From a virus, in IMG/VR virus record IMGVR_UViG_3300049207_000026, positions 1 to 64,000 of that record: a stretch of DNA of 64,000 nucleotides; one strand, 5' to 3'. Under the pieces are notes generated by a model, which was given only the letters and a program-made list of their open reading frames with translations, was not told the origin of the DNA and did not search any database. This document shows positions 1-64,000 of this stretch, piece by piece (the first letter of the stretch is position 1; each line of letters begins with the position of its first letter). A program made the position numbers and the translations under genes.

Positions 1-181
1 TGGTGAAGGCGTCGGCCATGGTCTTGCGCGTTGCGGCCGCCGGGCCGCCTTTGATTTGCACGCGCTGATCCGCCTCCCAAGCAAGTGCTGCCGCCTTCGT
101 GTCGAACGTGCCAGATACCCGCTTGCCACCCACCTGAATCCTGTGCCGCCAGACATTCCCATCCTTTACTGGTGCCGCCAT
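1..181 (-). CDS. int: Tyrosine integrase, N-terminal fragment (cut by window edge)
   Basis: Codons 1-60 of a site-specific tyrosine recombinase, beginning at an ATG at 181. The DNA is identical to the corresponding part of the complete integrase at 40068-41033. Only the amino-terminal arm-binding region is visible; the catalytic domain would lie left of base 1. It belongs to prophage unit A and would recombine at the same attachment core. It cannot be said whether the rest of the gene is intact. Confidence 0.85.
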   Translation of the reverse strand, partial: MAAPVKDGNVWRHRIQVGGKRVSGTFDTKAAALAWEADQRVQIKGGPAAATRKTMADAFT

Positions 182-273
182 TTTGCCATTCCCTTTGCCA
201 TTTTTTGGCAGATGGTAGCACTATTACCCCGGCTAACCCCTTATAAAGCACAAATTGACGAACTGATAGGCGT

Positions 274-315
274 AAAAAAAGACCGCTGTTTTCATAGTGG
301 AAAACACGGTCTTTT
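274..315. terminator. Bidirectional terminator beside attachment site
   Basis: An A-run, a long stem (AAAAGACCG..GTTTTC pairing with GAAAAC..GGTCTTTT) around loop ATAGTG, and a T-run make a symmetric intrinsic terminator. It would separate integrase transcription from late transcripts reading in from the lysis genes. Confidence 0.75.
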
Positions 316-357
316 ATGATCCAACACGTTCTTACGGAAAATCACCTAAAATTCCTC

Positions 358-373
358 TGGTGCCCCGAGCCGG
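358..373. other. Attachment core (A/B junction), tRNA 3'-end-like
   Basis: On the minus strand this 16-mer reads CCGGCTCGGGGCACCA, the form of a tRNA 3' end: T-stem strand CCGGC, acceptor TCGGGGC, discriminator A, CCA. No tRNA body adjoins it, as expected for an attP-type junction between tandem prophages. It lies about 180 bp upstream of int. The assignment is inference from sequence form. Confidence 0.5.
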
Positions 374-435
374 TGTCGTGTTTCTATTTGAATCAATAAC
401 TTGGCGGCAATTTTGGCACTTCAATGCCAGAAAAT

Positions 436-819
436 TCAGATTGCTTGCTTTTCCTGGCTCGTGTAGTGCGACGAGCCGCCAATCCTGACCCCAGCCCACA
501 TCATCCAGCGCTGGAACCAGGACACCCCGGACGCCTCCGACGCCTCGCGCAGCACCGCGTCGGCCACCTTTCGCGACACCTCGCCCGACGAATACAGCCA
601 GTCATGGACGACGGCCGCTTTCGTGGCCACGTTCCCTGCCAGCAGGTAGATGACCGGTAGCCTTGGCGTGCTGGTCAGGTCCGTCTGGAAGCCGCGCGGC
701 ACGATGATCAGGCGCTCGGCGACGTCGGAGTAGTACATCAGGGGTTCAGTCAGAAGCCAGATCCCGCTGTCGTCGTCCCCGACCGCTTCCATGGCCAGTT
801 TGGAAAGGAAGCCGCTCAT
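436..819 (-). CDS. DUF1353 family phage protein
   Basis: 127 residues, matching the DUF1353 family found near phage lysis genes. The family signature is a hydrophobic PRGFQTDL segment, followed by VVHDWLY and a C-terminal GVRIGG stretch. The function is unknown; a cell-wall-related role has been supposed only from its neighbours. Its ATG overlaps the stop of the upstream spanin-like lipoprotein (ATGA), so it is translated as the last gene of the lysis operon. The last 48 bases lie in the perfect 483-bp repeat. The unit C copy (41288-41671) differs at only a few residues. Confidence 0.8.
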   Translation of the reverse strand: MSGFLSKLAMEAVGDDDSGIWLLTEPLMYYSDVAERLIIVPRGFQTDLTSTPRLPVIYLLAGNVATKAAVVHDWLYSSGEVSRKVADAVLREASEASGVSWFQRWMMWAGVRIGGSSHYTSQEKQAI

Positions 820-950
820 TTCTTTTCCGCTTGTGCGGCCTCGATGTCAGCGGCCAAGTTGTCGGTCTGGTAGGATGCGGACCACTGGAATTTCAGGTTC
901 GCGCAGCCGGCCAGGGCGAGCGCAGCCGCCAAGACGATAAGTCGTTTCAT
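816..950 (-). CDS. Small lipoprotein, Rz1-like outer-membrane spanin
   Basis: A 44-residue lipoprotein: start MKRLIVLAAALALAGC, a signal peptide with lipobox LAGC, and about 28 mature residues. Placed after the endolysin and overlapping both neighbours (TGATG upstream, ATGA downstream), it fits an o-spanin that links to the inner membrane during lysis. No partner i-spanin (Rz) was found, and the mature part lacks a proline-rich stretch, so the spanin role is tentative. The mature sequence is nearly identical in unit C while the signal peptide differs, which supports a real gene. Confidence 0.65.
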   Translation of the reverse strand: MKRLIVLAAALALAGCANLKFQWSASYQTDNLAADIEAAQAEKK

Positions 951-1366
951 CATTTCACCTTTTTGCCTGATTGGAGGTCCGCGAGCGACAGCCCGCCTGT
1001 GTATTGGCAGTGTGCCAATTCATTAAAGCGCCGCCAGCGCCCAGCCCATTCGAGCCCGCACGCCTCGGCAATGGCGCCGCAGCGCTCGAACAGCGCCACG
1101 TTGTCCCATGCCGCCTTGCCGTTGATGATGGGAACAAAGTCGAAGGCGCAGCCATAGTTGTGCCAGGACTGGCCCGCCTTGGCGTTCGTGACCACGTGCC
1201 CTGGCTTGGTCCTGCCCTGGGCATACAGGGCGTCTTGGGCCTCGTGATCGCGTAGCGTGGAGGTGATCAGTACATCGATGCCGGCGGCGCGACAAGCTCC
1301 AACGAAGGCTGAAGCCTTTGCGGCCACCACGGGAACCAGGTCAGAAAGGTCGCGCGAGGTTTTCAT
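950..1366 (-). CDS. Endolysin, M15 (L-alanyl-D-glutamate) peptidase
   Basis: 138 residues. It is a zinc peptidase of the VanY/T5-endolysin type that cuts the peptide stems of peptidoglycan. Visible motifs are the SxxR-like TSTLRD segment, SWHNYG with zinc ligand His69, AFDF with Asp76, and NELAH with Glu116 and His119. The start at 1366 is chosen because it overlaps the holin stop (ATGA); the open frame upstream is not needed. There is no signal peptide, so release depends on the holin. Unit C carries an unrelated muramidase in this slot. Confidence 0.85.
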   Translation of the reverse strand: MKTSRDLSDLVPVVAAKASAFVGACRAAGIDVLITSTLRDHEAQDALYAQGRTKPGHVVTNAKAGQSWHNYGCAFDFVPIINGKAAWDNVALFERCGAIAEACGLEWAGRWRRFNELAHCQYTGGLSLADLQSGKKVK

Positions 1367-1563
1367 GCCTTGTCCTCGGCGCGCTTGCGGCGCACCACCC
1401 GGTCGCGCACCAGGAGCACGATCTGCAGCACCGTGTAGATGATCAGGGTGACCGTCAGCCACTTCTCGACCGGCATGCCCAGCACCAAGTCGGAAAAGGT
1501 CACGGCCGCCGGCGGCGCAGCCCTTACAACAGCGTCGGCAACTTGGTTTGTCGGTTCGCGCAT
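1363..1563 (-). CDS. Class II holin, T7 gp17.5-like
   Basis: 66 residues. A short N-terminal part with RAAPP is followed by one clear membrane segment (about 35-52, WLTVTLIIYTVLQIVLLV) and a basic tail (RDRVVRRKR). Length, the AAP motif and the W..V..I.YTV.QI pattern match the T7 holin family. It should permeabilise the inner membrane and free the endolysin. It has a good ribosome site (AAGGAG) and its stop overlaps the endolysin start. A minus-strand terminator lies just upstream, so the cassette may need read-through or its own promoter. Confidence 0.75.
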   Translation of the reverse strand: MREPTNQVADAVVRAAPPAAVTFSDLVLGMPVEKWLTVTLIIYTVLQIVLLVRDRVVRRKRAEDKA

Positions 1564-1581
1564 TCTTGCTCCTTAGATATG

Positions 1582-1603
1582 AAAAAGCCCGCGCGAGGCG
1601 GGC
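1582..1603 (-). terminator. Terminator between ejection and lysis genes
   Basis: Stem GCCCGC/GCGGGC with loop GCGAG, followed on the minus strand by TTTTT. It would reduce flow of late transcription into the holin-endolysin cassette. Confidence 0.7.
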
Positions 1604-1615
1604 CAGATTGGGGTA

Positions 1616-1621
1616 TATAAT
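1616..1621 (+). promoter_or_regulatory. TATAAT box upstream of the 25-aa peptide gene
   Basis: A perfect TATAAT lies 28 nt before the ATG at 1644. The same box lies 27 nt before the ATG of the unit C homologue (42630). No good -35 box is seen; the terminator stem occupies that position. Confidence 0.45.
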
Positions 1622-1643
1622 CGGGTTTCACCCTGAGGAACGT

Positions 1644-1721
1644 ATGCACTACGACCCCATCATGCTCGGCTGGGCAATTGCGGCAATTTTCAACGCCTGG
1701 TACTGGTCACGGAAAAAGTAA
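1644..1721 (+). CDS. 25-residue membrane peptide, antisense to late operon
   Basis: A tiny gene with its own ribosome site (TGAGGA, 5 nt before ATG). The product starts MHYDPI, has a hydrophobic core LGWAIAAIF and ends NAWYWSRKK, giving one membrane span and a basic tail. Its 3' end overlaps the last codons of the ejection-protein gene on the other strand. The unit C copy keeps YDPI, LG, the hydrophobic core and NAWYWSRKK although the DNA upstream and in the core is quite different, which suggests selection on the protein. It could be a lysis regulator (antiholin-like), a superinfection factor or a small toxin. Confidence 0.6.
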   Translation: MHYDPIMLGWAIAAIFNAWYWSRKK

Positions 1722-3857
1722 GCCCGCCTGGCGCCGCCGGCGCGTTTCGTCGTCCTCCCCAAGCATGAGCGCTGCAGCTGGTGAGAAAGCCAGTGGACGG
1801 GCTGGCGCTGGCAGCATCGGTTGCCGCACGCCAGTCGTCAGAGCCCCTGGCGCGTTCAACGCCTTCCCAGCCTGTATGCCGATTGTGATGTTCTGGATCG
1901 GCTCCTGCGCCAATTTCCCGAATGGAATCTTCGACAGCATCGAGCTCGATCCGATTCGGTCGAGTATGGCGGCCATGCCGGCGCTGGCCGTGTTCGAATT
2001 GTTCACGGCGCTGCCCACGGGCTGGAACTGCTCGTAGCGCGCCACGCGGCCCAGGGCCTTGAGCTGGTCGATAGCGCCTTGCTCGAAGAATAGGCGTAAT
2101 TTGCGCTCTCCGATGCCATCGAGCGCCTTGTTGAACGCCGACTGGCTGAAGTTTGCGGCCTCGTCCGGGCCGCCGGCCAGCGCCTTGCTCTTCAGGTGGC
2201 TGAGAATCTGGGTACGCACCGCGTCCATGGCCTCTGGGCTGCTCTTGATCGAGCTTTTCAGCTGGGCCACGTCCATCACGTTCGCCGTCCTGCCGTTGCC
2301 GGTAATGAAGGTGGAGACGAACTTGTCGGGCTCCATGCCATCGCGCACGGCTTGCAGGGCCGGCGTACGGTCCACGATGCCCATCCACTTGGCGTTTAGC
2401 GTGCGCGCCTTCTTGAAGGCGTCAATGGCCGCCTTGCCGATCTGCTGGCCAGGCAGAAGCGGGGTGTCGTCCAGGGCGGTCCGTACCATGCCCAGGGCCT
2501 TGCGCTCGGCCATGTCCATGCTCGAGCGCTGCAGGTCGCCAATCCGGGTTTTCAGCTGCTCAGCCACGTCGACCGTGAGTGGCATTTTGCCGGCGGCGGT
2601 CTGATTCAGCAGGTTGCGCACGTCGGCCGGCAGTTTCGAGCCCAGCAGGGCCTCGTCCAGCAGGTCGCTGGCGCGCTGGGTAAAAGCATGCGGATCCAGC
2701 GCGGCCGAGCGGCCGTCGGTGGCGCGCGCGGCGTCATAGCGCTGGCCGATCAGGTCTTTGGCGCGGCTGTTACGCGCGTCAAGTGCCCCCATTACCTTTC
2801 CGGCGCCGGCGATTGCGTCGTCCGTCGTACCGGCGCCCAGGGTGTTCAGGCCGGTGACCAATGCCCGGTTGTTCGCGTTTTTGACCTGGCCCAACTGCTG
2901 CGCCACGACGTCCTTGCTGTTGATGCCGAGCTTGGCCAGGTTCTCCTGTTGGGTGACCATGGCCGGGTCCAGCGTGAGCTTGGCGGCCGTCGGCGTCAGG
3001 CCGGTCAGGCGGTAATCAGCCAGGCGGCTCACGGCATCGGGCGACAGGTTCTCGCCCGTTTGCATGGCCTTTGTGACGTCGGCACGGATACTGCGCGCGA
3101 CATCGGCCGGGATCTGGCCCAGGTTCATACCGCTGTCTTGCATCGCATTGTTGATCGTGATGTCGACCTGCTGTGGCGTCGGTGCGGTGCGTGCGGCGCC
3201 CATCGCCTTGGTCGCTTGCGTGGCGCGCTGCATACCGGCCGTCGCGAATGGCGCGGCGATACCGGCGCCGAGGGAGGCGAGCAGCTGGGAGAACTCATTG
3301 CCGCCAGTCTCGCGCGTGTAGCCGCCGGCGCCGCCAGCCGCGGCTGCCGAGGCAAGTTGAGTCCCTGGGTTCGCGGCCATGACCTGCGCCACCTTTTGCG
3401 TCATGCCGGTGGTGGCCTGGCCAACCTTCGATGCGGCTCCCATCATGCCGGCGCCACCAGCGACCATGCGAGTGGCGTCGCCTACAACGCGCTCCTTGGC
3501 GGTTTGTGGCTGCGGCAGGCCGATCATGTCAGCGAGCGTGCCACCGGTGTTGGCCGTCGGCCTGTTACCGAGAACAGGACTGGCCATTGTGCGCAGCGGA
3601 TTGCCGACGAAGGCGTCGAATGTATTGCCAATCCCCTCGATGCCGTAGCGCGCGGTCATGCCGACCTGGCGCGGAACGTCGGCCACGAAGTCGTTCATCT
3701 GCTCCCCGAACGGCTTGGGCGGCACGGGCTCGGCAGGCGTGGCCTGCACCTTCATCGTCTTGATGTGGGTGGCCAGCTTTTGCGCGGACGCAGTGTCGCC
3801 AGCGGCGTCAGCGTTGCGCAGCGCAACATATAGCTGGTCTAGTGTCGGATCGGCCAT
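1707..3857 (-). CDS. Ejection (internal virion) protein, large
   Basis: 716 residues, last of three linked internal-virion genes. The start MADPTLDQLYVALRNADAAGD is a short helical motif common at the N-terminus of phage ejection proteins. The rest is Ala/Gly-rich and helical with no catalytic motif; I see no transglycosylase. By position and composition it should be packaged in the capsid and pass into the host with the DNA. The first 36 residues and roughly the last 500 are nearly identical to the unit C copy, while residues about 37-215 differ strongly, marking a mosaic patch. Confidence 0.6.
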   Translation of the reverse strand: MADPTLDQLYVALRNADAAGDTASAQKLATHIKTMKVQATPAEPVPPKPFGEQMNDFVADVPRQVGMTARYGIEGIGNTFDAFVGNPLRTMASPVLGNRPTANTGGTLADMIGLPQPQTAKERVVGDATRMVAGGAGMMGAASKVGQATTGMTQKVAQVMAANPGTQLASAAAAGGAGGYTRETGGNEFSQLLASLGAGIAAPFATAGMQRATQATKAMGAARTAPTPQQVDITINNAMQDSGMNLGQIPADVARSIRADVTKAMQTGENLSPDAVSRLADYRLTGLTPTAAKLTLDPAMVTQQENLAKLGINSKDVVAQQLGQVKNANNRALVTGLNTLGAGTTDDAIAGAGKVMGALDARNSRAKDLIGQRYDAARATDGRSAALDPHAFTQRASDLLDEALLGSKLPADVRNLLNQTAAGKMPLTVDVAEQLKTRIGDLQRSSMDMAERKALGMVRTALDDTPLLPGQQIGKAAIDAFKKARTLNAKWMGIVDRTPALQAVRDGMEPDKFVSTFITGNGRTANVMDVAQLKSSIKSSPEAMDAVRTQILSHLKSKALAGGPDEAANFSQSAFNKALDGIGERKLRLFFEQGAIDQLKALGRVARYEQFQPVGSAVNNSNTASAGMAAILDRIGSSSMLSKIPFGKLAQEPIQNITIGIQAGKALNAPGALTTGVRQPMLPAPARPLAFSPAAALMLGEDDETRRRRQAGLLFP

Positions 3858-5119
3858 TAGTCACCCCCGTATTTATTCATAAGGTCGATGATGTCAGTCG
3901 GAACACCACTTTCGACCGGAGCCGGTGCTGCTGTCATCGCGGCGCGGCCGGCATTCGTTTGCAAGCCCTGGATGGCCAGCGAACGGTTGCGCGATTTCTG
4001 CTTGATCACGGCATCAGAATCGCCTGGTTGCGGGAAATACTGGCGCTTGGCGTTCAGAAATTCAGGCTGAGCAATGGCAGCGCCCGATTCTTGGCGCAGG
4101 ACCGCATTCACAAAGTCGCGCTGTGCCTGCTCTGCTTTCTGGTCGTTATCGCTCAGGGACAGGTTAGACAGGGCGCCGGCAGCGCCTCCGACGAGCGGCA
4201 AGTCCTGCATGTACTGCTTCGAATTGATCGCCGCCGGACTGTACTTGCCGCCAATGTCGCTCAGGATCTTGTCAGCCTCCGTTGCGCGCAGGCCGTAGGC
4301 TGCCGACTTACCCTGGAACTCTGTTGGTGCCTTCTCGTTCTTGGCTTTGTTGGCTGCAGCTTCCCGTTCGATTCCGACACGCTCCTTCGACAGCCCGTAG
4401 TTGGCCCATCCGAGCGCGTTGCTGGCAGCCGAGTCGGGCGACAGCGTGCGCTTGACGGACTGGCCATTCTGCACACGGTTACGGTCCACCCATTGAATGC
4501 TTCCACCAATGTTCTGCTCTACCATGTCGGCCTTCGGATCAAAGGCACTGACCCTCTCGGTGCCATCCTTGAAGGTCATCACGCGAACTGGCACGCCGTC
4601 GCGCATGGCCACCTCAACACGCTCGATCTGCGGCGCCTGCTTGGCGAACTGTTGGCGCAACGCCAAGCCGCGCATTGGGTCGATCTGCATCACCTGGTCG
4701 ATAAAGCTGTCCTGATCGAAACCCGGCTTCATGTTCGGAATCTGCGCCGCGTTGGCATTCGTCGGACCACCAGGCAAGGATGAGGCCATTTGCTCAGGCG
4801 TACGGAACGCGCCGCGCGCCGCATTGGCAATACTCTGCTCTTGCGCGCGCGTCCGGGCGCGGTCATCCAAGCCACCCTGCATATCTTGCATCTGCAGCCC
4901 GCGCATCTGCGCCATCTGCGCCTGCTGGGCTTCCTGCAGCTTGCGCTGGCGCGCTGCCTCCGTCGAGCCCTGGTAGGCTTCGATGCCCGCGCCCATGGCC
5001 TGCCCAATGCCGAACGGACGGCGCGGGTCGCCTGACTGCTGCAAGATTTGCGAGGCGGCGGCCAGGAGCCCCTGCGTCTGCTCAGGGTTGAGATTGGCGA
5101 ATTGGTCAAGGAGTCCCAT
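3857..5119 (-). CDS. Ejection (internal virion) protein, middle
   Basis: 420 residues. It starts MGLLDQFANLNPEQTQGLLAAAS and then has a Gln-rich helical, coiled-coil-prone region (about 60-100). The C-terminal 190 residues are almost identical to unit C, whereas residues about 145-215 are replaced. Its stop overlaps the start of the next gene (TAATG). No enzyme motif is visible. Gene order (adaptor, tail, then three long helical proteins before lysis) points to a podovirus ejection protein; direct function is inferred. Confidence 0.55.
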   Translation of the reverse strand: MGLLDQFANLNPEQTQGLLAAASQILQQSGDPRRPFGIGQAMGAGIEAYQGSTEAARQRKLQEAQQAQMAQMRGLQMQDMQGGLDDRARTRAQEQSIANAARGAFRTPEQMASSLPGGPTNANAAQIPNMKPGFDQDSFIDQVMQIDPMRGLALRQQFAKQAPQIERVEVAMRDGVPVRVMTFKDGTERVSAFDPKADMVEQNIGGSIQWVDRNRVQNGQSVKRTLSPDSAASNALGWANYGLSKERVGIEREAAANKAKNEKAPTEFQGKSAAYGLRATEADKILSDIGGKYSPAAINSKQYMQDLPLVGGAAGALSNLSLSDNDQKAEQAQRDFVNAVLRQESGAAIAQPEFLNAKRQYFPQPGDSDAVIKQKSRNRSLAIQGLQTNAGRAAMTAAPAPVESGVPTDIIDLMNKYGGD

Positions 5120-5129
5120 TTTCGATTCC

Positions 5130-6245
5130 CTATTGGCCGTAGCCGAATGGATTGTTTTGATACTGCGTAAAGCCGCCAGCGGTAGGTTTGGGCGATGCCG
5201 TGCCTAGCTGGTTAAACTGGTTGTAGATGCCCAGGCCAGCCATTGCGCCGCCGAGTGCGCTCGCCCCGGTGTTGTTGTACACGGGCTGCAAGTTTGTCGG
5301 GACCGGGTTCTTGGACAGGTACGGCTGCAGCAGGCCATTCACTTGCCCGGCCCTGTTCAGGTTGTACTGATCCTGATTGCCGGCCACCTGGTAGGCATTG
5401 CCAAGGATGCCTTGGTTCGCCCCAATGCCAACAGCCATGTTCGCGCTGTTCAAGCGGTTCGTGTCCATAATTGCCTGATTGTTCGCCTGCGCCGTACCGT
5501 ACTGCTGCGCGCTCAAGCCTTGCGTTGCCGACAGAGCGCGATTCTGGTCCGTGTCGTAAGCCTGCGCCTGCGCGCCGACTGCGGCATTCGTGTTGCCCAG
5601 GCCGAAGTTCGTCAGGGAGCGCTGCTGCTCTTTCTGGAAGTCGCCAATGGCGTTACCTTCGGCCACACCCTGGCGCGATCCGCCGTACTGGCCAGCAATC
5701 ACCGCATCGCTGCGGATAGACGGCATGATCCGCTCCATCAGGTTTTCCGTAGAGTCGTCCTGCTGCTGCTGGAATGCAGCCTTCGACATGTCAATGCCGC
5801 TACCGATTGCCTTGGTCAGAAACGGGTTCGCGCCCGGATCGCCGTTAATGAAACGCTCGTATGCGGGCTTCAGGTCGATTTCGTTCTGCGAAGGTGCCTT
5901 GACAAGCGGGGCCAGCATTCCGCCTCCCATGAGCTTGTTTGACGCGTCCCGCTGCTGTTCCATGTCGTAGGCGCCGAACTTGCCGATGTAGTTGTCGCCC
6001 GCCTGCCCGTAGATGGCTTGACCGGCCATCTGAGGCTGATCGAGCAGGCCCTTGTAGCGGTCGATCAGCCCGCCGCCAGTCGTGCCGTCAGGGCCGTACA
6101 GCATGCCTGTGACGCGCGGGTCGAGCTTGTTGGCTTCGATCTGCGCCTGGTTCGAGTCAGCCGTTACTTTTGCTGCGTCCTTCGACCCTTTTGAGGCGAT
6201 AAGGCCGCCCGCCACAGCCGCGACAACAGGGATTACTGCTGGCAT
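5130..6245 (-). CDS. Ejection/virion protein with N-terminal hydrophobic segment
   Basis: 371 residues from an ATG at 6245, chosen because GGAG lies 8 nt upstream; a GTG three codons earlier overlaps that site. The start MPAVIPVVAAVAGGLIAS is hydrophobic, followed by LDPRVTGMLYGPDG and a long Gln/Asn/Ala-rich body. The hydrophobic start could insert into the host membrane during DNA ejection. It is well conserved in unit C. It is the first of the three ejection-type genes. Confidence 0.55.
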   Translation of the reverse strand: MPAVIPVVAAVAGGLIASKGSKDAAKVTADSNQAQIEANKLDPRVTGMLYGPDGTTGGGLIDRYKGLLDQPQMAGQAIYGQAGDNYIGKFGAYDMEQQRDASNKLMGGGMLAPLVKAPSQNEIDLKPAYERFINGDPGANPFLTKAIGSGIDMSKAAFQQQQDDSTENLMERIMPSIRSDAVIAGQYGGSRQGVAEGNAIGDFQKEQQRSLTNFGLGNTNAAVGAQAQAYDTDQNRALSATQGLSAQQYGTAQANNQAIMDTNRLNSANMAVGIGANQGILGNAYQVAGNQDQYNLNRAGQVNGLLQPYLSKNPVPTNLQPVYNNTGASALGGAMAGLGIYNQFNQLGTASPKPTAGGFTQYQNNPFGYGQ

Positions 6246-6697
6246 GATGTCCACTCCTTAAGTGTGATTCCAAGCATGATTTGATCTTCCATCTCTCCAT
6301 TTCGGAGGAAACTCTGGCGATTAACGCCCTCAACTTTTAGCCCGCTGGCCTTGGCAAATCGCAAAGCTGCGCGGTTGTTGCTTGGCACATTCGTAATCAG
6401 CTTCTTGGCGCCAATTACGGTGAATACGTGTGCAATCAAAAGTCGCGCTGCTTCGGCTGCGCCAGCGCCCCAAATGCGCGGAAGCAAGCATGTGTGAACT
6501 TCGTAGCAGCAGGCGCGCACCGCATGCAGCAGGAAGGCGCCCGCCGGGGCCCCGTCTGAAATCAACATCCAATGGAAGCCGTCGTGATCCTGCGGATCGG
6601 CTGCGTCCGTGCCGTCTTCGTGAATGTGGGGAAAAATTGCCGGGTGAGACAGGATTTCTTTGACGATCACCATGTCCCTCGTGCGTTCGATTTTCAC
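6233..6697 (-). CDS. GNAT-family acetyltransferase-like virion-cluster protein
   Basis: 154 residues with an N-acetyltransferase fold pattern: a TCLLPRIWGAGAAEAARLL acetyl-CoA-binding loop region and a NRAALRFAKASGLKVEG C-terminal motif typical of RimJ-like GNATs. Similar small acetyltransferase-like proteins (DUF2824 type) sit among P22-like virion genes. The start is a GTG overlapping the upstream stop (GTGA); unit C uses ATG at the same place. The substrate is unknown. It may modify host or phage proteins or be structural. Confidence 0.65.
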   Translation of the reverse strand: MKIERTRDMVIVKEILSHPAIFPHIHEDGTDAADPQDHDGFHWMLISDGAPAGAFLLHAVRACCYEVHTCLLPRIWGAGAAEAARLLIAHVFTVIGAKKLITNVPSNNRAALRFAKASGLKVEGVNRQSFLRNGEMEDQIMLGITLKEWTSCQQ

Positions 6698-7002
6698 TGC
6701 CCGCTCAGCGCTTGAATTGCCGCTTCAGCGATTTGCTTCAGCGCTTCAGGGTTGCTCCCGGCCTGCGTCAAGGCTTGAGCTATTTCCTCAGCGCCCTCCA
6801 TGCCTGATTGCCTCATTTGCTGGATGATCTGCTGCGCCATCTGAGGCGTCGGGTTCTGCGCAAGCTGCTGCGCCATTTGCAGACCTTGGCCAGAGGCAGG
6901 AGGTTGCCCGCCGCCCTGCGCCATCTGCGGCGCGCCGCCCATCATCCCGCCGAGCAGCCCGCCCTGCTGCTGTGGCTGCTGTAAGCTGTCCAAAAGTCCC
7001 AT
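6694..7002 (-). CDS. Gln/Gly/Met-rich small virion-cluster protein
   Basis: 102 residues. It starts MGLLDSLQQPQQQGG, has a low-complexity Gly/Gln/Met part, then QMAQQLAQNPTPQMAQQII and a helical tail. The start resembles that of the neighbouring 420-residue ejection protein (MGLLDQF), hinting at a shared virion-targeting peptide. Conserved in unit C with a shorter low-complexity part. Function unknown. Confidence 0.55.
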   Translation of the reverse strand: MGLLDSLQQPQQQGGLLGGMMGGAPQMAQGGGQPPASGQGLQMAQQLAQNPTPQMAQQIIQQMRQSGMEGAEEIAQALTQAGSNPEALKQIAEAAIQALSGQ

Positions 7003-7014
7003 GTTGCTCTCCGG

Positions 7015-7287
7015 TTATAAGGCTTTGATGAGCACCCAAGTGGTGCCGTTATGCATGTACAGCCCCTTGACGCCAGGCGACCACGATGTTCCGTCTGCAT
7101 ACCGAATGTCGCCGTCACGCGGCTTGGCCGGGGCCACATAGGTCTGGTCGAGGTGTCCGGCGGCAAGCGCAGCGATCACCGCCGACAGCAGGGCGTTCTG
7201 CTCGCGCAAGTACCTTTGCAAATCCTTCGGGTCGGCTGGCGGATCGGCTGGGTTGAAACTGATCGTGCCGAGGTTCGGTGTGCGCAT
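7015..7287 (-). CDS. Small virion-associated protein
   Basis: 90 residues starting MRTPNLGTISFNP. It has a helix (about 20-45) and ends in a beta-rich GDIRYADGTSWSPG..GLYMHNGTTWVLI stretch like carbohydrate- or structure-binding repeats at phage tails. Strongly conserved in unit C. Its start overlaps the stop of the tail hub gene (ATGA). Probably a tail component; exact role unknown. Confidence 0.5.
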   Translation of the reverse strand: MRTPNLGTISFNPADPPADPKDLQRYLREQNALLSAVIAALAAGHLDQTYVAPAKPRDGDIRYADGTSWSPGVKGLYMHNGTTWVLIKAL

Positions 7288-8837
7288 CAGAATTCCCCTT
7301 GCTGCTCAAGCCACCAGTCAAAGGAATCCAGGCGCCACTGGAACGCCGTGCCGGTCTCGAAGCGAATGGAGATGTAGCGGCCGGACACGAGGAAGTCGGC
7401 TTTCAGGTCGACGCCGATCGTAAATGTGAAACTCGTATAGGTCGGGTCGCCGTACTGGTCGTCCGAGAATCCCACCTTGATAATTACCGTCTCGCCCGTG
7501 TTGCCGACGATGCGCGGGCGAATGCTGGTGATCAGCTTGTAATGCTCCGGGTCGCCGAAGTCGATGCCGCGCCGCTCAAGGTAGGCGCTGGGGATCACGC
7601 CGTCGAAGCTGGCCGAGGCGTCCATCATAAAAAGCTTGGTGTCGGCGCTGCCCATCATCACGCGCACGGTATCTGGCGTGAAGTCCGGACCGTTCCAGGC
7701 CGTCAGGTCGCTATCCCACGAGTCGCTGTCTTGGCTCCACGCGCCGCCCAGGTCGTTGTCGATCGGGCCGTAATCCGCGTGGTTCACGTTGGGCAAAGAC
7801 CGGAAGCTGACCGTCTTGTCCTCGTAGTTGTAGACCAGCGCCGTGTCGCAGCTGGTGGCGCCGATGCTCGGGTAGGCGACGAAGATTTCGCTCAGGAACG
7901 GGTTGACGAAGCAGAAGACCAGGCCGCGATTGGCAACGTCGATGCTCTGGAAGAAGCTGCGGCGCGTTTTCTTCTTGAGGATCGAGGTCGCGCTGTAGCC
8001 GTCATGGACCACGATGTCGGAGCCTGTCACCGCGAAGTGGAACGAATCGACGTCGACCGCACAGTTCTTGTTCATAATTCCGGACATCTTGAAGACCCTG
8101 CGCGACTTCAGCACGAAGGCGCCGCCGATGTAGTCCAGGGCGTGGGTACTCGATTCCTTGTAGATGATCAGCGAATCCTTTAGGCCGAGCAGGTCGATGA
8201 TCGGGTCCTGTCCGTCGCCTACATCAAACTCGCCCGCTTCCTTTGTTGCGTCAGTTTCGTCCCACGACGATGGCAGCGAGCCAGGAACAGCCAAGTTGGA
8301 CCACTTGATCATGAACGGGAATGTGCCCGATGCCTTCGTGATGAAGCCGGCCACAAGCAAATTCTTGAACGACTTTATGACTTTGCAGTAGGTCGATCCT
8401 GGCCACGCCGTAAGATTCACAAACTTGTTGGCAAGGTTCTGGTCCCAGTACATCGGTACGTTGGCCACGCCGCCGTCCGTGAATACCGGAATACCACCGA
8501 AAACAGTGCCGCTCCAACGGTTCACAACTCCCGTGCGCGGCGTGGCGTGCGTGATGTCGGTATGCACAGCCACGCCGCCCGTATTGGTCACCACGAACGA
8601 TTTAGTGGCCGTGTGGTACAGCCAATAGCGAACCTGCGCGACATACACCGGCATGACGAACTGCGGCGCGTAGGCTGGCGAGTTGTACACCTGTCCGTGG
8701 CCAAGGAATTGCAGTGCCGAGCCATCGAGGAAGCGGATATTGCTCGCGTCAGTCCATGCCTCCATCGGCAGGTTTGGCAGGCCGATATCCTTGATGACGC
8801 CAGCGACACCGCAGGCCGTGACCGGAAACTTAGCCAT
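7287..8837 (-). CDS. Tail hub/nozzle protein (P22 gp10-like, putative)
   Basis: 516 residues, rich in beta structure, with short repeated YxxDTxV/FxS-type strands suggestive of a propeller. The N-terminus (WTDASNIRFLDGSAL..LGHG) is the signature of podovirus tail-hub or packaged-DNA-stabilising proteins. It lies between the fibre genes and the ejection proteins, as expected for a neck/tail tube protein. Unit C has a close homologue of 517 residues. Assignment rests on the N-terminal motif and position. Confidence 0.5.
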   Translation of the reverse strand: MAKFPVTACGVAGVIKDIGLPNLPMEAWTDASNIRFLDGSALQFLGHGQVYNSPAYAPQFVMPVYVAQVRYWLYHTATKSFVVTNTGGVAVHTDITHATPRTGVVNRWSGTVFGGIPVFTDGGVANVPMYWDQNLANKFVNLTAWPGSTYCKVIKSFKNLLVAGFITKASGTFPFMIKWSNLAVPGSLPSSWDETDATKEAGEFDVGDGQDPIIDLLGLKDSLIIYKESSTHALDYIGGAFVLKSRRVFKMSGIMNKNCAVDVDSFHFAVTGSDIVVHDGYSATSILKKKTRRSFFQSIDVANRGLVFCFVNPFLSEIFVAYPSIGATSCDTALVYNYEDKTVSFRSLPNVNHADYGPIDNDLGGAWSQDSDSWDSDLTAWNGPDFTPDTVRVMMGSADTKLFMMDASASFDGVIPSAYLERRGIDFGDPEHYKLITSIRPRIVGNTGETVIIKVGFSDDQYGDPTYTSFTFTIGVDLKADFLVSGRYISIRFETGTAFQWRLDSFDWWLEQQGEF

Positions 8838-9261
8838 TGAAGGCGTCCGGGTTCAGTGCAGCAGCAGCGATGAACAGGCCGTCCAGCTCGTCGGTCTTGC
8901 CACGTGCAGCCGCCCATGCATTCACAAGCACATTGTCGCGGCGCATGGTCTGCGCGTGACGCAGGAAGGCCAAGGCAACAGGCCCTTGCGCTGCTACGAA
9001 GGCCTCTACGTCGTCCCAGTAGCCAGCGTCGATCAGGATAAGTGCGGCGTTGAGCATGGGGATTGACGAAGGCACAACAGGCTCATGGACGGCGGGCGGC
9101 GCGATGTCCAGACCGTCACGTGCTGCGTTTGCGATATAACTCGTCCAGTGCGGAACTGGCTCGCCGCTCAATTCAATGTGGTTTGCGGCGTGTTCATCGT
9201 GCAGTTCTTGCACAAAGTAGCCTGTCAGGCTTCCGCTTTGGTCGTACGTGACATAGATCAT
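8830..9261 (-). CDS. Tail-fibre-associated protein
   Basis: 143 residues directly after the tail fibre gene. The N-terminal part (MIYVTYDQSGSLTGYFV) differs from the unit C protein, but the C-terminal 80 residues are shared (LIDAGYWDDV, QTMRRDNxLVNAWAAARGK, FIAAAALN). The position suggests a fibre-assembly or fibre-binding protein whose variable N-terminus matches its own fibre. Function unproven. Confidence 0.5.
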   Translation of the reverse strand: MIYVTYDQSGSLTGYFVQELHDEHAANHIELSGEPVPHWTSYIANAARDGLDIAPPAVHEPVVPSSIPMLNAALILIDAGYWDDVEAFVAAQGPVALAFLRHAQTMRRDNVLVNAWAAARGKTDELDGLFIAAAALNPDAFNG

Positions 9262-10557
9262 TTAGGCCACCTTGATAATTTCGAGTTGCGCGTACACTTC
9301 GACTTGGCCTGTATTGATTGCCTCGCCAAGTCCGATAGTTGCTGTAGCGCTATCTGTGTAATGACGAAGCGTGAAATTTTTTGACGCAGTAATTGAGAAC
9401 TGAGTGTTCACAATGCTTCCGCCCATGCCGTTAGTACCCCCGGCGCTTGAACCTATTCCGACATAGGTAGCATCGCTAGAGTTGTAAAGAAACAATTTTG
9501 TTCGGCCAGCGCCAGCGGTCGGGGCCGTTGCAAAAGCTCGATATGTACCTATTGGAAGGGTGACGGCATTTGATGCCAGAGAAGCACCAGTTATGGTATT
9601 CACATCGACTGTATTCAATACGCGTGTTTGGGTAATATCCGCAGCCAAAGACGACCCGCCCGCTGTGTTGTTTGCCTTCTGATCGCTAACTTTCAGGTAA
9701 GGGTATGGTCCAACCGGCCCGCCTGTCGCCCGCGTATAGGTGATGACGCGGGCATTTCCTGAACCGTCGCCACGAACAACCATGCTGTCTCCAGCCGCCG
9801 TGGTGATACTCGCGCCGGTCGGCAGAATTAGCGTTGTTGAGTGGTGCGTGAGCGTCAGCGCGTCATCAAACACCACAGTTCTGTCTGCGCCGGATGGAAT
9901 CGTGATCGCCGTAATCGTCGTCGTTCCAGTGACATGCACGAGGTTTCCGGTTGCCGTCGTCAGATTGATCGTGGCCGCGCTGGCGATGTCGGCGCCCTTG
10001 ACTTCGTTCTGAGCATAGCCTGTGTGCTCAACACCGAATGACGCAACAGTGCCAGTTGAGCGCAAGAAACCAAGTGCCTGTGCTGGAAGCGCTGTCGCAT
10101 ATGCCAGCGAAGTCGCATAGTCGCGCACCGCATCGACATAGGCCGTCGTCACCGAAATCAAGCGGAAGTAAGTCCCGTCGTAGGCTGCGAGGTACGTGCG
10201 GCCCGATACAAGGTCAGCGGCCAAAAGAGCGGCGCCAGCCTGGCTGATGATCGTCTTCGCGCCAAGAGCGGAAATGTTAAGCGTCGGCGTCGTGGTCGCG
10301 CTGGTTGCGTTCGGCGTGAATTCGACAAGCTGCTTCGTCGAGTATGCCAGTAGCGCAGTCGTCGGCGTCAGCGTATAAACGTCAGCCGCGCCGCCATCCG
10401 TGCCAGTGACGAGAATCGCGCCAGTGAAGCCAGCGAACGACTGGCGCAGTACGGTCTTAAGCAGGCGCAGATGGTCGTCGCCCTGGCTCTTCGGATCGCT
10501 GGCGGTCGGGTTGGCTGCGGTCAGGTCGCCGACGTTGGTTCCGGTTTCAAGTGCCAT
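9262..10557 (-). CDS. Tail fibre / receptor-binding protein
   Basis: 431 residues. Residues 1-160 (MALETGTNVGDLTAANPTAS and the DVYTLTPTTALLAY region) match the unit C fibre and should anchor to the tail. From about 160 onward the sequence is unrelated: serine/threonine-rich beta structure ending in a QVEVYAQLEII segment like C1q- or jelly-roll-type tips. This is the usual pattern of host-range exchange. The predicted role is adsorption. Confidence 0.75.
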   Translation of the reverse strand: MALETGTNVGDLTAANPTASDPKSQGDDHLRLLKTVLRQSFAGFTGAILVTGTDGGAADVYTLTPTTALLAYSTKQLVEFTPNATSATTTPTLNISALGAKTIISQAGAALLAADLVSGRTYLAAYDGTYFRLISVTTAYVDAVRDYATSLAYATALPAQALGFLRSTGTVASFGVEHTGYAQNEVKGADIASAATINLTTATGNLVHVTGTTTITAITIPSGADRTVVFDDALTLTHHSTTLILPTGASITTAAGDSMVVRGDGSGNARVITYTRATGGPVGPYPYLKVSDQKANNTAGGSSLAADITQTRVLNTVDVNTITGASLASNAVTLPIGTYRAFATAPTAGAGRTKLFLYNSSDATYVGIGSSAGGTNGMGGSIVNTQFSITASKNFTLRHYTDSATATIGLGEAINTGQVEVYAQLEIIKVA

Positions 10558-10560
10558 CGC

Positions 10561-11172
10561 TTATCTCGCAGTCATGAAAGGTGGTGATCCGCTGAAAGTC
10601 TCGTTCTTGTCCTCGCGCTTGACCTGCTCGAGCACGTAGTTGAACTTGCTTTCCCATACCTGAATTCGCATGTCGTTGGCCAGGTACGGCGCTGCTTCGC
10701 ACAGGGCGCCATACAGAAGCAGGTCAGGAGCGTCAGTCGTGAACCAATTCGTAGGATTCGCGTCCGACAAAGCGGTAAGGCGCTTGTAATACACGCCCTT
10801 GACGGTGTAGGCACTGTCCGGGTACGGCCCGAAGATGAAACTGTCGGCCTCGCGCGCGAAGAACTTCGGCAGGCCATCCGATGTCCTGGTCGGGTAGTTC
10901 TTGTAAATCCACTCGTCGTCCTTGCGAGTGAGCGCCATGGGACTGTTGCCGTCGATGCGCGCGTGCTTCATTTCGATGTAGCCCGTTGGCACGGCCAGTA
11001 CGCCCGATGCAATTGCGGCGCTCAGTTGGGTCTCCATGCAGCGGATTCGTAGCTCGCGGTAGATTCGCGCTTCGGCCAGGGTGATGAGGTCGGGAATGAT
11101 CGCTTCAAGATCCGCTCTGTGCAGCCAGCGCCCGATCGACGTTTCCAGTTCGCTGTAGGTAGAAATAGTCAT
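10561..11172 (-). CDS. Head-tail adaptor protein
   Basis: 203 residues. The start is the ATG at 11172, overlapping the upstream stop (ATGA); a GTG nine bases earlier is less likely. The protein is helical at the N-terminus with LITLAEARIYRELRIRCM, a motif of SU10/P22-like adaptor proteins that dock under the portal. Unit C has a homologue of the same length. Translation is probably coupled to the preceding gene. Confidence 0.6.
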   Translation of the reverse strand: MTISTYSELETSIGRWLHRADLEAIIPDLITLAEARIYRELRIRCMETQLSAAIASGVLAVPTGYIEMKHARIDGNSPMALTRKDDEWIYKNYPTRTSDGLPKFFAREADSFIFGPYPDSAYTVKGVYYKRLTALSDANPTNWFTTDAPDLLLYGALCEAAPYLANDMRIQVWESKFNYVLEQVKREDKNETFSGSPPFMTAR

Positions 11173-11732
11173 CCCAGCCACCCGTATCGTTGGACGTACA
11201 CCGGCGCGTGATCGAAGAACTTCACGCCGGCAGGGTTGAATTTCAGGAGCGGACTCGCAGCGGGCACCGTGACCTTGATGCCACGCCCACGGGCCAGTCC
11301 GATCAGGTATTCGATGTTCGGCTTCTGGTAGCCGTATTCGTCGTCGCCCTTCATGTCCACGCCATACAGCGCGATTTCGTCCGCGCCCTCATGGATGGCC
11401 AGCGCCAGGGCATAGGCGATGGACGAATTCCAGTAATAGCCGGTGGTCTTGGCCACCTTGTCGAACGGGTACGCGATCGCACAGGGAATGTCCTCGTACG
11501 CCTCCTGCATGTACAGTGGCGCGCAGTCGCGCAGGCGGTCGAAGTAGCCAGGTTTGCGCTTCGAGTGCTCGGACGTGAGCAGGCGCATGTCGTGCATTTC
11601 GAACAGGCGGTGCATGCGTGCCCAGTAGCCCTCATCCCACGGCAGGCCCCACAGTTCCCAGCTGCTATCATTCCACGGCGCCAGGTCGTGCGTGGCCGGC
11701 GACAGGCCGATGATCGCGATCTTCACTGCCAT
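11169..11732 (-). CDS. Rossmann-like protein of unknown function in head operon
   Basis: 187 residues. The start VKIAIIGLSPATHDLAPW resembles a nucleotide-binding strand-loop. Later IALYGVDM and a C-terminal KVTVPAASPLL strand recall the DUF115/MptE-like and glycosyltransferase-type Rossmann folds. It is conserved in unit C. Sitting between capsid-associated genes and the adaptor, it may be an enzyme co-expressed with the virion rather than a structural part. I cannot name a reaction. Confidence 0.5.
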   Translation of the reverse strand: MAVKIAIIGLSPATHDLAPWNDSSWELWGLPWDEGYWARMHRLFEMHDMRLLTSEHSKRKPGYFDRLRDCAPLYMQEAYEDIPCAIAYPFDKVAKTTGYYWNSSIAYALALAIHEGADEIALYGVDMKGDDEYGYQKPNIEYLIGLARGRGIKVTVPAASPLLKFNPAGVKFFDHAPVYVQRYGWLG

Positions 11733-12049
11733 GACGTTTTCGCCCGTGCGATCGGCGTGCCAGGCACCGTCATCAAATGCGGCTCGTTCGACTGGATGTA
11801 GAGCAGCGCGCGGCGCGCTTCGGCGGGATCGGCCGCCAGCACGTCGTAGCCCATGGTCTTCAGGCGGGCGATGTCGCCCATGTGGATGCTGCCGACCTTG
11901 ACCAGGTTGCCTTTGTAGCGACCAAATTCCGGCGCCGCGTTGCGCTCGGCCTTGTTCTGCTCAAGCAGCGCGCTGTTGTCGTACGTCGTCTTGACGATCA
12001 TCTTGTCGTCGCGCTCGTCGTAGAGCGTGGTTTCGACTAAGTCGCTCAT
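11723..12049 (-). CDS. Hypothetical neck-region protein, 108 aa
   Basis: 108 residues with acidic N-terminus (MSDLVETTLYDERDDKMIV), a central NAAPEFGRYKGNLVKVGSIH motif and C-terminal ALLYIQSNEPHLMTVPGT. The central and C-terminal motifs are identical or nearly so in unit C. Start and stop overlap neighbouring genes. Likely a small virion or assembly protein; no family recognised. Confidence 0.55.
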   Translation of the reverse strand: MSDLVETTLYDERDDKMIVKTTYDNSALLEQNKAERNAAPEFGRYKGNLVKVGSIHMGDIARLKTMGYDVLAADPAEARRALLYIQSNEPHLMTVPGTPIARAKTSWQ

Positions 12050-12405
12050 CAGTCGACCCCGAGGAATCCAACGCTGTAGGTAATCGAGTCGGCATCGCCG
12101 TGCGTGGCCAATAGCGACATTGCTTCAGGCAGCATGTCCTTTGCGATGGTGTTCGCTGCAGCGGTCAGGTGTTCCGACACACGCAAGACCGTCATTCCGG
12201 TGCCGGTGATGGCCGCCGATACCAGGATGTCGTAACTGGTATTCGAGATAGGGTCGTGTCCCTTGATCGTGAAGACAACCGAAGGCGTTGCGGTCACGGC
12301 GGTCACATTGATGAACCAGAAGCCTGCCCGACGCTTCGTATGGAATGTCTTTGTCGAGGTCGCAGTGCGCGCCAGCGAGGGGAATACTTCTTCGTAATCT
12401 TTCAT
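12049..12405 (-). CDS. Hypothetical capsid-cluster protein, 118 aa
   Basis: 118 residues: a short acidic start (MKDYEEVFPSLART) and a beta-rich body with FxINVTA, VVFTIKGHDPISNTSYDIL and SITYSVGF strands, suggesting a small jelly-roll such as a decoration or head-completion protein. Unit C has a same-length homologue. A terminator separates it from the upstream 197-residue gene. Confidence 0.5.
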   Translation of the reverse strand: MKDYEEVFPSLARTATSTKTFHTKRRAGFWFINVTAVTATPSVVFTIKGHDPISNTSYDILVSAAITGTGMTVLRVSEHLTAAANTIAKDMLPEAMSLLATHGDADSITYSVGFLGVD

Positions 12406-12420
12406 CTTTTCCGCCCAATG

Positions 12421-12443
12421 AAAAAGGAGGCCGAAGCCCCCTT
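12421..12443 (-). terminator. Terminator after 197-aa capsid-associated gene
   Basis: Stem GGGGGC-TTCG-GCCTCC followed by TTTTTC on the minus strand, starting directly past the stop at 12447. Conserved in form in unit C. Confidence 0.75.
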
Positions 12444-12446
12444 GGT

Positions 12447-13040
12447 TTAGTAGTCGCCCAGGTTGACCCAGGTAAGTGTCACGGTGCCCGAGATGGTTTG
12501 AGTGGCATTGGCGTCAACGTCGGTAGTCGTTGCGTAGGCCGTGTTCAGGTACACATCCTTGGCCGTGGCCGTTCCGTCGAACTGCGCCGAAGCCGCCAGC
12601 GCCGCAGTAACAGCCGTACCGGCCACGTTGATGGTCGCCGAGGACGTGAAGGCCGTCGACGGCAGCAAGTCGACCATTGTGCCGGTGAGAGACACGTTCG
12701 ACGCCGTGGCCGTGCCAAGGGAAATGGCGCCGGTGACACTGGCGTTCAGCGTCGATGCAATCGTGCTTGTGGTCTTTTGCTGCAGTGTGGCCGTGCAGCC
12801 CAGCACGTTGATACGGCCGGCAGGAAGATCGTAAATCTTCGTGCCCTGGTACTCGGTGCCATTGACGACCGCCTGCGGCACGTTGTTCAGTGTTAGCGTG
12901 GTCTGGCAGAACGGGCCGAATTGCACGTTCTTTACCGTGATGCCACCTGTTGCTGGCTGCACGGTGTCTCCGGCACTGAGCGGGTCGTCCGTGTACTGGA
13001 CGGAGCCAGTCACGCTCCTGTACTCTGTAAAAGCTCCCAT
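12447..13040 (-). CDS. Capsid-associated (putative decoration) protein
   Basis: 197 residues. The start is ATG at 13040 (GGAG 6 nt upstream); an in-frame TTG four codons earlier includes the ribosome site and is rejected. The product is beta-rich and Thr/Ala/Val-rich with repeated TASNVSLTGT/TINVAGTAV strands and ends ITLTWVNLGDY-like. It lies immediately after the capsid gene and is flanked by terminators on both sides, implying separate dosage. A head decoration or fibre protein is likely; no family is certain. Confidence 0.5.
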   Translation of the reverse strand: MGAFTEYRSVTGSVQYTDDPLSAGDTVQPATGGITVKNVQFGPFCQTTLTLNNVPQAVVNGTEYQGTKIYDLPAGRINVLGCTATLQQKTTSTIASTLNASVTGAISLGTATASNVSLTGTMVDLLPSTAFTSSATINVAGTAVTAALAASAQFDGTATAKDVYLNTAYATTTDVDANATQTISGTVTLTWVNLGDY

Positions 13041-13053
13041 TTGATTCTCCAAA

Positions 13054-13080
13054 AGGAAAGGGCCGCCCGAGAGCGGCCCT
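13054..13080 (-). terminator. Terminator after capsid gene
   Basis: Stem GGGCCGC/GCGGCCC followed by TTTCCTTTT on the minus strand. A partial terminator here would lower expression of later genes relative to capsid protein. Confidence 0.7.
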
Positions 13081-13097
13081 GTACTGCGCAGGGTGGA

Positions 13098-14045
13098 TTA
13101 CGACGTCGCGAGGTCGTAGACGGAGGCGTGAGCAGCCTCGTTGCACATTTCCAGCGTGTATTCCACGAGGATCTGCTTGCGCTCACTGTCGCCCGTCTTG
13201 GCCAGGTCGATGGTCTTGAAGTCGCGCAGCGGGGCGAACTTCACGTATTCCATGTCGAACATGTGGATGACGTCGGCCGGCACCTGGCGGCAAGGAACGA
13301 AGCGGATCTCGTTGCCAAGCGGGTCGATGTAGATGTCGACCGAGTTCACAACTTTCTTCTTGTCGCCGTCCGAGGTCTTGGACGACGAACCAGAGAACTG
13401 GGCCACCTTGCGCTTCTGGAAAGCGTTCAGAATGCCCATGGTCGGGTTGCCGCCGCTCGACCAAGCCAGCGCCAGGGCCGCTTCCACAAACGATTCCTGC
13501 AGCGCGCGCGCGGTGCCGTCGGTGTGGCCGTCCGAACCATCGCCGGTCGGCGCCGTCGCGTCAGCCGCTTTGCTGATGTTGGTCTTGATATAGGCCTGAA
13601 CACCAGCACATTCCCGCGCCAGAGTGTCATTGCCGGCGACGTAGGCATTGTTTTCCAGCAAGGCCGCTTCAACGTCGCGCTTCAGTTCCTTCATGCGCTT
13701 TTGCATCTGGTACGCCATTTCGGAGCGACGACCGGCCTTCGATACGCCTTCCTGAGTACCGGTGACGCGCGCCACCTTATCGGAGATCGCGCAGTAGTTG
13801 TAGATGCGGCTGGTAGCAGTCGATGCGTCGGTGGTGGCGTCGTCGCCCTCGATCACGAAGTTGGTGGCCGAGGCGGCAGCGAGCGCATCCTTCTGCCATT
13901 CGTGCTTGGTGCTGGTCGACTTGACCCGTTCCAAAGCGCTCAAGAATGGGGTTTCGGTGGGCGAAATGTCGTAGATGATGTCGGACAGGTCTTCGCGGTT
14001 GCCCACTGCATCGTAGGACGAATAGGTATTGCTTGGCTGTGCCAT
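13098..14045 (-). CDS. Major capsid protein (DUF5309/SU10 type)
   Basis: 315 residues. The N-terminal region with YDISPTETPFLSAL, followed by TKHEWQKDAL and NFVIEGDDA, is characteristic of the SU10/DUF5309 HK97-fold capsid family. The ATG has GGAG 6 nt upstream. The scaffold gene lies just upstream and a terminator follows. The unit C protein is very similar throughout. It should form the icosahedral shell, and no cleavable prohead domain is evident. Confidence 0.88.
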   Translation of the reverse strand: MAQPSNTYSSYDAVGNREDLSDIIYDISPTETPFLSALERVKSTSTKHEWQKDALAAASATNFVIEGDDATTDASTATSRIYNYCAISDKVARVTGTQEGVSKAGRRSEMAYQMQKRMKELKRDVEAALLENNAYVAGNDTLARECAGVQAYIKTNISKAADATAPTGDGSDGHTDGTARALQESFVEAALALAWSSGGNPTMGILNAFQKRKVAQFSGSSSKTSDGDKKKVVNSVDIYIDPLGNEIRFVPCRQVPADVIHMFDMEYVKFAPLRDFKTIDLAKTGDSERKQILVEYTLEMCNEAAHASVYDLATS

Positions 14046-14059
14046 GGTGAACTCCTAAG

Positions 14060-15115
14060 TTAGACTTTTCCGGAAGCAAGGAGCAGAGCGACGACATCGC
14101 CTGTTTTGCCGCCAGAACTGCGAACATTGTTTTTGAGGGTGCGAACGTTGTGCTGCTCGCGGGAAACCTGCTGCGCCTGGCCGGCCTTGACCAGCTTCGG
14201 CGCCGTGCGTACCTTGTTTTCGATGGCTGCTTTCGACCCCTGCAACTGGTCGTAAAGCATCGCCTTGCGCAATGCGGCCACAGCCGTGCTGCTCGATATG
14301 CCATTCAATTCAGCCTCGGAGAAGCCGTTTTTGGTGGCCCACGACTTGATGTCCAGCCGCTCCTTGTTGGCCACGGCCTCGTCCTTCCATTCAGGAATCA
14401 GCTCAGGAAGGCGCTGGCGCTCCTGATTCAAGTACGCTTGCGCTTGCTCGCTGTTCTGCGATTGCAGCGCGTGGCGCTCGTTCTGGCCCTGCTGGACGGC
14501 ATAATCAAGCTGTTGCTTGCGCGACTGGAAATCGGCCAGCCGCGCCGAGTACTCGCCCGGGTCGTTCGTGCGCAAGTATTGCCAGTCCACGCTTTCAAAA
14601 TCGCGCATCAGTTCCCTGTTGGCGATCTCTACGACCTGGTCCAGCTTGTTCAACCTTGCGGTTACCGCCTGGCTTGCCTCTGCGGCCTGCTGCTGAATGG
14701 CTTGCTGCTGTGCCGCGACTTCGCGGGCTTTGTTGTCGACGTGTCCCTGCAATTGGTAGGACTTGAGCATGTCGGCGAGCTTGGCAGCACCGTCCTTGCC
14801 GTCGATCTTGGTCTTGATGACGGCGTTGCCGTCGGCATCCACGTCGAGCGTGGATTCATCAACACCGAGATACTTGGCCAGGTCGGCAGTAGAAAGCTGC
14901 GGCTCGCCGTCATCGCCCTGGCCATCGCTGTCAGGTTGATCGGCGGTTGCGTCTGCATTCGTTTCAGGAGCGGCTTCGTCGTCGGCATCGCTGCCGGTGT
15001 CGGCTTGCTGCGCCTTTTGCTTCGGTTCTGGGGAATCGCCAGCAGACAGGAAACTCTCCAGTCGGTCGGTGATACTTGCGCCAGTGTCGCCACCGGTAGG
15101 GTTCTCAACGCTCAT
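14060..15115 (-). CDS. Capsid scaffolding protein
   Basis: 351 residues. The acidic, low-complexity N-terminus (Asp/Glu/Ala/Gln-rich, about 20-75), a central SYQLQGHVDNKAREVAAQ helix and a long Gln-rich coiled coil are typical of internal scaffolds. The basic C-terminus (AAIENKVRTAPKLVKAG and beyond) would contact capsid subunits. It lies directly upstream of the capsid gene in both units. Terminator-flanked with its own GGAG ribosome site. Confidence 0.75.
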   Translation of the reverse strand: MSVENPTGGDTGASITDRLESFLSAGDSPEPKQKAQQADTGSDADDEAAPETNADATADQPDSDGQGDDGEPQLSTADLAKYLGVDESTLDVDADGNAVIKTKIDGKDGAAKLADMLKSYQLQGHVDNKAREVAAQQQAIQQQAAEASQAVTARLNKLDQVVEIANRELMRDFESVDWQYLRTNDPGEYSARLADFQSRKQQLDYAVQQGQNERHALQSQNSEQAQAYLNQERQRLPELIPEWKDEAVANKERLDIKSWATKNGFSEAELNGISSSTAVAALRKAMLYDQLQGSKAAIENKVRTAPKLVKAGQAQQVSREQHNVRTLKNNVRSSGGKTGDVVALLLASGKV

Positions 15116-15125
15116 TTACCACTCC

Positions 15126-15158
15126 AAAAAAGAAGAAGCCCGCTCAGTGGCGGGCTTC
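15126..15158 (-). terminator. Terminator upstream of scaffold gene
   Basis: Stem GCCCGCCACTGAGCGGGC followed by TTCTTCTTTTTT on the minus strand. Unit C has an equivalent hairpin at 56304-56333. Confidence 0.75.
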
Positions 15159-15177
15159 GGTTAGAAAATTGGTGCTG

Positions 15178-15465
15178 CTATCGCCGGATCAGGCCGCGCA
15201 GGCCGCGCGCCTTCTCGAGCATGTCGATCTGGACCTCGGCCACGTCGCCATCCTCGACCACGCGCACAATCTCGCGCTTGATGGCCGCCATCAGCTGCTT
15301 TGAGATCACGATGCGCTGGGCGCGCGCGGCGTCGTCCGGCGGGCAGGAAAGCGCCTGGTTGTCGATGTATTCGCCCACTGCAGCAAACGCCTCCTTCAGC
15401 AGGGCGTTGTCCAGCAGGTGGCGCGCGTCATTGCCGCGAATGCGGCGGTCTTCAGGTGTGCTCAT
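15178..15465 (-). CDS. Hypothetical head-region protein, 95 aa
   Basis: 95 residues, helical. The conserved core RRIRGNDARxLL, LKEAFAAVG and RAQRIVISKQL is shared with the unit C 92-residue protein, and the tail is basic (RGLIRR). It overlaps the upstream gene by ATGA and sits between fibre-like head genes and the scaffold. Possibly a head-assembly factor; function unknown. Confidence 0.55.
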   Translation of the reverse strand: MSTPEDRRIRGNDARHLLDNALLKEAFAAVGEYIDNQALSCPPDDAARAQRIVISKQLMAAIKREIVRVVEDGDVAEVQIDMLEKARGLRGLIRR

Positions 15466-15878
15466 AGGTTCAGGAGGATCAATTCAAGTTCGTCTTCTTC
15501 TTCCAGCTCCGCGACCATATCCAACAGGCGCGCGTACTGGGCCTCTGCAATCAGCTTTTCCATCTGGGGCCGCGCACCATCCGGCGCCGCTCGAACGACA
15601 GCGGGAATAGAGATGGACTCAGGCGACTTCACCAACTTAGGCGTTCGGCGCGGACCTTTGCCGATTGGGGCTACCAGCGGTGGCTTGCCCTGCGCCTCGA
15701 AAGCCTGCGCCTCGAACGGGTCGTCAAAGACGAACAGCTCATCCTTGCGCCGCACGATGTACTTGCGTCGGTAGCGGCGGTGGTCAACTACTTCCTCTTC
15801 CTCGCTGGCGCCCTTTGGGAGAAATGTGCCGTACGCCTTGACGCCTATGCCGGCCTGGCCAAGGCGCGTCGTGCTCAT
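15462..15878 (-). CDS. Hypothetical head-region protein, 138 aa
   Basis: 138 residues. The N-terminal third varies between units; the conserved core DHRRYRRKYIVRRKDELFVF is basic, and the C-terminus QYARLLDMVAELEEEDEL is acidic and helical. ATGA overlaps at both ends put it in a tightly coupled operon. Not recognised as a named family. Confidence 0.55.
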   Translation of the reverse strand: MSTTRLGQAGIGVKAYGTFLPKGASEEEEVVDHRRYRRKYIVRRKDELFVFDDPFEAQAFEAQGKPPLVAPIGKGPRRTPKLVKSPESISIPAVVRAAPDGARPQMEKLIAEAQYARLLDMVAELEEEDELELILLNL

Positions 15879-17071
15879 GAAATCACGAACCCGTCGGTGT
15901 CGGCCGGCCCCTCAGTCAGCGCGACGACCGTCAGCGTCTTGGTCGCACCAACGTAATCGCTGATGCTTGTCGTCTGGCCAGCCAAAGCGCCGCTCGTGAA
16001 AGTGATCACGCGCCCGTTGTAGTGGTCGTCCGTCGCCTCGGTCAGATTCGTGACAATCGAGGTCGTCGTGCCGCCTGCCGCGCACGTGCTGACGACCAGG
16101 CCGAGCCCGCCACCTTCCAGATTGTCGGCCGCCGTCGTGCTTCCGCTGATCGCCAGCATGTCGGATTTCATGTTGCCGCCTGCCGTCAGCGCTGCCGGGA
16201 TTCTGGTCTGGATGTTGTCCAGGTCAGACTGAATCGTGGTCAGGGCGCCAGCGTTCGGCAGCACGTCGGTTACTGCCTTGATCGCTGTCGCCGTCGTCTG
16301 TAGCGCCCCTACCTCCGTGTCGATATACCCGGCGATGGCCGCCAGTTGCGTGTCGAGGTTCGCGCTTGCCAAGCCCACGGCGGTACGCACGCCAGCCGCG
16401 TCAAGCGTCGAAAGCCCAGCCTGCAACTCGGTCACGTAGTCCGCAGCCGTGGAGGCGGCAGTCTGCACGTTCGCCGCCATGGCGCCCACACTGGCATCCA
16501 TACGTCCACCCACCAGCGCAGCAGGGATGCGAGCGTCAAGCGTCGTTCCGGTATCGACGAGGATCGCGGCCACATCGGCGCGCTGGGCGTCAGCATCAAG
16601 CCCGCCAGCATCGCTGATCACAAGCCCGCCAGCGGCGTCAGCGGCAGCATTTGGCAGCGCAGTGAGGCCCATGCGCACGCCGTCGTTCTGGTCGAACCCC
16701 ACCAGCGTAAATTCCATCGGACTCGCGGCGGCTGCGCTGGTCGTAATCATCACGTAGACCACAGCGGACCATGCGCCACTTGCGAAAATCGCGTCTGCAA
16801 TGTCAAGCCGATACAGGCCAGGCGCGAGCGTACTGCTAACCTCAAGCAGCCCCCAATCCGTGTGCGCAGTTGTCAGCGCGGCCAAATTGTTAAGCGACGA
16901 CGTGTAATCCGTCACCGTCACATCATTGTCAGTCTCGACGCGTACACCGGATACCGTAAGGTTCGCAGCCACAAGACCAGTCTTCCCGCTTCCGTCCGTA
17001 CTGGCCGGGTCCGGGATGAAAACCAGTGTCGTGTAATCCGTGAAGCCTACTTTGATTTGCTGCTTAGCCAT
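15875..17071 (-). CDS. Fibre-like head protein, N-terminal anchor conserved
   Basis: 398 residues. Residues 1-230 (KVGFTDYTTLVFIPDPASTD, a beta domain with APGLYRLDIADAIFASGAW, then a helical repeat zone ALPNAAADAAGGL) are nearly identical to unit C. The C-terminal part is replaced: here it ends in a beta domain with NGRVITFTSGALAGQ and YVGATKTLTV. This architecture (anchor, coiled shaft, variable tip) suggests a trimeric fibre on the head or neck. No enzymatic motif. Confidence 0.5.
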   Translation of the reverse strand: MAKQQIKVGFTDYTTLVFIPDPASTDGSGKTGLVAANLTVSGVRVETDNDVTVTDYTSSLNNLAALTTAHTDWGLLEVSSTLAPGLYRLDIADAIFASGAWSAVVYVMITTSAAAASPMEFTLVGFDQNDGVRMGLTALPNAAADAAGGLVISDAGGLDADAQRADVAAILVDTGTTLDARIPAALVGGRMDASVGAMAANVQTAASTAADYVTELQAGLSTLDAAGVRTAVGLASANLDTQLAAIAGYIDTEVGALQTTATAIKAVTDVLPNAGALTTIQSDLDNIQTRIPAALTAGGNMKSDMLAISGSTTAADNLEGGGLGLVVSTCAAGGTTTSIVTNLTEATDDHYNGRVITFTSGALAGQTTSISDYVGATKTLTVVALTEGPADTDGFVIS

Positions 17072-18182
17072 TGAGGCCTCCGTTTAGGCCAGGGTGTCGA
17101 ATCATGCCGCCACCGGCCCCGCCAGCGCCGTCGTCAAGCTTGTTCAGCAGCGGATAGACGCCATAAACATCGGTGTTGGTGTCCGTAAAGGCGCCACTGC
17201 CGTTATTTCTGGCGGTCGAATAGACGTTGTCATCCAAATAGCCCCCAAGCTCGGCAGCAGCGGCATACGTGTGCTTCAGGACATTAACGCCACCGGTTGA
17301 TGTTGCTTTGATCGCGACTGCGTATACCGTGTTTGCTGTCAGGTCCACGGGGGTGTCAAACAAAATAACGCGCATTGAACTTGCGCCTTCGTTATCTCCG
17401 TCGCATGCCTGTGATGCGAGCGAAGACGGAGATCCAGAAGTGTGACTCGAATACAGTGCCGCCGTATAGCTGTTAGCGTCAGCCGGTGTTGATCCCGGGT
17501 TGCAGTACGCCACAATGCCGTAGCACGTAGCCGGCACAGGAAGAGTAAAACGGTTGCCGCGTTCATCCGGGTTCGTTGAATCAGAATAGGTCTGAAGCAC
17601 TGCCGTGTACGCTCCTGCGAACCCAGGCATGTGAATGCTCACGCCACCGGCCGTGAAGAACCCAAGCGCATATCCGCAATTTGATGTGCTGACCTTCGTC
17701 CACCCACCAGCAGAATCCTTCGTTAGCGAATATGGAGATCCGATACCACCGTTAGTTCCAGTCGTGCGCAAGACCACGAAGTTACCAGCGAATCCACCAG
17801 TTGCCGTAAGCACGAGCGCGTACTTGGTGCCGATCACGAGCGCCGCAGTGCCGGCCAACCCTGTGCAGGTCTTGGTGCCGGTAGCAGCCACAGAAACGCT
17901 ACCGGTCGCACTATTTGTGACCGGCGTTCCGCTTGGGGCGCCAGTCGTGGCGTCTAGCGTTTCAATCGTTGCGTCAATCGTCCCTGTGCTCGTGTGCGAC
18001 GTGCACCGGAATTTCACTGTATCAGGCGGCGTTGTGCTGGAAGCCTGGAACACAAACGCCAGTTTGTCAGCAGCGCCGTTGAACGTGAATGTCGAGTCCG
18101 ATCCAAGCGTCGATGCAACAACGGACATGCCGGGCAAAAACGGCATATATGGCACTGGCGCATTGAGAGCAGCGGCAGTCAT
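17064..18182 (-). CDS. Beta-rich virion protein with conserved C-terminal tag
   Basis: 372 residues, Ser/Thr/Gly-rich with repeated beta strands that resemble surface-exposed sandwich domains. The body does not match the unit C neighbour, but the last part (DDGAGGAGGGMIRHPG then NGGLNG) does. That glycine-rich tail overlaps the start of the next gene and may be a capsid-binding or chaperone-recognition tag. Likely an exposed head or neck fibre. Confidence 0.5.
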   Translation of the reverse strand: MTAAALNAPVPYMPFLPGMSVVASTLGSDSTFTFNGAADKLAFVFQASSTTPPDTVKFRCTSHTSTGTIDATIETLDATTGAPSGTPVTNSATGSVSVAATGTKTCTGLAGTAALVIGTKYALVLTATGGFAGNFVVLRTTGTNGGIGSPYSLTKDSAGGWTKVSTSNCGYALGFFTAGGVSIHMPGFAGAYTAVLQTYSDSTNPDERGNRFTLPVPATCYGIVAYCNPGSTPADANSYTAALYSSHTSGSPSSLASQACDGDNEGASSMRVILFDTPVDLTANTVYAVAIKATSTGGVNVLKHTYAAAAELGGYLDDNVYSTARNNGSGAFTDTNTDVYGVYPLLNKLDDGAGGAGGGMIRHPGLNGGLNG

Positions 18183-18493
18183 TAGGTCACCTTGATAAGT
18201 TGCGCGCCGCTCGTGAGCGACAGGGCCACCGTCTTGCCGATCATCGATTGCAGCGTTGCGAGAGTGAGCGTGTTGTCTTGCTTGTACGCGAGCGAGATCA
18301 GGAAGAACAGCAGTTGCTCATCGGTCAGGCCGTTCTCAAACGCTTGAATCGCCGCAGTCATCTCGGCTTTCGAGCTGAAGCGAAAACCCTGCTTGCTTGG
18401 CGTGCCGGGAAGAGAGGTGCTTGAGGCGGTAATGCCGACCGTGACCGCGCCGCCGCCGTTAACTACGCTGTCGACTCGAAGGGTGCGCGCCAT
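18182..18493 (-). CDS. Hypothetical 103-aa protein after portal
   Basis: 103 residues. It has an N-terminal beta part (TLRVDSVVNGGGAVTVGI) and a helical C-terminal half (SSKAEMTAAIQAFENGLTDE and beyond). The unit C protein in this slot (79 residues) is not alignable but has the same helix-then-strand ending. Overlaps neighbours by a few bases. Unknown function. Confidence 0.5.
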   Translation of the reverse strand: MARTLRVDSVVNGGGAVTVGITASSTSLPGTPSKQGFRFSSKAEMTAAIQAFENGLTDEQLLFFLISLAYKQDNTLTLATLQSMIGKTVALSLTSGAQLIKVT

Positions 18494-20889
18494 TACATAC
18501 CCTCCTGCGGCATTGGTCTATTTCGAACAATTGCCCGTCCGTTCACAGAGGCGATCTTGCCGTCCGGCCCGTAATCGACCTGCACCGGCTTTGGCTCGCG
18601 CATTTCGGCCGCCAGCATTTCGTGGCGCTGCGCCAGGTCGCTTTGCGTGGCGAACACCTGCTCAAGCGACTGGTTCACGGTCTCGACCAGGGCAGCGAGC
18701 GATGCGCGCGGGCGCTGCTGGCCTTGCTCGTCCAGTTCCATTGGGTTGTCCTGGTCTGCCGCGTTCGCTGACATCGTGGCTGTCTTGAGCGATGCGGCGG
18801 CTTGCATTTCCTGCAGCACGATCTTGGTCTGCTGCTCGGTCTCTACCTTCCAGCGCTCAAACCCTTCCTTGCGCTGCGCTTCGATGGCGTCGTAGTGCGC
18901 TTTGACGCGCTCGATTTCGGCCTTCGCTGCGGCGTCAATCTCTGCCTTAGCCTGCTCGGCTTGCAGTTGCGCGGCGGTTTGCTGCGTCTTCACCTGTGCG
19001 TCCAACTGTTTGCCCTGCATGGTGAACTGCCCCTTGACCTGCTCAACCTCGACCATCGGGTTCAGCGGCGGCTTCTGATTTGCCATCTTCTGCTGGAACT
19101 CAGGACTGTCAGGCGACAGGGCGAAGCGGTCAGGCTGGTCAAAGCCCAGCGTCTCGGCCAGTTCCGCGAACATCGCATAGGCGTGCTTCGGATCGACCAG
19201 GCCGGCGGCGGCAAGCTTGTCTTGCAGCGACGACACCAGGAGTAGTTTCTGGCGCCGCTCCTCTTCGTTGCCGGTGCCCAGGCCGACCTTGGCCGTCATG
19301 TCCGTGCGATCCTGCCATTCCTGCGGGTTGATCTGCACCCACTTGCCGCGCATTTGGACCACGCGCGGCTTGTCCTGGTGGCGCATCAGCAGCGCGTGCA
19401 CCTGCAGCACCAGCTCCTTGACGCCGGTTTCGGCCAGCATGCGGGTGATCATTTCCATCTTCTGGCTGGCGCGGTTCAGGTTCTCCAGGAAGGCGCCCTT
19501 CGTGCTTTGCTTGAGCGTGTCAGGATCGAGGCCCGTCATGGAGCGCGATATGCCTGTGCGCCCCTCCTTGATGTTGTCCATGTAGTCGACCACTGGCAGG
19601 ATCTGCCCGACAATTGGCGTGGACATGATCGGCTCTGCGGCGCCAAGCACCGGCTCATTGCCTGATACGCGCTTCACGCCGCCAGGCAGCGACGTCATAA
19701 AGTCCTTGATGTTGACGCGCTCGTTGACCAACCACTGGTTGTTATTGGTCAGGTAAATGTTGTCGAGCAGCTGGCGAAGCAGAACGGTTTTAATTTCCTG
19801 CAGGTCGGCCAGCTCGTCGTCCAGCGATTCGCCAACGTGGCGGTGCGGCATGCGCTTGGCCATGAATGACGTCATCGGCACGGCGCTGATCGGCTCGTTC
19901 CATTCATCACCCGGCGGCAGCTTCTCGGAAACGGTGACGACCTTGCGCAGCTCGGCGATACCGTCGCCATCCCAATCCACCTTCAGATAGGCCTCGCAGT
20001 ACTCGATTTCATCCATCGAGCGATCGCCGGTCGCGCCGCCGTCGGTGGTGTCGCTCTCGTCCGCCACCGAATCGCGCGCGAATGACTGCGTGCTGTTGTC
20101 GCGCTCGTTGAACGCGGCCAGGCTGTCGACAAAGTCGTGCGGCATGCCCATTTCGATCAGGTCGGAGCGAGTCTTGCGGGTGACATGCTCTGTGAACGGG
20201 GATTCCTGCAGCGTGCCACGGCAGCGCTTCGATACGCGCACTTCCTCGGTCGGAACAGCCTCGATGCAGACCTTTCCCTTCTCGCGCGTCACCTTCAGGC
20301 GCAGGGACCATAGCTCGATCGGCATCGGGCCGCCAGGCGTTTGCATGGTCACCTGCGTGGCCTCGGCGGCGCTGACCTCGACCTTGGCGCCGGACTGCTC
20401 AAGCTTCGTGACCATCTGGGCGATTTCGTCCATGGTCAGCCCTGAGTATTCGTCCTCGGTGATCTTGGTTGCCACATCCCAGTTGTGCTTCACGTAGCCA
20501 TTTTTCAGCAGCAGCGTGTCTTTTATCGCGTCGTGCAACAGGATGAAACCAGGGTTGTCCTTCATGATCACCTGGTTGACGTAGTCGCTTTCCTGCGTGG
20601 CGGCGTCTTCGTCGTCCGGGCCAACAGGATCGAACTCACCAAGGCTTCCGGACTGCGTGAACACGCGCATGATCGCCGGCATAGCCCAGTCGATGGCTTC
20701 GGCCAGGTCGCGGCTGACGATGGCGCTACGGCCATCCTGCTCATTGCCATAGGGGCGGCCATGGTAGTGGTCCATCGCCTTGGCGCGGTCGTCCGACAGG
20801 TCGCCATCCTCGACGCCCAGCGAATCCTCGCGGTGCGCGCGGATAATCGCGAGCAGGTCGGTGTCGGTGAGCTTCTTTGGTTTGGCCAC
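18493..20889 (-). CDS. Portal protein (SU10/P22-like)
   Basis: 798 residues, the dodecameric ring through which DNA enters and leaves the head. It starts at a GTG overlapping the upstream stop. The N-terminus contains KAMDHYHGRPYGNEQDGRS and IVSRDLAEAIDWAMPA, which identify the SU10-type podovirus portal family. A long C-terminal Gln/Lys/Ala helix (about 600-720) would form the barrel. The unit C copy (795 residues) is highly similar. Confidence 0.85.
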   Translation of the reverse strand: MAKPKKLTDTDLLAIIRAHREDSLGVEDGDLSDDRAKAMDHYHGRPYGNEQDGRSAIVSRDLAEAIDWAMPAIMRVFTQSGSLGEFDPVGPDDEDAATQESDYVNQVIMKDNPGFILLHDAIKDTLLLKNGYVKHNWDVATKITEDEYSGLTMDEIAQMVTKLEQSGAKVEVSAAEATQVTMQTPGGPMPIELWSLRLKVTREKGKVCIEAVPTEEVRVSKRCRGTLQESPFTEHVTRKTRSDLIEMGMPHDFVDSLAAFNERDNSTQSFARDSVADESDTTDGGATGDRSMDEIEYCEAYLKVDWDGDGIAELRKVVTVSEKLPPGDEWNEPISAVPMTSFMAKRMPHRHVGESLDDELADLQEIKTVLLRQLLDNIYLTNNNQWLVNERVNIKDFMTSLPGGVKRVSGNEPVLGAAEPIMSTPIVGQILPVVDYMDNIKEGRTGISRSMTGLDPDTLKQSTKGAFLENLNRASQKMEMITRMLAETGVKELVLQVHALLMRHQDKPRVVQMRGKWVQINPQEWQDRTDMTAKVGLGTGNEEERRQKLLLVSSLQDKLAAAGLVDPKHAYAMFAELAETLGFDQPDRFALSPDSPEFQQKMANQKPPLNPMVEVEQVKGQFTMQGKQLDAQVKTQQTAAQLQAEQAKAEIDAAAKAEIERVKAHYDAIEAQRKEGFERWKVETEQQTKIVLQEMQAAASLKTATMSANAADQDNPMELDEQGQQRPRASLAALVETVNQSLEQVFATQSDLAQRHEMLAAEMREPKPVQVDYGPDGKIASVNGRAIVRNRPMPQEGM

Positions 20890-21080
20890 TAGTCGCTCGC
20901 TGGCAGTTGCAGGTCGGTGATGTCGAAGGCCTGCTCGATGAGCGCAGCCTTGACGCGAGCAACGCGCTCGCCGCGCGACAGACTGACCGATTGCCCCTCC
21001 CAGATACGCATGGCATAGGCCTGCATCGGGCTATCGACTGTCTCGACTTGCGCCGGCGCTTCTGCTTTTTGCTTCTTCAT
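20889..21080 (-). CDS. Small protein between terminase and portal, 63 aa
   Basis: 63 residues: a basic start MKKQKAEAPAQ and a conserved core DSPMQAYAMRIWEGQSVSLS, then a helix RGERVARVKAAL. The core is kept in unit C while the ends vary. Commonly found between terL and portal in this phage group. No function known. Confidence 0.6.
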   Translation of the reverse strand: MKKQKAEAPAQVETVDSPMQAYAMRIWEGQSVSLSRGERVARVKAALIEQAFDITDLQLPASD

Positions 21081-22597
21081 TTCACGTAGCTCCTGTTGAT
21101 TTCCAACGGTTTGTCCCAGTCAGATTTTGGCGCCGGCGGCCGCGCGAACGTCAGGCCCAGGGCGTCGGCGGTGTCTGGCGACCGAAGGCCGCGTTTTTTC
21201 ATTTCCTTCTTGCTTTCCATGACCAAGGCGCTGTTGCTGTCGTAGCTGTAGCGGATCTGAGTGAGATCGGCGTGCAGTTCGTCGCTGTCTGGCACCTGCG
21301 CCGGCTGATTCTTCAGCCACTCGTTTGTCAGTCCCCACATCTCAGCGCGCTTGTTTTTGTACTTCTTCGCGTCAAGTGGCGCTTCGCCGCTGTTCACAGC
21401 CACCAGCAACCGGCGGTCGACCAGCTCAAGCAGTCGGTCGTAGACACCGGCGCCCAGGCCGCCTACGTCGATGAACACGCGGTCATCCTTTTCCGTGGTC
21501 AGCCCCAGCTCTTCGATCGCCATCTTCACGATGCCAACAACCTGCATCGTGTCCTTCTTCGAAAAGCTGCGGATCCAGTGCACGCGGCGACCCTGGCGAA
21601 GACATAGAGATGTGCGGTCATCACCAAAGCGCGCCGGGTCAATGCCCAAATGCCGGGGCCCTACGCCCTCGGCTGTGGCCTTGCGCGCCACCATGATCGT
21701 AGCCGGCTTCACGTATGGATCGAGGCCTGCGACCTGGAAGGCTTCCGCTGCGGTGGCCGGGTATTCCTGCTTGAACAAGATTGGATCCTCCAGCTCGATA
21801 ATTTTGGCGCGGCGCCAAGCCATCTGCTCCATCGTCAGCCCGTAGGCGGCCAGGTACTCGCGATCTTCCTCGTCCAGTTCGAAGTCGGCCGGCACCGTTT
21901 TCTGGTATTCCGGCTGCCAGTACCACGGAACGAAGATCGCGATATACGCTGACTGGCCTGCCTCGGCTGCCTGCCACTGCTTGTGGAAGTAGTTGCCCAA
22001 GCCGTTCGCCGTCGATTCCAAGAATGCTTCGGTGCCTGGCTCGTCTGGGATCGCCTGCATCACGCCGGCGGCGTGCATCTGCGCATTCGGCCAGAACCCG
22101 ACCTCCGATCCGTGGAACAGCTGCACCGTCGAGCTGCGGCCAACGGCCTTGTTGCCGGCGGTGCCGACCTTGTAGCCCGAGTCCAAGCGATCGAAGAACA
22201 GCTCTTTCGCGTTCGACGCGCTGGTGCTCGGCTTGACCAGGGTGGGGCAGTGCTCGTGATACCGGTCGGCCAGCTCAAACAGGTTGTTGCTGGCCTCTTC
22301 CTCGTGCGTCAGGATGAAGGCGCGCACGCCCTTGCTGTGCGACACGCGCCAGTAAAACCGGCCCTCAACGTAGGTCGAGCATCCTTGCTGTCGACCCTTG
22401 AGGATGATCGCGCGCACGCGGCCTGTGGCTGCACGCTGCTCTTCGACCTTCTCGTGGATGTACCGCTGCGCAACGTTCAAAGCAAGGGGTACGACTTTGC
22501 CGGATTTGGTCCTGATCTTCAGGCAGCGGGGCGCGTAGTGCAGGAAGTCGTCCCGCAGGCGCCGCCGTATTGACTTTTCTCTCTCACTCAAGCTCAT
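21077..22597 (-). CDS. terL: Terminase large subunit
   Basis: 506 residues: an ATPase-nuclease that drives DNA into the prohead. ATPase motifs are LKGRQQGCSTY (residues 66-76, a deviant Walker A), VQLFHGSEVGFW (Walker B region) and ESTANG (coupling motif). Nuclease acidic residues lie in GIDPARFGDDR, IDVGGLGAGVYDRL and SPDTADALGL. The start at 22597 is preferred over the ATG at 22612 because only it is conserved in unit C, giving identical length. It overlaps the end of terS. Confidence 0.92.
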   Translation of the reverse strand: MSLSEREKSIRRRLRDDFLHYAPRCLKIRTKSGKVVPLALNVAQRYIHEKVEEQRAATGRVRAIILKGRQQGCSTYVEGRFYWRVSHSKGVRAFILTHEEEASNNLFELADRYHEHCPTLVKPSTSASNAKELFFDRLDSGYKVGTAGNKAVGRSSTVQLFHGSEVGFWPNAQMHAAGVMQAIPDEPGTEAFLESTANGLGNYFHKQWQAAEAGQSAYIAIFVPWYWQPEYQKTVPADFELDEEDREYLAAYGLTMEQMAWRRAKIIELEDPILFKQEYPATAAEAFQVAGLDPYVKPATIMVARKATAEGVGPRHLGIDPARFGDDRTSLCLRQGRRVHWIRSFSKKDTMQVVGIVKMAIEELGLTTEKDDRVFIDVGGLGAGVYDRLLELVDRRLLVAVNSGEAPLDAKKYKNKRAEMWGLTNEWLKNQPAQVPDSDELHADLTQIRYSYDSNSALVMESKKEMKKRGLRSPDTADALGLTFARPPAPKSDWDKPLEINRSYVK

Positions 22598-22904
22598 CGA
22601 GCGCGGACTCATGGTTCAGCTTCAGGCCTCCGCTGACCTGCACAGCCGACAGCTTCGCGTGCACATAGGGCGCTGCGGCAACTGCGGCCGCGAATTGCCG
22701 CTCCTCGTGCGCCGCCTGCCTGGCCAGGTCATACCCGGGCGGGCAGGGTTCGCGCATCCGTTTGAGCATGAATTCCAGCGGCGTGATGCCCGAGGTGGCC
22801 ACGGCCTCCTGCAGCTCTAGCGTTCGCTTGTTCTTGACGCCCTTGGGGCGGCCGGCATTCTTCTGCGCGCCGCCGAACTTCGGTTTTGGTGTTTCGGTTT
22901 CCAT
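22584..22904 (-). CDS. Terminase small subunit (putative)
   Basis: 106 residues. The N-terminus is basic and AT-hook-like (GGAQKNAGRPKGVKNKRT), followed by helices ELQEAVATSGITPLEFMLKR and an Ala-rich helix. Its position directly before terL with overlap, and conservation in unit C (105 residues), support the DNA-recognition subunit. A conserved 28-bp leader precedes the ATG. Confidence 0.7.
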   Translation of the reverse strand: METETPKPKFGGAQKNAGRPKGVKNKRTLELQEAVATSGITPLEFMLKRMREPCPPGYDLARQAAHEERQFAAAVAAAPYVHAKLSAVQVSGGLKLNHESALDELE

Positions 22905-22907
22905 GTC

Positions 22908-22935
22908 GTAGCAGCGCCCTTGCGGGTAGGTGCCC
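22908..22935 (-). promoter_or_regulatory. Conserved 28-bp leader of terS (possible pac or operator)
   Basis: The same 28 bp precede the terS start in units B and C (63894-63921), while sequence beyond differs. It includes CCCGCAAGGG, a GNRA-loop mini-hairpin next to the ribosome-binding region. It may be a packaging site or a translational operator. Confidence 0.4.
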
Positions 22936-22945
22936 TCGTTGGTGT

Positions 22946-22982
22946 AAAAAAATGCCCCACCGAGCTTGCGCAGGGCGGGGCG
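22946..22982 (-). terminator. Terminator upstream of terS
   Basis: GC-rich stem GCCCCGCC/GGTGGGGC with a T-run on the minus strand. It would block early transcripts entering the packaging genes unless the Q-like antiterminator acts. Confidence 0.65.
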
Positions 22983-23024
22983 AAGATCCTCTCCAAGGAT
23001 CCGGGAACAGCAAGGAAAAACTGG

Positions 23025-23183
23025 TTACTCGGGCACCTCCTGCACCGGCCCGTTGCTCGGGATCAGGTGCCAGCCCAGCTCGCGGCGGATCTCGTCCGGC
23101 GTGGGCGGTGGGCTCTCCTCGTGCGTGCGGCGCTCCATGAGCTCGCGGACCTGTTCCTTGGTCGGCTTGGTCGTCTGCGTCAT
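23025..23183 (-). CDS. Hypothetical 52-aa protein
   Basis: 52 residues from an ATG at 23183 (GAGG upstream): MTQTTKPTKEQVRELMERRT then PPPTPDEIRRELGWHL. Short, charged and helical. An upstream open frame is rejected because it would encode a repeat hairpin. Last gene before the packaging terminator; unknown role. Confidence 0.45.
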   Translation of the reverse strand: MTQTTKPTKEQVRELMERRTHEESPPPTPDEIRRELGWHLIPSNGPVQEVPE

Positions 23184-23216
23184 GGCTGGCCTCACGATGT
23201 GTGGTGCGTAAACGAC

Positions 23217-23247
23217 GAAGCCCCGCGACCTTTCGGGGCGGGGCTTC
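23217..23247. terminator. Perfect hairpin upstream of 52-aa gene
   Basis: Ten-base perfect stem GAAGCCCCGC/GCGGGGCTTC. There is no clear T-run on either side, so it could be a transcript-stabilising hairpin, an antiterminator-responsive pause or a rho-type site. The 200 bp between 23184 and 23383 holds nothing else I can name. Confidence 0.4.
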
Positions 23248-23383
23248 GATCCTTCCGGGGACGCCGCTGGCTCCCTTGGGGAACCGGCCGCGTCGTGCAT
23301 CTTGACGGAATTAAGTTGTAGATGCGAAAGATACGCCCATGATTTCCGCTTGTCAATGGCCTGTGGAAATCATGGGGGCCCGG

Positions 23384-23842
23384 TCAGTTCGGCTGCGCCT
23401 TGAGCTTGGTCCAGTATGCGCAACTGTCGCCGAGGATTTGCTCAGCCGCACCGCGCTCCGGAAATGGGATCACCGTTCCGGTAGACCAGCAAACGGTGCC
23501 ATTCGACAGCGTCGGGTTGTAGTGCAGACCGGTCGCCGAGCCATCGACAGCCACGCAAGCACTTCCGCACTTGGTCACGAATTCAGCGTGTTTCGACCAG
23601 GTCGCAGTGTCGGCCACGTATTGCCAGCCGGACGAGTACAGCACCGCCGTGCGATTGCCCGAGTCGGTGTTTTTCTGGAAGCCCATGACGACCGCAGGGC
23701 TGGCGCTGTAGACAGCGGTACCGGTTGCGTTGACGACGGTCAGTGGGCCAGCCTGCGCCGAACTGTTCCATGCCAGGGCCAAGGCAACCATGGCAACAAC
23801 CAGCATGAAGCTGGCCAAGGGTTTATGTAACATCGTTTTCAT
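23384..23842 (-). CDS. Exported small protein of unknown function
   Basis: 152 residues from an ATG with AAGGAG upstream; a longer frame to 23929 is not used. There is a signal peptide: basic MKTMLHKP, hydrophobic SFMLVVAMVALALAW, and likely cleavage after AQA (about 30). The mature part has four cysteines (including CGSAC) and aromatic beta strands, so it is probably a disulfide-bonded periplasmic protein. Placed between the late antiterminator and packaging genes, it may be a moron altering the host envelope or an accessory lysis factor. Confidence 0.6.
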   Translation of the reverse strand: MKTMLHKPLASFMLVVAMVALALAWNSSAQAGPLTVVNATGTAVYSASPAVVMGFQKNTDSGNRTAVLYSSGWQYVADTATWSKHAEFVTKCGSACVAVDGSATGLHYNPTLSNGTVCWSTGTVIPFPERGAAEQILGDSCAYWTKLKAQPN

Positions 23843-23891
23843 AGGTAAAGCTCCTTCAAGGTTGCCGCCCGGATCGCGGGGCGGCTGCGCG

Positions 23892-24329
23892 TTATTTGTT
23901 GCCGCCGTCAACAATGTCCTCAATCGCATCCAGCGCCATCGCCAGCTCCGTGTTCCAGTGGATGCCTGGCGTGTGCCGGATGTTCAACTGCCTGCAGATC
24001 GTGTTGACGCTCTTGCCAAGCACGTACAGGTCGCGCAGGATCAGCTGATGCCTCACGCCGATCTGCGTCCATGCGCGCTCGATCTTGGCCGCGTCTTGGA
24101 AGTCCAGCCGCGACTGCTGCACGCGCCCACCCTTGGGGCCGTTGGCTGCCTCGCGCATCTTGTTGCACGCCACGGCGGTCATGCAGACATAGCCCTGCCC
24201 ACCGTATGGCGAGACTCGGCGCGTTTCCTTGGTCGACATCGCGCCGCCGCCGCGCCCGAAGTAGCACAGACCCCAATTGATGAGGCGCGCGACGATGCCC
24301 TTCTCGGAGATTGGGACTTTTGGCTTCAC
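23892..24329 (-). CDS. Late antitermination (Q/DUF1133-like) regulator, putative
   Basis: 145 residues starting at a GTG that overlaps the upstream stop, with GGAG ahead of it. The C-terminal half LILRDLYVLGKSVNTICRQL followed by a second helix is the helix-turn-helix form seen in lambdoid Q-like and DUF1133 proteins. It is the last regulatory gene of the early operon, upstream of a terminator before terS, the place of lambda Q. The family assignment is from motif shape, not a search. Confidence 0.55.
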   Translation of the reverse strand: MKPKVPISEKGIVARLINWGLCYFGRGGGAMSTKETRRVSPYGGQGYVCMTAVACNKMREAANGPKGGRVQQSRLDFQDAAKIERAWTQIGVRHQLILRDLYVLGKSVNTICRQLNIRHTPGIHWNTELAMALDAIEDIVDGGNK

Positions 24330-24511
24330 GCGTTCTCCTCGTACTCATCGCAGCGCCGGTCGGCCAGCACTTGCACCTGGCGCGGGTTCTTGCAGCGCGC
24401 GGTGCCGTCGCGGTCGACCGTGCGGTAGCGGCAGCCCTTGCAGGTTTCCTCTTCGTCGCGCAGCAGCACGTTGAGCGGATCGCCGTATTTGCGTTCGGGC
24501 AGGGCGGTCAC
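24326..24511 (-). CDS. Small Cys-rich (zinc-binding?) protein
   Basis: 61 residues from a GTG overlapping the upstream stop. The CKGCRY pair plus later single cysteines (RCKNP, RCDEY) form a possible zinc site. Similar Cys-rich small proteins occur in phage nin regions. Function unknown. Confidence 0.55.
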   Translation of the reverse strand: MTALPERKYGDPLNVLLRDEEETCKGCRYRTVDRDGTARCKNPRQVQVLADRRCDEYEENA

Positions 24512-24639
24512 AGGTACTCCGATCCCGCATCACCATCATCAGGATCACGCATGCCGGCCAGCGCAGCCAGGCACAGCGTCAGGCCAGAGCCGGCCACGAG
24601 GCCGACGACGAACGCAGCAACGATGAAAATTTGGTCCAT
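24508..24639 (-). CDS. Small membrane protein, 43 aa
   Basis: 43 residues: MDQIFIVAAFVVGLVAGSGL begins one membrane helix, followed by a short acidic tail (RDPDDGDAGSE). Its stop overlaps the next gene (GTGA). Typical small nin-region membrane protein with no known function. Confidence 0.5.
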   Translation of the reverse strand: MDQIFIVAAFVVGLVAGSGLTLCLAALAGMRDPDDGDAGSEYL

Positions 24640-24647
24640 GGCGATCC

Positions 24648-25157
24648 TTAGAAGGGTAGGGGTTGTTCGACTGGTGGCTGTGGCGTGGCCGGCAGCGCAA
24701 GGCCCAGCTGCGGCTGCTCGGTGGCCAGGGCGGTGATGGTGACGATCACGCGTGCCGGGCCGCTGTCGGGCTCCATGCGTTCGCTGACGATGCGACGAAT
24801 CCACTTGTCGTCTTCCATCACAACGTCCTTGAGCGCGTCGGAGAGAACCTTCTCGGCGTTGCCCAGGTCGATGCATTGGACCGAGTCATCCCACGCGGCG
24901 CCGGCCAGGCGCATGCGCTTCTGCCAGTCCAGGGGGCGGTGCGGGTACAGGCGGATGTCGAGCTGCACGCGCCCAAGGATGGGCTTGGTGACGCCGGCGG
25001 CGCGCGCGAGCGCCTCAACCTCTTCCTTGAACGCCTTCGCCTCTGGCGTAACGTACGTGATGGCCATGGGCCGCTTGCCCTTTGGCGCGACGGTGCGCGT
25101 GGCCCAGTAGCGGTTCGCGCTGATCGGGTAGGGCAGGGTGAGGGTGATGGAGTTCAT
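24648..25157 (-). CDS. rusA: RusA-family Holliday junction resolvase
   Basis: 169 residues. It resolves four-way junctions formed during phage recombination and clears DNA for packaging. Family features: LPYPISANRYW at the start, IDLGNAEKVLSDALKDVV in the middle, then EDDKWI. E. coli RusA uses DLDN here; this protein has DLGN (Gly99 for the second aspartate), while Asp97, Lys103 and later EDD remain. It could use another carboxylate or have reduced activity. Confidence 0.8.
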   Translation of the reverse strand: MNSITLTLPYPISANRYWATRTVAPKGKRPMAITYVTPEAKAFKEEVEALARAAGVTKPILGRVQLDIRLYPHRPLDWQKRMRLAGAAWDDSVQCIDLGNAEKVLSDALKDVVMEDDKWIRRIVSERMEPDSGPARVIVTITALATEQPQLGLALPATPQPPVEQPLPF

Positions 25158-25651
25158 GCGGCCCGCCGTTCAGCCACGAAGGCCACGATCTCCGCCAGCT
25201 CGTCGTTCGTAAGGAGAACGCGGTAGCCACCCTTGTGGATCTCGACCTTGCCATCCAGCCAAACGGCGCAGCGGTAGGCGCGCTCGGCCGGCGCAGGCGC
25301 AGCGGTAGGCGCGCTCGGAAGCCCAACCTCTTGCGCTGACGCCATCGTTACCGGCGAGGTGCGCACATAGGGGCGCCTCGGCTTTGGCTCGACCGGCGGC
25401 TTACCGAACGGCTGAGGCGCTGCGATCGGAGCCCTCTCGGTAGGCTGTTCGCGTACATGACCCAGCACGTGGTACGCCATGACCTTGCCGCCACCGGCCA
25501 GCGGCACCAGTTCCCCCGTCAGCTGGTTGGCCAGCACCAGGGCTTGCAGCTTTTCCTGCGCCTCTTCGAACGACACGTCCAGCTGGTCGGCGATCTGGCC
25601 GGTCTTGATGCCTGGCGAGCGCCCGACCATCGCAATAATCTTCTCGTTCAT
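25154..25651 (-). CDS. Winged-helix-like phage protein, 165 aa
   Basis: 165 residues. The N-terminal 60 residues (IIAMVGRSPGIKTGQIADQL then EEAQEKLQALV) look like a winged helix-turn-helix. A Pro-rich linker and a C-terminal VWLDGKVEIHKGGYRVLLTN domain follow. Such proteins occur in early phage operons, possibly as DNA-binding regulators. ATGA overlap with rusA. Confidence 0.5.
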   Translation of the reverse strand: MNEKIIAMVGRSPGIKTGQIADQLDVSFEEAQEKLQALVLANQLTGELVPLAGGGKVMAYHVLGHVREQPTERAPIAAPQPFGKPPVEPKPRRPYVRTSPVTMASAQEVGLPSAPTAAPAPAERAYRCAVWLDGKVEIHKGGYRVLLTNDELAEIVAFVAERRAA

Positions 25652-25711
25652 CGTATCCCCTTGATTTTTATAGAATATTTTTTCTGCTGCTGTTGCGCTG
25701 CACCCAGCGCG

Positions 25712-26113
25712 CTACATCGCCATCGGTTGCTGCTTGTGCTCTTCCGGCAAACCGGCCTTGACGACTGCCAGAAGCTCGACTTCGAGCCGGATCATCCAGT
25801 CGTCCAGAGAGTTGCTGTTCTGCATCAAGTCCTTGCGTCGCGACTGCACCAGGTCGTGGTTGATGCGCTCGAAGGTCTGACGCCAGTTCGGGTTACGCGC
25901 TCGGCAGCGGATGTCGCGGATCGCATTTGCCAGCCACACGTTGTGGTTGATCTCGACTGTGATCGCTTGGACCTGGCCCGGCTCACAACCCTTGTGCACG
26001 TGGCACACGAAGTTGCCGCCGCCAGTGTCGTCGCTCATGGTCCCGAGCATCGGGCAGCCGTATGCGGCGCAGAGGTAGCTCGGGCGGTCTGCGGTGCGGT
26101 CGGGGTGGCTCAT
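25712..26113 (-). CDS. Hypothetical Cys/His-containing protein, 133 aa
   Basis: 133 residues from the ATG overlapping the upstream stop. The pattern YLCAAYGCPMLG..CHVHKGC could bind zinc; a helical region with NHNVWLANAIRDIRCRARNP follows. Possibly a replication-accessory or nin-type protein. Not recognised. Confidence 0.5.
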   Translation of the reverse strand: MSHPDRTADRPSYLCAAYGCPMLGTMSDDTGGGNFVCHVHKGCEPGQVQAITVEINHNVWLANAIRDIRCRARNPNWRQTFERINHDLVQSRRKDLMQNSNSLDDWMIRLEVELLAVVKAGLPEEHKQQPMAM

Positions 26114-26683
26114 GCTTCGATCCTCCGGATGTTGACCTGGGCGAGTAGCTGCAGCGCGCGCGGTGTTGGCGCTTCGAGCTGGGGCGCGATAGTGCGGGCG
26201 TGCTCGATACCGATTCGGCCCTTTTCGACGGCGATGCGCAGGGCCTCGACGCGGCCGTGCTGGTCGTGTCCGAGGGACGGCGTCCACTTGGTCGGCAACC
26301 GCTGGTCGCGCGCTGTCGTCATCGCCTTGGCGTAGGCTTCCAGGAAGGCCATGCGGGCGGCAACGTTCTGCCGGCCATCGAGCAGCGGCTCAGCGACGAA
26401 CCAGGCTTCACGCATCTCCTCGGACCAGACCACCGACATGGATTCATCGAACGGCATCATGGCCCACGCCTCTTGCGGACCGGGCCTGCCGTCGTCGATA
26501 CGAGCGATAACCGCAGCGACGTTGAACGGCTTGCCGTCCAGTTCCTTGCGGCAGCGCGTGAGGGCGGCCAGCACAGCCGGTTCGTCGAAGCCGTCCAGGT
26601 CGGATGCGAGCAGCGCTGCAGCGGCCGGGGTGTAGACCTTCCCGCACAGCTCAGCAGTGGCGGCAATCGCCATGATCAGGGCT

Positions 26684-26697
<14 letters not shown>
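26110..26697 (-). CDS. Hypothetical replication-associated protein, 195 aa
   Basis: 195 residues from an ATG at 26697 inside the end of the O-like gene. It is helical, with TPAAAALLASDLDGFDEPAV and FNVAAVIARIDDGRPGPQEA segments. Directly after the O-like gene, in the place of a helicase loader (lambda P). It has no Walker motif, so it is not a DnaC-type ATPase. Helicase-loading is a guess from position. Confidence 0.45.
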
Positions 26698-27744
<1,047 letters not shown>

Positions 27745-27748
<4 letters not shown>

Positions 27749-28506
27749 GCGGCACGCTCCAGTTCCATCCCAGCAAACAGTGGCGCGTCAGCGTCCATGC
27801 GACGGCGCGCCAGATTGGCGTATTCGGGGCTGATCTCGATCCCGGTGCAGTGCGCGTCGATCGCCTTGGCTGCGATGGCGTCGGTGCCTGACCCAAAGAA
27901 TGGGGATAGGATCATGCCGCCTGGCGGACATGAATATTCGGCCAGCGTGCGCACCAGATCAGCAGGCTTTTGCGTCGGGTGGATGGCGCGGCCGTGCTCC
28001 GACCGGTGGTACATGACGCTGCGCATCAAGCGCGGGCCGCCATCGACGCTTGCATACGAGCTGCCTTCGATTTTTGACCAGTGCTGTGCCTTCTGCTTGC
28101 GGCGTACCGTCTTGGCGACAGCGTCGCCTGAATACTGCGGCTTCTTGTAGACGTCGGCCCACTTCGCTGTCTTCGGGTAAAGGTGGATGGCCAACTCGTG
28201 CACTCGGCGGAAACGGTCGTTGAACGAATTCGATCCGTTGTGCTTTTCCCATACGATTTCCTGCGCATGCTTCCAACGATCGAACTCGCCAGCGCGCTCC
28301 ATGAACATGCGCAGCGAGCCAAACACCCACATCGAGCCGGTCGGCTTGAGCACGCGCAGCATCAGCGTGGCCCAGCCATCTGGCCAACGGTCCCATTCGA
28401 GCGCGGTCTCGGCATACGGCGGGTCAGCGATGATGCAGTCGACCGAGGCGTCGGCCAGCTGGTGGATCTGCTCACGCACGTCGCCGACGAGGATGGTCGT
28501 CGTCAC
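27745..28506 (-). CDS. DNA methyltransferase (DPPY, N6-adenine/N4-cytosine type)
   Basis: 253 residues. Catalytic motif ADPPY (residues 27-31), HPTQKP (176-181) and SAM-binding FFGSGT (203-208) give the beta order of amino-methyltransferases. No restriction partner lies nearby, so it is an orphan, probably protecting phage DNA or regulating its own replication. The recognition sequence is unknown. Starts at a GTG overlapping the upstream stop. Confidence 0.85.
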
Positions 28507-28709
28507 GCTGCCTGCTCCTGCTCAATGCGGTTGCACGTGGCCGGCGCAATATGGGACTGTGGGAGGGCCTGCGCCTGCAAAATGGCGTACTCAGCTTCCC
28601 AGGTCGCGTGCGCGGCGCTGTGCCACGGCAGCGGGCAGTCGGCAAGCGGCAGGCCGGCGGCGAACGCGGCACGCGCACGGCGCTGGATTTCGGCAATGGT
28701 GACGATCAT
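28503..28709 (-). CDS. Hypothetical 68-aa early protein
   Basis: 68 residues: MIVTIAEIQRRARAAFAAGL, a LPWHSAAHATWEAEY middle and a Gln-rich end. Stop and start overlap both neighbours. Small early proteins of this kind are common before methyltransferases; no function can be given. Confidence 0.5.
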   Translation of the reverse strand: MIVTIAEIQRRARAAFAAGLPLADCPLPWHSAAHATWEAEYAILQAQALPQSHIAPATCNRIEQEQAA

Positions 28710-29086
28710 GCTTCACCCCCGGTCGCGGCCTTGAGCATCGCCATGATGTTCGGCAACTGCTTGGCCAGCTCGCCCAGGGCCCGGTCCTTGCGCGCCTTCT
28801 CGTCCTCCAGGAATTTCTCCACCAGCCAATGAATCGGCGATGTGTCGCCCGTGGCGCGCACGAAGCGCTCCAGGTCGTCGACCGAGAAGTGCCGCGGGTC
28901 GTCCGGGTTGCCGTGCAGTTTGCGCGACAGGTCCGACTGGCTCATGTCCATGTCGGCCGCGATGGTCTTCAAAGGGTTGCGGTGCCCGTAGGCACTGGCC
29001 CGGATGCAGTCGAGCAGGTGCGGATACTTTTCCGTCAAGCCAGCTTCGAAGTCGAGGGTAAATTGAGTACTGGAAATCTGCGGCAC
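28706..29086 (-). CDS. CII-like (phage CP76 family) transcription regulator
   Basis: 126 residues from a GTG with GAGGAAA upstream. It has a helix-turn-helix NPLKTIAADMDMSQSDLSRK followed by PRHFSVDDLERFVRATGD, the pattern of the P2-like CII/CP76 family. A helical C-terminus follows. It is second in the early operon after the cro-like gene, as lambda cII. It likely steers the lysis-lysogeny choice. Confidence 0.75.
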   Translation of the reverse strand: MPQISSTQFTLDFEAGLTEKYPHLLDCIRASAYGHRNPLKTIAADMDMSQSDLSRKLHGNPDDPRHFSVDDLERFVRATGDTSPIHWLVEKFLEDEKARKDRALGELAKQLPNIMAMLKAATGGEA

Positions 29087-29128
29087 GATAGTTTCCTCTA
29101 CTTTCCGGTAGGAAAAGTGGCAAAATTT

Positions 29129-29362
29129 TTAGGTAGGGGATGCTTGTGCGAGTTCGGGCCAGATTTGCTGCCAGTCATCGGGGAACATTTCTTGGCGCGT
29201 GACAGCCCCGCCAGTTTCCGATTCGATGGCAACGGCAAACTTGACGGGGATCGGGCGCTTACCGTCAGCCCAGCGGCTCAGGTCCGGGACGTGTGCATTG
29301 ATGGCGCGAGCCAGCGCAGCGGCGCGGCCACGTTCTTGAGAGAGGTATTGGGAAAGGTTCAT
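29129..29362 (-). CDS. Cro/YdaS-like repressor
   Basis: 77 residues with a YdaS-type helix-turn-helix: LSQYLSQERGRAAALARAIN and PDLSRWADGKRPIP. First gene of the minus-strand early operon, divergent from the CI-like gene. Its promoter (TTGCAG-17-TAATCT) overlaps the 15-bp operator at 29373. It should repress the repressor gene and early promoters during lytic growth. Confidence 0.8.
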   Translation of the reverse strand: MNLSQYLSQERGRAAALARAINAHVPDLSRWADGKRPIPVKFAVAIESETGGAVTRQEMFPDDWQQIWPELAQASPT

Positions 29363-29369
29363 GCCTGCT

Positions 29370-29398
29370 AGATTAGCCTAAAGCTAACCGTACTGCAA
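29370..29398 (-). promoter_or_regulatory. Early promoter for the cro-like operon
   Basis: On the minus strand TTGCAG, 17-bp spacer, TAATCT. The operator at 29373-29387 starts 5 bp after the -35 box and covers the -10 edge, so bound repressor would exclude RNA polymerase. The leftward promoter at 31577 has the same geometry. Confidence 0.65.
29373..29387. promoter_or_regulatory. Operator O1, TTAGCCTAAAGCTAA
   Basis: Near-perfect 15-bp palindrome TTAGC-N5-GCTAA, identical to the copy at 31554. It overlaps the -10 box of the cro-operon promoter. Confidence 0.8.
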
Positions 29399-29406
29399 GA
29401 ATTATC

Positions 29407-29421
29407 TTAGCTTTAAGCGAA
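29407..29421. promoter_or_regulatory. Operator O2, TTAGCTTTAAGCGAA
   Basis: Same palindrome with one half-site change, 34 bp from O1. Confidence 0.7.
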
Positions 29422-29430
29422 TGTACATGA

Positions 29431-29445
29431 TTAGCCGGATGCTAA
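29431..29445. promoter_or_regulatory. Operator O3, TTAGCCGGATGCTAA
   Basis: Third copy, 24 bp from O2 and 11 bp before the chosen repressor start codon, suggesting autoregulation. Confidence 0.75.
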
Positions 29446-29456
29446 AGAATGCACGA

Positions 29457-29813
29457 ATGAAAACAATTGATGAAATCTACCGCGACAATCTCAGGCTATT
29501 GGCCGCCGAGCACAATTCGGTGGTGGCTGTGGCTGACTTGATCGGGTGCAGTTCGTCGCAGTACAGCCAGTGGATGAACGGTTCGGAGAACTCCGGAACC
29601 GGCAAGCCGCGAGGTATGCGGGTCAGCACTGCCAGGCGAATTGAAAAGGCATGTGGCAAGCCGGCGGGCTGGATGGACAAAGTACATGACGATAACGAGC
29701 GCGAGGTCGAGGAGCTGTTATCGCTGTTCCAATCGCTTGGAATAAAAGATAGGCAGATGGCGCTTACGATGATTCGGGCAATCTCGGAAAACGCCGCGCA
29801 AGTGCCAAGATGA
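29457..29813 (+). CDS. CI-like phage repressor (no peptidase domain)
   Basis: 118 residues from the ATG at 29457; upstream ATGs lie within operators. The N-terminal half has a helix-turn-helix (SVVAVADLIGCSSSQYSQWM, then RVSTARRIEKACGKPAGWMD) as in short CI-like repressors. The C-terminal part (LLSLFQSLGIKDRQMALTMI) could dimerise. There is no S24 autoprotease domain, so induction by RecA cleavage is not expected. The ribosome site is weak. Confidence 0.75.
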   Translation: MKTIDEIYRDNLRLLAAEHNSVVAVADLIGCSSSQYSQWMNGSENSGTGKPRGMRVSTARRIEKACGKPAGWMDKVHDDNEREVEELLSLFQSLGIKDRQMALTMIRAISENAAQVPR

Positions 29814-29948
29814 TCAACAGGATATTGAATCGCGCATGATCATCCATCGCTCTTATTGCAAGTAAAACCTGATTCTCGTAAGTCATTTTTCCGCTTTCAA
29901 TATTTGAAGATGGAAGCCAACTATATTTGTTAAGGGTGCATTTCTAAC

Positions 29949-29973
29949 CCGTAAATAAAGAGTTCTTTTACGG
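29949..29973. other. Inverted repeat downstream of repressor gene
   Basis: CCGTAAA and TTTACGG arms separated by 11 bases in the AT-rich 29814-30020 stretch. It may end repressor transcription or be a regulator site for the lipoprotein cassette. No confident promoter is visible in this interval. Confidence 0.35.
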
Positions 29974-30020
29974 CTATTTCATTAACGACAAGTAACAATA
30001 ATCACTAACAAGGAGTGGAT

Positions 30021-30290
30021 GTGCGATCACTAATTCTCACGCTTTTTTTTCTTTCTGGATGCACTTCCACCTCTGGCGCACTAAGAACTGGACCGGACTC
30101 GTACACGATCAGAACTACGGCATCACCTGGCGCTGGTGGTGGCGCTGCTGCCAAGAAGGCAGCATACGAGCAAGCGAGCGCCGAATGCGCAAAGGCGGGC
30201 AAGTCCCTATCGGCTGGTTCTGAAAGCGGCTCTGTGCCGGGCTGGAATGACGGCGTGCATACAGTAGACCTAACATTCAAATGCGTTTAA
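30021..30290 (+). CDS. Small lipoprotein 1 of the repressor-linked cassette
   Basis: 89 residues from a GTG with AGGAG 5 nt upstream. A lipoprotein signal (SLILTLFFLSGC, acylated Cys about 14) is followed by a GPDSYTIRTTASPGAGG segment and AAYEQASAECAKAGKSL. It resembles the next gene product in the order G-P-x-x-Y-x-I then Ala/Lys helix, so the two look like ancient duplicates. In the position of lambda rexA, probably expressed in the lysogen. Confidence 0.7.
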   Translation: MRSLILTLFFLSGCTSTSGALRTGPDSYTIRTTASPGAGGGAAAKKAAYEQASAECAKAGKSLSAGSESGSVPGWNDGVHTVDLTFKCV

Positions 30291-30301
30291 CCGAGGATGA
30301 T

Positions 30302-30643
30302 ATGAAAAAATTAGTTTTTGCAGGCTGTGTAATCCTTGCTGGCTGCGCTTCCATCGGGCCGGTTCCAATTGGGAAGGATACGTACATGATTTCGAAACAA
30401 AGCGCTGCTGGCGCCTTTGGCTCATCTGGCGCGGTGAAGGCCGAGATTATCCAAGAGGGAAGCGCGTACTGCGCAGCAAACAAGAAGGTTTTTCAGATAG
30501 TGAGCAGTTCGGACCGCCCGGCAGGTTATGGCCACAATCCTTCTGCCGAAATTAATTTCATGTGTTTGTCCGAAGGAGATCCGGAACTCTCCAGACCAAA
30601 GTTGCGCAAGGAAGCTGACACGGTAGTTGAAGTCAGAAAGTAA
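30302..30643 (+). CDS. Small lipoprotein 2, paralogue of the preceding one
   Basis: 113 residues from an ATG with GAGG upstream. The lipobox is in FAGCVILAGC. The body contains GKDTYMISKQSAAGAF, then IIQEGSAYCAANKKVFQI, paralleling lipoprotein 1. It ends with a charged tail (LRKEADTVVEVRK). Likely outer-membrane-anchored; function unknown, perhaps envelope change or superinfection exclusion. Confidence 0.7.
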   Translation: MKKLVFAGCVILAGCASIGPVPIGKDTYMISKQSAAGAFGSSGAVKAEIIQEGSAYCAANKKVFQIVSSSDRPAGYGHNPSAEINFMCLSEGDPELSRPKLRKEADTVVEVRK

Positions 30644-30671
30644 TTCCGCCCAACTCACAAATGGAGATAAC

Positions 30672-31061
30672 ATGAAATTCTGCGCTGTTTTGGCCTTGCT
30701 TACGCTAACCGGGTGCGCGTACAGCATGCAGATGATGCCGCGCGATAGTGGCCAGGTCTACGCTGGAACCATTAGCAGCAATGGTTTCGGCTCCGGTAAG
30801 TTGTCCGTGCAAATTGATGGACGCACCTGCTCAGGTAACTTTGTTCAGGTTGGAAGTGGTGACAGCTTTGGTTTCGCGCAAACCTATGGACGTCGCCCAT
30901 CGACTACTTTAATTCAGATGAGCGGCGGCACTGAAACGTACAAGGCGCTCCTCACCTGCACGGATGGAATGGGCCTTCGCTGCGATGCTTCCGGATCAAC
31001 TAGTGGCGGTGGCGTCTGTGTGGACAGCTCATCCCGAGTCTACGACATGATGTACAACTGA
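30672..31061 (+). CDS. Small lipoprotein 3
   Basis: 129 residues from an ATG with GGAG upstream: signal MKFCAVLALLTLTGC (lipobox LTGC). The mature part is Gly/Ser/Thr-rich with SGQVYAGTISSNGFGSGKLS, four cysteines (CSGNF, LTCTDG, RCDASG, GVCVD) and predicted beta strands. Not related to lipoproteins 1 and 2 in an obvious way. Part of the same cassette. Confidence 0.7.
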   Translation: MKFCAVLALLTLTGCAYSMQMMPRDSGQVYAGTISSNGFGSGKLSVQIDGRTCSGNFVQVGSGDSFGFAQTYGRRPSTTLIQMSGGTETYKALLTCTDGMGLRCDASGSTSGGGVCVDSSSRVYDMMYN

Positions 31062-31094
31062 GTAACCCCGCCAATGATGGCGCGGAAAGGATGT

Positions 31095-31466
31095 ATGGAC
31101 ACCTTCAAAATATCGGATGACGGGCAAACGGTTATCGTATCCGCCGATGGCGTTAACAACACGTTTTCGCTGGTGCAAGTGGAAGCCATGATTGACTTTT
31201 TCGGCGTTATTCGTGGCCAGATGAATCCGCCCGTACCACACGATCAAAGCCCGTCAGAAAAGTTCCGTCCTCTCGATAACCTATTTGTCCGTCACACACG
31301 TGCAGGACAGGTTCCGACACTCCATGGTGCGGTCCTGGTGGCCGGGTCGAGCCAATTTGGTTGGTTCGAGTACCCAATGACCGGCGATTATTGTGCGGGG
31401 CTGATTGAGTGGCTGCGTGGGAACTCGCAAGCCTTAGCAGCGCCGCCAGGTTTAACGTTGAACTGA
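31095..31466 (+). CDS. Cytosolic protein closing the lipoprotein cassette
   Basis: 123 residues from the ATG after GGAAAGGATGT; no signal peptide. It starts MDTFKISDDGQTVIVSADGV and has HGAVLVAGSSQFGWFEYP in the middle. A mixed alpha/beta fold is likely. Followed 23 bp later by a strong terminator. Function unknown. Confidence 0.6.
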   Translation: MDTFKISDDGQTVIVSADGVNNTFSLVQVEAMIDFFGVIRGQMNPPVPHDQSPSEKFRPLDNLFVRHTRAGQVPTLHGAVLVAGSSQFGWFEYPMTGDYCAGLIEWLRGNSQALAAPPGLTLN

Positions 31467-31489
31467 TTACCATAACCCCTCCCAATAAG

Positions 31490-31511
31490 CCCGCCCAGTG
31501 CGGGTTTTTTT
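31490..31511 (+). terminator. Terminator closing lipoprotein cassette
   Basis: CCCGC-CCAGT-GCGGG stem followed by seven T. It separates the repressor/lipoprotein unit from the leftward early operon. Confidence 0.8.
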
Positions 31512-31553
31512 ACGCCTATACGTACAGGCGCAGGATCAGTGTATCAAATTAAT

Positions 31554-31568
31554 TTAGCCTAAAGCTAA
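31554..31568. promoter_or_regulatory. Operator O4, TTAGCCTAAAGCTAA
   Basis: Exact copy of O1, 34 bp upstream of O5. Confidence 0.8.
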
Positions 31569-31576
31569 AATAATGC

Positions 31577-31605
31577 TTGCGTTGCGATTAGCCTTACGCT
31601 AAAGT
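31577..31605 (+). promoter_or_regulatory. Leftward-type early promoter
   Basis: TTGCGT, 17-bp spacer, TAAAGT, with operator O5 beginning 5 bp past the -35 box exactly as at the cro promoter. It drives the recombination operon. Confidence 0.65.
31588..31602. promoter_or_regulatory. Operator O5, TTAGCCTTACGCTAA
   Basis: Fifth palindrome copy, lying across the spacer and -10 box of the leftward promoter. Confidence 0.8.
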
Positions 31606-31664
31606 TCTACTCAAGCAAACACACCACAACCGCCGCAAAGCACGGCGAACCACTGGAGAAAAGC

Positions 31665-32066
31665 ATGGGACACAAGGACATGGATTGGACCGCAATCGAC
31701 CGCGAGTACGAACGGCAGGGTGAAGCCGACGACGCATTCCAGGCGCGCTTGGCCGAGCAGACGAAGGTGCATGCCGCCGCGATCCGCAGGAACATCCAGA
31801 CGGGCCACGCGCAGACGATCGAGAGCATTACCGAGGGCCTGTGCGATCGCCTGGGCCGCAGCGGCGTGACCGAGAAAATCGTGCGCGCCTCGCTGATCGG
31901 CGGCCCGCTGACCGCTGGCAACCTGCTGCTGGACCTGATCAACAAGTGCATCGAAGCCGATGCCGACAACGCCGCGCTGGTCGAGTTGGACCGCGAAGAG
32001 CGTGCCGGCGGGCTGGACTTGGCCGCTATTCGCCGCGCGGCGCCTGAATTGCGGGTGCCGTCATGA
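31665..32066 (+). CDS. First gene of recombination operon, hypothetical
   Basis: 133 residues with GGAG before the ATG. It is helical and charged (MDWTAIDREYERQGEADDAF), with SGVTEKIVRASLIGGPLTAGNLL later. First gene after the repressor-controlled promoter, where phages often place host-takeover or antirestriction genes. No family recognised. Confidence 0.6.
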   Translation: MGHKDMDWTAIDREYERQGEADDAFQARLAEQTKVHAAAIRRNIQTGHAQTIESITEGLCDRLGRSGVTEKIVRASLIGGPLTAGNLLLDLINKCIEADADNAALVELDREERAGGLDLAAIRRAAPELRVPS

Positions 32067-32221
32067 CCTACAAAGTCACCATCGACTTCAAGCGCGGGCC
32101 CAGCTTCTCTCTGGAAGTCACCACCCAACGCAAGCAGGATGCGATCGAGCAGGCCACCGCCTACGCGCGCGGCTGCGGCTTCGACGCACCGGTCAAGAAG
32201 GCCGTGGCGGTGCCGGCATGA
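32063..32221 (+). CDS. Small hypothetical protein, 52 aa
   Basis: 52 residues: MTYKVTIDFKRGPSFSLEVT then DAIEQATAYARGCGF. A small alpha/beta protein overlapping both neighbours (ATGA junctions). Too short for family assignment. Confidence 0.5.
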   Translation: MTYKVTIDFKRGPSFSLEVTTQRKQDAIEQATAYARGCGFDAPVKKAVAVPA

Positions 32222-32340
32222 CCCGCGTCCGCCGCGCCCTGGCTGTCCTGTGGCAGGCCTGCGAAGACCACCAGTGGCTTCCGCTGACCATCGCCGGCTT
32301 GCTGCTGCTGATCGTGAACACGATCGACGCACCGTTTTAA
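32218..32340 (+). CDS. Small membrane protein, 40 aa
   Basis: 40 residues with a basic start (MTRVRRALAVLW) and a membrane helix LTIAGLLLLIVNTI near the end. Overlaps the preceding stop. Unknown function. Confidence 0.45.
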   Translation: MTRVRRALAVLWQACEDHQWLPLTIAGLLLLIVNTIDAPF

Positions 32341-32361
32341 CCCAACCACCAAGGACTAGAA

Positions 32362-33198
32362 ATGAACGAACTTACCACCCATGGCACCGAGCTAGGTTTC
32401 TCCCTGACTCCACGAACCCTGGCCGAGGCCATGGAATTCTCGAAAATCATCGCGTCGTCGGACATGGTTCCGAAGGACTACATCAATAAACCGGGCAATG
32501 TGCTGGTGGCCGTGCAGACCGGCGCCGAGCTTGGCCTCAAGCCGATGCAGTCGCTGCAGGGAATTTCCGTGATCAACGGCCGCCCAGGCGTGTGGGGTGA
32601 TGCGATGCGCGCGCTCATTCTTAGCCACCCCGAGTTTGAGGATTTGCATGAGGACAAGCAAGAGACCCAGTGCACCGTCACGCTGAAGCGTCGCGGTCGC
32701 TCGGCAGTGGTGACGAAGTACACGATGGAAGATGCGAAGAAGGCCGGATTGGCAGGTAAGCAGGGCCCATGGCAGACGGCACCAAAGCGAATGCTGCAGA
32801 TGCGCGCCTTTGCGTTCGCCGCACGCGATCTGTTCGCTGATGCGCTGAAAGGCATCAAGTCAGTGGAAGAGTTGCGCGACTATCCACCAGAGCCAGAGCG
32901 CGACATGGGCTCGGCTGTGGTGGTCGAGCAAACCGATCCTGCGCTAGCCTCACTGATTCAAGCAGCAAGTGCAGCAGCCGTTGCTGGCATGGCCAGCTAC
33001 CAGATCTTCTGGAAGGAGACCAGTAAAGAGAACCGCAAGCTGCTGGCCGCTCATCATGAGACATTCAAGGAAGCCGCAGATCAGGCTGATCGAGAAGCGG
33101 CTGGGAATCAGGTTGATACACGGGAACCGGCTGCTGAGGCCAAATCTGACGCTTCGAACAATGACTTCATAGCTGGCTTGGACGCGGTAGAGCAATGA
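32362..33198 (+). CDS. recT: RecT-family single-strand annealing protein
   Basis: 278 residues. It anneals complementary single strands made by the neighbouring exonuclease, as lambda Bet does. RecT features: GNVLVAVQTGAELGLKPMQS, INGRPGVWGDAMRALI, and APKRMLQMRAFAFAARDLF. The C-terminal tail is charged and low-complexity. Its stop overlaps the exonuclease start. Confidence 0.88.
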   Translation: MNELTTHGTELGFSLTPRTLAEAMEFSKIIASSDMVPKDYINKPGNVLVAVQTGAELGLKPMQSLQGISVINGRPGVWGDAMRALILSHPEFEDLHEDKQETQCTVTLKRRGRSAVVTKYTMEDAKKAGLAGKQGPWQTAPKRMLQMRAFAFAARDLFADALKGIKSVEELRDYPPEPERDMGSAVVVEQTDPALASLIQAASAAAVAGMASYQIFWKETSKENRKLLAAHHETFKEAADQADREAAGNQVDTREPAAEAKSDASNNDFIAGLDAVEQ

Positions 33199-33836
33199 TC
33201 CGCGAGTTCACCATTGTCGACTGTGAGCAGCGGTCCCCCACCTGGTTCGCAGCGCGCGCCGGCCTGGTTACTGGCAGCAAGGCGAAAGTGGTGTTCATGC
33301 GCGACGGCACGGCTGGGCGCGACGACTATGTGCTGCAGCTCGCGCTCGAGCGGCTCACCGGGGTGGTTGAGCCTGAGCCGTATGTGTCGGCTGAGATGAA
33401 GCGCGGCATTGAGAAGGAATCTTGGTGCCGACTGGCCACCGAGATTCAGTACGGCGTGAGCATCCGCCAGACAGGCTTCTGCCGCCACAACAAGCTGATG
33501 ATCGGCATGTCCTTCGACGGCGACATTGACGACTTCACTACGTTCACCGAATTCAAGGCGCCAAAATCGAAAACGCACGTCAACTACATGCGCGCCAAGT
33601 CGCTGCCGGCCGAGTACATGCCGCAGGTGATGCATGGCCACCTGGTTTCGAGCGCCAGGCATTCGATCTTCTGCAGCGGCGACGACCGGCTACCGGAAGG
33701 TCTGGATGCCTTCTACGTTGAATGCAACATCAACGATTTACCAATGGAAGAGTACGAAAGAGCGCTGACCAAATTTCTTGACCAGGTCAGCAAGGTCGAA
33801 ATTGAACTGAAACTTATGATCGAGGGGAAGCTGTGA
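33195..33836 (+). CDS. YqaJ/lambda-type recombination exonuclease
   Basis: 213 residues. Early residues EQRSPTWFAARAGLVTGSKA are the family's entry motif. Acidic metal-binding residues sit in MSFDGDIDDF and the FTEFKAPKS (E-x-K) site of the PD-(D/E)XK fold, followed by YMPQVMHGHL. It digests one strand of duplex ends to feed RecT. It ends EGKL and overlaps the next GTG start. Confidence 0.85.
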   Translation: MIREFTIVDCEQRSPTWFAARAGLVTGSKAKVVFMRDGTAGRDDYVLQLALERLTGVVEPEPYVSAEMKRGIEKESWCRLATEIQYGVSIRQTGFCRHNKLMIGMSFDGDIDDFTTFTEFKAPKSKTHVNYMRAKSLPAEYMPQVMHGHLVSSARHSIFCSGDDRLPEGLDAFYVECNINDLPMEEYERALTKFLDQVSKVEIELKLMIEGKL

Positions 33837-35032
33837 ATACCACTACCAAATCCGAGCAAAACGCTCTCACCCTGCCAGAGCGTGCCGCTGTCGCACTAGG
33901 CTCCAGCAAGACCGAAGTCGACTTGCGCGAGCTGGTCAAGCAGTCGGTCGACATCGTGACCGTCAACAACGCGGCGGGGCGCGACCAGGCACACCGGATC
34001 GGAATGAACCTGAAGAATGCGCGGGTGGCGATCGAGAAGACCGGCAAGGCCGCGCGTGAAGACGCTACCGCTTTTAGCAAGGCGGTCATCGCCGAAGAGA
34101 AACGCCTGGTGAATATCATCGACGGTGAGGAAGAGCGCGTCTTTGCCCTGCGTGACAGCTGGGACGCGAAGATCGAAGCCGAGCGCCAGGCAAAGATCGA
34201 CGTCGAAATCGCGCGCACCAAAGCAATCGCCGATGCGATCGCTGGGATCCGTGAGCGCGAGACCGACGTTGTTCGCAAGTGCAAAACGGCAGCCGACACC
34301 CAGGTCGAGATTGATGGCCTCGAAGCATACCAAATCACTGAAACGGTGTTCCAGGAGCGCTACGACGACGCGGTCAACGCGAAGGAAGTCACGCTGCAGG
34401 TGATGCGACAGGTGCTGACCAGTCGCATCGACGATGAGCGCGCGGCCGCCGAAGCGAAAGCCGCTGCTGAAGTCGAGGTCCAGCGCCTGGCCGACGAACG
34501 TGCCGAGCTGGCTAAACTGCGCGCCGAGCAGGCCGAACGGGATCGCTTGGCGAAAGCAGAAGCCGACCGCGTGGCAGCAGAGCAAGCCTTAGAAGCGGCC
34601 CGCCTGCGAGCCGAAGCCGCTGCGCAGACAGCTGAGGTCGACCGCCAGCGAAAGGAGGCCGAGGCCGCACTGCGGGCCCAGGGCGAGGCACAGGAAGCCC
34701 TGGCGCGCAAGGAGCAGGCCGAGTGCGATCGCGTAGCGGCAGAGGTCAAGGCCCAGCTCGAAGAGCAGGCGGCAAAGGTGGCTGCTGATCGTCGCCAACT
34801 GGAGGAAGAGCGCGCAGTTGAGGCCAAGGCCAAACAAGACGCAGCTGATGCAGAGGCCACCCGGGTAGCTGCTGAGGCAGAAAAACAGGCTGAGCGCGAC
34901 GAACTGGCAAAGACGGCCAGCTATCCGACCGCCGAGCGTCTGCTGCTGTGCGTGGCCAGCGAGTTCCAGGTAGGCCGCATCGAGGCGCTGTCCTGGCTGC
35001 GTGCGGCTGACTTCGAAGCCCTGGAAGCCTAA
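33833..35032 (+). CDS. Coiled-coil recombination-operon protein
   Basis: 399 residues from a GTG with GAGGGG upstream. Residues about 60-150 form a helical domain (AHRIGMNLKNARVAIEKTGK), and 200-360 is a long Ala/Glu/Arg/Gln coiled coil. A short C-terminal domain has YPTAERLLLCVASEF. Similar proteins accompany RecT/exonuclease pairs in many phages but have no settled role. SbcC-like features are absent; there is no ATPase motif. Confidence 0.6.
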   Translation: MNTTTKSEQNALTLPERAAVALGSSKTEVDLRELVKQSVDIVTVNNAAGRDQAHRIGMNLKNARVAIEKTGKAAREDATAFSKAVIAEEKRLVNIIDGEEERVFALRDSWDAKIEAERQAKIDVEIARTKAIADAIAGIRERETDVVRKCKTAADTQVEIDGLEAYQITETVFQERYDDAVNAKEVTLQVMRQVLTSRIDDERAAAEAKAAAEVEVQRLADERAELAKLRAEQAERDRLAKAEADRVAAEQALEAARLRAEAAAQTAEVDRQRKEAEAALRAQGEAQEALARKEQAECDRVAAEVKAQLEEQAAKVAADRRQLEEERAVEAKAKQDAADAEATRVAAEAEKQAERDELAKTASYPTAERLLLCVASEFQVGRIEALSWLRAADFEALEA

Positions 35033-35251
35033 ATGCCCGTCGCGCGCATATCCGCCTGGATCGCCATGGCCTGCAAGAGCCCGGACTTCTGGCGCTTCCT
35101 GCAGGTCTCGGACGAAGCAGCTGCAGCCGACAAAGTGCGCAGCCTGTGCGGCGTGGCCTCGCGCGGCGAGTTCGACCGTGACCCCGAGGCCGCGCAGCGT
35201 TTCCACCAGATTATCCGCCGTCCCTTTATCGAATTTTCCAACCCACAATGA
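35033..35251 (+). CDS. Hypothetical 72-aa phage protein
   Basis: 72 residues beginning at the ATG directly after the upstream stop. The pattern WIAMACKSPDFWRFL, DKVRSLCGVASRGEFDRDPE and IIRRPFIEF is typical of a small conserved phage family found beside recombination genes. Function unknown. Confidence 0.55.
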   Translation: MPVARISAWIAMACKSPDFWRFLQVSDEAAAADKVRSLCGVASRGEFDRDPEAAQRFHQIIRRPFIEFSNPQ

Positions 35252-35262
35252 AAGGCATCACC

Positions 35263-35868
35263 ATGAGCAACCAGGAACCGTTTTACCTCGTCCGCGACCG
35301 CATGACGGTTAAGGTTAAGCTTCGCACCGAGAAGCACGGCGATGAAGATGTAAATGCATACGACGTCATGCTGCATGGCGCTTTCGCCAATGCTGTACTG
35401 CTCAAGCTGTGCCCGGATCTGCGGCCTGCGCTCTACACCCAGGAGCAGTCGGACATGCTTGACGGCCAGACGTTCAATACGCTGCGCTTCCCAGAGCTGG
35501 GGCGCCTGGACTGGTCTTTGAGTATGGGTCGAATGACGCTGACCATCCACGACGAAGAAGACGAAGAGGAAAGCCTGACGCTGACGAATCGCGAGGCTGA
35601 CAATTTCCACTTCGATCTGCTGCCGGGCGGCACCGTCAATCTCGGCCTGCGCGTCAAGATCGGTGAAATCGAAGACGAAGATGTCCTGCTCAAGCTGCTG
35701 CGCACCAGCCACCGCAAGCTTCTGGTCAGCATCAACCAGGCCAGCGTCGAAGAAGCCGTCGACAACTTCGAGAAGGCCGAAGCGATGCCAATGCGGACCA
35801 AGGCCGAGAAGAAGGCGGCGAATCTGGCCGAAGCGCAAAAGGCGCTCGAAGCCACGAGCGAGGCCTGA
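35263..35868 (+). CDS. Hypothetical recombination-linked protein, 201 aa
   Basis: 201 residues from the second ATG (AAAGG 7 nt upstream). A beta-rich first half (YLVRDRMTVKVKLRTEKHGD) contains an acidic stretch DEEDEEESLTLTN; a helical C-terminus KTKAEKKAANLAEAQ-type tail follows. May be a single-strand DNA or RecT partner; no evidence beyond position. Confidence 0.5.
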   Translation: MSNQEPFYLVRDRMTVKVKLRTEKHGDEDVNAYDVMLHGAFANAVLLKLCPDLRPALYTQEQSDMLDGQTFNTLRFPELGRLDWSLSMGRMTLTIHDEEDEEESLTLTNREADNFHFDLLPGGTVNLGLRVKIGEIEDEDVLLKLLRTSHRKLLVSINQASVEEAVDNFEKAEAMPMRTKAEKKAANLAEAQKALEATSEA

Positions 35869-35871
35869 GCC

Positions 35872-36762
35872 ATGAGCGCGCCACATGGAAGCCAAGTGCC
35901 CTCGGGCTGCACGTGCGGCCAGCCGCGCGCTGAGAACGTGCTGCACAGGACCAGCGGCCCGTGCCTGCCGAACGCCACCACCTCGCAGCCCCCAACACCC
36001 GCCGCGCCCGTCGCAATCTTCGATGGCTACGTCGATGGCAAGCCGCGCATTTCGTGGACTGGCGAAGCGCTTCGTGTTGGCGCCAAGCTTTACACCTCGC
36101 AGCCAGCAAGCCTGGATGCAGAGTATGGGGAATTGAGGGCGCGGATTGAGCATGCACGAAAGGTATGCATGGATGTCGATCTTCATCCTGACTCGCTCGA
36201 AAACATCCTCGACAGCCGCGCCCAATTGGTAGAGCGCGTGGCGGTGCTGGAAGCGCAGAACAAGATGTTTCGTGGCCAGTTGGAATACGACCTGACCAAA
36301 GACAAGGACTTCCGCGAGGACTTGGCACGGCTATCCGAACAGGGCTTACACCGGAAGACGCGCAGCCTGATCGTCAAGGATGTGATGCAGGCGATCCACG
36401 TTTATGCCGCTGCGCAGCGTGAAGTTGGCCGCAAGGAAGCCGCTCCCCACCCGCACGCCGACGAAGCCGCGAAGGTGGAATGGATAAGCGTGGATGATCG
36501 GATGCCGGACGCTGGCGTGCTGGTGGTGGTGTATTCGCCACCTACCGAATACGATTGGCCCGGCTACGACAACATCAGCTTCGATTGCATCGATCCGGAA
36601 GACGACGATCACGCCACTTGGAAGGGCCACAACGAGCACTACGAGCACTACTGCTGCGTCGCCAAGGGCGAAGGTTCTGTCGGCCCGTCTGCGGACGCAC
36701 CTTACACGCTTTGGGCGCCGATCCCGAAGCTCCCATCATCGCCAGCAGAGGGGAAGCTGTGA
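35872..36762 (+). CDS. Mosaic accessory protein with C-terminal DUF551
   Basis: 296 residues. The N-terminal part is low complexity with CTCGQ and FDGYVDGKPRISWTGEAL. The middle is coiled coil. The C-terminal 80 residues (VEWISVDDRMPDAGVLVVVY to YTLWAPIPKLP) match DUF551, common in phage accessory regions. It ends EGKL at a repeated 15-bp junction. Function unknown. Confidence 0.65.
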   Translation: MSAPHGSQVPSGCTCGQPRAENVLHRTSGPCLPNATTSQPPTPAAPVAIFDGYVDGKPRISWTGEALRVGAKLYTSQPASLDAEYGELRARIEHARKVCMDVDLHPDSLENILDSRAQLVERVAVLEAQNKMFRGQLEYDLTKDKDFREDLARLSEQGLHRKTRSLIVKDVMQAIHVYAAAQREVGRKEAAPHPHADEAAKVEWISVDDRMPDAGVLVVVYSPPTEYDWPGYDNISFDCIDPEDDDHATWKGHNEHYEHYCCVAKGEGSVGPSADAPYTLWAPIPKLPSSPAEGKL

Positions 36763-37013
36763 CCGTCAATCCTGAAACAGCAACCGTGTATCGCGGCGGC
36801 GGGCGGCGCTGGTTCACGCCACAAGCAGCATGCAGGGCCGAAGCAAGGGCGCGGCTCAAGGTGGATTGCGGCTGTGACTATTGCGACCATGAAGGCTACG
36901 GGCGTGAACACATTACCTGCTCGCGCCATAAGCCGGACCGCTACCCCAAAATCGTGCGCCGCCTAACGCGCATTTACTTGGCCGCATACCGGGCCGCAAA
37001 GGAAACCCCATGA
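36759..37013 (+). CDS. Small Cys-rich accessory protein, 84 aa
   Basis: 84 residues from a GTG with GAGGGGAAGCT ahead. CGCDYCD, CSRHKPDRY and a basic C-terminus suggest a small zinc-binding protein. ATGA overlaps both neighbours. Unrecognised. Confidence 0.55.
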   Translation: MTVNPETATVYRGGGRRWFTPQAACRAEARARLKVDCGCDYCDHEGYGREHITCSRHKPDRYPKIVRRLTRIYLAAYRAAKETP

Positions 37014-37528
37014 CCGACACCCAAACCATGCGCGAGACGTTCGAGAAGACCACGCGCCTTCCGCTCAAGCGCAACATGATCTACAAGGACCAGTACGACG
37101 ACATGGCGACCGAGGACGCGTGGTTCTGCTTCCAAGCCGCCTGGACCCGCAAGCCAGCCGCCCAAGTAGCGGGGGCGGAGCCTGCGGCGTATTTTCTGAG
37201 GGCAGAAAATGGCCTCTTGTGCGCCCCGTTCACCGCGACCATTGATCAAGCAGAAGCGGCCGCAAAATCGCACAACGTGACATTGGTTCCATTGTTCACC
37301 CACCCCGCACCCGAGCCGGATGCCACCAAGGTGGTGAGCGTGCCGGTGCCGTGGGAAGGCATCGCCAAAGGCTACAAGGGCGGCGTAGCGACTGGTGGTG
37401 AGCATGACGGTGTCGAAACGGGCCGAATTTCCCTGCACTACGAAAACTACCGGACGGCAGACGCAGCTTTCGACCTGATCACGAACTTGATCGACGCCGC
37501 CCTTGCTGCCGATAGGGAGCGCACATGA
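37010..37528 (+). CDS. Hypothetical accessory protein, 172 aa
   Basis: 172 residues. The first 50 (MRETFEKTTRLPLKRNMIYK, then WFCFQAAWTRKP) resemble the EA31/ninX-type module seen again in the 39368 gene. A beta part (PAAYFLRAENGLLCAPF) follows, and it ends ADRERT. The last codons are copied in the next small gene. Confidence 0.5.
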   Translation: MTDTQTMRETFEKTTRLPLKRNMIYKDQYDDMATEDAWFCFQAAWTRKPAAQVAGAEPAAYFLRAENGLLCAPFTATIDQAEAAAKSHNVTLVPLFTHPAPEPDATKVVSVPVPWEGIAKGYKGGVATGGEHDGVETGRISLHYENYRTADAAFDLITNLIDAALAADRERT

Positions 37529-37529
37529 A
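37511..37529. repeat. 19-bp gene-junction repeat, copy 1
   Basis: GATAGGGAGCGCACATGAA spans the stop of one gene and the start of the next. An exact copy lies at 37654-37672, bracketing the 48-residue membrane gene. Confidence 0.9.
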
Positions 37530-37671
37530 AAGCAAAGTCAAATGGTATGCAGGCATTTTCGTGATGCTTGCCTTGATTACCTATTTCAACGACGAAACTC
37601 TCGCTGCCTTCATATCCGGAATGGCCGCTTCATTGTTTGGCGATCTTCACGACGATAGGGAGCGCACATGA
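37525..37671 (+). CDS. Small membrane protein, 48 aa, on a repeat-flanked cassette
   Basis: 48 residues: MKSKVKWYAGIFVMLALITY gives one membrane segment, with a second weak hydrophobic segment near AAFISGMAASLF. It ends DRERT, the same as the preceding protein. The gene lies exactly between two 19-bp repeats and could be lost by recombination without harming its neighbours. Confidence 0.55.
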   Translation: MKSKVKWYAGIFVMLALITYFNDETLAAFISGMAASLFGDLHDDRERT

Positions 37672-37672
37672 A
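37654..37672. repeat. 19-bp gene-junction repeat, copy 2
   Basis: Exact copy of 37511-37529, 143 bp downstream. Confidence 0.9.
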
Positions 37673-37856
37673 GGCTATCGTATGCGCGATTATTGGTGCA
37701 GCGCTCGTCTACCTCGCGTTTGGCTTTACTTTCCTGAGCCTGAATCCATCCGCATGGGGAGATAACGAGACCCGCGCCCTATGCACAATTTACATGGCAA
37801 TGGCAGCGGGCTTTAGCGCTGTTGTGGCCGCTATGTCTACAGAGGACTTACGATGA
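37668..37856 (+). CDS. Two-span membrane protein, 62 aa
   Basis: 62 residues with two membrane segments (VCAIIGAALVYLAFGFTFL and TIYMAMAAGFSAVVAAM) and a short loop. Start and stop overlap neighbours. Possibly envelope-acting; unknown. Confidence 0.55.
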   Translation: MKAIVCAIIGAALVYLAFGFTFLSLNPSAWGDNETRALCTIYMAMAAGFSAVVAAMSTEDLR

Positions 37857-39205
37857 CCACCGCACACAAAGACCTGCCAGCGCTGCCTGAATTGCCGAGT
37901 TGCGCAGCATACGGTCAAAAGAGCAAATACGGCTTCGACCCTGACGACCTGCACAAGCAGTTAATCGGCTTGAGCGCTATGCCGTTCGGTAGCCACGCAG
38001 AGAAAGAACAGGTGCGACTGTTCACCGAAGATCAGGTGCGCGCCATCCAAGCGGACGCCTATGCAGTCGGCTACAAACGCGCCGCCCTCGCACGCCCGGA
38101 ACCAGCCAGCACGCCATGGGACTATCAGGGGATGGAAGGACTCCCCAATGAAGAAGTGGCCGAGTTTTGGCGCGCTTCCGGCCACGGCGGGACTGTTCCA
38201 TTTTCGTTTTCCAACCTGATCCAAGAGCGTATGCTGGACGTTTTTTCCACCACGCCCGCAGCGGCCAGTGTGGAACCAGCCAGCGCGCCGGTGGAAGGCG
38301 AGCCGTCGATTACATCATTGATTGAGAAGCACGGCAGCATACTTGGCGCAGCGAACGCCCTTGACGCCTATCGCGTAGCAGCCAGGACAAAGAAAGAAGC
38401 CAGCACGCCGGTGGCGGTGGGGAGTATTCTAACTGTTGATGATACGAAAACGCTTCTGGCGAAGCATGTGCATGGAAATTTGCCGCGAGACCTGTATTGG
38501 CGGGCTCCTATCACAGCTGACCTTCTCGACTTTCACGCGCAGGCACTTGCGGCAGCCGCGCCCCAAGGCCAGCAGAGCGCCGTGCCTTACGACGACAACG
38601 CCGAGTGGACGCGCAAGATGGCGCGGGAATCTGCTGCTCAAATGATACAGGACCAGCCGAACACCGCAGCGACTCAGTCTGGCGGCATACTTGGGGCAAG
38701 CTTGGGACAGCAGAGCGCCGGGGAGGGTTATTTGCCGCCGCTCTCGATGAGCATGTTCGGCTCACTGGTAGAACTCGAAGCCGAACGCGCACGCCGCGCA
38801 GCCAAAGCCGACCCGGCGCAACAGGCTGGCAGGGATGCGGCGCTGGAAGAAGCTGCGAAAATTTGCGAGGCTCGCGCGAAGAACTACCGGGCAATGCCGC
38901 CCTCTTACGACCCTGAAACCAACCATGTGCGCAAGATGCTGGCAGAAGAATGCGAGGAGATTGCCGCCGCGATCCGCATGTTAAAAACCGCCCCAGCACA
39001 GCCAGCGGTGGACCTGGTGGTGGCGACGGACGAAGTGAAAACGTGGCCTGAGCGTATCTGGCTCCAAGGCAATGACACCTCTGAAACGCCTGCGTACCCT
39101 GGAAGCGAGGGCGTATCGTGGTGCGAAGAAAGCGTGTTCGGCGGCGATGTGGAATACGTGCGCCTCGATTTGGCTCGCGCACAATTGAAGGGTCGCCATG
39201 ACTGA
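37853..39205 (+). CDS. Mosaic accessory protein, 450 aa
   Basis: 450 residues, low complexity in parts, with several joined modules. Recurrent ASTP/ASAPV linkers occur, helices such as QAGRDAALEEAAKICEARAK appear, and it ends in WPERIWLQGND..GVSWCEESVFGGDVEYVRLD, a C-terminal module common in phage accessory genes. No catalytic motif. Probably built by repeated in-frame fusions. Confidence 0.5.
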   Translation: MTTAHKDLPALPELPSCAAYGQKSKYGFDPDDLHKQLIGLSAMPFGSHAEKEQVRLFTEDQVRAIQADAYAVGYKRAALARPEPASTPWDYQGMEGLPNEEVAEFWRASGHGGTVPFSFSNLIQERMLDVFSTTPAAASVEPASAPVEGEPSITSLIEKHGSILGAANALDAYRVAARTKKEASTPVAVGSILTVDDTKTLLAKHVHGNLPRDLYWRAPITADLLDFHAQALAAAAPQGQQSAVPYDDNAEWTRKMARESAAQMIQDQPNTAATQSGGILGASLGQQSAGEGYLPPLSMSMFGSLVELEAERARRAAKADPAQQAGRDAALEEAAKICEARAKNYRAMPPSYDPETNHVRKMLAEECEEIAAAIRMLKTAPAQPAVDLVVATDEVKTWPERIWLQGNDTSETPAYPGSEGVSWCEESVFGGDVEYVRLDLARAQLKGRHD

Positions 39206-39371
39206 TGCCGAATTTGACGCGCTGCACGGCGGGCGCGAACTACTCCCAATCGAGCAGGCCATCTACGAAGCCGAGGGCGCGGAGCGGTTCGCACTCCTGC
39301 ACGGGCATGGCCGCAAATCCGATCAAGCACGCGCCGAGCAATGGGGCGAATTTCCAAAGGCTAAACCATGA
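39198..39371 (+). CDS. Small accessory protein, 57 aa
   Basis: 57 residues: MTDAEFDALHGGRELLPIEQ, then EGAERFALLHGHGRKSDQAR. Helical and charged, with overlaps at both ends. No function assignable. Confidence 0.45.
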   Translation: MTDAEFDALHGGRELLPIEQAIYEAEGAERFALLHGHGRKSDQARAEQWGEFPKAKP

Positions 39372-39831
39372 CCCATCCAGAGAGCCAAGCCGAGCACGAT
39401 AACCGCACCGAATTTGAAAAGTGGTATCGCAGTGGCCACACGGTCTCACTCGCCAGAAGCCGCAAGGAGAACTATGTTTGGGCCGGGCCGTCCTCGGCGT
39501 GGAAGGCATGGCAAGCCAGTCGCGCAGCACTGCCGCCAGTAGCATCCGACGCCGACAAGCTGCGCCGACTGCGCGAAGGGCTGGATAAATTCGGCTGGTG
39601 CGCAGAGTTTGGCGCGCTGGCTGCGGAAGTGCTGCGGGATGGGGCGCCAGTAGCAGCGGTGCCTGATGAGTGGCGCTCGTGCCGATTAAGCCAACGGCGG
39701 CTATGTTGAGCGCGCTACACGTCCTGCCGAATTTTGCTGGTTCGCACATTATCCAGCACTCAATCGACAAGTTGCCAGAAGCGTACGCGGCCATGCTCGC
39801 TGCTGCGCCAAAACCACCGGAGTCCGCATGA
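39368..39831 (+). pseudogene. Frameshifted accessory gene
   Basis: The first frame encodes 113 residues (FEKWYRSGHTVSLARSRKE, AWKAWQASRAALPP, then DEWRS) and stops at 39709. In another frame VPIKPTAAMLSALHVLPNFA continues from 39679 to a stop at 39831 that overlaps the xis start (ATGA). The joined protein reads naturally, so one base appears to be missing near 39678. It could be a true lesion, a sequencing error or ribosomal shifting; no slippery heptamer is evident. Confidence 0.55.
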
Positions 39832-40073
39832 GCACCGAAGAACTATTGCAGGAATTGCTGAACAAGGTTGCCGGCGCGCTGATCCCGGTCCAGATCGACG
39901 CATGGGACACTGAGCACATCGCGCGGTATATGAAGCGCACAGTCGACACGGTGCGGCGGGAAATCGTCGTGCAGCCTGATTTCCCGAAGCCTATGCGCAT
40001 TCCAGGCGCCGGAAAGGGTAGGGCGCTGTGGAAAGCTCGAGAGGTCGTGGCGTGGCTGGAAAGCCGCTCATAA
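39828..40073 (+). CDS. xis: Excisionase / AlpA-like DNA-binding protein
   Basis: 81 residues. The winged-helix pattern WDTEHIARYMKRTVDTVRRE..PDFPKPMRIPG..GRALWKAREVVAWLESR is that of AlpA/Xis proteins. It lies tail-to-tail with int, overlapping its last bases. It should direct excision by bending attachment DNA. Last gene of the leftward operon. Confidence 0.8.
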   Translation: MSTEELLQELLNKVAGALIPVQIDAWDTEHIARYMKRTVDTVRREIVVQPDFPKPMRIPGAGKGRALWKAREVVAWLESRS

Positions 40074-41033
40074 CTTGGCGGCGATATCTTCGGCCGACTC
40101 GTTGTAGTAGCGCATGAGCTGGCGGATATCCTTGTGGCCTACCATGCGCGCAAGGTCAAGCACATGCAGCTTCTTGGCTAGCCTGGTGATCGCCTCGTGC
40201 CTGGTGTCGTGGAAGGTCAGGCCCTTGACGCCAGATCGCTCCTTGGCCTTGCGAAACAGTGCGTCCAGGCCTTTGGAATCCAGTTCGAAGCCATCCGGCA
40301 CCACCTCCCAAATCGCAAGCGCGGCGGCCGACAGCGGTACACTTCGCGGCATTCCGTTCTTCGTCATGTGAAGCCTGGCCACGCGCCCTGTCACATCTCC
40401 CTTGCGTAGCGCGCAAATCTCCCCAGCCCGCATTGCTGTCTCAATGGCCCACAGGAAGGCGAGGGCGATGCGATGCTGCTTGGTGGTGGGCGCCGACCAC
40501 TGCACCCTCCTATCGAGGCCCAGGGCTAGACAGATGGCGTCAATCTCGCCTTCCGTGATAAGGCGGTCGCGCGCTGGTGGATTTTCAGGGCGGGCCACAT
40601 CCTTTGATGGGCTGGCATCGAGCCAGTGCCACTCCTTGCGGGCGATGGTCAGAACGTGCGACAGCAGGTTCATGTCGCGGTTGACGCTCGATCCCTTGAC
40701 CTTTTCCAGGCGGGTGTCGCGCCAGGCAGCGACGTCAGCGGCGCGCAGCTCCGACACGCGTATATCGGCCAGCGACGAGGCACGGAAGGCTGCTAGGCGC
40801 TTCGCCTCGTTAAGGTGGCTCCGCTTCTTTTTGGACACCTCCAATTCGTACTTGGTGAAGGCGTCGGCCATGGTCTTGCGCGTTGCGGCCGCCGGGCCGC
40901 CTTTGATTTGCACGCGCTGATCCGCCTCCCAAGCAAGTGCTGCCGCCTTCGTGTCGAACGTGCCAGATACCCGCTTGCCACCCACCTGAATCCTGTGCCG
41001 CCAGACATTCCCATCCTTTACTGGTGCCGCCAT
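40068..41033 (-). CDS. int: Tyrosine integrase of unit B
   Basis: 321 residues, a complete site-specific recombinase. The catalytic set is visible: Arg202 (ETAMRAGEI), Lys225 (HMTKNG), His275 and Arg278 (FHDTRHE), His300 (MVGHKD) and Tyr309 (LMRYYN). The N-terminal arm-binding domain (FDTKAAALAWEADQR) and a core-binding SAM-like helical domain precede it. Transcribed toward xis. The attachment core is about 180 bp upstream. Its first 181 bases equal the fragment at the left edge. Confidence 0.92.
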   Translation of the reverse strand: MAAPVKDGNVWRHRIQVGGKRVSGTFDTKAAALAWEADQRVQIKGGPAAATRKTMADAFTKYELEVSKKKRSHLNEAKRLAAFRASSLADIRVSELRAADVAAWRDTRLEKVKGSSVNRDMNLLSHVLTIARKEWHWLDASPSKDVARPENPPARDRLITEGEIDAICLALGLDRRVQWSAPTTKQHRIALAFLWAIETAMRAGEICALRKGDVTGRVARLHMTKNGMPRSVPLSAAALAIWEVVPDGFELDSKGLDALFRKAKERSGVKGLTFHDTRHEAITRLAKKLHVLDLARMVGHKDIRQLMRYYNESAEDIAAKL

Positions 41034-41125
41034 TTTGCCATTCCCTTTGCCATTTTTTGGCAGATGGTAGCACTATTACCCCGGCTAACCCCTTATAAAG
41101 CACAAATTGACGAACTGATAGGCGT

Positions 41126-41167
41126 AAAAAAAGACCGCTGTTTTCATAGTGGAAAACACGGTCTTTT
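41126..41167. terminator. Bidirectional terminator at B/C junction
   Basis: Exact copy of the hairpin at 274-315, between int and the attachment core. Confidence 0.75.
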
Positions 41168-41209
41168 ATGATCCAACACGTTCTTACGGAAAATCACCTA
41201 AAATTCCTC

Positions 41210-41225
41210 TGGTGCCCCGAGCCGG
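41210..41225. other. Attachment core (B/C junction), tRNA 3'-end-like
   Basis: Exact copy of 358-373, again without a flanking tRNA gene. Phage DNA lies on both sides, as in a tandem-lysogen junction. Confidence 0.5.
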
Positions 41226-41287
41226 TGTCGTGTTTCTATTTGAATCAATAACTTGGCGGCAATTTTGGCACTTCAATGCCAGAAAAT

Positions 41288-41671
41288 TCAGATTGCTTGC
41301 TTTTCCTGGCTCGTGTAGTGCGACGAGCCGCCAATGCGCACCCCAGCCCACATCATCCAGCGCTGAAACCAGGACACCCCGGACGCCTCCGACGCCTCGC
41401 GCAGCACCGCGTCGGCCACCTTGCGCGACACCTCGCCCGACGAATACAGCCAGTCATGGACGACGGCCGCTTTCGTGGCCACGTTCCCGGCAAGCAGGTA
41501 GACGACTGGCAGGCGCGGCGTGCTGGCCAGGTCAGTCTGGAAGCCGCGCGGCACGATGATCAGGCGCTCGGCGACATCGGAGTAGTACATCAGGGGCTCA
41601 GTGAGCAGCCAGGTCCCGCTGTCGTCGTCCCCGACCGCTTCCATGGCCAATTTGGAGAAGAAGCCGCTCAT
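41288..41671 (-). CDS. DUF1353 family phage protein (unit C)
   Basis: 127 residues from the ATG at 41671, overlapping the spanin-like stop; the longer open frame upstream is a shadow. Nearly identical to the unit B protein (changes such as FLSKL to FFSKL and DLTSTP to DLASTP), with the last 16 codons inside the perfect repeat. Confidence 0.8.
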   Translation of the reverse strand: MSGFFSKLAMEAVGDDDSGTWLLTEPLMYYSDVAERLIIVPRGFQTDLASTPRLPVVYLLAGNVATKAAVVHDWLYSSGEVSRKVADAVLREASEASGVSWFQRWMMWAGVRIGGSSHYTSQEKQAI

Positions 41672-41802
41672 TTCCGTTCCGCGCGCGCGGCCTCGATGTC
41701 GGCGGCCAGGTTGTCGGTCTGGTAGGATGCCGCCCACTGGAATTTCAGGTTCGCGCAGCCGGCCAGGGCGAGCAATGCGACAATAATGGCAAAACGTTTC
41801 AT
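41668..41802 (-). CDS. Rz1-like small lipoprotein (unit C)
   Basis: 44 residues, MKRFAIIVALLALAGC start with lipobox LAGC. The mature part (NLKFQW, SYQTDNLAADIEAA) matches unit B almost exactly, although the linked endolysin is unrelated. That supports a function independent of endolysin type. Confidence 0.65.
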   Translation of the reverse strand: MKRFAIIVALLALAGCANLKFQWAASYQTDNLAADIEAARAERK

Positions 41803-42344
41803 ACGACCTCCACACGGTTCATAATCCAGCCGAAAAGGAATTCTTCGTTCTGACCGCGCGCCTCGGAAATCTCCAGGTAGCGGGCGCCCTGTAGGCAGTT
41901 CAGCAGCCGCAGTACAGCTTGCTCACCCTCGAAGCTGCGCTTGGCCAGCAGGCAGCTGAGCGAATGCAGGGTGGCCGGGCCGATCTGGCCATCGACCACG
42001 ATATCGGCGTAGTCCTTGCCCTGGCGGTTCAGCGCGTTCAGGATGCGTTGCAGCCAGGGCGCCGGGATGCTTGTCCCCATGTTTACGCCCGTATCGACAA
42101 GCTCTTCGGCGATAGGCTCCGACAACTTGATGATCGGTGCGAAACCGGGATCGTTCACGTAGCGGCGCTCGTACAGAGCGAAGGCGAAGGCACGCGGCAG
42201 GTTGCGCATATCGCCCGCGTAGCCATTTTGGCGCGCCACGGCTTCAGTCACGCCCCAGCAGGTTTTCCCGCCTCGGTCGTTTGGATTGTCGACGTAGCCG
42301 CCCTCGCGCCCGATGATGCAGTCGATAATAGATTTGATGCTCAT
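41799..42344 (-). CDS. Endolysin, GH108 N-acetylmuramidase
   Basis: 181 residues. The catalytic block EGGYVDNPNDRGGKTCWGVT (Glu14) defines glycoside hydrolase family 108, which cuts the glycan strands of peptidoglycan. The C-terminal half (VDGQIGPATLHSL) is the associated peptidoglycan-binding domain. There is no signal peptide. Strong GGAGG ribosome site. It replaces the M15 peptidase of unit B in the same operon slot. Confidence 0.88.
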   Translation of the reverse strand: MSIKSIIDCIIGREGGYVDNPNDRGGKTCWGVTEAVARQNGYAGDMRNLPRAFAFALYERRYVNDPGFAPIIKLSEPIAEELVDTGVNMGTSIPAPWLQRILNALNRQGKDYADIVVDGQIGPATLHSLSCLLAKRSFEGEQAVLRLLNCLQGARYLEISEARGQNEEFLFGWIMNRVEVV

Positions 42345-42592
42345 GTGTGATCCTCCTGGCGCCTTTTCGGCGGCACTTCGTCAAGGCGCTCACGGATATA
42401 CCGTAGGTCGCTGCGCACTTCGTCCATTACACGTGATAGGGCTGTATTTGGAACGTACTCGGTAGCAACCTTCACCTTGAAGTCGGCAAGGTCTTTCCCG
42501 TGCGCTTCCTGCTTGTCGTACAACGTGCGCGCAAACCAGCCCAATGCGGCAAACCCGGCACCGGCCAGGAGGTTGATAGTCATTTGATCCAT
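42341..42592 (-). CDS. Membrane protein, putative holin (unit C)
   Basis: 83 residues: one N-terminal membrane segment (INLLAGAGFAALGWFART) and a long charged helical tail (KDLADFKVKVATEYV to RYIRERLDEVPPKRR). It does not resemble the T7-type holin of unit B but sits in the same position before the endolysin with ATGA overlap. Could be a holin or an i-spanin-like partner of the lipoprotein. The start may be the ATG three codons later. Confidence 0.5.
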   Translation of the reverse strand: MDQMTINLLAGAGFAALGWFARTLYDKQEAHGKDLADFKVKVATEYVPNTALSRVMDEVRSDLRYIRERLDEVPPKRRQEDHT

Positions 42593-42606
42593 CTGCGGCC
42601 CTAAAT

Positions 42607-42627
42607 GAAAAGACCACCCGGAGGTGG
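42607..42627 (-). terminator. Terminator between ejection and lysis genes (unit C)
   Basis: CCACC/GGTGG stem followed by TCTTTTC on the minus strand; weaker than in unit B. Confidence 0.5.
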
Positions 42628-42629
42628 CC

Positions 42630-42635
42630 TATAAT
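42630..42635 (+). promoter_or_regulatory. TATAAT box before the unit C 25-aa gene
   Basis: Perfect TATAAT 27 nt before the ATG at 42657, matching the arrangement at 1616. Confidence 0.45.
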
Positions 42636-42656
42636 GGGGAAAAACGTGGGGGAAAC

Positions 42657-42734
42657 ATGTCATACGACCCGATTCAACTAGGAGCTCTGCTGGCGTTTAT
42701 CATCAACGCCTGGTACTGGTCACGGAAAAAGTAA
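42657..42734 (+). CDS. 25-residue membrane peptide (unit C copy)
   Basis: Starts MSYDPIQLG, core ALLAFII, ends NAWYWSRKK. Same length, orientation and overlap with the ejection gene as at 1644. Several core codons differ from unit B with hydrophobicity kept. GGGGGAAAC precedes the ATG. Confidence 0.6.
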   Translation: MSYDPIQLGALLAFIINAWYWSRKK

Positions 42735-44867
42735 GCCCGCCTGGCGCCGCCGGCGCGTTTCGTCGTCCTCCCCGAGCATGAGCGCTGCAGCTGGTGAGAA
42801 AGCCAGTGGGCGGGCAGGCGCAGGCAGCATCGGTTGCCGCACGCCAGTCGTCAGAGCACCTGGCGCGTTCAACGCCTTCCCAGCCTGTATGCCGATTGTG
42901 ATGTTCTGGATCGGCTCCTGCGCCAATTTCCCGAATGGAATCTTCGACAGCATCGAGCTCGATCCGATCCGGTCGAGTATGGCGGCCATGCCGGCGCTGG
43001 CCGTGTTTGAATTGTTCACGGCGCTGCCAACGGGCTGGAACTGCTCGTAGCGCGCCACGCGGCCCAGGGCCTGGAGCTGGTCGATAGCGCCTTGCTCGAA
43101 GAATAGGCGCAATTTGCGCTCTCCGATGCCATCGAGCGCCTTGTTGAACGCCGACTGGCTGAAGTTTCCGGCGTCGTCCGGGCCGCCGGCCAGCGCCTTG
43201 CTTTTCAGGTGGCTGAGAATCTGGGTGCGCACCGCGTCCATGGCCTCCGGGCTGCTCTTGATCGAGCTTTTCAGCTGGGCCATGTCCATCACGTTCGCCG
43301 TCCTGCCGTTGCCGGTAATGAAGGTGGAGACGAACTTGTCAGGATCCATGCCATCGCGCACGGCTTGCAGCGCCGGCGTACGGTCCACGATGCCCATCCA
43401 CTTGGCGTTTAGCGTGCGCGCCTTCTTGAAGGCGTCAATGGCCGCCTTGCCGATCTGCTGGCCAGGCAGAAGCGGGGTGTCGTCCAGGGCGGTCCGTACC
43501 ATTCCCAGGGCCTTGCGCTCGGCCATGTCCATGCTCGATCGCTGCAGGTCGCCAATCCGGGTTTTCAACTGCTCGGCCACGTCGACCGTGAGCGGCATTT
43601 TGCCGGCGGCGGTCTGATTCAGCAGGTTGCGCACGTCGGTCGGCAGTTTCGAGCCCAGCAGGGCCTCGTCCAGCAGGTCGCTGGCGCGCTGGGTAAAAGC
43701 ATGCGGATCCAGAGCGGCCGAGCGGCCGTCGGTGGCGCGCGCGGCGTCATAGCGCTGGCCGATCAGGTCTTTGGCGCGGCTGTTGCGTGCGTCAAGTGCC
43801 CCCATTACTTTTCCGGCGCCGGCGATTGCGTCGTCCGTCGTACCGGCGCCCAGGGTGTTCAGGCCGGTGACCAATGCCCGGTTGTTCGCGTTTTTGACCT
43901 GGCCCAACTGCTGCGCCACGACGTCTTTACTGTTGATGCCGAGCTTGGCCAGGTTCTCCTGCTGGGTGACCATGGCCGGGTCGAGCGTGAGCTTGGCGGC
44001 CGTCGGCGTCAGGCCGGTCAGGCGGTAATCAGCCAGGCGGCGCACGGCATCGGGCGACAGGTTCTCGCCCGTTTGCATGGCCTTTGTGACGTCGGCACGG
44101 ATACTGCGCGCGACATCGGCCGGGATCTGGCCCAGGTTCATGCCGCTGTCTTGCATCGCATTGTTGATCGTGATGTCGACCTGCTGTGGCGTCGGTGTGG
44201 CGCGCGGCGCGCCCATTGCCTTGGTCGCTTGCATGGCGCGCTGCATGCCGGCCGCCGCGAACGGCGTTGCCAGGCCAGCACCGAGGGAGGCAAGCAACTG
44301 GGAGAACTCATTGCCGCCAGTCTCGCGCGTGTAGCCGCCGGCACCGCCAGCTGCCGTGCCGCTGGCCAGTTGTGCGCCCGGGTTCGATGCCATCATCTGC
44401 GCCACCTTCTGAGTGACGCCGCTGGTGACGGAGCCGACGCCCTTGGCAATACCCATCCCGCCAGCGGCACCGAAACCCATGCGGGTGGCATCGCCGACGA
44501 CGCGCTCGCCTTCAGTCTGCGGCTGTGGAAGTCGCGCAATGTTGGCGGCGGCCTGACCCATGCCCGGCTTGATATCGACGCCAGGAAGCAGGTTCAAAGC
44601 GCCGCGAAATGGTGTCGTGACCAGATCGGCCAGCCCGCCAACCCCCTCCAACGCGTACCGGCCAGTAAGCCCGACCTGACGCGGAACGTCGGCCACGAAG
44701 TCGTTCAGCTGCTCGCCAAATGGTTTGGCCGGCGCTGGCGTGGAAGGCGCGGCGTGTACTTTCATCGTCTTGATGTGGGTAGCAAGCTTTTGCGCGGACG
44801 CAGTGTCGCCAGCGGCGTCAGCGTTGCGCAGCGCCACATATAGCTGGTCTAGTGTCGGATCGGCCAT
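42720..44867 (-). CDS. Large ejection protein (unit C)
   Basis: 715 residues. The N-terminal 36 residues and the last 500 match unit B almost perfectly. Residues about 37-215 are different (for example the GALNLLPGVDIKPGMGQAA segment). A recent recombination between the two phages is the simplest explanation. Same function as in unit B. Confidence 0.6.
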   Translation of the reverse strand: MADPTLDQLYVALRNADAAGDTASAQKLATHIKTMKVHAAPSTPAPAKPFGEQLNDFVADVPRQVGLTGRYALEGVGGLADLVTTPFRGALNLLPGVDIKPGMGQAAANIARLPQPQTEGERVVGDATRMGFGAAGGMGIAKGVGSVTSGVTQKVAQMMASNPGAQLASGTAAGGAGGYTRETGGNEFSQLLASLGAGLATPFAAAGMQRAMQATKAMGAPRATPTPQQVDITINNAMQDSGMNLGQIPADVARSIRADVTKAMQTGENLSPDAVRRLADYRLTGLTPTAAKLTLDPAMVTQQENLAKLGINSKDVVAQQLGQVKNANNRALVTGLNTLGAGTTDDAIAGAGKVMGALDARNSRAKDLIGQRYDAARATDGRSAALDPHAFTQRASDLLDEALLGSKLPTDVRNLLNQTAAGKMPLTVDVAEQLKTRIGDLQRSSMDMAERKALGMVRTALDDTPLLPGQQIGKAAIDAFKKARTLNAKWMGIVDRTPALQAVRDGMDPDKFVSTFITGNGRTANVMDMAQLKSSIKSSPEAMDAVRTQILSHLKSKALAGGPDDAGNFSQSAFNKALDGIGERKLRLFFEQGAIDQLQALGRVARYEQFQPVGSAVNNSNTASAGMAAILDRIGSSSMLSKIPFGKLAQEPIQNITIGIQAGKALNAPGALTTGVRQPMLPAPARPLAFSPAAALMLGEDDETRRRRQAGLLFP

Positions 44868-46132
44868 TAGTCACCCCCGTACTTGTTCATCAGGTCGATG
44901 ATGTCAGTCGGCACGCCACTTTCGGCCGGAGCCGGTGCCGCCGTCATCGCGGCCCGGCCGGCATTCGTTTGCAGGCCCTGGATGGCCAGCGAACGATTGC
45001 GCGATTTCTGCTTGATCACGGCATCGGAATCGCCTGGTTGCGGGAAGTACTGGCGCTTGGCGTTCAGGAATTCAGGCTGGCCGATAGCCGCGCCCGATTC
45101 TTGGCGCAGTACCGCATTCACGAAGTCGCGCTGGGCCTGCTCGGCTTTCTGGTCGTTATCGCTGAGCGACATGTTCGAAAGGGCGCCGGCCGCGCCACCG
45201 ACCAGCGGAAGGTCCTGCATGTACTGCTTCGAATTGATAGACGCTGGACTGTACTTGCCGCTAATCTCGTTCAGGATCTTGTCAGCTTCCGTGGCGCGCA
45301 GGCCGTAGGCTGCCGACTTGCCTTGGAATTCGGTTGGGGCCTTTTCCGTCTTCGCCTTATTGGCCGCCGCTTCGCGTTCGATGCCGACGCGTTCCTTCGA
45401 CAGACCGTAATTCGCCCAGCCAAGCGCATTGCTGGCCGCCGAGTCGGGTGACTGGGTGCGCTGGAAAGTTTGGCCGACCGTCAGTCCGTACGGGTTGTAG
45501 GCCACGTCCTTGCCGCCCAGATTGGCCAGTTCGAGCTTGTCACGCGGCAGCATGCCAGAAATGACCTCGTGCGATCCGTCCTTGTACCAATTGACCTTGA
45601 CCGTCTTGCCGTCAACGATTTCGTTGGTCGTTTCCTTCAATTCCTTGTCCTTCGGTGCGAACTGCTGGCGCAGCTTCAGCGCCTCGAGCGGATTGATATT
45701 CATCACGTTCGACAGGAAGGCCTCCTGGTCGAATCCGCCCTTCATTTCCGGGATGCGCGCCGCGTTGGCGACGGTCGGGCCGCCTGGCAACGAGGATGCC
45801 ATCTGCCCGGGCGTGCGCACCGCGCCGCGCGCCGCGTTGAGGATGCCTGCCTGCTGGTCGCGCCCGCGCTGCTGCTCGTCAAGGTCGGACTGCATATTCT
45901 GCATTTGCAGGCCGCGCATCTTCGCCATTTGCGCGAGCTGCTCTTCCTCCAGCTTGCGGCGCTTGGCGGCCTGCATCGATCCCTGGTAGGTCTCCAGCCC
46001 GGCGCCGACAGCCTGGCCGAAGCCGAACGGCCGGCGCGGGTCGCCGGACTGCTGCAGGATTTGCGAGGCAGCGGCAAGCAAGCCCTGGTTCTGGTCAGGG
46101 CTCAAATTCGTGAATCGGTCAAGAAGTCCCAT
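44867..46132 (-). CDS. Middle ejection protein (unit C)
   Basis: 421 residues, starting at the second of two ATGs by ribosome-site spacing. It matches unit B at the start (MGLLDRFTNLSPDQNQGLLA) and over the last 190 residues, but the centre (KELKETTNEIVDGKTVKVNW) is distinct. Helical and Gln-rich, no enzyme motif. Confidence 0.55.
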   Translation of the reverse strand: MGLLDRFTNLSPDQNQGLLAAASQILQQSGDPRRPFGFGQAVGAGLETYQGSMQAAKRRKLEEEQLAQMAKMRGLQMQNMQSDLDEQQRGRDQQAGILNAARGAVRTPGQMASSLPGGPTVANAARIPEMKGGFDQEAFLSNVMNINPLEALKLRQQFAPKDKELKETTNEIVDGKTVKVNWYKDGSHEVISGMLPRDKLELANLGGKDVAYNPYGLTVGQTFQRTQSPDSAASNALGWANYGLSKERVGIEREAAANKAKTEKAPTEFQGKSAAYGLRATEADKILNEISGKYSPASINSKQYMQDLPLVGGAAGALSNMSLSDNDQKAEQAQRDFVNAVLRQESGAAIGQPEFLNAKRQYFPQPGDSDAVIKQKSRNRSLAIQGLQTNAGRAAMTAAPAPAESGVPTDIIDLMNKYGGD

Positions 46133-46141
46133 CATCGCCCC

Positions 46142-47254
46142 TTAGTATCCGGTGCCGTTTTGATAGCCGGAAGTTCTCGCGCCCCAGTCACCCGCTGTCG
46201 GTTTCGGCTGCTGCGTCTGATTGAACTGGTTGTAAAGGCCAAGTCCAGCCATCGCGCCACCTAGCGCTGCGCCGCCCGTGTTCCCGTAAACCGGCTGGAT
46301 ATTCGTCGGGACAGGGTTTTTCGACAGGTACGGCTGAAGCAGCCCGTTGACCTGACCGGCCTTGTTCAAGGCGTAGTTGTCCTGATTGCCCGCCACGTTA
46401 TAGGCCCCGCCCAAGATGCCCTGGTTCGCCCCGATGCCCGCCACCATGTTCGCGCTGTTCAGCCGGTTCGTGTCCATGATCGCGGCGTTGTTGGCGTGAG
46501 CTGTGCCGTATTGCTGCTGGCTCAAGCCCTGTGTTGCCGACAATGCCCGGTTCTGGTCGGTCTCGTAGGCGCCAGACTGCGCGCCGACTGCGGCCTGCGT
46601 GTTGCCAAGCCCGAAGTTGGTAATGGAGCGCTCCTGCTCGGTCTGGAAGTCCCCGATTGCGTTGCCCTCGGCCACACCCTGGCGCGAGCCGCCATATTGG
46701 CCGGCAATAACGGCATTGCTGCGGATCGACGGAAGGACATTCTCCATCAGGTTTTTCGTGGAGTCGTCCTGCATCTGCTTGCGCGCCGCCGAGGACATAT
46801 CGATGCCGCTCTGGATGCCTTTAGTGAGGAATGGATTCGCGCCCGGGTCGCCATTGATGAAGCGCTCGTACGCTGGCTTCAGGTCGATATTGTTCTGCGA
46901 CGGAGCCTTGACCAGCGGGGCGAGCATGCCGCCGCCCATGAGCTTGTTGGCCGCGTCACGCTGCTGCTCCATGTCGTAGGCGCCAAACTTGCCGACGTAG
47001 TTGTCGCCAGCCTGCCCGTAGATCGCTTGTCCGGCTGCTTGCGGCGTGTCGAGTAGGCCCTTGTAGCGATCAATCAGGCCGTTGCCGCTCGTGCCGTCAG
47101 GGCCGTACAGCATGCTTGTCACGCGCGGGTCGAGCTTGTTGGCTTCGATGGTCTCGCGGTTTGCTGCTGCTGCAGTGTTTGCCGCTGATTTAGCGCCGTT
47201 GGCCGCGATTGCGCCACCCACTACAGCCGCTACGATTGGAATTGCTGCTGGCAT
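46142..47254 (-). CDS. Ejection/virion protein with hydrophobic start (unit C)
   Basis: 370 residues from the ATG at 47254. Same plan as unit B: hydrophobic MPAAIPIVAAVVGGAIAANG, LDPRVTSMLYGPDG, then a Gln/Asn-rich body. The C-terminal few residues differ (GARTSGYQNGTGY). Confidence 0.55.
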   Translation of the reverse strand: MPAAIPIVAAVVGGAIAANGAKSAANTAAAANRETIEANKLDPRVTSMLYGPDGTSGNGLIDRYKGLLDTPQAAGQAIYGQAGDNYVGKFGAYDMEQQRDAANKLMGGGMLAPLVKAPSQNNIDLKPAYERFINGDPGANPFLTKGIQSGIDMSSAARKQMQDDSTKNLMENVLPSIRSNAVIAGQYGGSRQGVAEGNAIGDFQTEQERSITNFGLGNTQAAVGAQSGAYETDQNRALSATQGLSQQQYGTAHANNAAIMDTNRLNSANMVAGIGANQGILGGAYNVAGNQDNYALNKAGQVNGLLQPYLSKNPVPTNIQPVYGNTGGAALGGAMAGLGLYNQFNQTQQPKPTAGDWGARTSGYQNGTGY

Positions 47255-47706
47255 GATTTCCACTCCTTAATTGTGATTCCGAGCATGATCTGGTCCTGCA
47301 TCACACCATCTTTCAAGAAACTTTCCCGGTTCACGCCTTCCTCGCGCATGCCGTTTGCTTTGGCGAAGCGCAGCGCGGCCCGGTTGCTGGCTGGCACATT
47401 TGTTACGAGCTTGGCCGCGCCCATTGGGCCGAATGCGTGGGACAGCAACAACCGGGCCGCCTCGTTCGCACCAGCGCCCCAAATTCGCGGCAAGAGGCAG
47501 GTATGCATTTCGTAGCACATGGCGCTGCGGGCGTGAAGCAAAAAAACGCCTGCCGGCGCATCGTCGCTCACCAGCAACCAGTGCAGGCCATCGTGATCTA
47601 CCGGATCAGGCGCCTTTGTTCCGTCCTCATGGATATGCGGCCATATCGCCGGATGCCCCAATATCGAGGCAATCAGCGTAAGGTCGCGTGTCCGTTCAAT
47701 TTTCAT
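47230..47706 (-). CDS. GNAT-like virion-cluster protein (unit C)
   Basis: 158 residues, ATG start. It keeps the GNAT signature (MHTCLLPRIWGAGANEAARL, NRAALRFAKANGMREEGVNR). More diverged from unit B than the structural genes are, yet key residues persist. Substrate unknown. Confidence 0.65.
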   Translation of the reverse strand: MKIERTRDLTLIASILGHPAIWPHIHEDGTKAPDPVDHDGLHWLLVSDDAPAGVFLLHARSAMCYEMHTCLLPRIWGAGANEAARLLLSHAFGPMGAAKLVTNVPASNRAALRFAKANGMREEGVNRESFLKDGVMQDQIMLGITIKEWKSCQQQFQS

Positions 47707-47990
47707 TGCGATAGCGCCTGCACTACCTGCTGCGCCATTTCACGAATCTTGTTCGTGTCGCCGCCGACTTGCGTCAGGAACTGCTCGATCTGGTCCGCCT
47801 CAGGCATGCCAGCCTGCCGCATCTGCGCAACGATCTGCTGGCCCATTTCAGGCGTCGGGTTCTGCAAAAGCTGCTGCGCCATTTGCAGGTCGCGCCCATT
47901 CGTGCCGCCGCCTTGCGACTGCTGTGGCATAGCGCCAAGCAGACCGCCGCCCTGTTGTGGTGCCTGCATCGAGCCGTCAAGTAGTCCCAT
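47703..47990 (-). CDS. Gln/Gly-rich small virion-cluster protein (unit C)
   Basis: 95 residues from the ATG at 47990 with GGAGG upstream; an upstream open frame is dropped. MGLLDGS start, Gly/Gln-rich middle, then LQMAQQLLQNPTPEMGQQIV. Homologue of 6694-7002. Confidence 0.55.
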   Translation of the reverse strand: MGLLDGSMQAPQQGGGLLGAMPQQSQGGGTNGRDLQMAQQLLQNPTPEMGQQIVAQMRQAGMPEADQIEQFLTQVGGDTNKIREMAQQVVQALSQ

Positions 47991-48001
47991 TATTTCCTCC
48001 G

Positions 48002-48274
48002 TTAAAGTGCTTTGATCAACACCCAAGTGGTGCCGTTGTGCATGTACAGTCCTTTTACACCCGGAGCCCAACTGGTGCCGTCCGCATAGCGAATATCGCC
48101 GTCGCGCGGCTTGGTCGGGGCCACGTAAGTCTGGTCCAGGTGGCCAGCTGCGAGCGCAGTGATTGCGGCCTGCAACAGCACGTTCTGGCGCCGCAGGTAG
48201 TTCTGCAATTCATTCGGATCGCTGGGCGGGTCCTCCGGGTTAAAGCTGATCGTGCCGAGGTTTGGGGTTCTCAT
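48002..48274 (-). CDS. Small virion-associated protein (unit C)
   Basis: 90 residues, close homologue of 7015-7287, with the same MRTPNLGTISFNP start and GLYMHNGTTWVLIKAL end. Overlaps the tail hub gene. Confidence 0.5.
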   Translation of the reverse strand: MRTPNLGTISFNPEDPPSDPNELQNYLRRQNVLLQAAITALAAGHLDQTYVAPTKPRDGDIRYADGTSWAPGVKGLYMHNGTTWVLIKAL

Positions 48275-49824
48275 CCGAACTCACCCATTTGTTCAAGCAG
48301 TGCGTCGTAGCTGTCCAGGCGCCACTGGTAGGCCGTGCCAGTCTCGAAGCGGACAGAGATATAGCGCCCGCTGACCAAGCAATCGACCTTCAAGTCCTCG
48401 CCAATGGTGAACGTGAAGCTGGTGTATGTCGGATCGGCATACATGTCGTCCGCATAGCCCACTTTGATAATCACGGTCTCGCCCGTGTTGCCGAAGATGC
48501 GCGGGCGGATGCTATGCACCAGCTTGTAGTGTTCAGGGTCGCCAAAGTCCAGGCCGCGCCGTTCAAGATAGGAATCGACAATCGTTCCGTCGAAGCTAGC
48601 CGATGCGTCCATCATGAACAGCTTCACATCGGCGCTGCCCATCATCACGCGCACAGTGTCGGGCGTGTAGTCCGGGCCGTTCCAGGCTGTCAAATCGCTG
48701 TCCCACGGGTCGCTGTCCTGTGACCATGCGCCGCCCAGGTCGTTGTCGATCGGGCCGTATGCCGCGTGATTGATGTTCGGCAGCGAGCGGAAGCTTACCG
48801 TCTTGTCCTTGAAGTTGTAGACCAGCGCCGTGTCGCAGCTGGTCGCGCCGATACTCGGGTAGGCCACGAAAATCTCGCTCAGGAACGGATTCACGAAGCA
48901 GAAGACGAGGCCACGGTTTGAAGCGTCGATGCTCTGGAAGAAACTGCGGCGCGTCTTCTTGTCGAGGATCGACTGCGCGCTGAAGCCGTCATGCACAACG
49001 ATGTCCGAGCCCGTCACGGCAAAGTGGAACGTGTCCACGTCAACCGCGCAATTCTTGTTCATCAGGCCGCCCATCGAGAACACCTTGCGGGACCGGAGAA
49101 CGAAGGCGCCGCCGATGAAGTCAATGGCGTGCGTGCTGGATTCCTTGTAGACGATCAGGCTGTCCTTCAGGCCCAGGAGGTCAATAATCGGGTCTTGGCC
49201 CTCTGCGATGTCGAACTCGCCCGCCTCCTTTGTCGCGTCCGTTTCATCCCACGAGGACGGCAGCGAGCCCGGTACGGCCAGATTTGACCACTTGATCATG
49301 AACGGGTAGCGCGTGGCGGTCTTGGTGATGTTCCCGGCCACAAGCAGGCCCTTGAAGCTCTTGATGCACTCGCAATAGGTCGAGGCGGGCCACGCTGTCA
49401 GGTCCACAAACTTGTTGGCAAGGTTCTGGTCCCAATACATCGGGACCTTCGACACGCCACCGTCAACGAAGACAGGGATGCCGCTGAATACCGTGCCGCT
49501 CCACTGGTTCACAACCCCGGCGCGCGGCGTGGCGTGCGTGATGTCGGTATGAACAGCCACGCCGCCCGTGTTCGTCACCACAAACGACTTGGTGGCCGTC
49601 TGGTAGAGCCAGTAGCGCACCCCGGCCACATACACCGGCATAACGAACTGCGGCGCGTAGGCGGGCGAGTTGTACACCTGGCCGTGGCCAAGGAACTGAT
49701 ACGCCGAGCCGTCGAGGAAGCGGATATTGCGCGCATCTGTCCAGGCCTCAAGGGCAAGGTTCGGAATGCCGATGTCCTTGACGACGCCGACAGCGCCGCA
49801 GGCCGAGAACGGAACCTTAGCCAT
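48271..49824 (-). CDS. Tail hub/nozzle protein (unit C)
   Basis: 517 residues, collinear with 7287-8837 and similar throughout (WTDARNIRFLDGSAYQFLGH). C-terminal substitutions are scattered, with no module swap. Predicted neck/tail protein. Confidence 0.5.
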   Translation of the reverse strand: MAKVPFSACGAVGVVKDIGIPNLALEAWTDARNIRFLDGSAYQFLGHGQVYNSPAYAPQFVMPVYVAGVRYWLYQTATKSFVVTNTGGVAVHTDITHATPRAGVVNQWSGTVFSGIPVFVDGGVSKVPMYWDQNLANKFVDLTAWPASTYCECIKSFKGLLVAGNITKTATRYPFMIKWSNLAVPGSLPSSWDETDATKEAGEFDIAEGQDPIIDLLGLKDSLIVYKESSTHAIDFIGGAFVLRSRKVFSMGGLMNKNCAVDVDTFHFAVTGSDIVVHDGFSAQSILDKKTRRSFFQSIDASNRGLVFCFVNPFLSEIFVAYPSIGATSCDTALVYNFKDKTVSFRSLPNINHAAYGPIDNDLGGAWSQDSDPWDSDLTAWNGPDYTPDTVRVMMGSADVKLFMMDASASFDGTIVDSYLERRGLDFGDPEHYKLVHSIRPRIFGNTGETVIIKVGYADDMYADPTYTSFTFTIGEDLKVDCLVSGRYISVRFETGTAYQWRLDSYDALLEQMGEFG

Positions 49825-50227
49825 TGAACTGGTCCACGTTCAGCGCGGCAGCTGCAATAAACAGGCCGTCTAACTCGCCAGTCTTGCCACGAGCAGCAGC
49901 CCACGCATTGACCAGTGGATTGTCGCGGCGCATGGTCTGCGCGTCTTGCAGAAAGGCCAGTGCAATCGGGCCCTGTGCCGTGATGAAGTCAACGACGTCA
50001 TCCCAGTAGCCGGCGCCGATCAAAACCAAGCGGGCGTTCAACTTTGGGACAAATGCCGGGACCGATGGCTCTGGCGGTGGCTTTGGAATGGCAACGCCAT
50101 TGACAACAGTGTCTCCGACGCTGCCGGTCGTTGCTGCAATCAGGGTGAGCCCCGGCATGGAATCGAGCGAGGTAACAACAATCGTGTTGACCACGATTCC
50201 ATTTTCAACTTGGTGTGCGCGCATCAT
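49817..50227 (-). CDS. Tail-fibre-associated protein (unit C)
   Basis: 136 residues; the start ATG at 50227 has GGAG 7 nt upstream. The N-terminal 60 residues are unlike unit B while the C-terminal half (LIGAGYWDDV, QTMRRDNPLVNAWAAARGK) is shared, mirroring the fibre exchange upstream. Confidence 0.5.
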   Translation of the reverse strand: MMRAHQVENGIVVNTIVVTSLDSMPGLTLIAATTGSVGDTVVNGVAIPKPPPEPSVPAFVPKLNARLVLIGAGYWDDVVDFITAQGPIALAFLQDAQTMRRDNPLVNAWAAARGKTGELDGLFIAAAALNVDQFNG

Positions 50228-50238
50228 GTTCGTTCTCC

Positions 50239-51720
50239 TTACCAGCACCAGACACGGCAACGGCCGGCACCGCCGTCGTAAGCTGTGCCGCTTGAATTGC
50301 CACCACCACCGCCACCAGGAACGGCGCCAGCAGTGCCGGAAGGCCCGCCGTTGCCGCCGTTGCCACCATAAAGAGACGTACCGCCAACACCATGTGACGA
50401 ACCATTGCTTGAAGAGCCGCCACCAGCACCGCCATACACAGTCGATCCGCCGATAAGTCCAGTGCCGGAGTTTCCGGGCGCTCCAGGGGCGCCAAAATGG
50501 CCGCCAATTTGCTCCGTCATTGTCGTTCCGGCTGGATTTCCGGCGATGATCTTGCCAGCCTTGCCGCCGTTCACGCTATTGCTGTTTCCACGTCCACCCT
50601 GCCCACCAGGAGCGGTAAGGTAAGCGCCGAAAGTCGTATCGCCGCCATCACCACCGTTTGAAGTCGCAGCAGCTACGCCAGCCGCACCAATCGTTACAGT
50701 GACGGTTGCGCTAATTTCGCTTGCGCGAAAGAGCCGCGGTACTTGCAGGCCACCACCACCGCCGCCGCCGTCATCGGAGCCGCCAGTAGAACTGCCACCG
50801 GCACCGCCGCCGCCGACTGGCTCAACATAGACCCAGGTCGCGCCGGCTGGCTTCGTCCATGTGCCAGATGCCAGAAATTCCTGATAATCGACAGGCGAAA
50901 CGGGAACGATGTAGAAGGCCGCGCCGTCGCACTGAATGATGATCGTGCTTCCCTGCCGCATCACCAGCGACGAGACGCCGTCAATCAGTTCTGAGCCGTT
51001 TGGGTCAAGCGTGATCACGCCGCTGCCGCTGTTTCGGATCGCACAGAACCAGCCGTCCCCGAGCGTTGCGGCGGCATCGAAGGTCTGCGAGAACGTGCCG
51101 CTTGTGATGTCGATCAAGTTCCCGGAATTGCCCAGCGACAGAACCGTATTCGATGTCCGAGCAATGCGCGTCAGGTGGTCAATTACCCATGAGGCTGAGC
51201 CGTTGACCGTTTGAAGGTGGTACGGCACGGCTGTACCTGGCTGCGCAGGCAGTGCCGTTGCAAACGCCAGCTGCGTTGCATAGTCCCGCACCGCATCGAC
51301 GTAGGCCGTCGTAACCGAAATCAGGCGGAAATACGTGCCGTCGTAGGCCGCGAGGTAGGTGCGGCCCGACACAAGATCAGCGGCCAGCAGCGCAGCGCCA
51401 GCCTGCGAAATGATCGTCTTCGCGCCCAGGGCCGAAATGTTCAGCGTCGGCGTGGTCGTGGCGCTCGTCGCGTTCGGCGTGAACTCCACCAGCATCTTGT
51501 TGGCGTAGGCCAGCAGGGCGGTCGTGGGCGTCAGCGTGTACACGTCAGCCGCGCCGCCGTCAGTGCCAGTGACCAGCACGGCGCCGCCGAAGCCAGCGAA
51601 GCACTGGCGCAGGATCGTCTTGAGCAGCCGCAGGTGATCGTCGCCCTGGCTCTTCGGGTCGCTGGCGGTCGGGTTCGAGGCGACCAGGTCAGCAATTACA
51701 GTACCGGTTTCGAGTGCCAT
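50239..51720 (-). CDS. Tail fibre with glycine-rich tip (unit C)
   Basis: 493 residues. Residues 1-160 match the unit B anchor. The distal part differs: a beta linker, a YQEFLASGTWTKPAGATWVY motif, and then about 190 residues of polyglycine-type repeats (GGGGAGG, GGQGGRG, GGNGGNGG) ending CRVWCW. Such glycine-rich tips form compact sandwich adhesins in other phage fibres. Different receptor from unit B expected. Confidence 0.75.
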   Translation of the reverse strand: MALETGTVIADLVASNPTASDPKSQGDDHLRLLKTILRQCFAGFGGAVLVTGTDGGAADVYTLTPTTALLAYANKMLVEFTPNATSATTTPTLNISALGAKTIISQAGAALLAADLVSGRTYLAAYDGTYFRLISVTTAYVDAVRDYATQLAFATALPAQPGTAVPYHLQTVNGSASWVIDHLTRIARTSNTVLSLGNSGNLIDITSGTFSQTFDAAATLGDGWFCAIRNSGSGVITLDPNGSELIDGVSSLVMRQGSTIIIQCDGAAFYIVPVSPVDYQEFLASGTWTKPAGATWVYVEPVGGGGAGGSSTGGSDDGGGGGGGLQVPRLFRASEISATVTVTIGAAGVAAATSNGGDGGDTTFGAYLTAPGGQGGRGNSNSVNGGKAGKIIAGNPAGTTMTEQIGGHFGAPGAPGNSGTGLIGGSTVYGGAGGGSSSNGSSHGVGGTSLYGGNGGNGGPSGTAGAVPGGGGGGNSSGTAYDGGAGRCRVWCW

Positions 51721-51722
51721 TG

Positions 51723-52334
51723 CTATCTCGCAGTCATGGAAAGTGGTGAGCCGCTGAATTCTTCGCGGTTGTCCTCGGCCTGAACGGCGGCCATGGCGTC
51801 ATTGAATTTGCCCTCCCAAATCGGGATGCGCATATCGTTGGCGATGTAGGGCGCGGCCTCGCACAGAGCGCCGTACAGCAGAACGTCGGGCGCGTTGGTC
51901 GTGAACCAGTTCGACGTGTTCAAGTCCGACAGGGCGGTCAGGCGTTTGTAATACACGCCCTTGACCGTGTAGGCGCTGTCCGGGTATGGCCCGAATATGA
52001 AGCTTTCCGCCTCGCGCGCGAAGAACTGCGGCAGGCCGTCAGCTGATCTGGTCGGGTAGTGCGCATAGATCCACTCGTCCGACTTGCGCGTGAGCTTCGA
52101 GCTGGGCGAGCCGTCGATGCGCAAGTGCTTCGTTTCGATGTAGCCGCTTGGCACAGCGACCACGCCGGATGCAATCGTGTCGCTCAGTTGTGTCTCCATG
52201 CAGCGGATGCGCAGCTTTCGGTAGATGCGCGCCTCGGCCAGGGCGATGAAGTCGTCGATCTGGTCATCGAGGCCGGTTCGGTGCAGCCAGCCAGCGAGCG
52301 CTGTGCGCAACTCGGAAATAGTCGAAATCGTCAT
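51723..52334 (-). CDS. Head-tail adaptor protein (unit C)
   Basis: 203 residues from the ATG overlapping the upstream stop. ALAEARIYRKLRIRCMETQL and the YYKRLTALSD region match unit B. Helical N-terminus typical of adaptor proteins. Confidence 0.6.
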   Translation of the reverse strand: MTISTISELRTALAGWLHRTGLDDQIDDFIALAEARIYRKLRIRCMETQLSDTIASGVVAVPSGYIETKHLRIDGSPSSKLTRKSDEWIYAHYPTRSADGLPQFFAREAESFIFGPYPDSAYTVKGVYYKRLTALSDLNTSNWFTTNAPDVLLYGALCEAAPYIANDMRIPIWEGKFNDAMAAVQAEDNREEFSGSPLSMTAR

Positions 52335-52894
52335 CCCAGCCACCCGTATCGTTGAACGTAGACCGGCGTGTGATCGAAGAACTTCACGCCGACAGGATTA
52401 AATTTCAGGAGCGGGCTCGCGTCAGGGATCGTGACCTTGATGCCGCGGCCGATGGCCAGCCCAATGAGGTATTCCATGTTCGGCTTCTGGTAGCCGTATT
52501 CGTCGTCACCCTTCATGTCCACGCCGTAGATGGCGATTTCCTCGGCGCCCTCGTGGATGGCCAGCGCCAGCATGTAGGCAATGGACGAATTCCAGTAGGC
52601 GCCGGTTGTCGCCGCAACCTGGTCGAACGGGTAGGCCATGGCATCGCGTACGGCGCCGGCCTCTTGCATATACAGCGGCACGCCGCATTCTTCCAGGCGG
52701 TCGAAATAGCCTGGCTTGCGCTGGCTGTGCGCCGAATCGAGCAGGCGCATGTCGTGCATCTCGAACAGGCGGTCCATGCGCGGCCAGTAACCCTCGTCCC
52801 ACGGCAGCCCCCACAGCTGCCAGCCCTTGTCGTCCCACGGCGCCAGGTCATGCGTGGCCGGGGACAGGCCGATAAGCGCGACCTTCATACCCAT
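52331..52894 (-). CDS. Rossmann-like protein in head operon (unit C)
   Basis: 187 residues, starting MKVALIGLSPATHDLAPW after one optional codon pair; AIYGVDMKGDDEYGYQKPN is kept. Conservation of both the loop and the YGVDM motif across diverged units suggests a functional site. Confidence 0.5.
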   Translation of the reverse strand: MGMKVALIGLSPATHDLAPWDDKGWQLWGLPWDEGYWPRMDRLFEMHDMRLLDSAHSQRKPGYFDRLEECGVPLYMQEAGAVRDAMAYPFDQVAATTGAYWNSSIAYMLALAIHEGAEEIAIYGVDMKGDDEYGYQKPNMEYLIGLAIGRGIKVTIPDASPLLKFNPVGVKFFDHTPVYVQRYGWLG

Positions 52895-53217
52895 TTCGTC
52901 TTCGCCCGCGCAATCGGCGTACCCGGCACCGTCATCAGGTGCGGCTCGTTCGACTGGATATAGAGCAGGGCGCGGCGGGCCTCGGCAGGGTCGGCGGCCA
53001 AAACGTCGTAGCCCAGCGCCTTGAGGCGCACGATGTCGCCCATGTGGATAGAGCCCACCTTGACCAGATTGCCCTTGTAGCGCCCGAATTCCGGCGCCGC
53101 GTTGCGCTCGATGGCGTTCTGCGCCAGAACGGCGCTGTTGTCGTAGGTCGTCTTTACGATCAGCTTGTCCTCCAGCTCGTCGTAAAGCGTCGTCTCGATC
53201 AGGTCCGGCGTTTCCAT
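52885..53217 (-). CDS. Hypothetical neck-region protein (unit C)
   Basis: 110 residues, homologue of 11723-12049 with shared NAAPEFGRYKGNLVKVGSIH and ALLYIQSNEPHLMTVPGT segments. Unknown role. Confidence 0.55.
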   Translation of the reverse strand: METPDLIETTLYDELEDKLIVKTTYDNSAVLAQNAIERNAAPEFGRYKGNLVKVGSIHMGDIVRLKALGYDVLAADPAEARRALLYIQSNEPHLMTVPGTPIARAKTKWV

Positions 53218-53218
53218 G

Positions 53219-53575
53219 TCAGTCCACCCCGATGAAGCCGACGCTGAAGGTGATCGAGTCCGCGTCGGCGTGGGTGGCCAGCAACGACATCGCTTCCGGC
53301 AGCATGTCCTTGGCGATGGTGTTGGCCGCCGCCGTCAGGTGTTCGCTCACGCGCAGGACCGTCATGCCGGTGCCGGTGATGGCTGCCGACGTGAGAATGT
53401 CATAGCTCGTGTTCGAAATTGGGCAGTGCCCCTTGAGCGTGAAGACCACGGACGGGCTCGCGGTGATGGCGGTCACGTTGATAAAGAGGAAGCCCGCGCG
53501 CCGCTTCGTGTGGAACGTCTTGGTCGACGTGGCCGTGCGCGCAAGCGACGGGAATACTTCTTCGAAATCTTTCAT
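53219..53575 (-). CDS. Hypothetical capsid-cluster protein (unit C)
   Basis: 118 residues from the ATG at 53575, matching the start and length of the unit B protein. Beta-rich; VVFTLKGHCPISNTSYDIL retained. Confidence 0.5.
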   Translation of the reverse strand: MKDFEEVFPSLARTATSTKTFHTKRRAGFLFINVTAITASPSVVFTLKGHCPISNTSYDILTSAAITGTGMTVLRVSEHLTAAANTIAKDMLPEAMSLLATHADADSITFSVGFIGVD

Positions 53576-53589
53576 TTCTGCCACCCATG

Positions 53590-53613
53590 AAAAAAGGAGC
53601 CCGAAGGCCCCTT
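53590..53613 (-). terminator. Terminator after decoration-like gene (unit C)
   Basis: GGGGCC-TTCG-GGCTCC stem with TTTTTTC on the minus strand; same place as 12421-12443. Confidence 0.75.
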
Positions 53614-53616
53614 GGA

Positions 53617-54210
53617 TTAGTAATCGCCCAGGTTGACCCAGGTGAGGGTGATCGTGCCGCTGATCGTCTGCGTGGCGTTGCCGTCCACGTCGGTGGTGGT
53701 TGCGTACGCGGTATTCAGGTACACATCCTTTGCCGTCGTGGTTCCGTCAAACTGCGCAGAAGCAGCCAGAGCAGCGCTGACGGCGGTGCCGGCCACGTTG
53801 ATGGTTGCGGACGAGGTGAAGGCCGTCGAAGGCAGCAGGTCGACCATGGTGCTGGTCAATGCCACGTTCGATGCCGCCGCCGTGCCGATGGCGATGGCGC
53901 CGGTAACACTGGCGTTCAGAGTTGAGGCCAGTGCGCTGGTCGTTTTCTGCTGCAGCGTTGCCACGCAGCCGAGGACATTGATGCGACCGTCAGGCAGGTC
54001 GTAAATCTTCGTGCTTTGATACTCGGTGCCGTTGGTAATTGCTTGCGGCACGTTGTTCAGCGTCAGAATGGTCTGGCAGAACGGGCCAAACTGGATATTC
54101 TTGACGGTGATGCTGCCGGTAGCAGGCTGCGTCGTATCGCCCGCGCTTGCCCGGTCCTCCGTGTACTGGACTGAGCCAGTAACACTCTTGTGTTCGGCAA
54201 AAGCTCCCAT
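53617..54210 (-). CDS. Capsid-associated protein (unit C)
   Basis: 197 residues from the ATG at 54210, same start choice as in unit B. Thr/Ala/Val-rich beta protein ending TLTWVNLGDY; collinear with 12447-13040. Confidence 0.5.
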   Translation of the reverse strand: MGAFAEHKSVTGSVQYTEDRASAGDTTQPATGSITVKNIQFGPFCQTILTLNNVPQAITNGTEYQSTKIYDLPDGRINVLGCVATLQQKTTSALASTLNASVTGAIAIGTAAASNVALTSTMVDLLPSTAFTSSATINVAGTAVSAALAASAQFDGTTTAKDVYLNTAYATTTDVDGNATQTISGTITLTWVNLGDY

Positions 54211-54226
54211 GGGATTCTCCAAAGAA

Positions 54227-54248
54227 AAGGGCCACCCGAAGGTGGCCC
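54227..54248 (-). terminator. Terminator after capsid gene (unit C)
   Basis: GGGCCACC/GGTGGCCC stem followed by TTTTCTTT on the minus strand. Confidence 0.7.
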
Positions 54249-54267
54249 GTTACTGCTTGTGGGTGGA

Positions 54268-55215
54268 TTACGACGTGGTCAGGTCATACACGGCAGCGTG
54301 GGCGGCTTCGTTGCCCACTTCCAGCGTGTACTCGACCAGGATCTGCTTGCGCTCGCTGTCGCCGGTCTTGGCCAGATCGGAGGTGTTGAAGTCGCGCAGG
54401 GTCGAGAACTTCACGTATTCCATATCGACCATGTGAATCACGTCGGCCGGCACCTGGCGGCAAGGCACAAAACGGATTTCATTGCCCAGCGGGTCGATGT
54501 AGATGTCCACCGAGTTGACGACCTTTTTCTTGTCGCCGTCGCTCGTCTTCGAGGACGATCCCGTGAACTGAGCGACTTTGCGCTTCTGGAAGGCGTTCAG
54601 GAAGCCCATGGTCGGATTGCCGCCGCTCGTCCAGGCCAGTGCCAGCGCAGATTCCACGAACGATTCTTGCAGGGCGCGAGCCGTGCCGTCCGTGTGGCCG
54701 TCCGAACCGTCACCAGTCGAGGCGGTCGCGTCGGCCGCCTTGCTGATGTTGGTCTTGACGTAGGCTTGCATGCCGGCGCACTCGCGTGCCAGCGTGTCAT
54801 TGCCGGCCACGTAGGCGTTGTTCTCGAACAAGGCTGCTTCGACGTCGCGCTTGAGTTCCTTCATGCGCTTGGCCATCTGGTAGGCCATTTCCTTGCGGCG
54901 GCCTGCCGACTTGACCTTTTCCTGGGTGCCGGTAACGCGCGCCACCTTGTCGGAGATACAGGTGTAGTTGTACACGCGGCTGGTGGCAGTCGAGGCGTCA
55001 GTGGTGGCGTCGTCGCCCTCGATCACGAAGTTGGTCGCGGAGGCAGCGGCGAGCGCATCCTTCTGCCATTCGTGCTTGGTGCTGGTCGAAGTGTTCCGCT
55101 CCAAGGAGCTGAGGAACGGGGTTTCCGTTGGGGAGATGTCGTAGATGATTTCCGACAGGTCTTCACGGTTGCCTACGGCATCGTAGGACGAAAAGGTATT
55201 GGATGGCTGCGTCAT
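54268..55215 (-). CDS. Major capsid protein (unit C)
   Basis: 315 residues, same length as unit B and nearly identical through YDISPTETPFLSSLERNTST, TKHEWQKDAL and the C-terminal half. DUF5309/SU10-type HK97 fold. Confidence 0.88.
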   Translation of the reverse strand: MTQPSNTFSSYDAVGNREDLSEIIYDISPTETPFLSSLERNTSTSTKHEWQKDALAAASATNFVIEGDDATTDASTATSRVYNYTCISDKVARVTGTQEKVKSAGRRKEMAYQMAKRMKELKRDVEAALFENNAYVAGNDTLARECAGMQAYVKTNISKAADATASTGDGSDGHTDGTARALQESFVESALALAWTSGGNPTMGFLNAFQKRKVAQFTGSSSKTSDGDKKKVVNSVDIYIDPLGNEIRFVPCRQVPADVIHMVDMEYVKFSTLRDFNTSDLAKTGDSERKQILVEYTLEVGNEAAHAAVYDLTTS

Positions 55216-55230
55216 GATGAACTCCTGAGA

Positions 55231-56292
55231 TTATGCTTTGCCTGTGGCAAGCAGGAACGCGGCGACCGCGTCCGTCTTGCCGCCTGAACTGCGGACGTTT
55301 TGCTTTGCGGTGCGGACGGTGTTCTGTACGCGGGACACTTGCTGCGCCTGGCCGGCCTTGACCAGCTTCGGCGCCGTGCGGACCTTGTTTTCGATGGCAG
55401 CCTTCGAGCCCTGCAGCTGGTCGTAGAGCATTGCCTTGCGCAGCGCGACAACCGCCGAACTGCGGACAATGCCCTTGAGCTCTGCTTGCTCGAAGCCGTT
55501 CTTGAGCGCCCAGGCGGTGATGTCGTTCCGTTCCTTGTTGGCCACGGCCTCGTCTTTCCACTCGGGGATCAGCGTCGGCAGGCGCTCGCGCTCCTGCTGC
55601 AGGAAAGCGTTCGTCTGCTCGTCCTGCTGCGCCTGGAGCTTTTGCCGCTCGGTGGCGCCGTGCTGGGCTGCTGCGTCGATGTTGCCCTTGCGCAGTTGGA
55701 AGTCGGACAACTTGGCTGAATACTCGCCTGGGTCATTGGCCCGCAGGTAGTTCCAGTCCACGCTATCAAACTCGCGCATCAGTTCCTTGCTGGCCAGATT
55801 TACGGTCTGGTCAAGCTGGTCCAGCCGGGCACGGATCGCTTGATCACCGTGGGCCAGCTGCTGCTGAATTGCTTGCTTCTGCGCTGCTACTTCTCGTGCT
55901 TGGTTGTCAACGTGTCCCTGCAGTTGGTAGGACTTGAGCATGTCGGTGAGCTTGGCAGCACCGTCCTTGCCGTCGATCTTGGTCTTGATGACGGCGTTGC
56001 CGTCCCCGTCGACGTCGAGCGTCGATTCGTCAATACCAAGAACGCGGGCGAGGTCGGCAGTTGAAAGCTGCGGCCCATCGTCATCGCCTTGTTCATCGCC
56101 TGTCAGTTCATCAACGGGTGCGTCTGCATTCGCTTCAGGATCATCATCACCGGCCCCGGCATCGCTGCCTTGACTGGCTTGCTGGTTTCCTTGTGGCTGA
56201 TCTTCGGGGGCGTCCTCTGCAGAAAGGAAACGCTCCAGTCGGTCGGTGATACTTGCGCCAGTGTCGCCACCGGTAGGGTTCTCAACGCTCAT
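55231..56292 (-). CDS. Capsid scaffolding protein (unit C)
   Basis: 353 residues from the ATG at 56292 (GGAG 6 nt upstream; an earlier ATG overlaps that site). Acidic N-terminus, conserved DGKDGAAKLTDMLKSYQLQG, Gln-rich coil, basic C-terminus as in unit B. Confidence 0.75.
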   Translation of the reverse strand: MSVENPTGGDTGASITDRLERFLSAEDAPEDQPQGNQQASQGSDAGAGDDDPEANADAPVDELTGDEQGDDDGPQLSTADLARVLGIDESTLDVDGDGNAVIKTKIDGKDGAAKLTDMLKSYQLQGHVDNQAREVAAQKQAIQQQLAHGDQAIRARLDQLDQTVNLASKELMREFDSVDWNYLRANDPGEYSAKLSDFQLRKGNIDAAAQHGATERQKLQAQQDEQTNAFLQQERERLPTLIPEWKDEAVANKERNDITAWALKNGFEQAELKGIVRSSAVVALRKAMLYDQLQGSKAAIENKVRTAPKLVKAGQAQQVSRVQNTVRTAKQNVRSSGGKTDAVAAFLLATGKA

Positions 56293-56303
56293 TTGTTGCT
56301 CCA

Positions 56304-56333
56304 TAAAAAAAGCCCGCTGGTGGGCGGGCTTCG
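56304..56333 (-). terminator. Terminator upstream of scaffold gene (unit C)
   Basis: GCCCGCCCACCAGCGGGC stem followed by seven T on the minus strand. Confidence 0.75.
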
Positions 56334-56352
56334 GTTAGAAAATCGTTGGTGG

Positions 56353-56631
56353 TTATCGGCGGAACCGCAGCAAGCGCTTCTTCTCGATGTCTTCGATCTG
56401 GATTTCAGCGACTACGCCGTCTTCCATGACGCGCACAATCTCGCGCTTGACGGCGGCCAGCAGCTGCTTGGTGATGACGATCCGCTGGGCCCGCGTGGCG
56501 TTGTCCGGGTCGCAGGACAGGGCCTGGCCGTCGATGTAAGCGCCGACGGCAGCGAAAGCCTCCTTGAGCAGTGGGTTTTCGAGCAGCTGGCGGGCGTCAT
56601 TTCCGCGAATGCGACGGGCTTCAGGTGTCAT
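56353..56631 (-). CDS. Hypothetical head-region protein (unit C)
   Basis: 92 residues; shares RRIRGNDARQLLEN, LKEAFAAVGAYIDGQALSC and RAQRIVITKQLLAAVKREIV with the unit B protein; the end is basic (RLLRFRR). Confidence 0.55.
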   Translation of the reverse strand: MTPEARRIRGNDARQLLENPLLKEAFAAVGAYIDGQALSCDPDNATRAQRIVITKQLLAAVKREIVRVMEDGVVAEIQIEDIEKKRLLRFRR

Positions 56632-57020
56632 AGGTACAGTAGGATCAATTCGAGTTCGTCTTCCTCTTCCAGTTCCGCGACCATTTCGAGCATGCGCGCG
56701 TACTGGGCTTTTTCAATCAACGCCTCAAGCTGAGCCTTGGCCCAATCAGGAGCGCTTTGGACTACTCCAGGCAGCGATACGCCGGGATTCGATTTGACGA
56801 GCTTGGCGACCCGTTTCTGAGCCTTGGCGATGGCGCGCGGCGCGGGCGGCGGGTTCAGGTCTCGCTCAAACTGCTGCGCATCGAACGGATTGTCGAACAC
56901 GAACAACTCGTCCTTGCGCCGCACGATGTACTTGCGACGGTAGCGACGGTGATCGAGGACGGCATCGTCTTCCGGCTCAACAGCTACACCGTCACCGAAG
57001 CTAAATAGCGGGTGCCACAT
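56628..57020 (-). CDS. Hypothetical head-region protein, 130 aa (unit C)
   Basis: 130 residues; unlike unit B at the first 20 residues, then shared DHRRYRRKYIVRRKDELFVF core and acidic helical end LEMVAELEEEDELELIL. Probably a head-assembly protein. Confidence 0.55.
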   Translation of the reverse strand: MWHPLFSFGDGVAVEPEDDAVLDHRRYRRKYIVRRKDELFVFDNPFDAQQFERDLNPPPAPRAIAKAQKRVAKLVKSNPGVSLPGVVQSAPDWAKAQLEALIEKAQYARMLEMVAELEEEDELELILLYL

Positions 57021-57022
57021 GG

Positions 57023-58114
57023 CTATGCCGGGTCGATGGTGCTGATCGGGTCGCCTGCCGTTGTCGTAACAGCCGCGGTAAAGGCTGGCGTTGTGTCGTC
57101 GTCCGCGTACACGGTCAGCGTGCCGGCGGCCACCTCGACCTTGTTGCGCAGCACGTACAGCGCTTCCTTGACCAGGCGCCCGGAGCTGGCGCCGCCTGCA
57201 ATATCGCGTCCCAGCAGGGCGTCGGCCACGCTGTTGCGCTCGCCAGCGGTCAGGGTCATGGCCGAGCCGACGGCGGCCGGGCTGGCCGGTAGGTTGTCGG
57301 TCTTGGCCTTGATGGCGGCAACTTCGGTGTCCACGGCGGCAAGGATCGAGGCGACTTCGGTATCGATGAATCCGGCAATGGCGGCCAGTTGCGTATCCAT
57401 ATTCGCGCTGGCCAGGCCGACAGCGGTACGCACGCCAGCGGCATCAAGCGTCGAAAGTCCTGTCGTTACCTCGGTCGTGAAGTCGGCAGCGGTCGCGGCG
57501 GCGGTGATCACGTTCGCGGCCATGGCGCCCACGCTGGCATCCATGCGGCCACCCACCAGGGCAGCAGGGATGCGCGCGTCAAGCGTTGTCCCGGTATCGA
57601 CCAAGATAGCGGCCACGTCGGCGCGCTGGGCATCGGCATCAAGCCCGCCCGCATCGCTGATGATCAGGCCGCCAGCGGCATCTGCGGCAGCGTTCGGCAG
57701 GGCTGTGAGGCCCATGCGAACGGTGTCGTTGATGTCGTAGGCGACGAGGGTAAATTCCATCGGGCTTGCAGCCGCCGCGCTGGTCGTGATCATCACGTAG
57801 ACCACGGCAGACCACGCACCAGAGGCGAAAATGGCGTCAGCGATGTCCAGGCGATACAGGCCTGGGGCCAGTGTACTGCTCACTTCCTTGAGTCCCCAAT
57901 CAGCGTGAGCCGATGTCAGGGCGCCAAGATCGTTGAGTGAGCCCGTGTAGTCGGTCACGGTCACATCGTTGTCCGTCTCCACGCGAACGCCGCTGACGGT
58001 CAGATTCGCCGCCACAAGGCCGGTCTTGCCGCTGCCGTCCGTGCTGGCAGGGTCAGGGATGAAGACCAGAGTCGTGTAGTCGGTGAAGCCGACCTTGATT
58101 ACTTGCTTAGCCAT
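57023..58114 (-). CDS. Fibre-like head protein (unit C)
   Basis: 363 residues. The first 230 match unit B nearly exactly; the C-terminus is replaced by VGSAMTLTAGERNSVADALL and a beta tip (TLTVYADDDTTPAFTAAVTT). The swap point lies in the shaft, after the IDTEVASILAAVDTEVAAIK helix. Confidence 0.5.
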   Translation of the reverse strand: MAKQVIKVGFTDYTTLVFIPDPASTDGSGKTGLVAANLTVSGVRVETDNDVTVTDYTGSLNDLGALTSAHADWGLKEVSSTLAPGLYRLDIADAIFASGAWSAVVYVMITTSAAAASPMEFTLVAYDINDTVRMGLTALPNAAADAAGGLIISDAGGLDADAQRADVAAILVDTGTTLDARIPAALVGGRMDASVGAMAANVITAAATAADFTTEVTTGLSTLDAAGVRTAVGLASANMDTQLAAIAGFIDTEVASILAAVDTEVAAIKAKTDNLPASPAAVGSAMTLTAGERNSVADALLGRDIAGGASSGRLVKEALYVLRNKVEVAAGTLTVYADDDTTPAFTAAVTTTAGDPISTIDPA

Positions 58115-59234
58115 TCAGGCCTCCGTTCATGCCAGGATGACGAATCAGCCCACCGCCAGCGCCACCGGCACCGTCGTCCAAACCGCACACGCGCGGAAAG
58201 ATCAGCGGGCGGCGCGTGGTAGTGCCAGCCGCCCATGATCCTGCGTCAAGACGAGAGCACATCATCCAGTCCTCGCCCATCGAATGCGCCTGAAGGTGGC
58301 CCGCTGCACTCACATCGAAATACTGAAGCGAAATTGATGTTGTCGTTGTCGGCTTCACTGAGATGCGGTAGGTCGTATTCGCCGTCAGGTCGTGCGCCTG
58401 GGTGAATGCAACATAGGTTGGGCGATTTCCACCCGTTGATACAACCGTGTTTCCATCTACTGTTACTGTTTCGAGCGCGGTCGTGCCGTCATAAAGAACT
58501 ATGTCAGCGTCCGCCGCCGTGCCGCTGGCCGAGAACGAAACCATTGCGCCGTCGACCTGCACAGGAAACGGGAATGAAAACTCAAGCGCGTACTCGTCCG
58601 CACCGCCCGTATTCGAGGCATAGGATTGCGTAGATACTGCCGACACTGGAAGGGCCCCACTCAAAGTTCCAAAAGTGCCGTCACTAAACTCAAGCAAGAC
58701 ACATGGAATTGACGTGGATATTGCCCATGAGCCCGTGAACAAGCATGCTTGGCTGCGATGGCTAGATGTTGCCCCTGTGACATGCGTAACATTGAATGCA
58801 TCCGCTGCTGTAAATGTCCCATATTCGATAACGATGGCGATTAAATCGCCTGGATTGACGGCCACATCCTCTACCAGTGCAGCAGTTTGGTGCCACGTGT
58901 TCGAGCTGAAGGTGGCTGCAGCTTCAAGAGCAAACCCGTTGGCCGTAGCTCCGAGAATCGTCCCCGTAGGCTGCGCTGGAGGGCCGGAAGCTGCTGACAC
59001 GCTCTGTACCGATGTCTGGATGAAACTAAGTGCATTCAAGCTCACGGTGCCGGGGCGAAATCCAATCTTGCGAATGTTTTTAGCGGAGTGGTCTTTGGTG
59101 TCAACCAACCCGATAATTGCAACCTTCTCAGTGGACGCGTCCATTAACTGCGATGCGAACGACCAACTTGAAGAGACATAGTTCGGCATCTGCGGGAACA
59201 GTACCCCGAGACCATCAATGGTCTGCAAAGTCAT
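58107..59234 (-). CDS. Beta-rich virion protein with conserved tail tag (unit C)
   Basis: 375 residues. The body is unrelated to the unit B protein in this slot, with two sandwich-like halves each containing a TANTTYRISVKP/NPGDLIAIVIEY-type strand. The C-terminal tag DDGAGGAGGGLIRHPG..NGGLNG is nearly identical. Exposed fibre or spike likely. Confidence 0.5.
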   Translation of the reverse strand: MTLQTIDGLGVLFPQMPNYVSSSWSFASQLMDASTEKVAIIGLVDTKDHSAKNIRKIGFRPGTVSLNALSFIQTSVQSVSAASGPPAQPTGTILGATANGFALEAAATFSSNTWHQTAALVEDVAVNPGDLIAIVIEYGTFTAADAFNVTHVTGATSSHRSQACLFTGSWAISTSIPCVLLEFSDGTFGTLSGALPVSAVSTQSYASNTGGADEYALEFSFPFPVQVDGAMVSFSASGTAADADIVLYDGTTALETVTVDGNTVVSTGGNRPTYVAFTQAHDLTANTTYRISVKPTTTTSISLQYFDVSAAGHLQAHSMGEDWMMCSRLDAGSWAAGTTTRRPLIFPRVCGLDDGAGGAGGGLIRHPGMNGGLNG

Positions 59235-59470
59235 ACAGTCACCGTGAACCCGGCCAGTGCTGCGGCCTTGAATTGAGCAAGCGTCTTGCCTTCGTTGAGC
59301 AGCTTTAGCGCCACCTTGCAGAATGCCTCGACGTCGTCTTGGGTGATGGCCGAGCGCAGCTCAGGCACCAGCATGGCAACATCGCGCTCCTGCGCCCCTT
59401 TCGTCAAATGCACAACGGCATGATCGCCGCCGGCACACAGAGAGACCAGCTGAATCGTGACGGATGCCAT
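59231..59470 (-). CDS. Hypothetical 79-aa protein after portal (unit C)
   Basis: 79 residues (TIQLVSLCAGGDHAVVHLTK, then AFCKVALKLLNEGKTLAQFK). It is not alignable with the 103-residue protein of unit B but has the same place, overlaps and helix-strand end. Confidence 0.5.
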   Translation of the reverse strand: MASVTIQLVSLCAGGDHAVVHLTKGAQERDVAMLVPELRSAITQDDVEAFCKVALKLLNEGKTLAQFKAAALAGFTVTV

Positions 59471-61857
59471 TACATGCCCCCAGCAGAAGGACGGTTTCGA
59501 ACGACTTGCCGCCCGTTCACCGCGGCGATCTTGCCGTCCGGCCCGTAGTCGACCATGACCGGCTTCGGCTCGCGCATTTCAGTGGCCAGTTGCTCGTGAC
59601 GCTGGGCCAGGTCGCCCTGCGTCGTCAATACCTGCTGCAGCGCCTGGCTGACACCGTCGACCAGGGCGGCCAGGGAGGCGCGCGGCTGCGGCGCGCCGGT
59701 CTCGTCCAGCTCCATCGGGTTGTCAGGGTCGGCATCGTTGGCAGAGAAGGCGGCGGTGCGCGCCGCGTTGGCGTTCTGCATTTCCTGCAGCGCAATCTTG
59801 GTCTGCTCCTGCGTCGTCACCTTCCAGCGCTCCTGCTCGCGGTTGCGCTCGGCCTCGATGCCGGCGTAATGCGCCTTGACGCGCTCGATTTCAGCATCGC
59901 GCTCGGCCTCGATCTGCGCCTTGGCGTTATCGGCTTGAAGCTTGGCGTCGCATTCCTGCAGCTTGGCTTTGGCGTCCATCTGTTTGCCCTGCATCGTGAA
60001 CTGGCCTTTGGCCTGTTCAACCTCGACCAGCGGATTGACCGGTGGCTTCTGGTTCGCCATCTTCTGCTTGAACTCTTGACTGTCTGGCGACAAGGCGAAC
60101 TTCTCAGGCTGCTCGAAGCCGAGCGTCTTGGCCAGGTCCTCAAACATCGCATAGGCGTGCTGCGGATCCACCAGGCCGGCGGCAGCAAGCTTGTCTTGCA
60201 GGCCCGAGATAAGCAGCAGCTTCTCGCGCTTCTCCTCCTCGTTGCCCGTGCCAAGGCCAACCTTGGCCGTCATGTCCGTACGCTCCTGCCATTCCTGCGG
60301 GTTGACCTGCACCCACTTGCCGCGCATCTGCACCACGCGCGCCCGATCCTGGTGCTTGAGCAGCAGGGCATGCACCTGCAGGACTAGCTCCTTGACGCCG
60401 GTTTCGGCCAGCATGCGGGTGATCATCTGCAGCTTCTGGCTGGCCCGGTTCAGGTTTTCGAGGAATGCCCCCTTGGTGGCCTGCTTGAGCGTGTCCGGGT
60501 CCATGCCAGTCGAGGCGCGGGAAATGCCCGTGCGCCCCTCCTTGATCTGGTCCATGTAGTCGACCACCGGGAGGATTTGGCCAACGATCGGGGTCGTCAT
60601 CACCGGTTCAGCGCAGCCAAGCACAGGCTCGTTGCCGGACACGCGCTTGACGCCGCCCGGCAGGGATTCCATGAAGTCGCGCAGGTTGACCCGCTCGTTC
60701 ACGATCCATTGCACGTTGTTGGTCAGGTAGATGTTGTCGAGCAGCTGGCGCATCAGCACCGTCTTGATTTCCTGCAAGTCGGACAGTTCGTCGTCCAGCG
60801 ACTCGCCCACGTGGCGGTGCGGCATGCGCTTGGCCACGAACGCGGTGAGGGGAACGGCAGAAATAGGCTCGTTCCATTCGTCGCCTGGCGGGAGCTTGTC
60901 GTTGACCGTGACGACCTTGCGCAGCTCGGCAATGCCGTCGCCGTCCCAGTCCACGCGGATATAGGCCTCGCAGTACTCGATTTCATCCATCGACCTGTCG
61001 CCATTCACGCCCAGCGTCGAGTCGCTTTCGTCTGACACCGAGTCGCGGGCAAAGCTCTGCGTGCTGTTGTCGCGCTCGCCGTATGGCGTGAGGTCGTTCA
61101 CGAAGTCGCGGTCCATGCCCATTTCGATCAGGTCGGAGCGGGTCTTGCGCGTCACATGCTCGTTGAATGGGGAATCCTGCATCGAGCCGCGGGCACGCTT
61201 CGACACGCGCACTTCCTCGGTCGGCACTGCCTCGATGCACGCCTTGCCCTTGGTGCGCGTCACCTTCAGGCGTAGGTCCCACGTTTCCAGCGGCATCGGG
61301 CCGGCCGGGGCCTGGATCGTCGTTGTCACTGCTTCGGCGCCCAGTATCTCAACCTTGGCGCCCTGGCCTTCCAGCTTCGTGACCATTTGCATGATCTCGT
61401 CCATGGTCATGCCAGAGTATTCGTCCTCGGTGATCTTGGTCGTGACGTCCCAGCTGTGCTTTACGTATCCATTCTTGAGCAGCAGCGTGTCCTTGATGGC
61501 GTCGTGCAGCAAGATAAAGCCAGGGTTGTCCTTCATGATCACCTGGTTGACGTAGTCGCTCTCCTGCTCGGCGGCGGCTTCATCATCCGGGCCGACAGGA
61601 TCGAATACGCCAAGGCTTCCCGACTGCGTGAAGGCGTTCATGATCGCCGGCATGGCCCAGTCGACAGCTTCGGCCAGGTCGCGGCTCACGATCTGCGAGC
61701 GGCCCTCCTGCTCGTTGCCATACGGGCGGCCGTGATAGTGATCCAGCGCCTTCGCCCGGTCATCGGACAGGTCGCCATCTTCCACGCCAAGCGAGTCCGC
61801 ACGGTGCGCGCGGATGATCGCCAGCAGATCGCCGTCGGAAAGCTCTCGCTTTGTCAC
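59470..61857 (-). CDS. Portal protein (unit C)
   Basis: 795 residues starting at a GTG (GTGA overlap). Same family motifs as unit B (KALDHYHGRPYGNEQEGRSQ, IVSRDLAEAVDWAMPAIM), with most differences in the C-terminal helical barrel. Confidence 0.85.
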   Translation of the reverse strand: MTKRELSDGDLLAIIRAHRADSLGVEDGDLSDDRAKALDHYHGRPYGNEQEGRSQIVSRDLAEAVDWAMPAIMNAFTQSGSLGVFDPVGPDDEAAAEQESDYVNQVIMKDNPGFILLHDAIKDTLLLKNGYVKHSWDVTTKITEDEYSGMTMDEIMQMVTKLEGQGAKVEILGAEAVTTTIQAPAGPMPLETWDLRLKVTRTKGKACIEAVPTEEVRVSKRARGSMQDSPFNEHVTRKTRSDLIEMGMDRDFVNDLTPYGERDNSTQSFARDSVSDESDSTLGVNGDRSMDEIEYCEAYIRVDWDGDGIAELRKVVTVNDKLPPGDEWNEPISAVPLTAFVAKRMPHRHVGESLDDELSDLQEIKTVLMRQLLDNIYLTNNVQWIVNERVNLRDFMESLPGGVKRVSGNEPVLGCAEPVMTTPIVGQILPVVDYMDQIKEGRTGISRASTGMDPDTLKQATKGAFLENLNRASQKLQMITRMLAETGVKELVLQVHALLLKHQDRARVVQMRGKWVQVNPQEWQERTDMTAKVGLGTGNEEEKREKLLLISGLQDKLAAAGLVDPQHAYAMFEDLAKTLGFEQPEKFALSPDSQEFKQKMANQKPPVNPLVEVEQAKGQFTMQGKQMDAKAKLQECDAKLQADNAKAQIEAERDAEIERVKAHYAGIEAERNREQERWKVTTQEQTKIALQEMQNANAARTAAFSANDADPDNPMELDETGAPQPRASLAALVDGVSQALQQVLTTQGDLAQRHEQLATEMREPKPVMVDYGPDGKIAAVNGRQVVRNRPSAGGM

Positions 61858-62069
61858 TCGTCGCCCCCGGGCAGTTCGATGGCTGAGAAGTCGGTGCAGC
61901 CTTGCCCTTCAAGGGCGGCATGCACGCGGGCTACGCGCTCCTTGCGCGACAGGCTGACCGACTGGCCGTCCCACACACGCATGGCGTACGCCTGCATCGG
62001 GTCGTCAAGCAGTGCGGCCTGGCCGTCTTCGGCTGGCTTGGCTGCTGGCTTGGCTGCTGGCTTTTTCAT
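61854..62069 (-). CDS. Small protein between terminase and portal (unit C)
   Basis: 71 residues; Lys/Ala-Pro repeats at the start (KKPAAKPAAKPA), the shared DDPMQAYAMRVWDGQSVSLS core and a variable acidic end. Confidence 0.6.
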   Translation of the reverse strand: MKKPAAKPAAKPAEDGQAALLDDPMQAYAMRVWDGQSVSLSRKERVARVHAALEGQGCTDFSAIELPGGDE

Positions 62070-63586
62070 TTCACGTAACTCCTGTCAACTTTCAGTGGTT
62101 TGTCCCATTGGGACTTCGGCACCGGCGGCCGGGCGAACGTCAGGCCAAGCGCATCGGCGTTGTCTGGCGACCGAAGGCCGCGTTTCTTCATGTCCTTCTT
62201 GCTCTCCATGACCAGGGCTCCGTTGCTGTCATAGCTGTAGCGGATCTGGGTCAGGTCGGCGTGCAACTCGTCGCTGTCCGGCACCTGGGCAGGCTGGCTC
62301 TTGAGCCACTCGTTCATCAGGCCCCACATCTCGGCGCGCTTGTTCTTGTATTTCTTGGCGTCCAGCGGTGCTTCGCCGCTGTTCACGGCCACCAGCAGAC
62401 GGCGGTCGACCAGCTCGAGCAAGCGGTCGTACACGCCGGCGCCCAGGCCGCCAACGTCGATAAACACGCGGTCGTCCTTCTCCGTCGTCAGGCCCAGCTC
62501 CTCGATCGCCATCTTCACGATGCCGACCACCTCCATGGTGTCCTTCTTCGAATACGGGCGGATCCAGTGCGCCTTGCGCCCCTGTCGCAGGCACAGCGAC
62601 GTGCGGTCGTCCCCGAAGCGGGCAGGGTCCACGCCAAGGTGCCGCGCGCCCACGCCCTCGGCCTTTGCCTTGCGCGCCACCATCACGGTGGCCGGCTTCA
62701 CGTAAGGATCGAGGCCAGCTACCTGGAACGCTTCGGCGGCCGTGGCTGGGTATTCCTGCTTGAACAAAATCGGGTCCTCCAGTTCGATGATCTTGGCGCG
62801 GCGCCAGACCATCTGCTCCATGCTCAGACCATAAGCGGCCTGGTACTCGTGCTCCTCCTCATCGAGGACGAAGTCGGCCGGTACCGCCTTGATGTATTCC
62901 GGCTGCATGTACCAGGCGACGAAGATCGCGATGTATTCGGACTGGCCGGACTCGGCCGCCTGCCACTGCTTGTGGAAGTAGTTGCCCAGTCCGTTGGCCG
63001 TCGATTCCAGGAATGCCTCGGTGCCCGGCTCGTCAGGGATTGCCTGCATCACGCCGGCGGCGTGCATCTGCGCATTCGGCCAGAACCCCACCTCGGAACC
63101 GTGGAACAGCTGCACCGTCGAGCTCCGGCCGACCGCCTTGTTCCCGGCTGTACCCACCCTGTAGCCAGAGTCCAGCTTGTCGAAGAACAGCTCTTTGGCG
63201 TTCGAAGCGCTGGTGCTGGGCTTGACCAGGGTTGGGCAGTGCTCGTGGTAGCGGTCGGCCAGCTCGAACAGGTTGTTGCTGGCGTCTTCCTCGTGCGTCA
63301 GGATGAAGGCCCGCACGCCCTTGCTGTGCGAGACACGCCAGTAGAAACGGCCCTCAACGTAGGTGGAGCAGCCCTGCTGGCGACCCTTGAGAATGATCGC
63401 GCGCACGCGGCCGGTGGCTGCGCGCTGCGCCTCAACCTTCTCGTGAATGTGCAGCTGGGCGACGTTCAACGTGAATGGCACCACCTTGCCGGACTTGGTC
63501 CTGATCTTGAGGCAGCGAGGGGCGTAGTGCAGGAAGTCGTCGCGCAGTCTGCGCCGGATCTCCTTTTCCCGATCACTCAAGCTCAT
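62066..63586 (-). CDS. terL: Terminase large subunit (unit C)
   Basis: 506 residues, the same length as the unit B enzyme. ATPase motif LKGRQQGCSTY, LFHGSEVGFW, ESTANG, and nuclease residues in GVDPARFGDDR and SPDNADALGL are all present. Highly similar throughout, so the two phages share a packaging type. Confidence 0.92.
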   Translation of the reverse strand: MSLSDREKEIRRRLRDDFLHYAPRCLKIRTKSGKVVPFTLNVAQLHIHEKVEAQRAATGRVRAIILKGRQQGCSTYVEGRFYWRVSHSKGVRAFILTHEEDASNNLFELADRYHEHCPTLVKPSTSASNAKELFFDKLDSGYRVGTAGNKAVGRSSTVQLFHGSEVGFWPNAQMHAAGVMQAIPDEPGTEAFLESTANGLGNYFHKQWQAAESGQSEYIAIFVAWYMQPEYIKAVPADFVLDEEEHEYQAAYGLSMEQMVWRRAKIIELEDPILFKQEYPATAAEAFQVAGLDPYVKPATVMVARKAKAEGVGARHLGVDPARFGDDRTSLCLRQGRKAHWIRPYSKKDTMEVVGIVKMAIEELGLTTEKDDRVFIDVGGLGAGVYDRLLELVDRRLLVAVNSGEAPLDAKKYKNKRAEMWGLMNEWLKSQPAQVPDSDELHADLTQIRYSYDSNGALVMESKKDMKKRGLRSPDNADALGLTFARPPVPKSQWDKPLKVDRSYVK

Positions 63587-63890
63587 CGAGCGCGGCTTCG
63601 TGGTTAAGCTTCAGGCCGCCGCTGACCTGGACTGCGGACAGCTTCGCGTGCACGTAGGGAGCCGCGGCGACTGCAGCCGCAAAGCAGCGCTCCTCGTGCG
63701 CAACCTGGTGGGCCAGATCAAGGCCAGGTGGGCACGGTGCGCGCATGCGCTTGAGCATGAATTCCAGGGGCGTGATGCCGGAAGTGGCAACCGCTTCCTG
63801 CAGCTCAAGCGTGCGCTTGTTCTTGATGCCCTTCGGTCGGCCGGCACCTTTTCGTGCGCCGCCTAACTTCTTTTTTGCTTCGGTTTCCAT
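63573..63890 (-). CDS. Terminase small subunit (putative, unit C)
   Basis: 105 residues; basic AT-hook-like start (GGARKGAGRPKGIKNKRT) and shared helices (ELQEAVATSGITPLEFMLKR). Overlaps terL. Confidence 0.7.
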   Translation of the reverse strand: METEAKKKLGGARKGAGRPKGIKNKRTLELQEAVATSGITPLEFMLKRMRAPCPPGLDLAHQVAHEERCFAAAVAAAPYVHAKLSAVQVSGGLKLNHEAALDELE

Positions 63891-63893
63891 GAT

Positions 63894-63921
63894 GTAGCAG
63901 CGCCCTTGCGGGTAGGTGCCC
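63894..63921 (-). promoter_or_regulatory. Conserved 28-bp terS leader (unit C)
   Basis: Identical to 22908-22935. Sequence identity between units ends just past it. Confidence 0.4.
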
Positions 63922-63932
63922 CTCGTGGTTGT

Positions 63933-64000
63933 TTATCGGATTCGTTCGAGCTGCGAGTCGTACTTGCTGGTGTAGTTGACCTGGTACTGCGGCGCCGCGT
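63933..64000 (-). CDS. C-terminal end of an unknown gene (cut by window edge)
   Basis: The last 22 codons end AAPQYQVNYTSKYDSQLERIR before a TAA at 63933. Codon choice fits a real gene. It is unlike the 52-residue protein upstream of terS in unit B, so the gene before the packaging module differs between units. No function can be given. Confidence 0.5.
   Translation of the reverse strand, partial: AAPQYQVNYTSKYDSQLERIR

Follow-up and report, generated by a model that had tools for sequence, protein, structure and literature searches.

The window (the whole stretch of DNA analysed, the first 64,000 bases of a virus record 74,109 bases long) contains one ~41 kb temperate phage unit with an integrase, together with most of a second related unit; it is the integrase gene that marks the phage as temperate. 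Downstream of the repressor gene, on the same strand and before the left early operon, lie four small genes, A to D, followed by an intrinsic terminator (Table 1). An earlier sequence-only reading had described three small lipoproteins, two of them apparently paralogous, and one cytosolic protein, ended by a terminator of their own. This description was borne out by the lipoboxes, the open reading frames and the terminator, the predicted hairpin of which has an energy of -11.5 kcal/mol (z = -2.5). A and B are paralogues that align with 30% identity over 91 columns (E = 8e-8) and have the invariant residues of the family in common; no signal peptide was seen by eye in D. Gene A has a GTG start with an AAGGAG ribosome-binding site, and the A-B, B-C and C-D spacers are 11, 28 and 33 nt, respectively.

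Table 1 Features of the immunity region and flanking genes in the window
Feature	Position	Strand	Evidence or remarks
CII-like regulator	28706..29086	-	Phage_CP76 PF06892 E=5e-9; phrog_101 3e-9
Cro-like/YdaS protein, divergent from repressor	29129..29362	-	YdaS_toxin PF15943 E=3e-12; phrog_35
Right operator cluster (OR-like), putative	29373..29445	.	sites 29373-29387, 29407-29421 (1 mismatch), 29431-29445
Repressor (CI position)	29457..29813	+	phrog_12107 transcriptional repressor 9e-27
A: lipoprotein, 89 aa, B family (short form)	30021..30290	+	lipobox LSGC; paralogue of B
B: lipoprotein, 113 aa, B-family founder	30302..30643	+	lipobox LAGC; relatives in phages, plasmids, genomes
C: lipoprotein, 129 aa, C-family founder, predicted 8-stranded barrel	30672..31061	+	lipobox LTGC; relatives L064, L065, L008
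D: cytosolic ORF, 123 aa	31095..31466	+	no relative found
Intrinsic terminator	31487..31511	+	AAGCCCGC-CCAGT-GCGGGTTT + T run
Left operator cluster (OL-like), putative	31554..31602	.	sites 31554-31568, 31588-31602
First early-operon gene after OL	31665..32066	+	95-97% identity in L011-L013
RecT-family recombinase	32362..33198	+	PF03837 E=4e-6
RecE/YqaJ-like exonuclease	33195..33836	+	phrog_149 2e-20
Integrase	40071..41033	-	phrog_1 1e-49

Layout of the immunity region

A putative operator, TTAGC-N5-GCTAA with one mismatch allowed, occurs at five sites in the 64 kb, three before the repressor and two past the terminator. No site lies outside these two clusters in the 64 kb, none of 100 shuffles reached five sites, and a 34-nt site spacing is common to both clusters. 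The last OL-like site falls inside a promoter-like sequence (TTGCGT-17-TAAAGT, 31577-31605), and the same promoter/operator geometry was found at L011 (TTGACA-17-TAAAGT) and L065 (TTGTCT-17-TAAACT). In lambda the order is OR, cI, accessory genes and OL/pL. Judged by its sequence, the immunity region of the window has the lambda layout, and because the cassette is set between two clusters of the same putative operator it truly occupies the rexAB position. That placement had been proposed before and holds, with the cassette closed by the terminator and the recombination operon starting past the second cluster.

The further claim that the cassette directly follows the repressor is correct as to order and strand, but a 207-nt AT-rich gap (35.7% GC) precedes A, which makes co-transcription with the repressor presumptive in the window. 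No predicted terminator was found between the repressor and A, nor was a convincing promoter found in the gap before A. The repressor frame is open from 29421; its start at 29457 was assigned from KS9 and other homologues. Small antisense ORFs overlie the repressor end in the window (29764-29886, minus strand) and in siblings (L006:6451-6675, minus strand). When these were weighed as convergent genes that would break co-transcription, no homology support was found for them. In KS9 and BgManors32 the convergent gene at the repressor end is a different one.

The cassette was also said to be lower in GC than its neighbours. It has 53.1% GC versus 60.9% for the window, and only 2.2% of segments of the same length are as low, but all of these segments overlap 28.9-31.7 kb, and it is the whole immunity region rather than the cassette alone that is low.

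The record holds two related ~41 kb phages head to tail (window 1-921 and 40853-41773) with a 483-bp identical block at the junction, and the two units are 73-97% identical, in blocks. This arrangement reflects either prophages in tandem or co-occurring relatives that were joined during assembly. The contig that contains L010 and L011 likewise has two immunity loci. Joins between phages may lie outside the immunity region of these contigs; assembly chimaeras within that region are unlikely, since the operators that flank each locus match one another.

Two lipoprotein families and their predicted folds

The residue that follows the lipobox cysteine (+2) is Thr in A and Ala in B and C, not Asp, and all members of the A, B and C families checked have Ala, Thr or Val at this position. 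In E. coli the absence of Asp at +2 predicts sorting to the outer membrane, and by this rule A, B, C and their relatives are predicted outer-membrane lipoproteins. The B and C families each have two invariant cysteines in addition to the lipid-bearing residue, a pair consistent with a periplasmic disulphide. The features that define the B family (a lipobox, G-x-D-(T/S)-(Y/F), two further Cys and F-x-C) were all present; A has these motifs and is missing the C-terminal tail. AlphaFold modelled B as a small alpha/beta fold (beta-beta-alpha-beta-beta; pLDDT 77, pTM 0.64), for which neither the PDB nor a viral fold library yielded a match below E 1e-3. The C model is an 8-stranded barrel (pLDDT 77, pTM 0.71) that was matched mainly by designed beta-barrels (E 7e-4, TM 0.55-0.6); these matches support the modelled barrel and point to no function.

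The sequence-only reading did not recognise the set, and comparison with Pfam, PHROGs, NCBIfam, PADLOC and PDB sequences gave no family match for any of the four proteins. The relationship to a known but unrelated family that, according to that reading, would speak against it did not appear. A to D matched no lipoprotein Pfam family at E values up to 5 and none of the PADLOC-DB defence models; neither RexA/RexB homology in Pfam, PHROG and PADLOC nor a match to TraT in Pfam was found. A candidate identity with Cor through phrog_1119 was rejected, the match being mainly over the signal peptide (B residues 1-34, E=0.004; C residues 1-68, E=0.035). Exclusion proteins were matched neither in sequence nor clearly in fold. 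Searches of 50,697 GenBank phages with B, C, D and their relatives found nothing, and at the sensitivity used the families are practically absent from the isolated phages of that set. No relative of D was found in viral contigs or in 300 genomes, the genome search being one that had no positive control.

Distribution and exchange of the cassette genes

Other phage carriers were found by alignment-based scans of IMG/VR. In five phages a B gene (L057, L058 and L005) or a C gene (L064 and L065) lies behind a different repressor and on the repressor strand. The same four-gene order had been proposed as something to seek in other prophages: the exact order was found nowhere, and what recurs is B or C alone behind the repressors of these phages and a B-C pair in a Sulfurimicrobium genome (L008), where the two genes are adjacent as in the window. 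The repressor-to-lipoprotein gaps of L057, L058 and L065 are 26, 20 and 14 nt, respectively, leaving little room for a separate promoter; those of L064 and L005 are 551 and 1,102 nt, with further small same-strand ORFs in between. Recombination genes (RecT, YqaJ or Erf type) then come in L005, L057, L058 and L065. Peptidase_S24 matches were obtained for the repressors of L058, L064 and L065, with only a weak one for L057, and pairwise identities among the repressors of these phages are at most about 31% where they can be aligned. Short stretches in L064 excepted, no DNA shared with the window was detectable. L065 has a terminator and a putative operator on both sides; operators on both sides were sought and not found in L057 and L058 and are doubtful in L064. 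A Rap1a-type immunity gene (L057:2009-2413; PF18602, E=2e-10) lies directly after the B-family gene of L057. Three phages (L060-L062) carry B amid structural genes, and in L056 B is at the contig end, a copy uninformative as to position.

As a control we used phages having the repressor family of the window (L066-L071, KS9, BgManors32, CF63a and IFTN9). Their slot genes are varied and none was annotated or seen as a lipoprotein. Hence, the slot is a variable accessory site that holds lipoproteins in the group of the window, and occupation of the slot does not in itself imply exclusion. The non-lipoprotein genes directly behind the same-family repressor in three of these phages (L070:4757-5140, L071:4757-5140 and L066:4758-5660) are candidates for lysogen-expressed functions.

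Four sibling immunity loci have one to three lipoproteins each in the slot, and the families differ: A-B-C in the window, B' in phage 2, C in L010 and a third type in L011. Phage 2 has another repressor and another putative operator (TTTAGG-N4-CCTAAA, three sites before and two after), and its slot contains B at 74% identity plus a different small ORF; L004 is identical to phage 2 across the 3.7 kb compared. L010 has the phage 2 repressor, but its slot is occupied by C (96% identical to C of the window) and a PHROG-1244 protein. L011 combines a third repressor type with a lipoprotein of another family. The borders of these swaps lie at ribosome-binding sites (CACAAATGGAGATAACATG, short conserved stretches) and near the terminator. 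Comparison of C with its L010 copy gave dN/dS 0.18, and comparison of B with its phage 2 copy gave pS 0.82 and pN 0.21; the purifying selection on B and C estimated from these alignments supports the genes being real.

The C-terminal half is common to the repressors of the heteroimmune siblings (L006:6151-6549, L010:5344-5742 and L011:4574-4936; 91% over 58 aa). The phage 2 and L011 repressors share C-terminal halves and differ in their DNA-binding halves, and sibling repressors that differ in DNA-binding half and putative operator amount, at the sequence level, to a repressor domain swap.

The B family also occurs on at least 70 plasmids, many of them 2.9-7 kb in size and otherwise carrying hardly more than genes for replication, mobilization or toxin-antitoxin pairs. 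The plasmid hosts are enterobacterial (Klebsiella, Enterobacter, Citrobacter), Aeromonas and Acinetobacter, and one B-carrying plasmid was found among E. coli genomes. The plasmids are of ColE1-type, mob or RepB types; 51 of 70 are predicted to be non-mobilizable, some are mobilizable, and some B genes are beside MbeD-type mobilization/exclusion genes. Among the tiny plasmids are L078 (NZ_CP034765.1, 2927 bp), L080, L014 (3.7 kb) and L016. The next gene in L078, L080 and L016 encodes a small multi-span membrane protein, and the L078 and L080 copies are 64% identical. Some plasmid lipoprotein copies are unannotated, and one plasmid lipoprotein gene (L079:797-1130, pAH3680) is apparently broken by a frameshift.

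In chromosomes B is sporadic (10 of 369 genomes of the class to which L008 belongs), and C was found in 6 of 300 genomes of the order. A C-family gene, a conserved chromosomal relative, adjoins an aconitase gene in three Burkholderiales genomes (L050, L051 and L052), in L052 clearly between the aconitase and prpD-like genes, which suggests a housekeeping origin.

Comparison with known systems and candidate functions

Ltp of Streptococcus phage TP-J34 is a lipoprotein encoded in the lysogeny module behind a CI-type repressor; it is made by the lysogen and blocks DNA injection, and as with the cassette its gene has moved horizontally among phages (PMC3952083). Unlike A to C, Ltp belongs to a Gram-positive setting and is anchored outside the cytoplasmic membrane, and no homology of A to D to the Ltp domain was found in Pfam. 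Llp of T5 acts on the outer-membrane receptor FhuA, blocking it from the periplasm (PMC9586334). Llp and Cor (T1, phi80) are small lipoproteins with a disulphide, as predicted for the cassette proteins, and share with A to C a lipobox and a +2 residue that by the E. coli rule permits outer-membrane location. They are shorter, however, they form no sequence family with A to C beyond the signal peptide, and the Llp gene adjoins the receptor-binding gene pb5 (PMC9586334). Rtp45, a protein of about 6 kDa, blocks LptD from the periplasm (PMC12685063), and lipoproteins of the mEp temperate coliphages give exclusion by receptor group (PMC11893012). Like the cassette, Rtp45 and the mEp proteins Lpp021 and Lpp010 are phage lipoproteins of several sequence types, theirs being accompanied by receptor-group exclusion, but the mEp genes are in the structural cluster and not behind the repressor (PMC11893012). 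The slot of the cassette, behind cI and before the left early operon, is that of RexAB in lambda and of BstA in BTP1, and transcription of bstA in the lysogen starts at the cI promoter (PMC7067206). RexA is described as DNA-binding and RexB as a membrane protein (PMC12894663, PMC11077077); RexAB is unrelated to the lipoproteins A to C.

By analogy with Ltp, Llp, Rtp45, the mEp lipoproteins and bstA, the cassette is presumed to be expressed in the lysogen, to place its lipoproteins in the outer membrane and to exclude phages. On this basis it is very probably a lysogen-expressed lipoprotein cassette, and we lean, with nearly even confidence, to superinfection exclusion at the envelope as its main role. 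The best reading of the comparisons is that the lipoproteins work like Ltp, Llp or Cor but belong to none of those families. The repressor, from its maintenance promoter, and this lysogenic-conversion cassette would both be transcribed in the lysogen while the operators on either side keep the two lytic operons silent. After export and lipidation, A, B and C would be directed to the outer membrane, as disulphide-bonded domains in the periplasm, and would there bind or jam surface receptors or disturb DNA entry and so exclude competing phages, an action like that of Ltp, Llp and Rtp45 carried out by unrelated proteins. The observed exchange of the slot as a module between heteroimmune siblings fits competition between phages as its driving force.

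The strongest rivals are a general role at the envelope and toxin immunity, the latter because of the Rap1a gene that follows B in L057. Under the former, host-derived lipoproteins would alter the outer membrane (stress, surface binding, biofilm) for the benefit of the lysogen and exclude nothing specifically. The chromosomal relatives of C beside aconitase, the sporadic chromosomal B genes and the presence of B in structural-gene regions of some phages fit such a role, but swapping between heteroimmune siblings and repeated placement after a repressor favour phage competition over housekeeping, and we consider it rather unlikely. ColE1-type plasmids are a usual home of immunity genes, and the B-family genes that they carry could, like those of the phages, protect the host cell, lysogen or plasmid-bearing, not against phages but against bacteriocins of neighbouring bacteria or their effectors that act in the periplasm. 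However, Rap1a is beside B in one phage only and none of A, B, C and D matches its family. Apart from toxin-antitoxin pairs, the neighbourhoods of B and C in the phage loci and small plasmids read contain no recognised toxin gene, and several lipoproteins per cassette would need several toxins, all of which makes toxin immunity unlikely.

It is distinctly improbable that the lipoproteins act like TraT in entry or surface exclusion, keeping out conjugative or mobilizable DNA, be it incoming plasmids or the carrier's own kind. The abundance of B on plasmids, some of them mobilizable, and its occasional MbeD-type neighbours would agree with this, but most carriers are predicted to be non-mobilizable, TraT is not matched in Pfam and it is hard to see why a phage would carry several genes of this sort. 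Least credible of all is that the genes are ordinary mosaic cargo, idle in the lysogen and brought to their position by recombination at conserved flanks, since, although the module borders coincide with such short stretches, the low dN/dS of C and pN/pS of B argue against it, as does recurrence of the families at the same place in phages having no DNA similarity to the window phage.

Superinfection exclusion at the envelope is therefore the role we prefer. A fuller version of it, which we offer tentatively, is that B and C may found two undescribed superinfection-exclusion families of Gram-negative temperate phages, co-expressed with the repressor and exchanged together with immunity type as a module, each type having its own receptor-blocking set, with small plasmids using B for protection against phages. 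Phage-excluding lipoproteins that act at the receptor or on DNA entry have been characterised in a few coliphages and streptococcal phages. What is new here is two families without a database model that recur behind the repressors of different phages, one of them the near-sole cargo of very small plasmids. If these proteins do exclude phages, they would constitute a widespread and easily missed layer of resistance conferred by a gene of just 0.4 kb.
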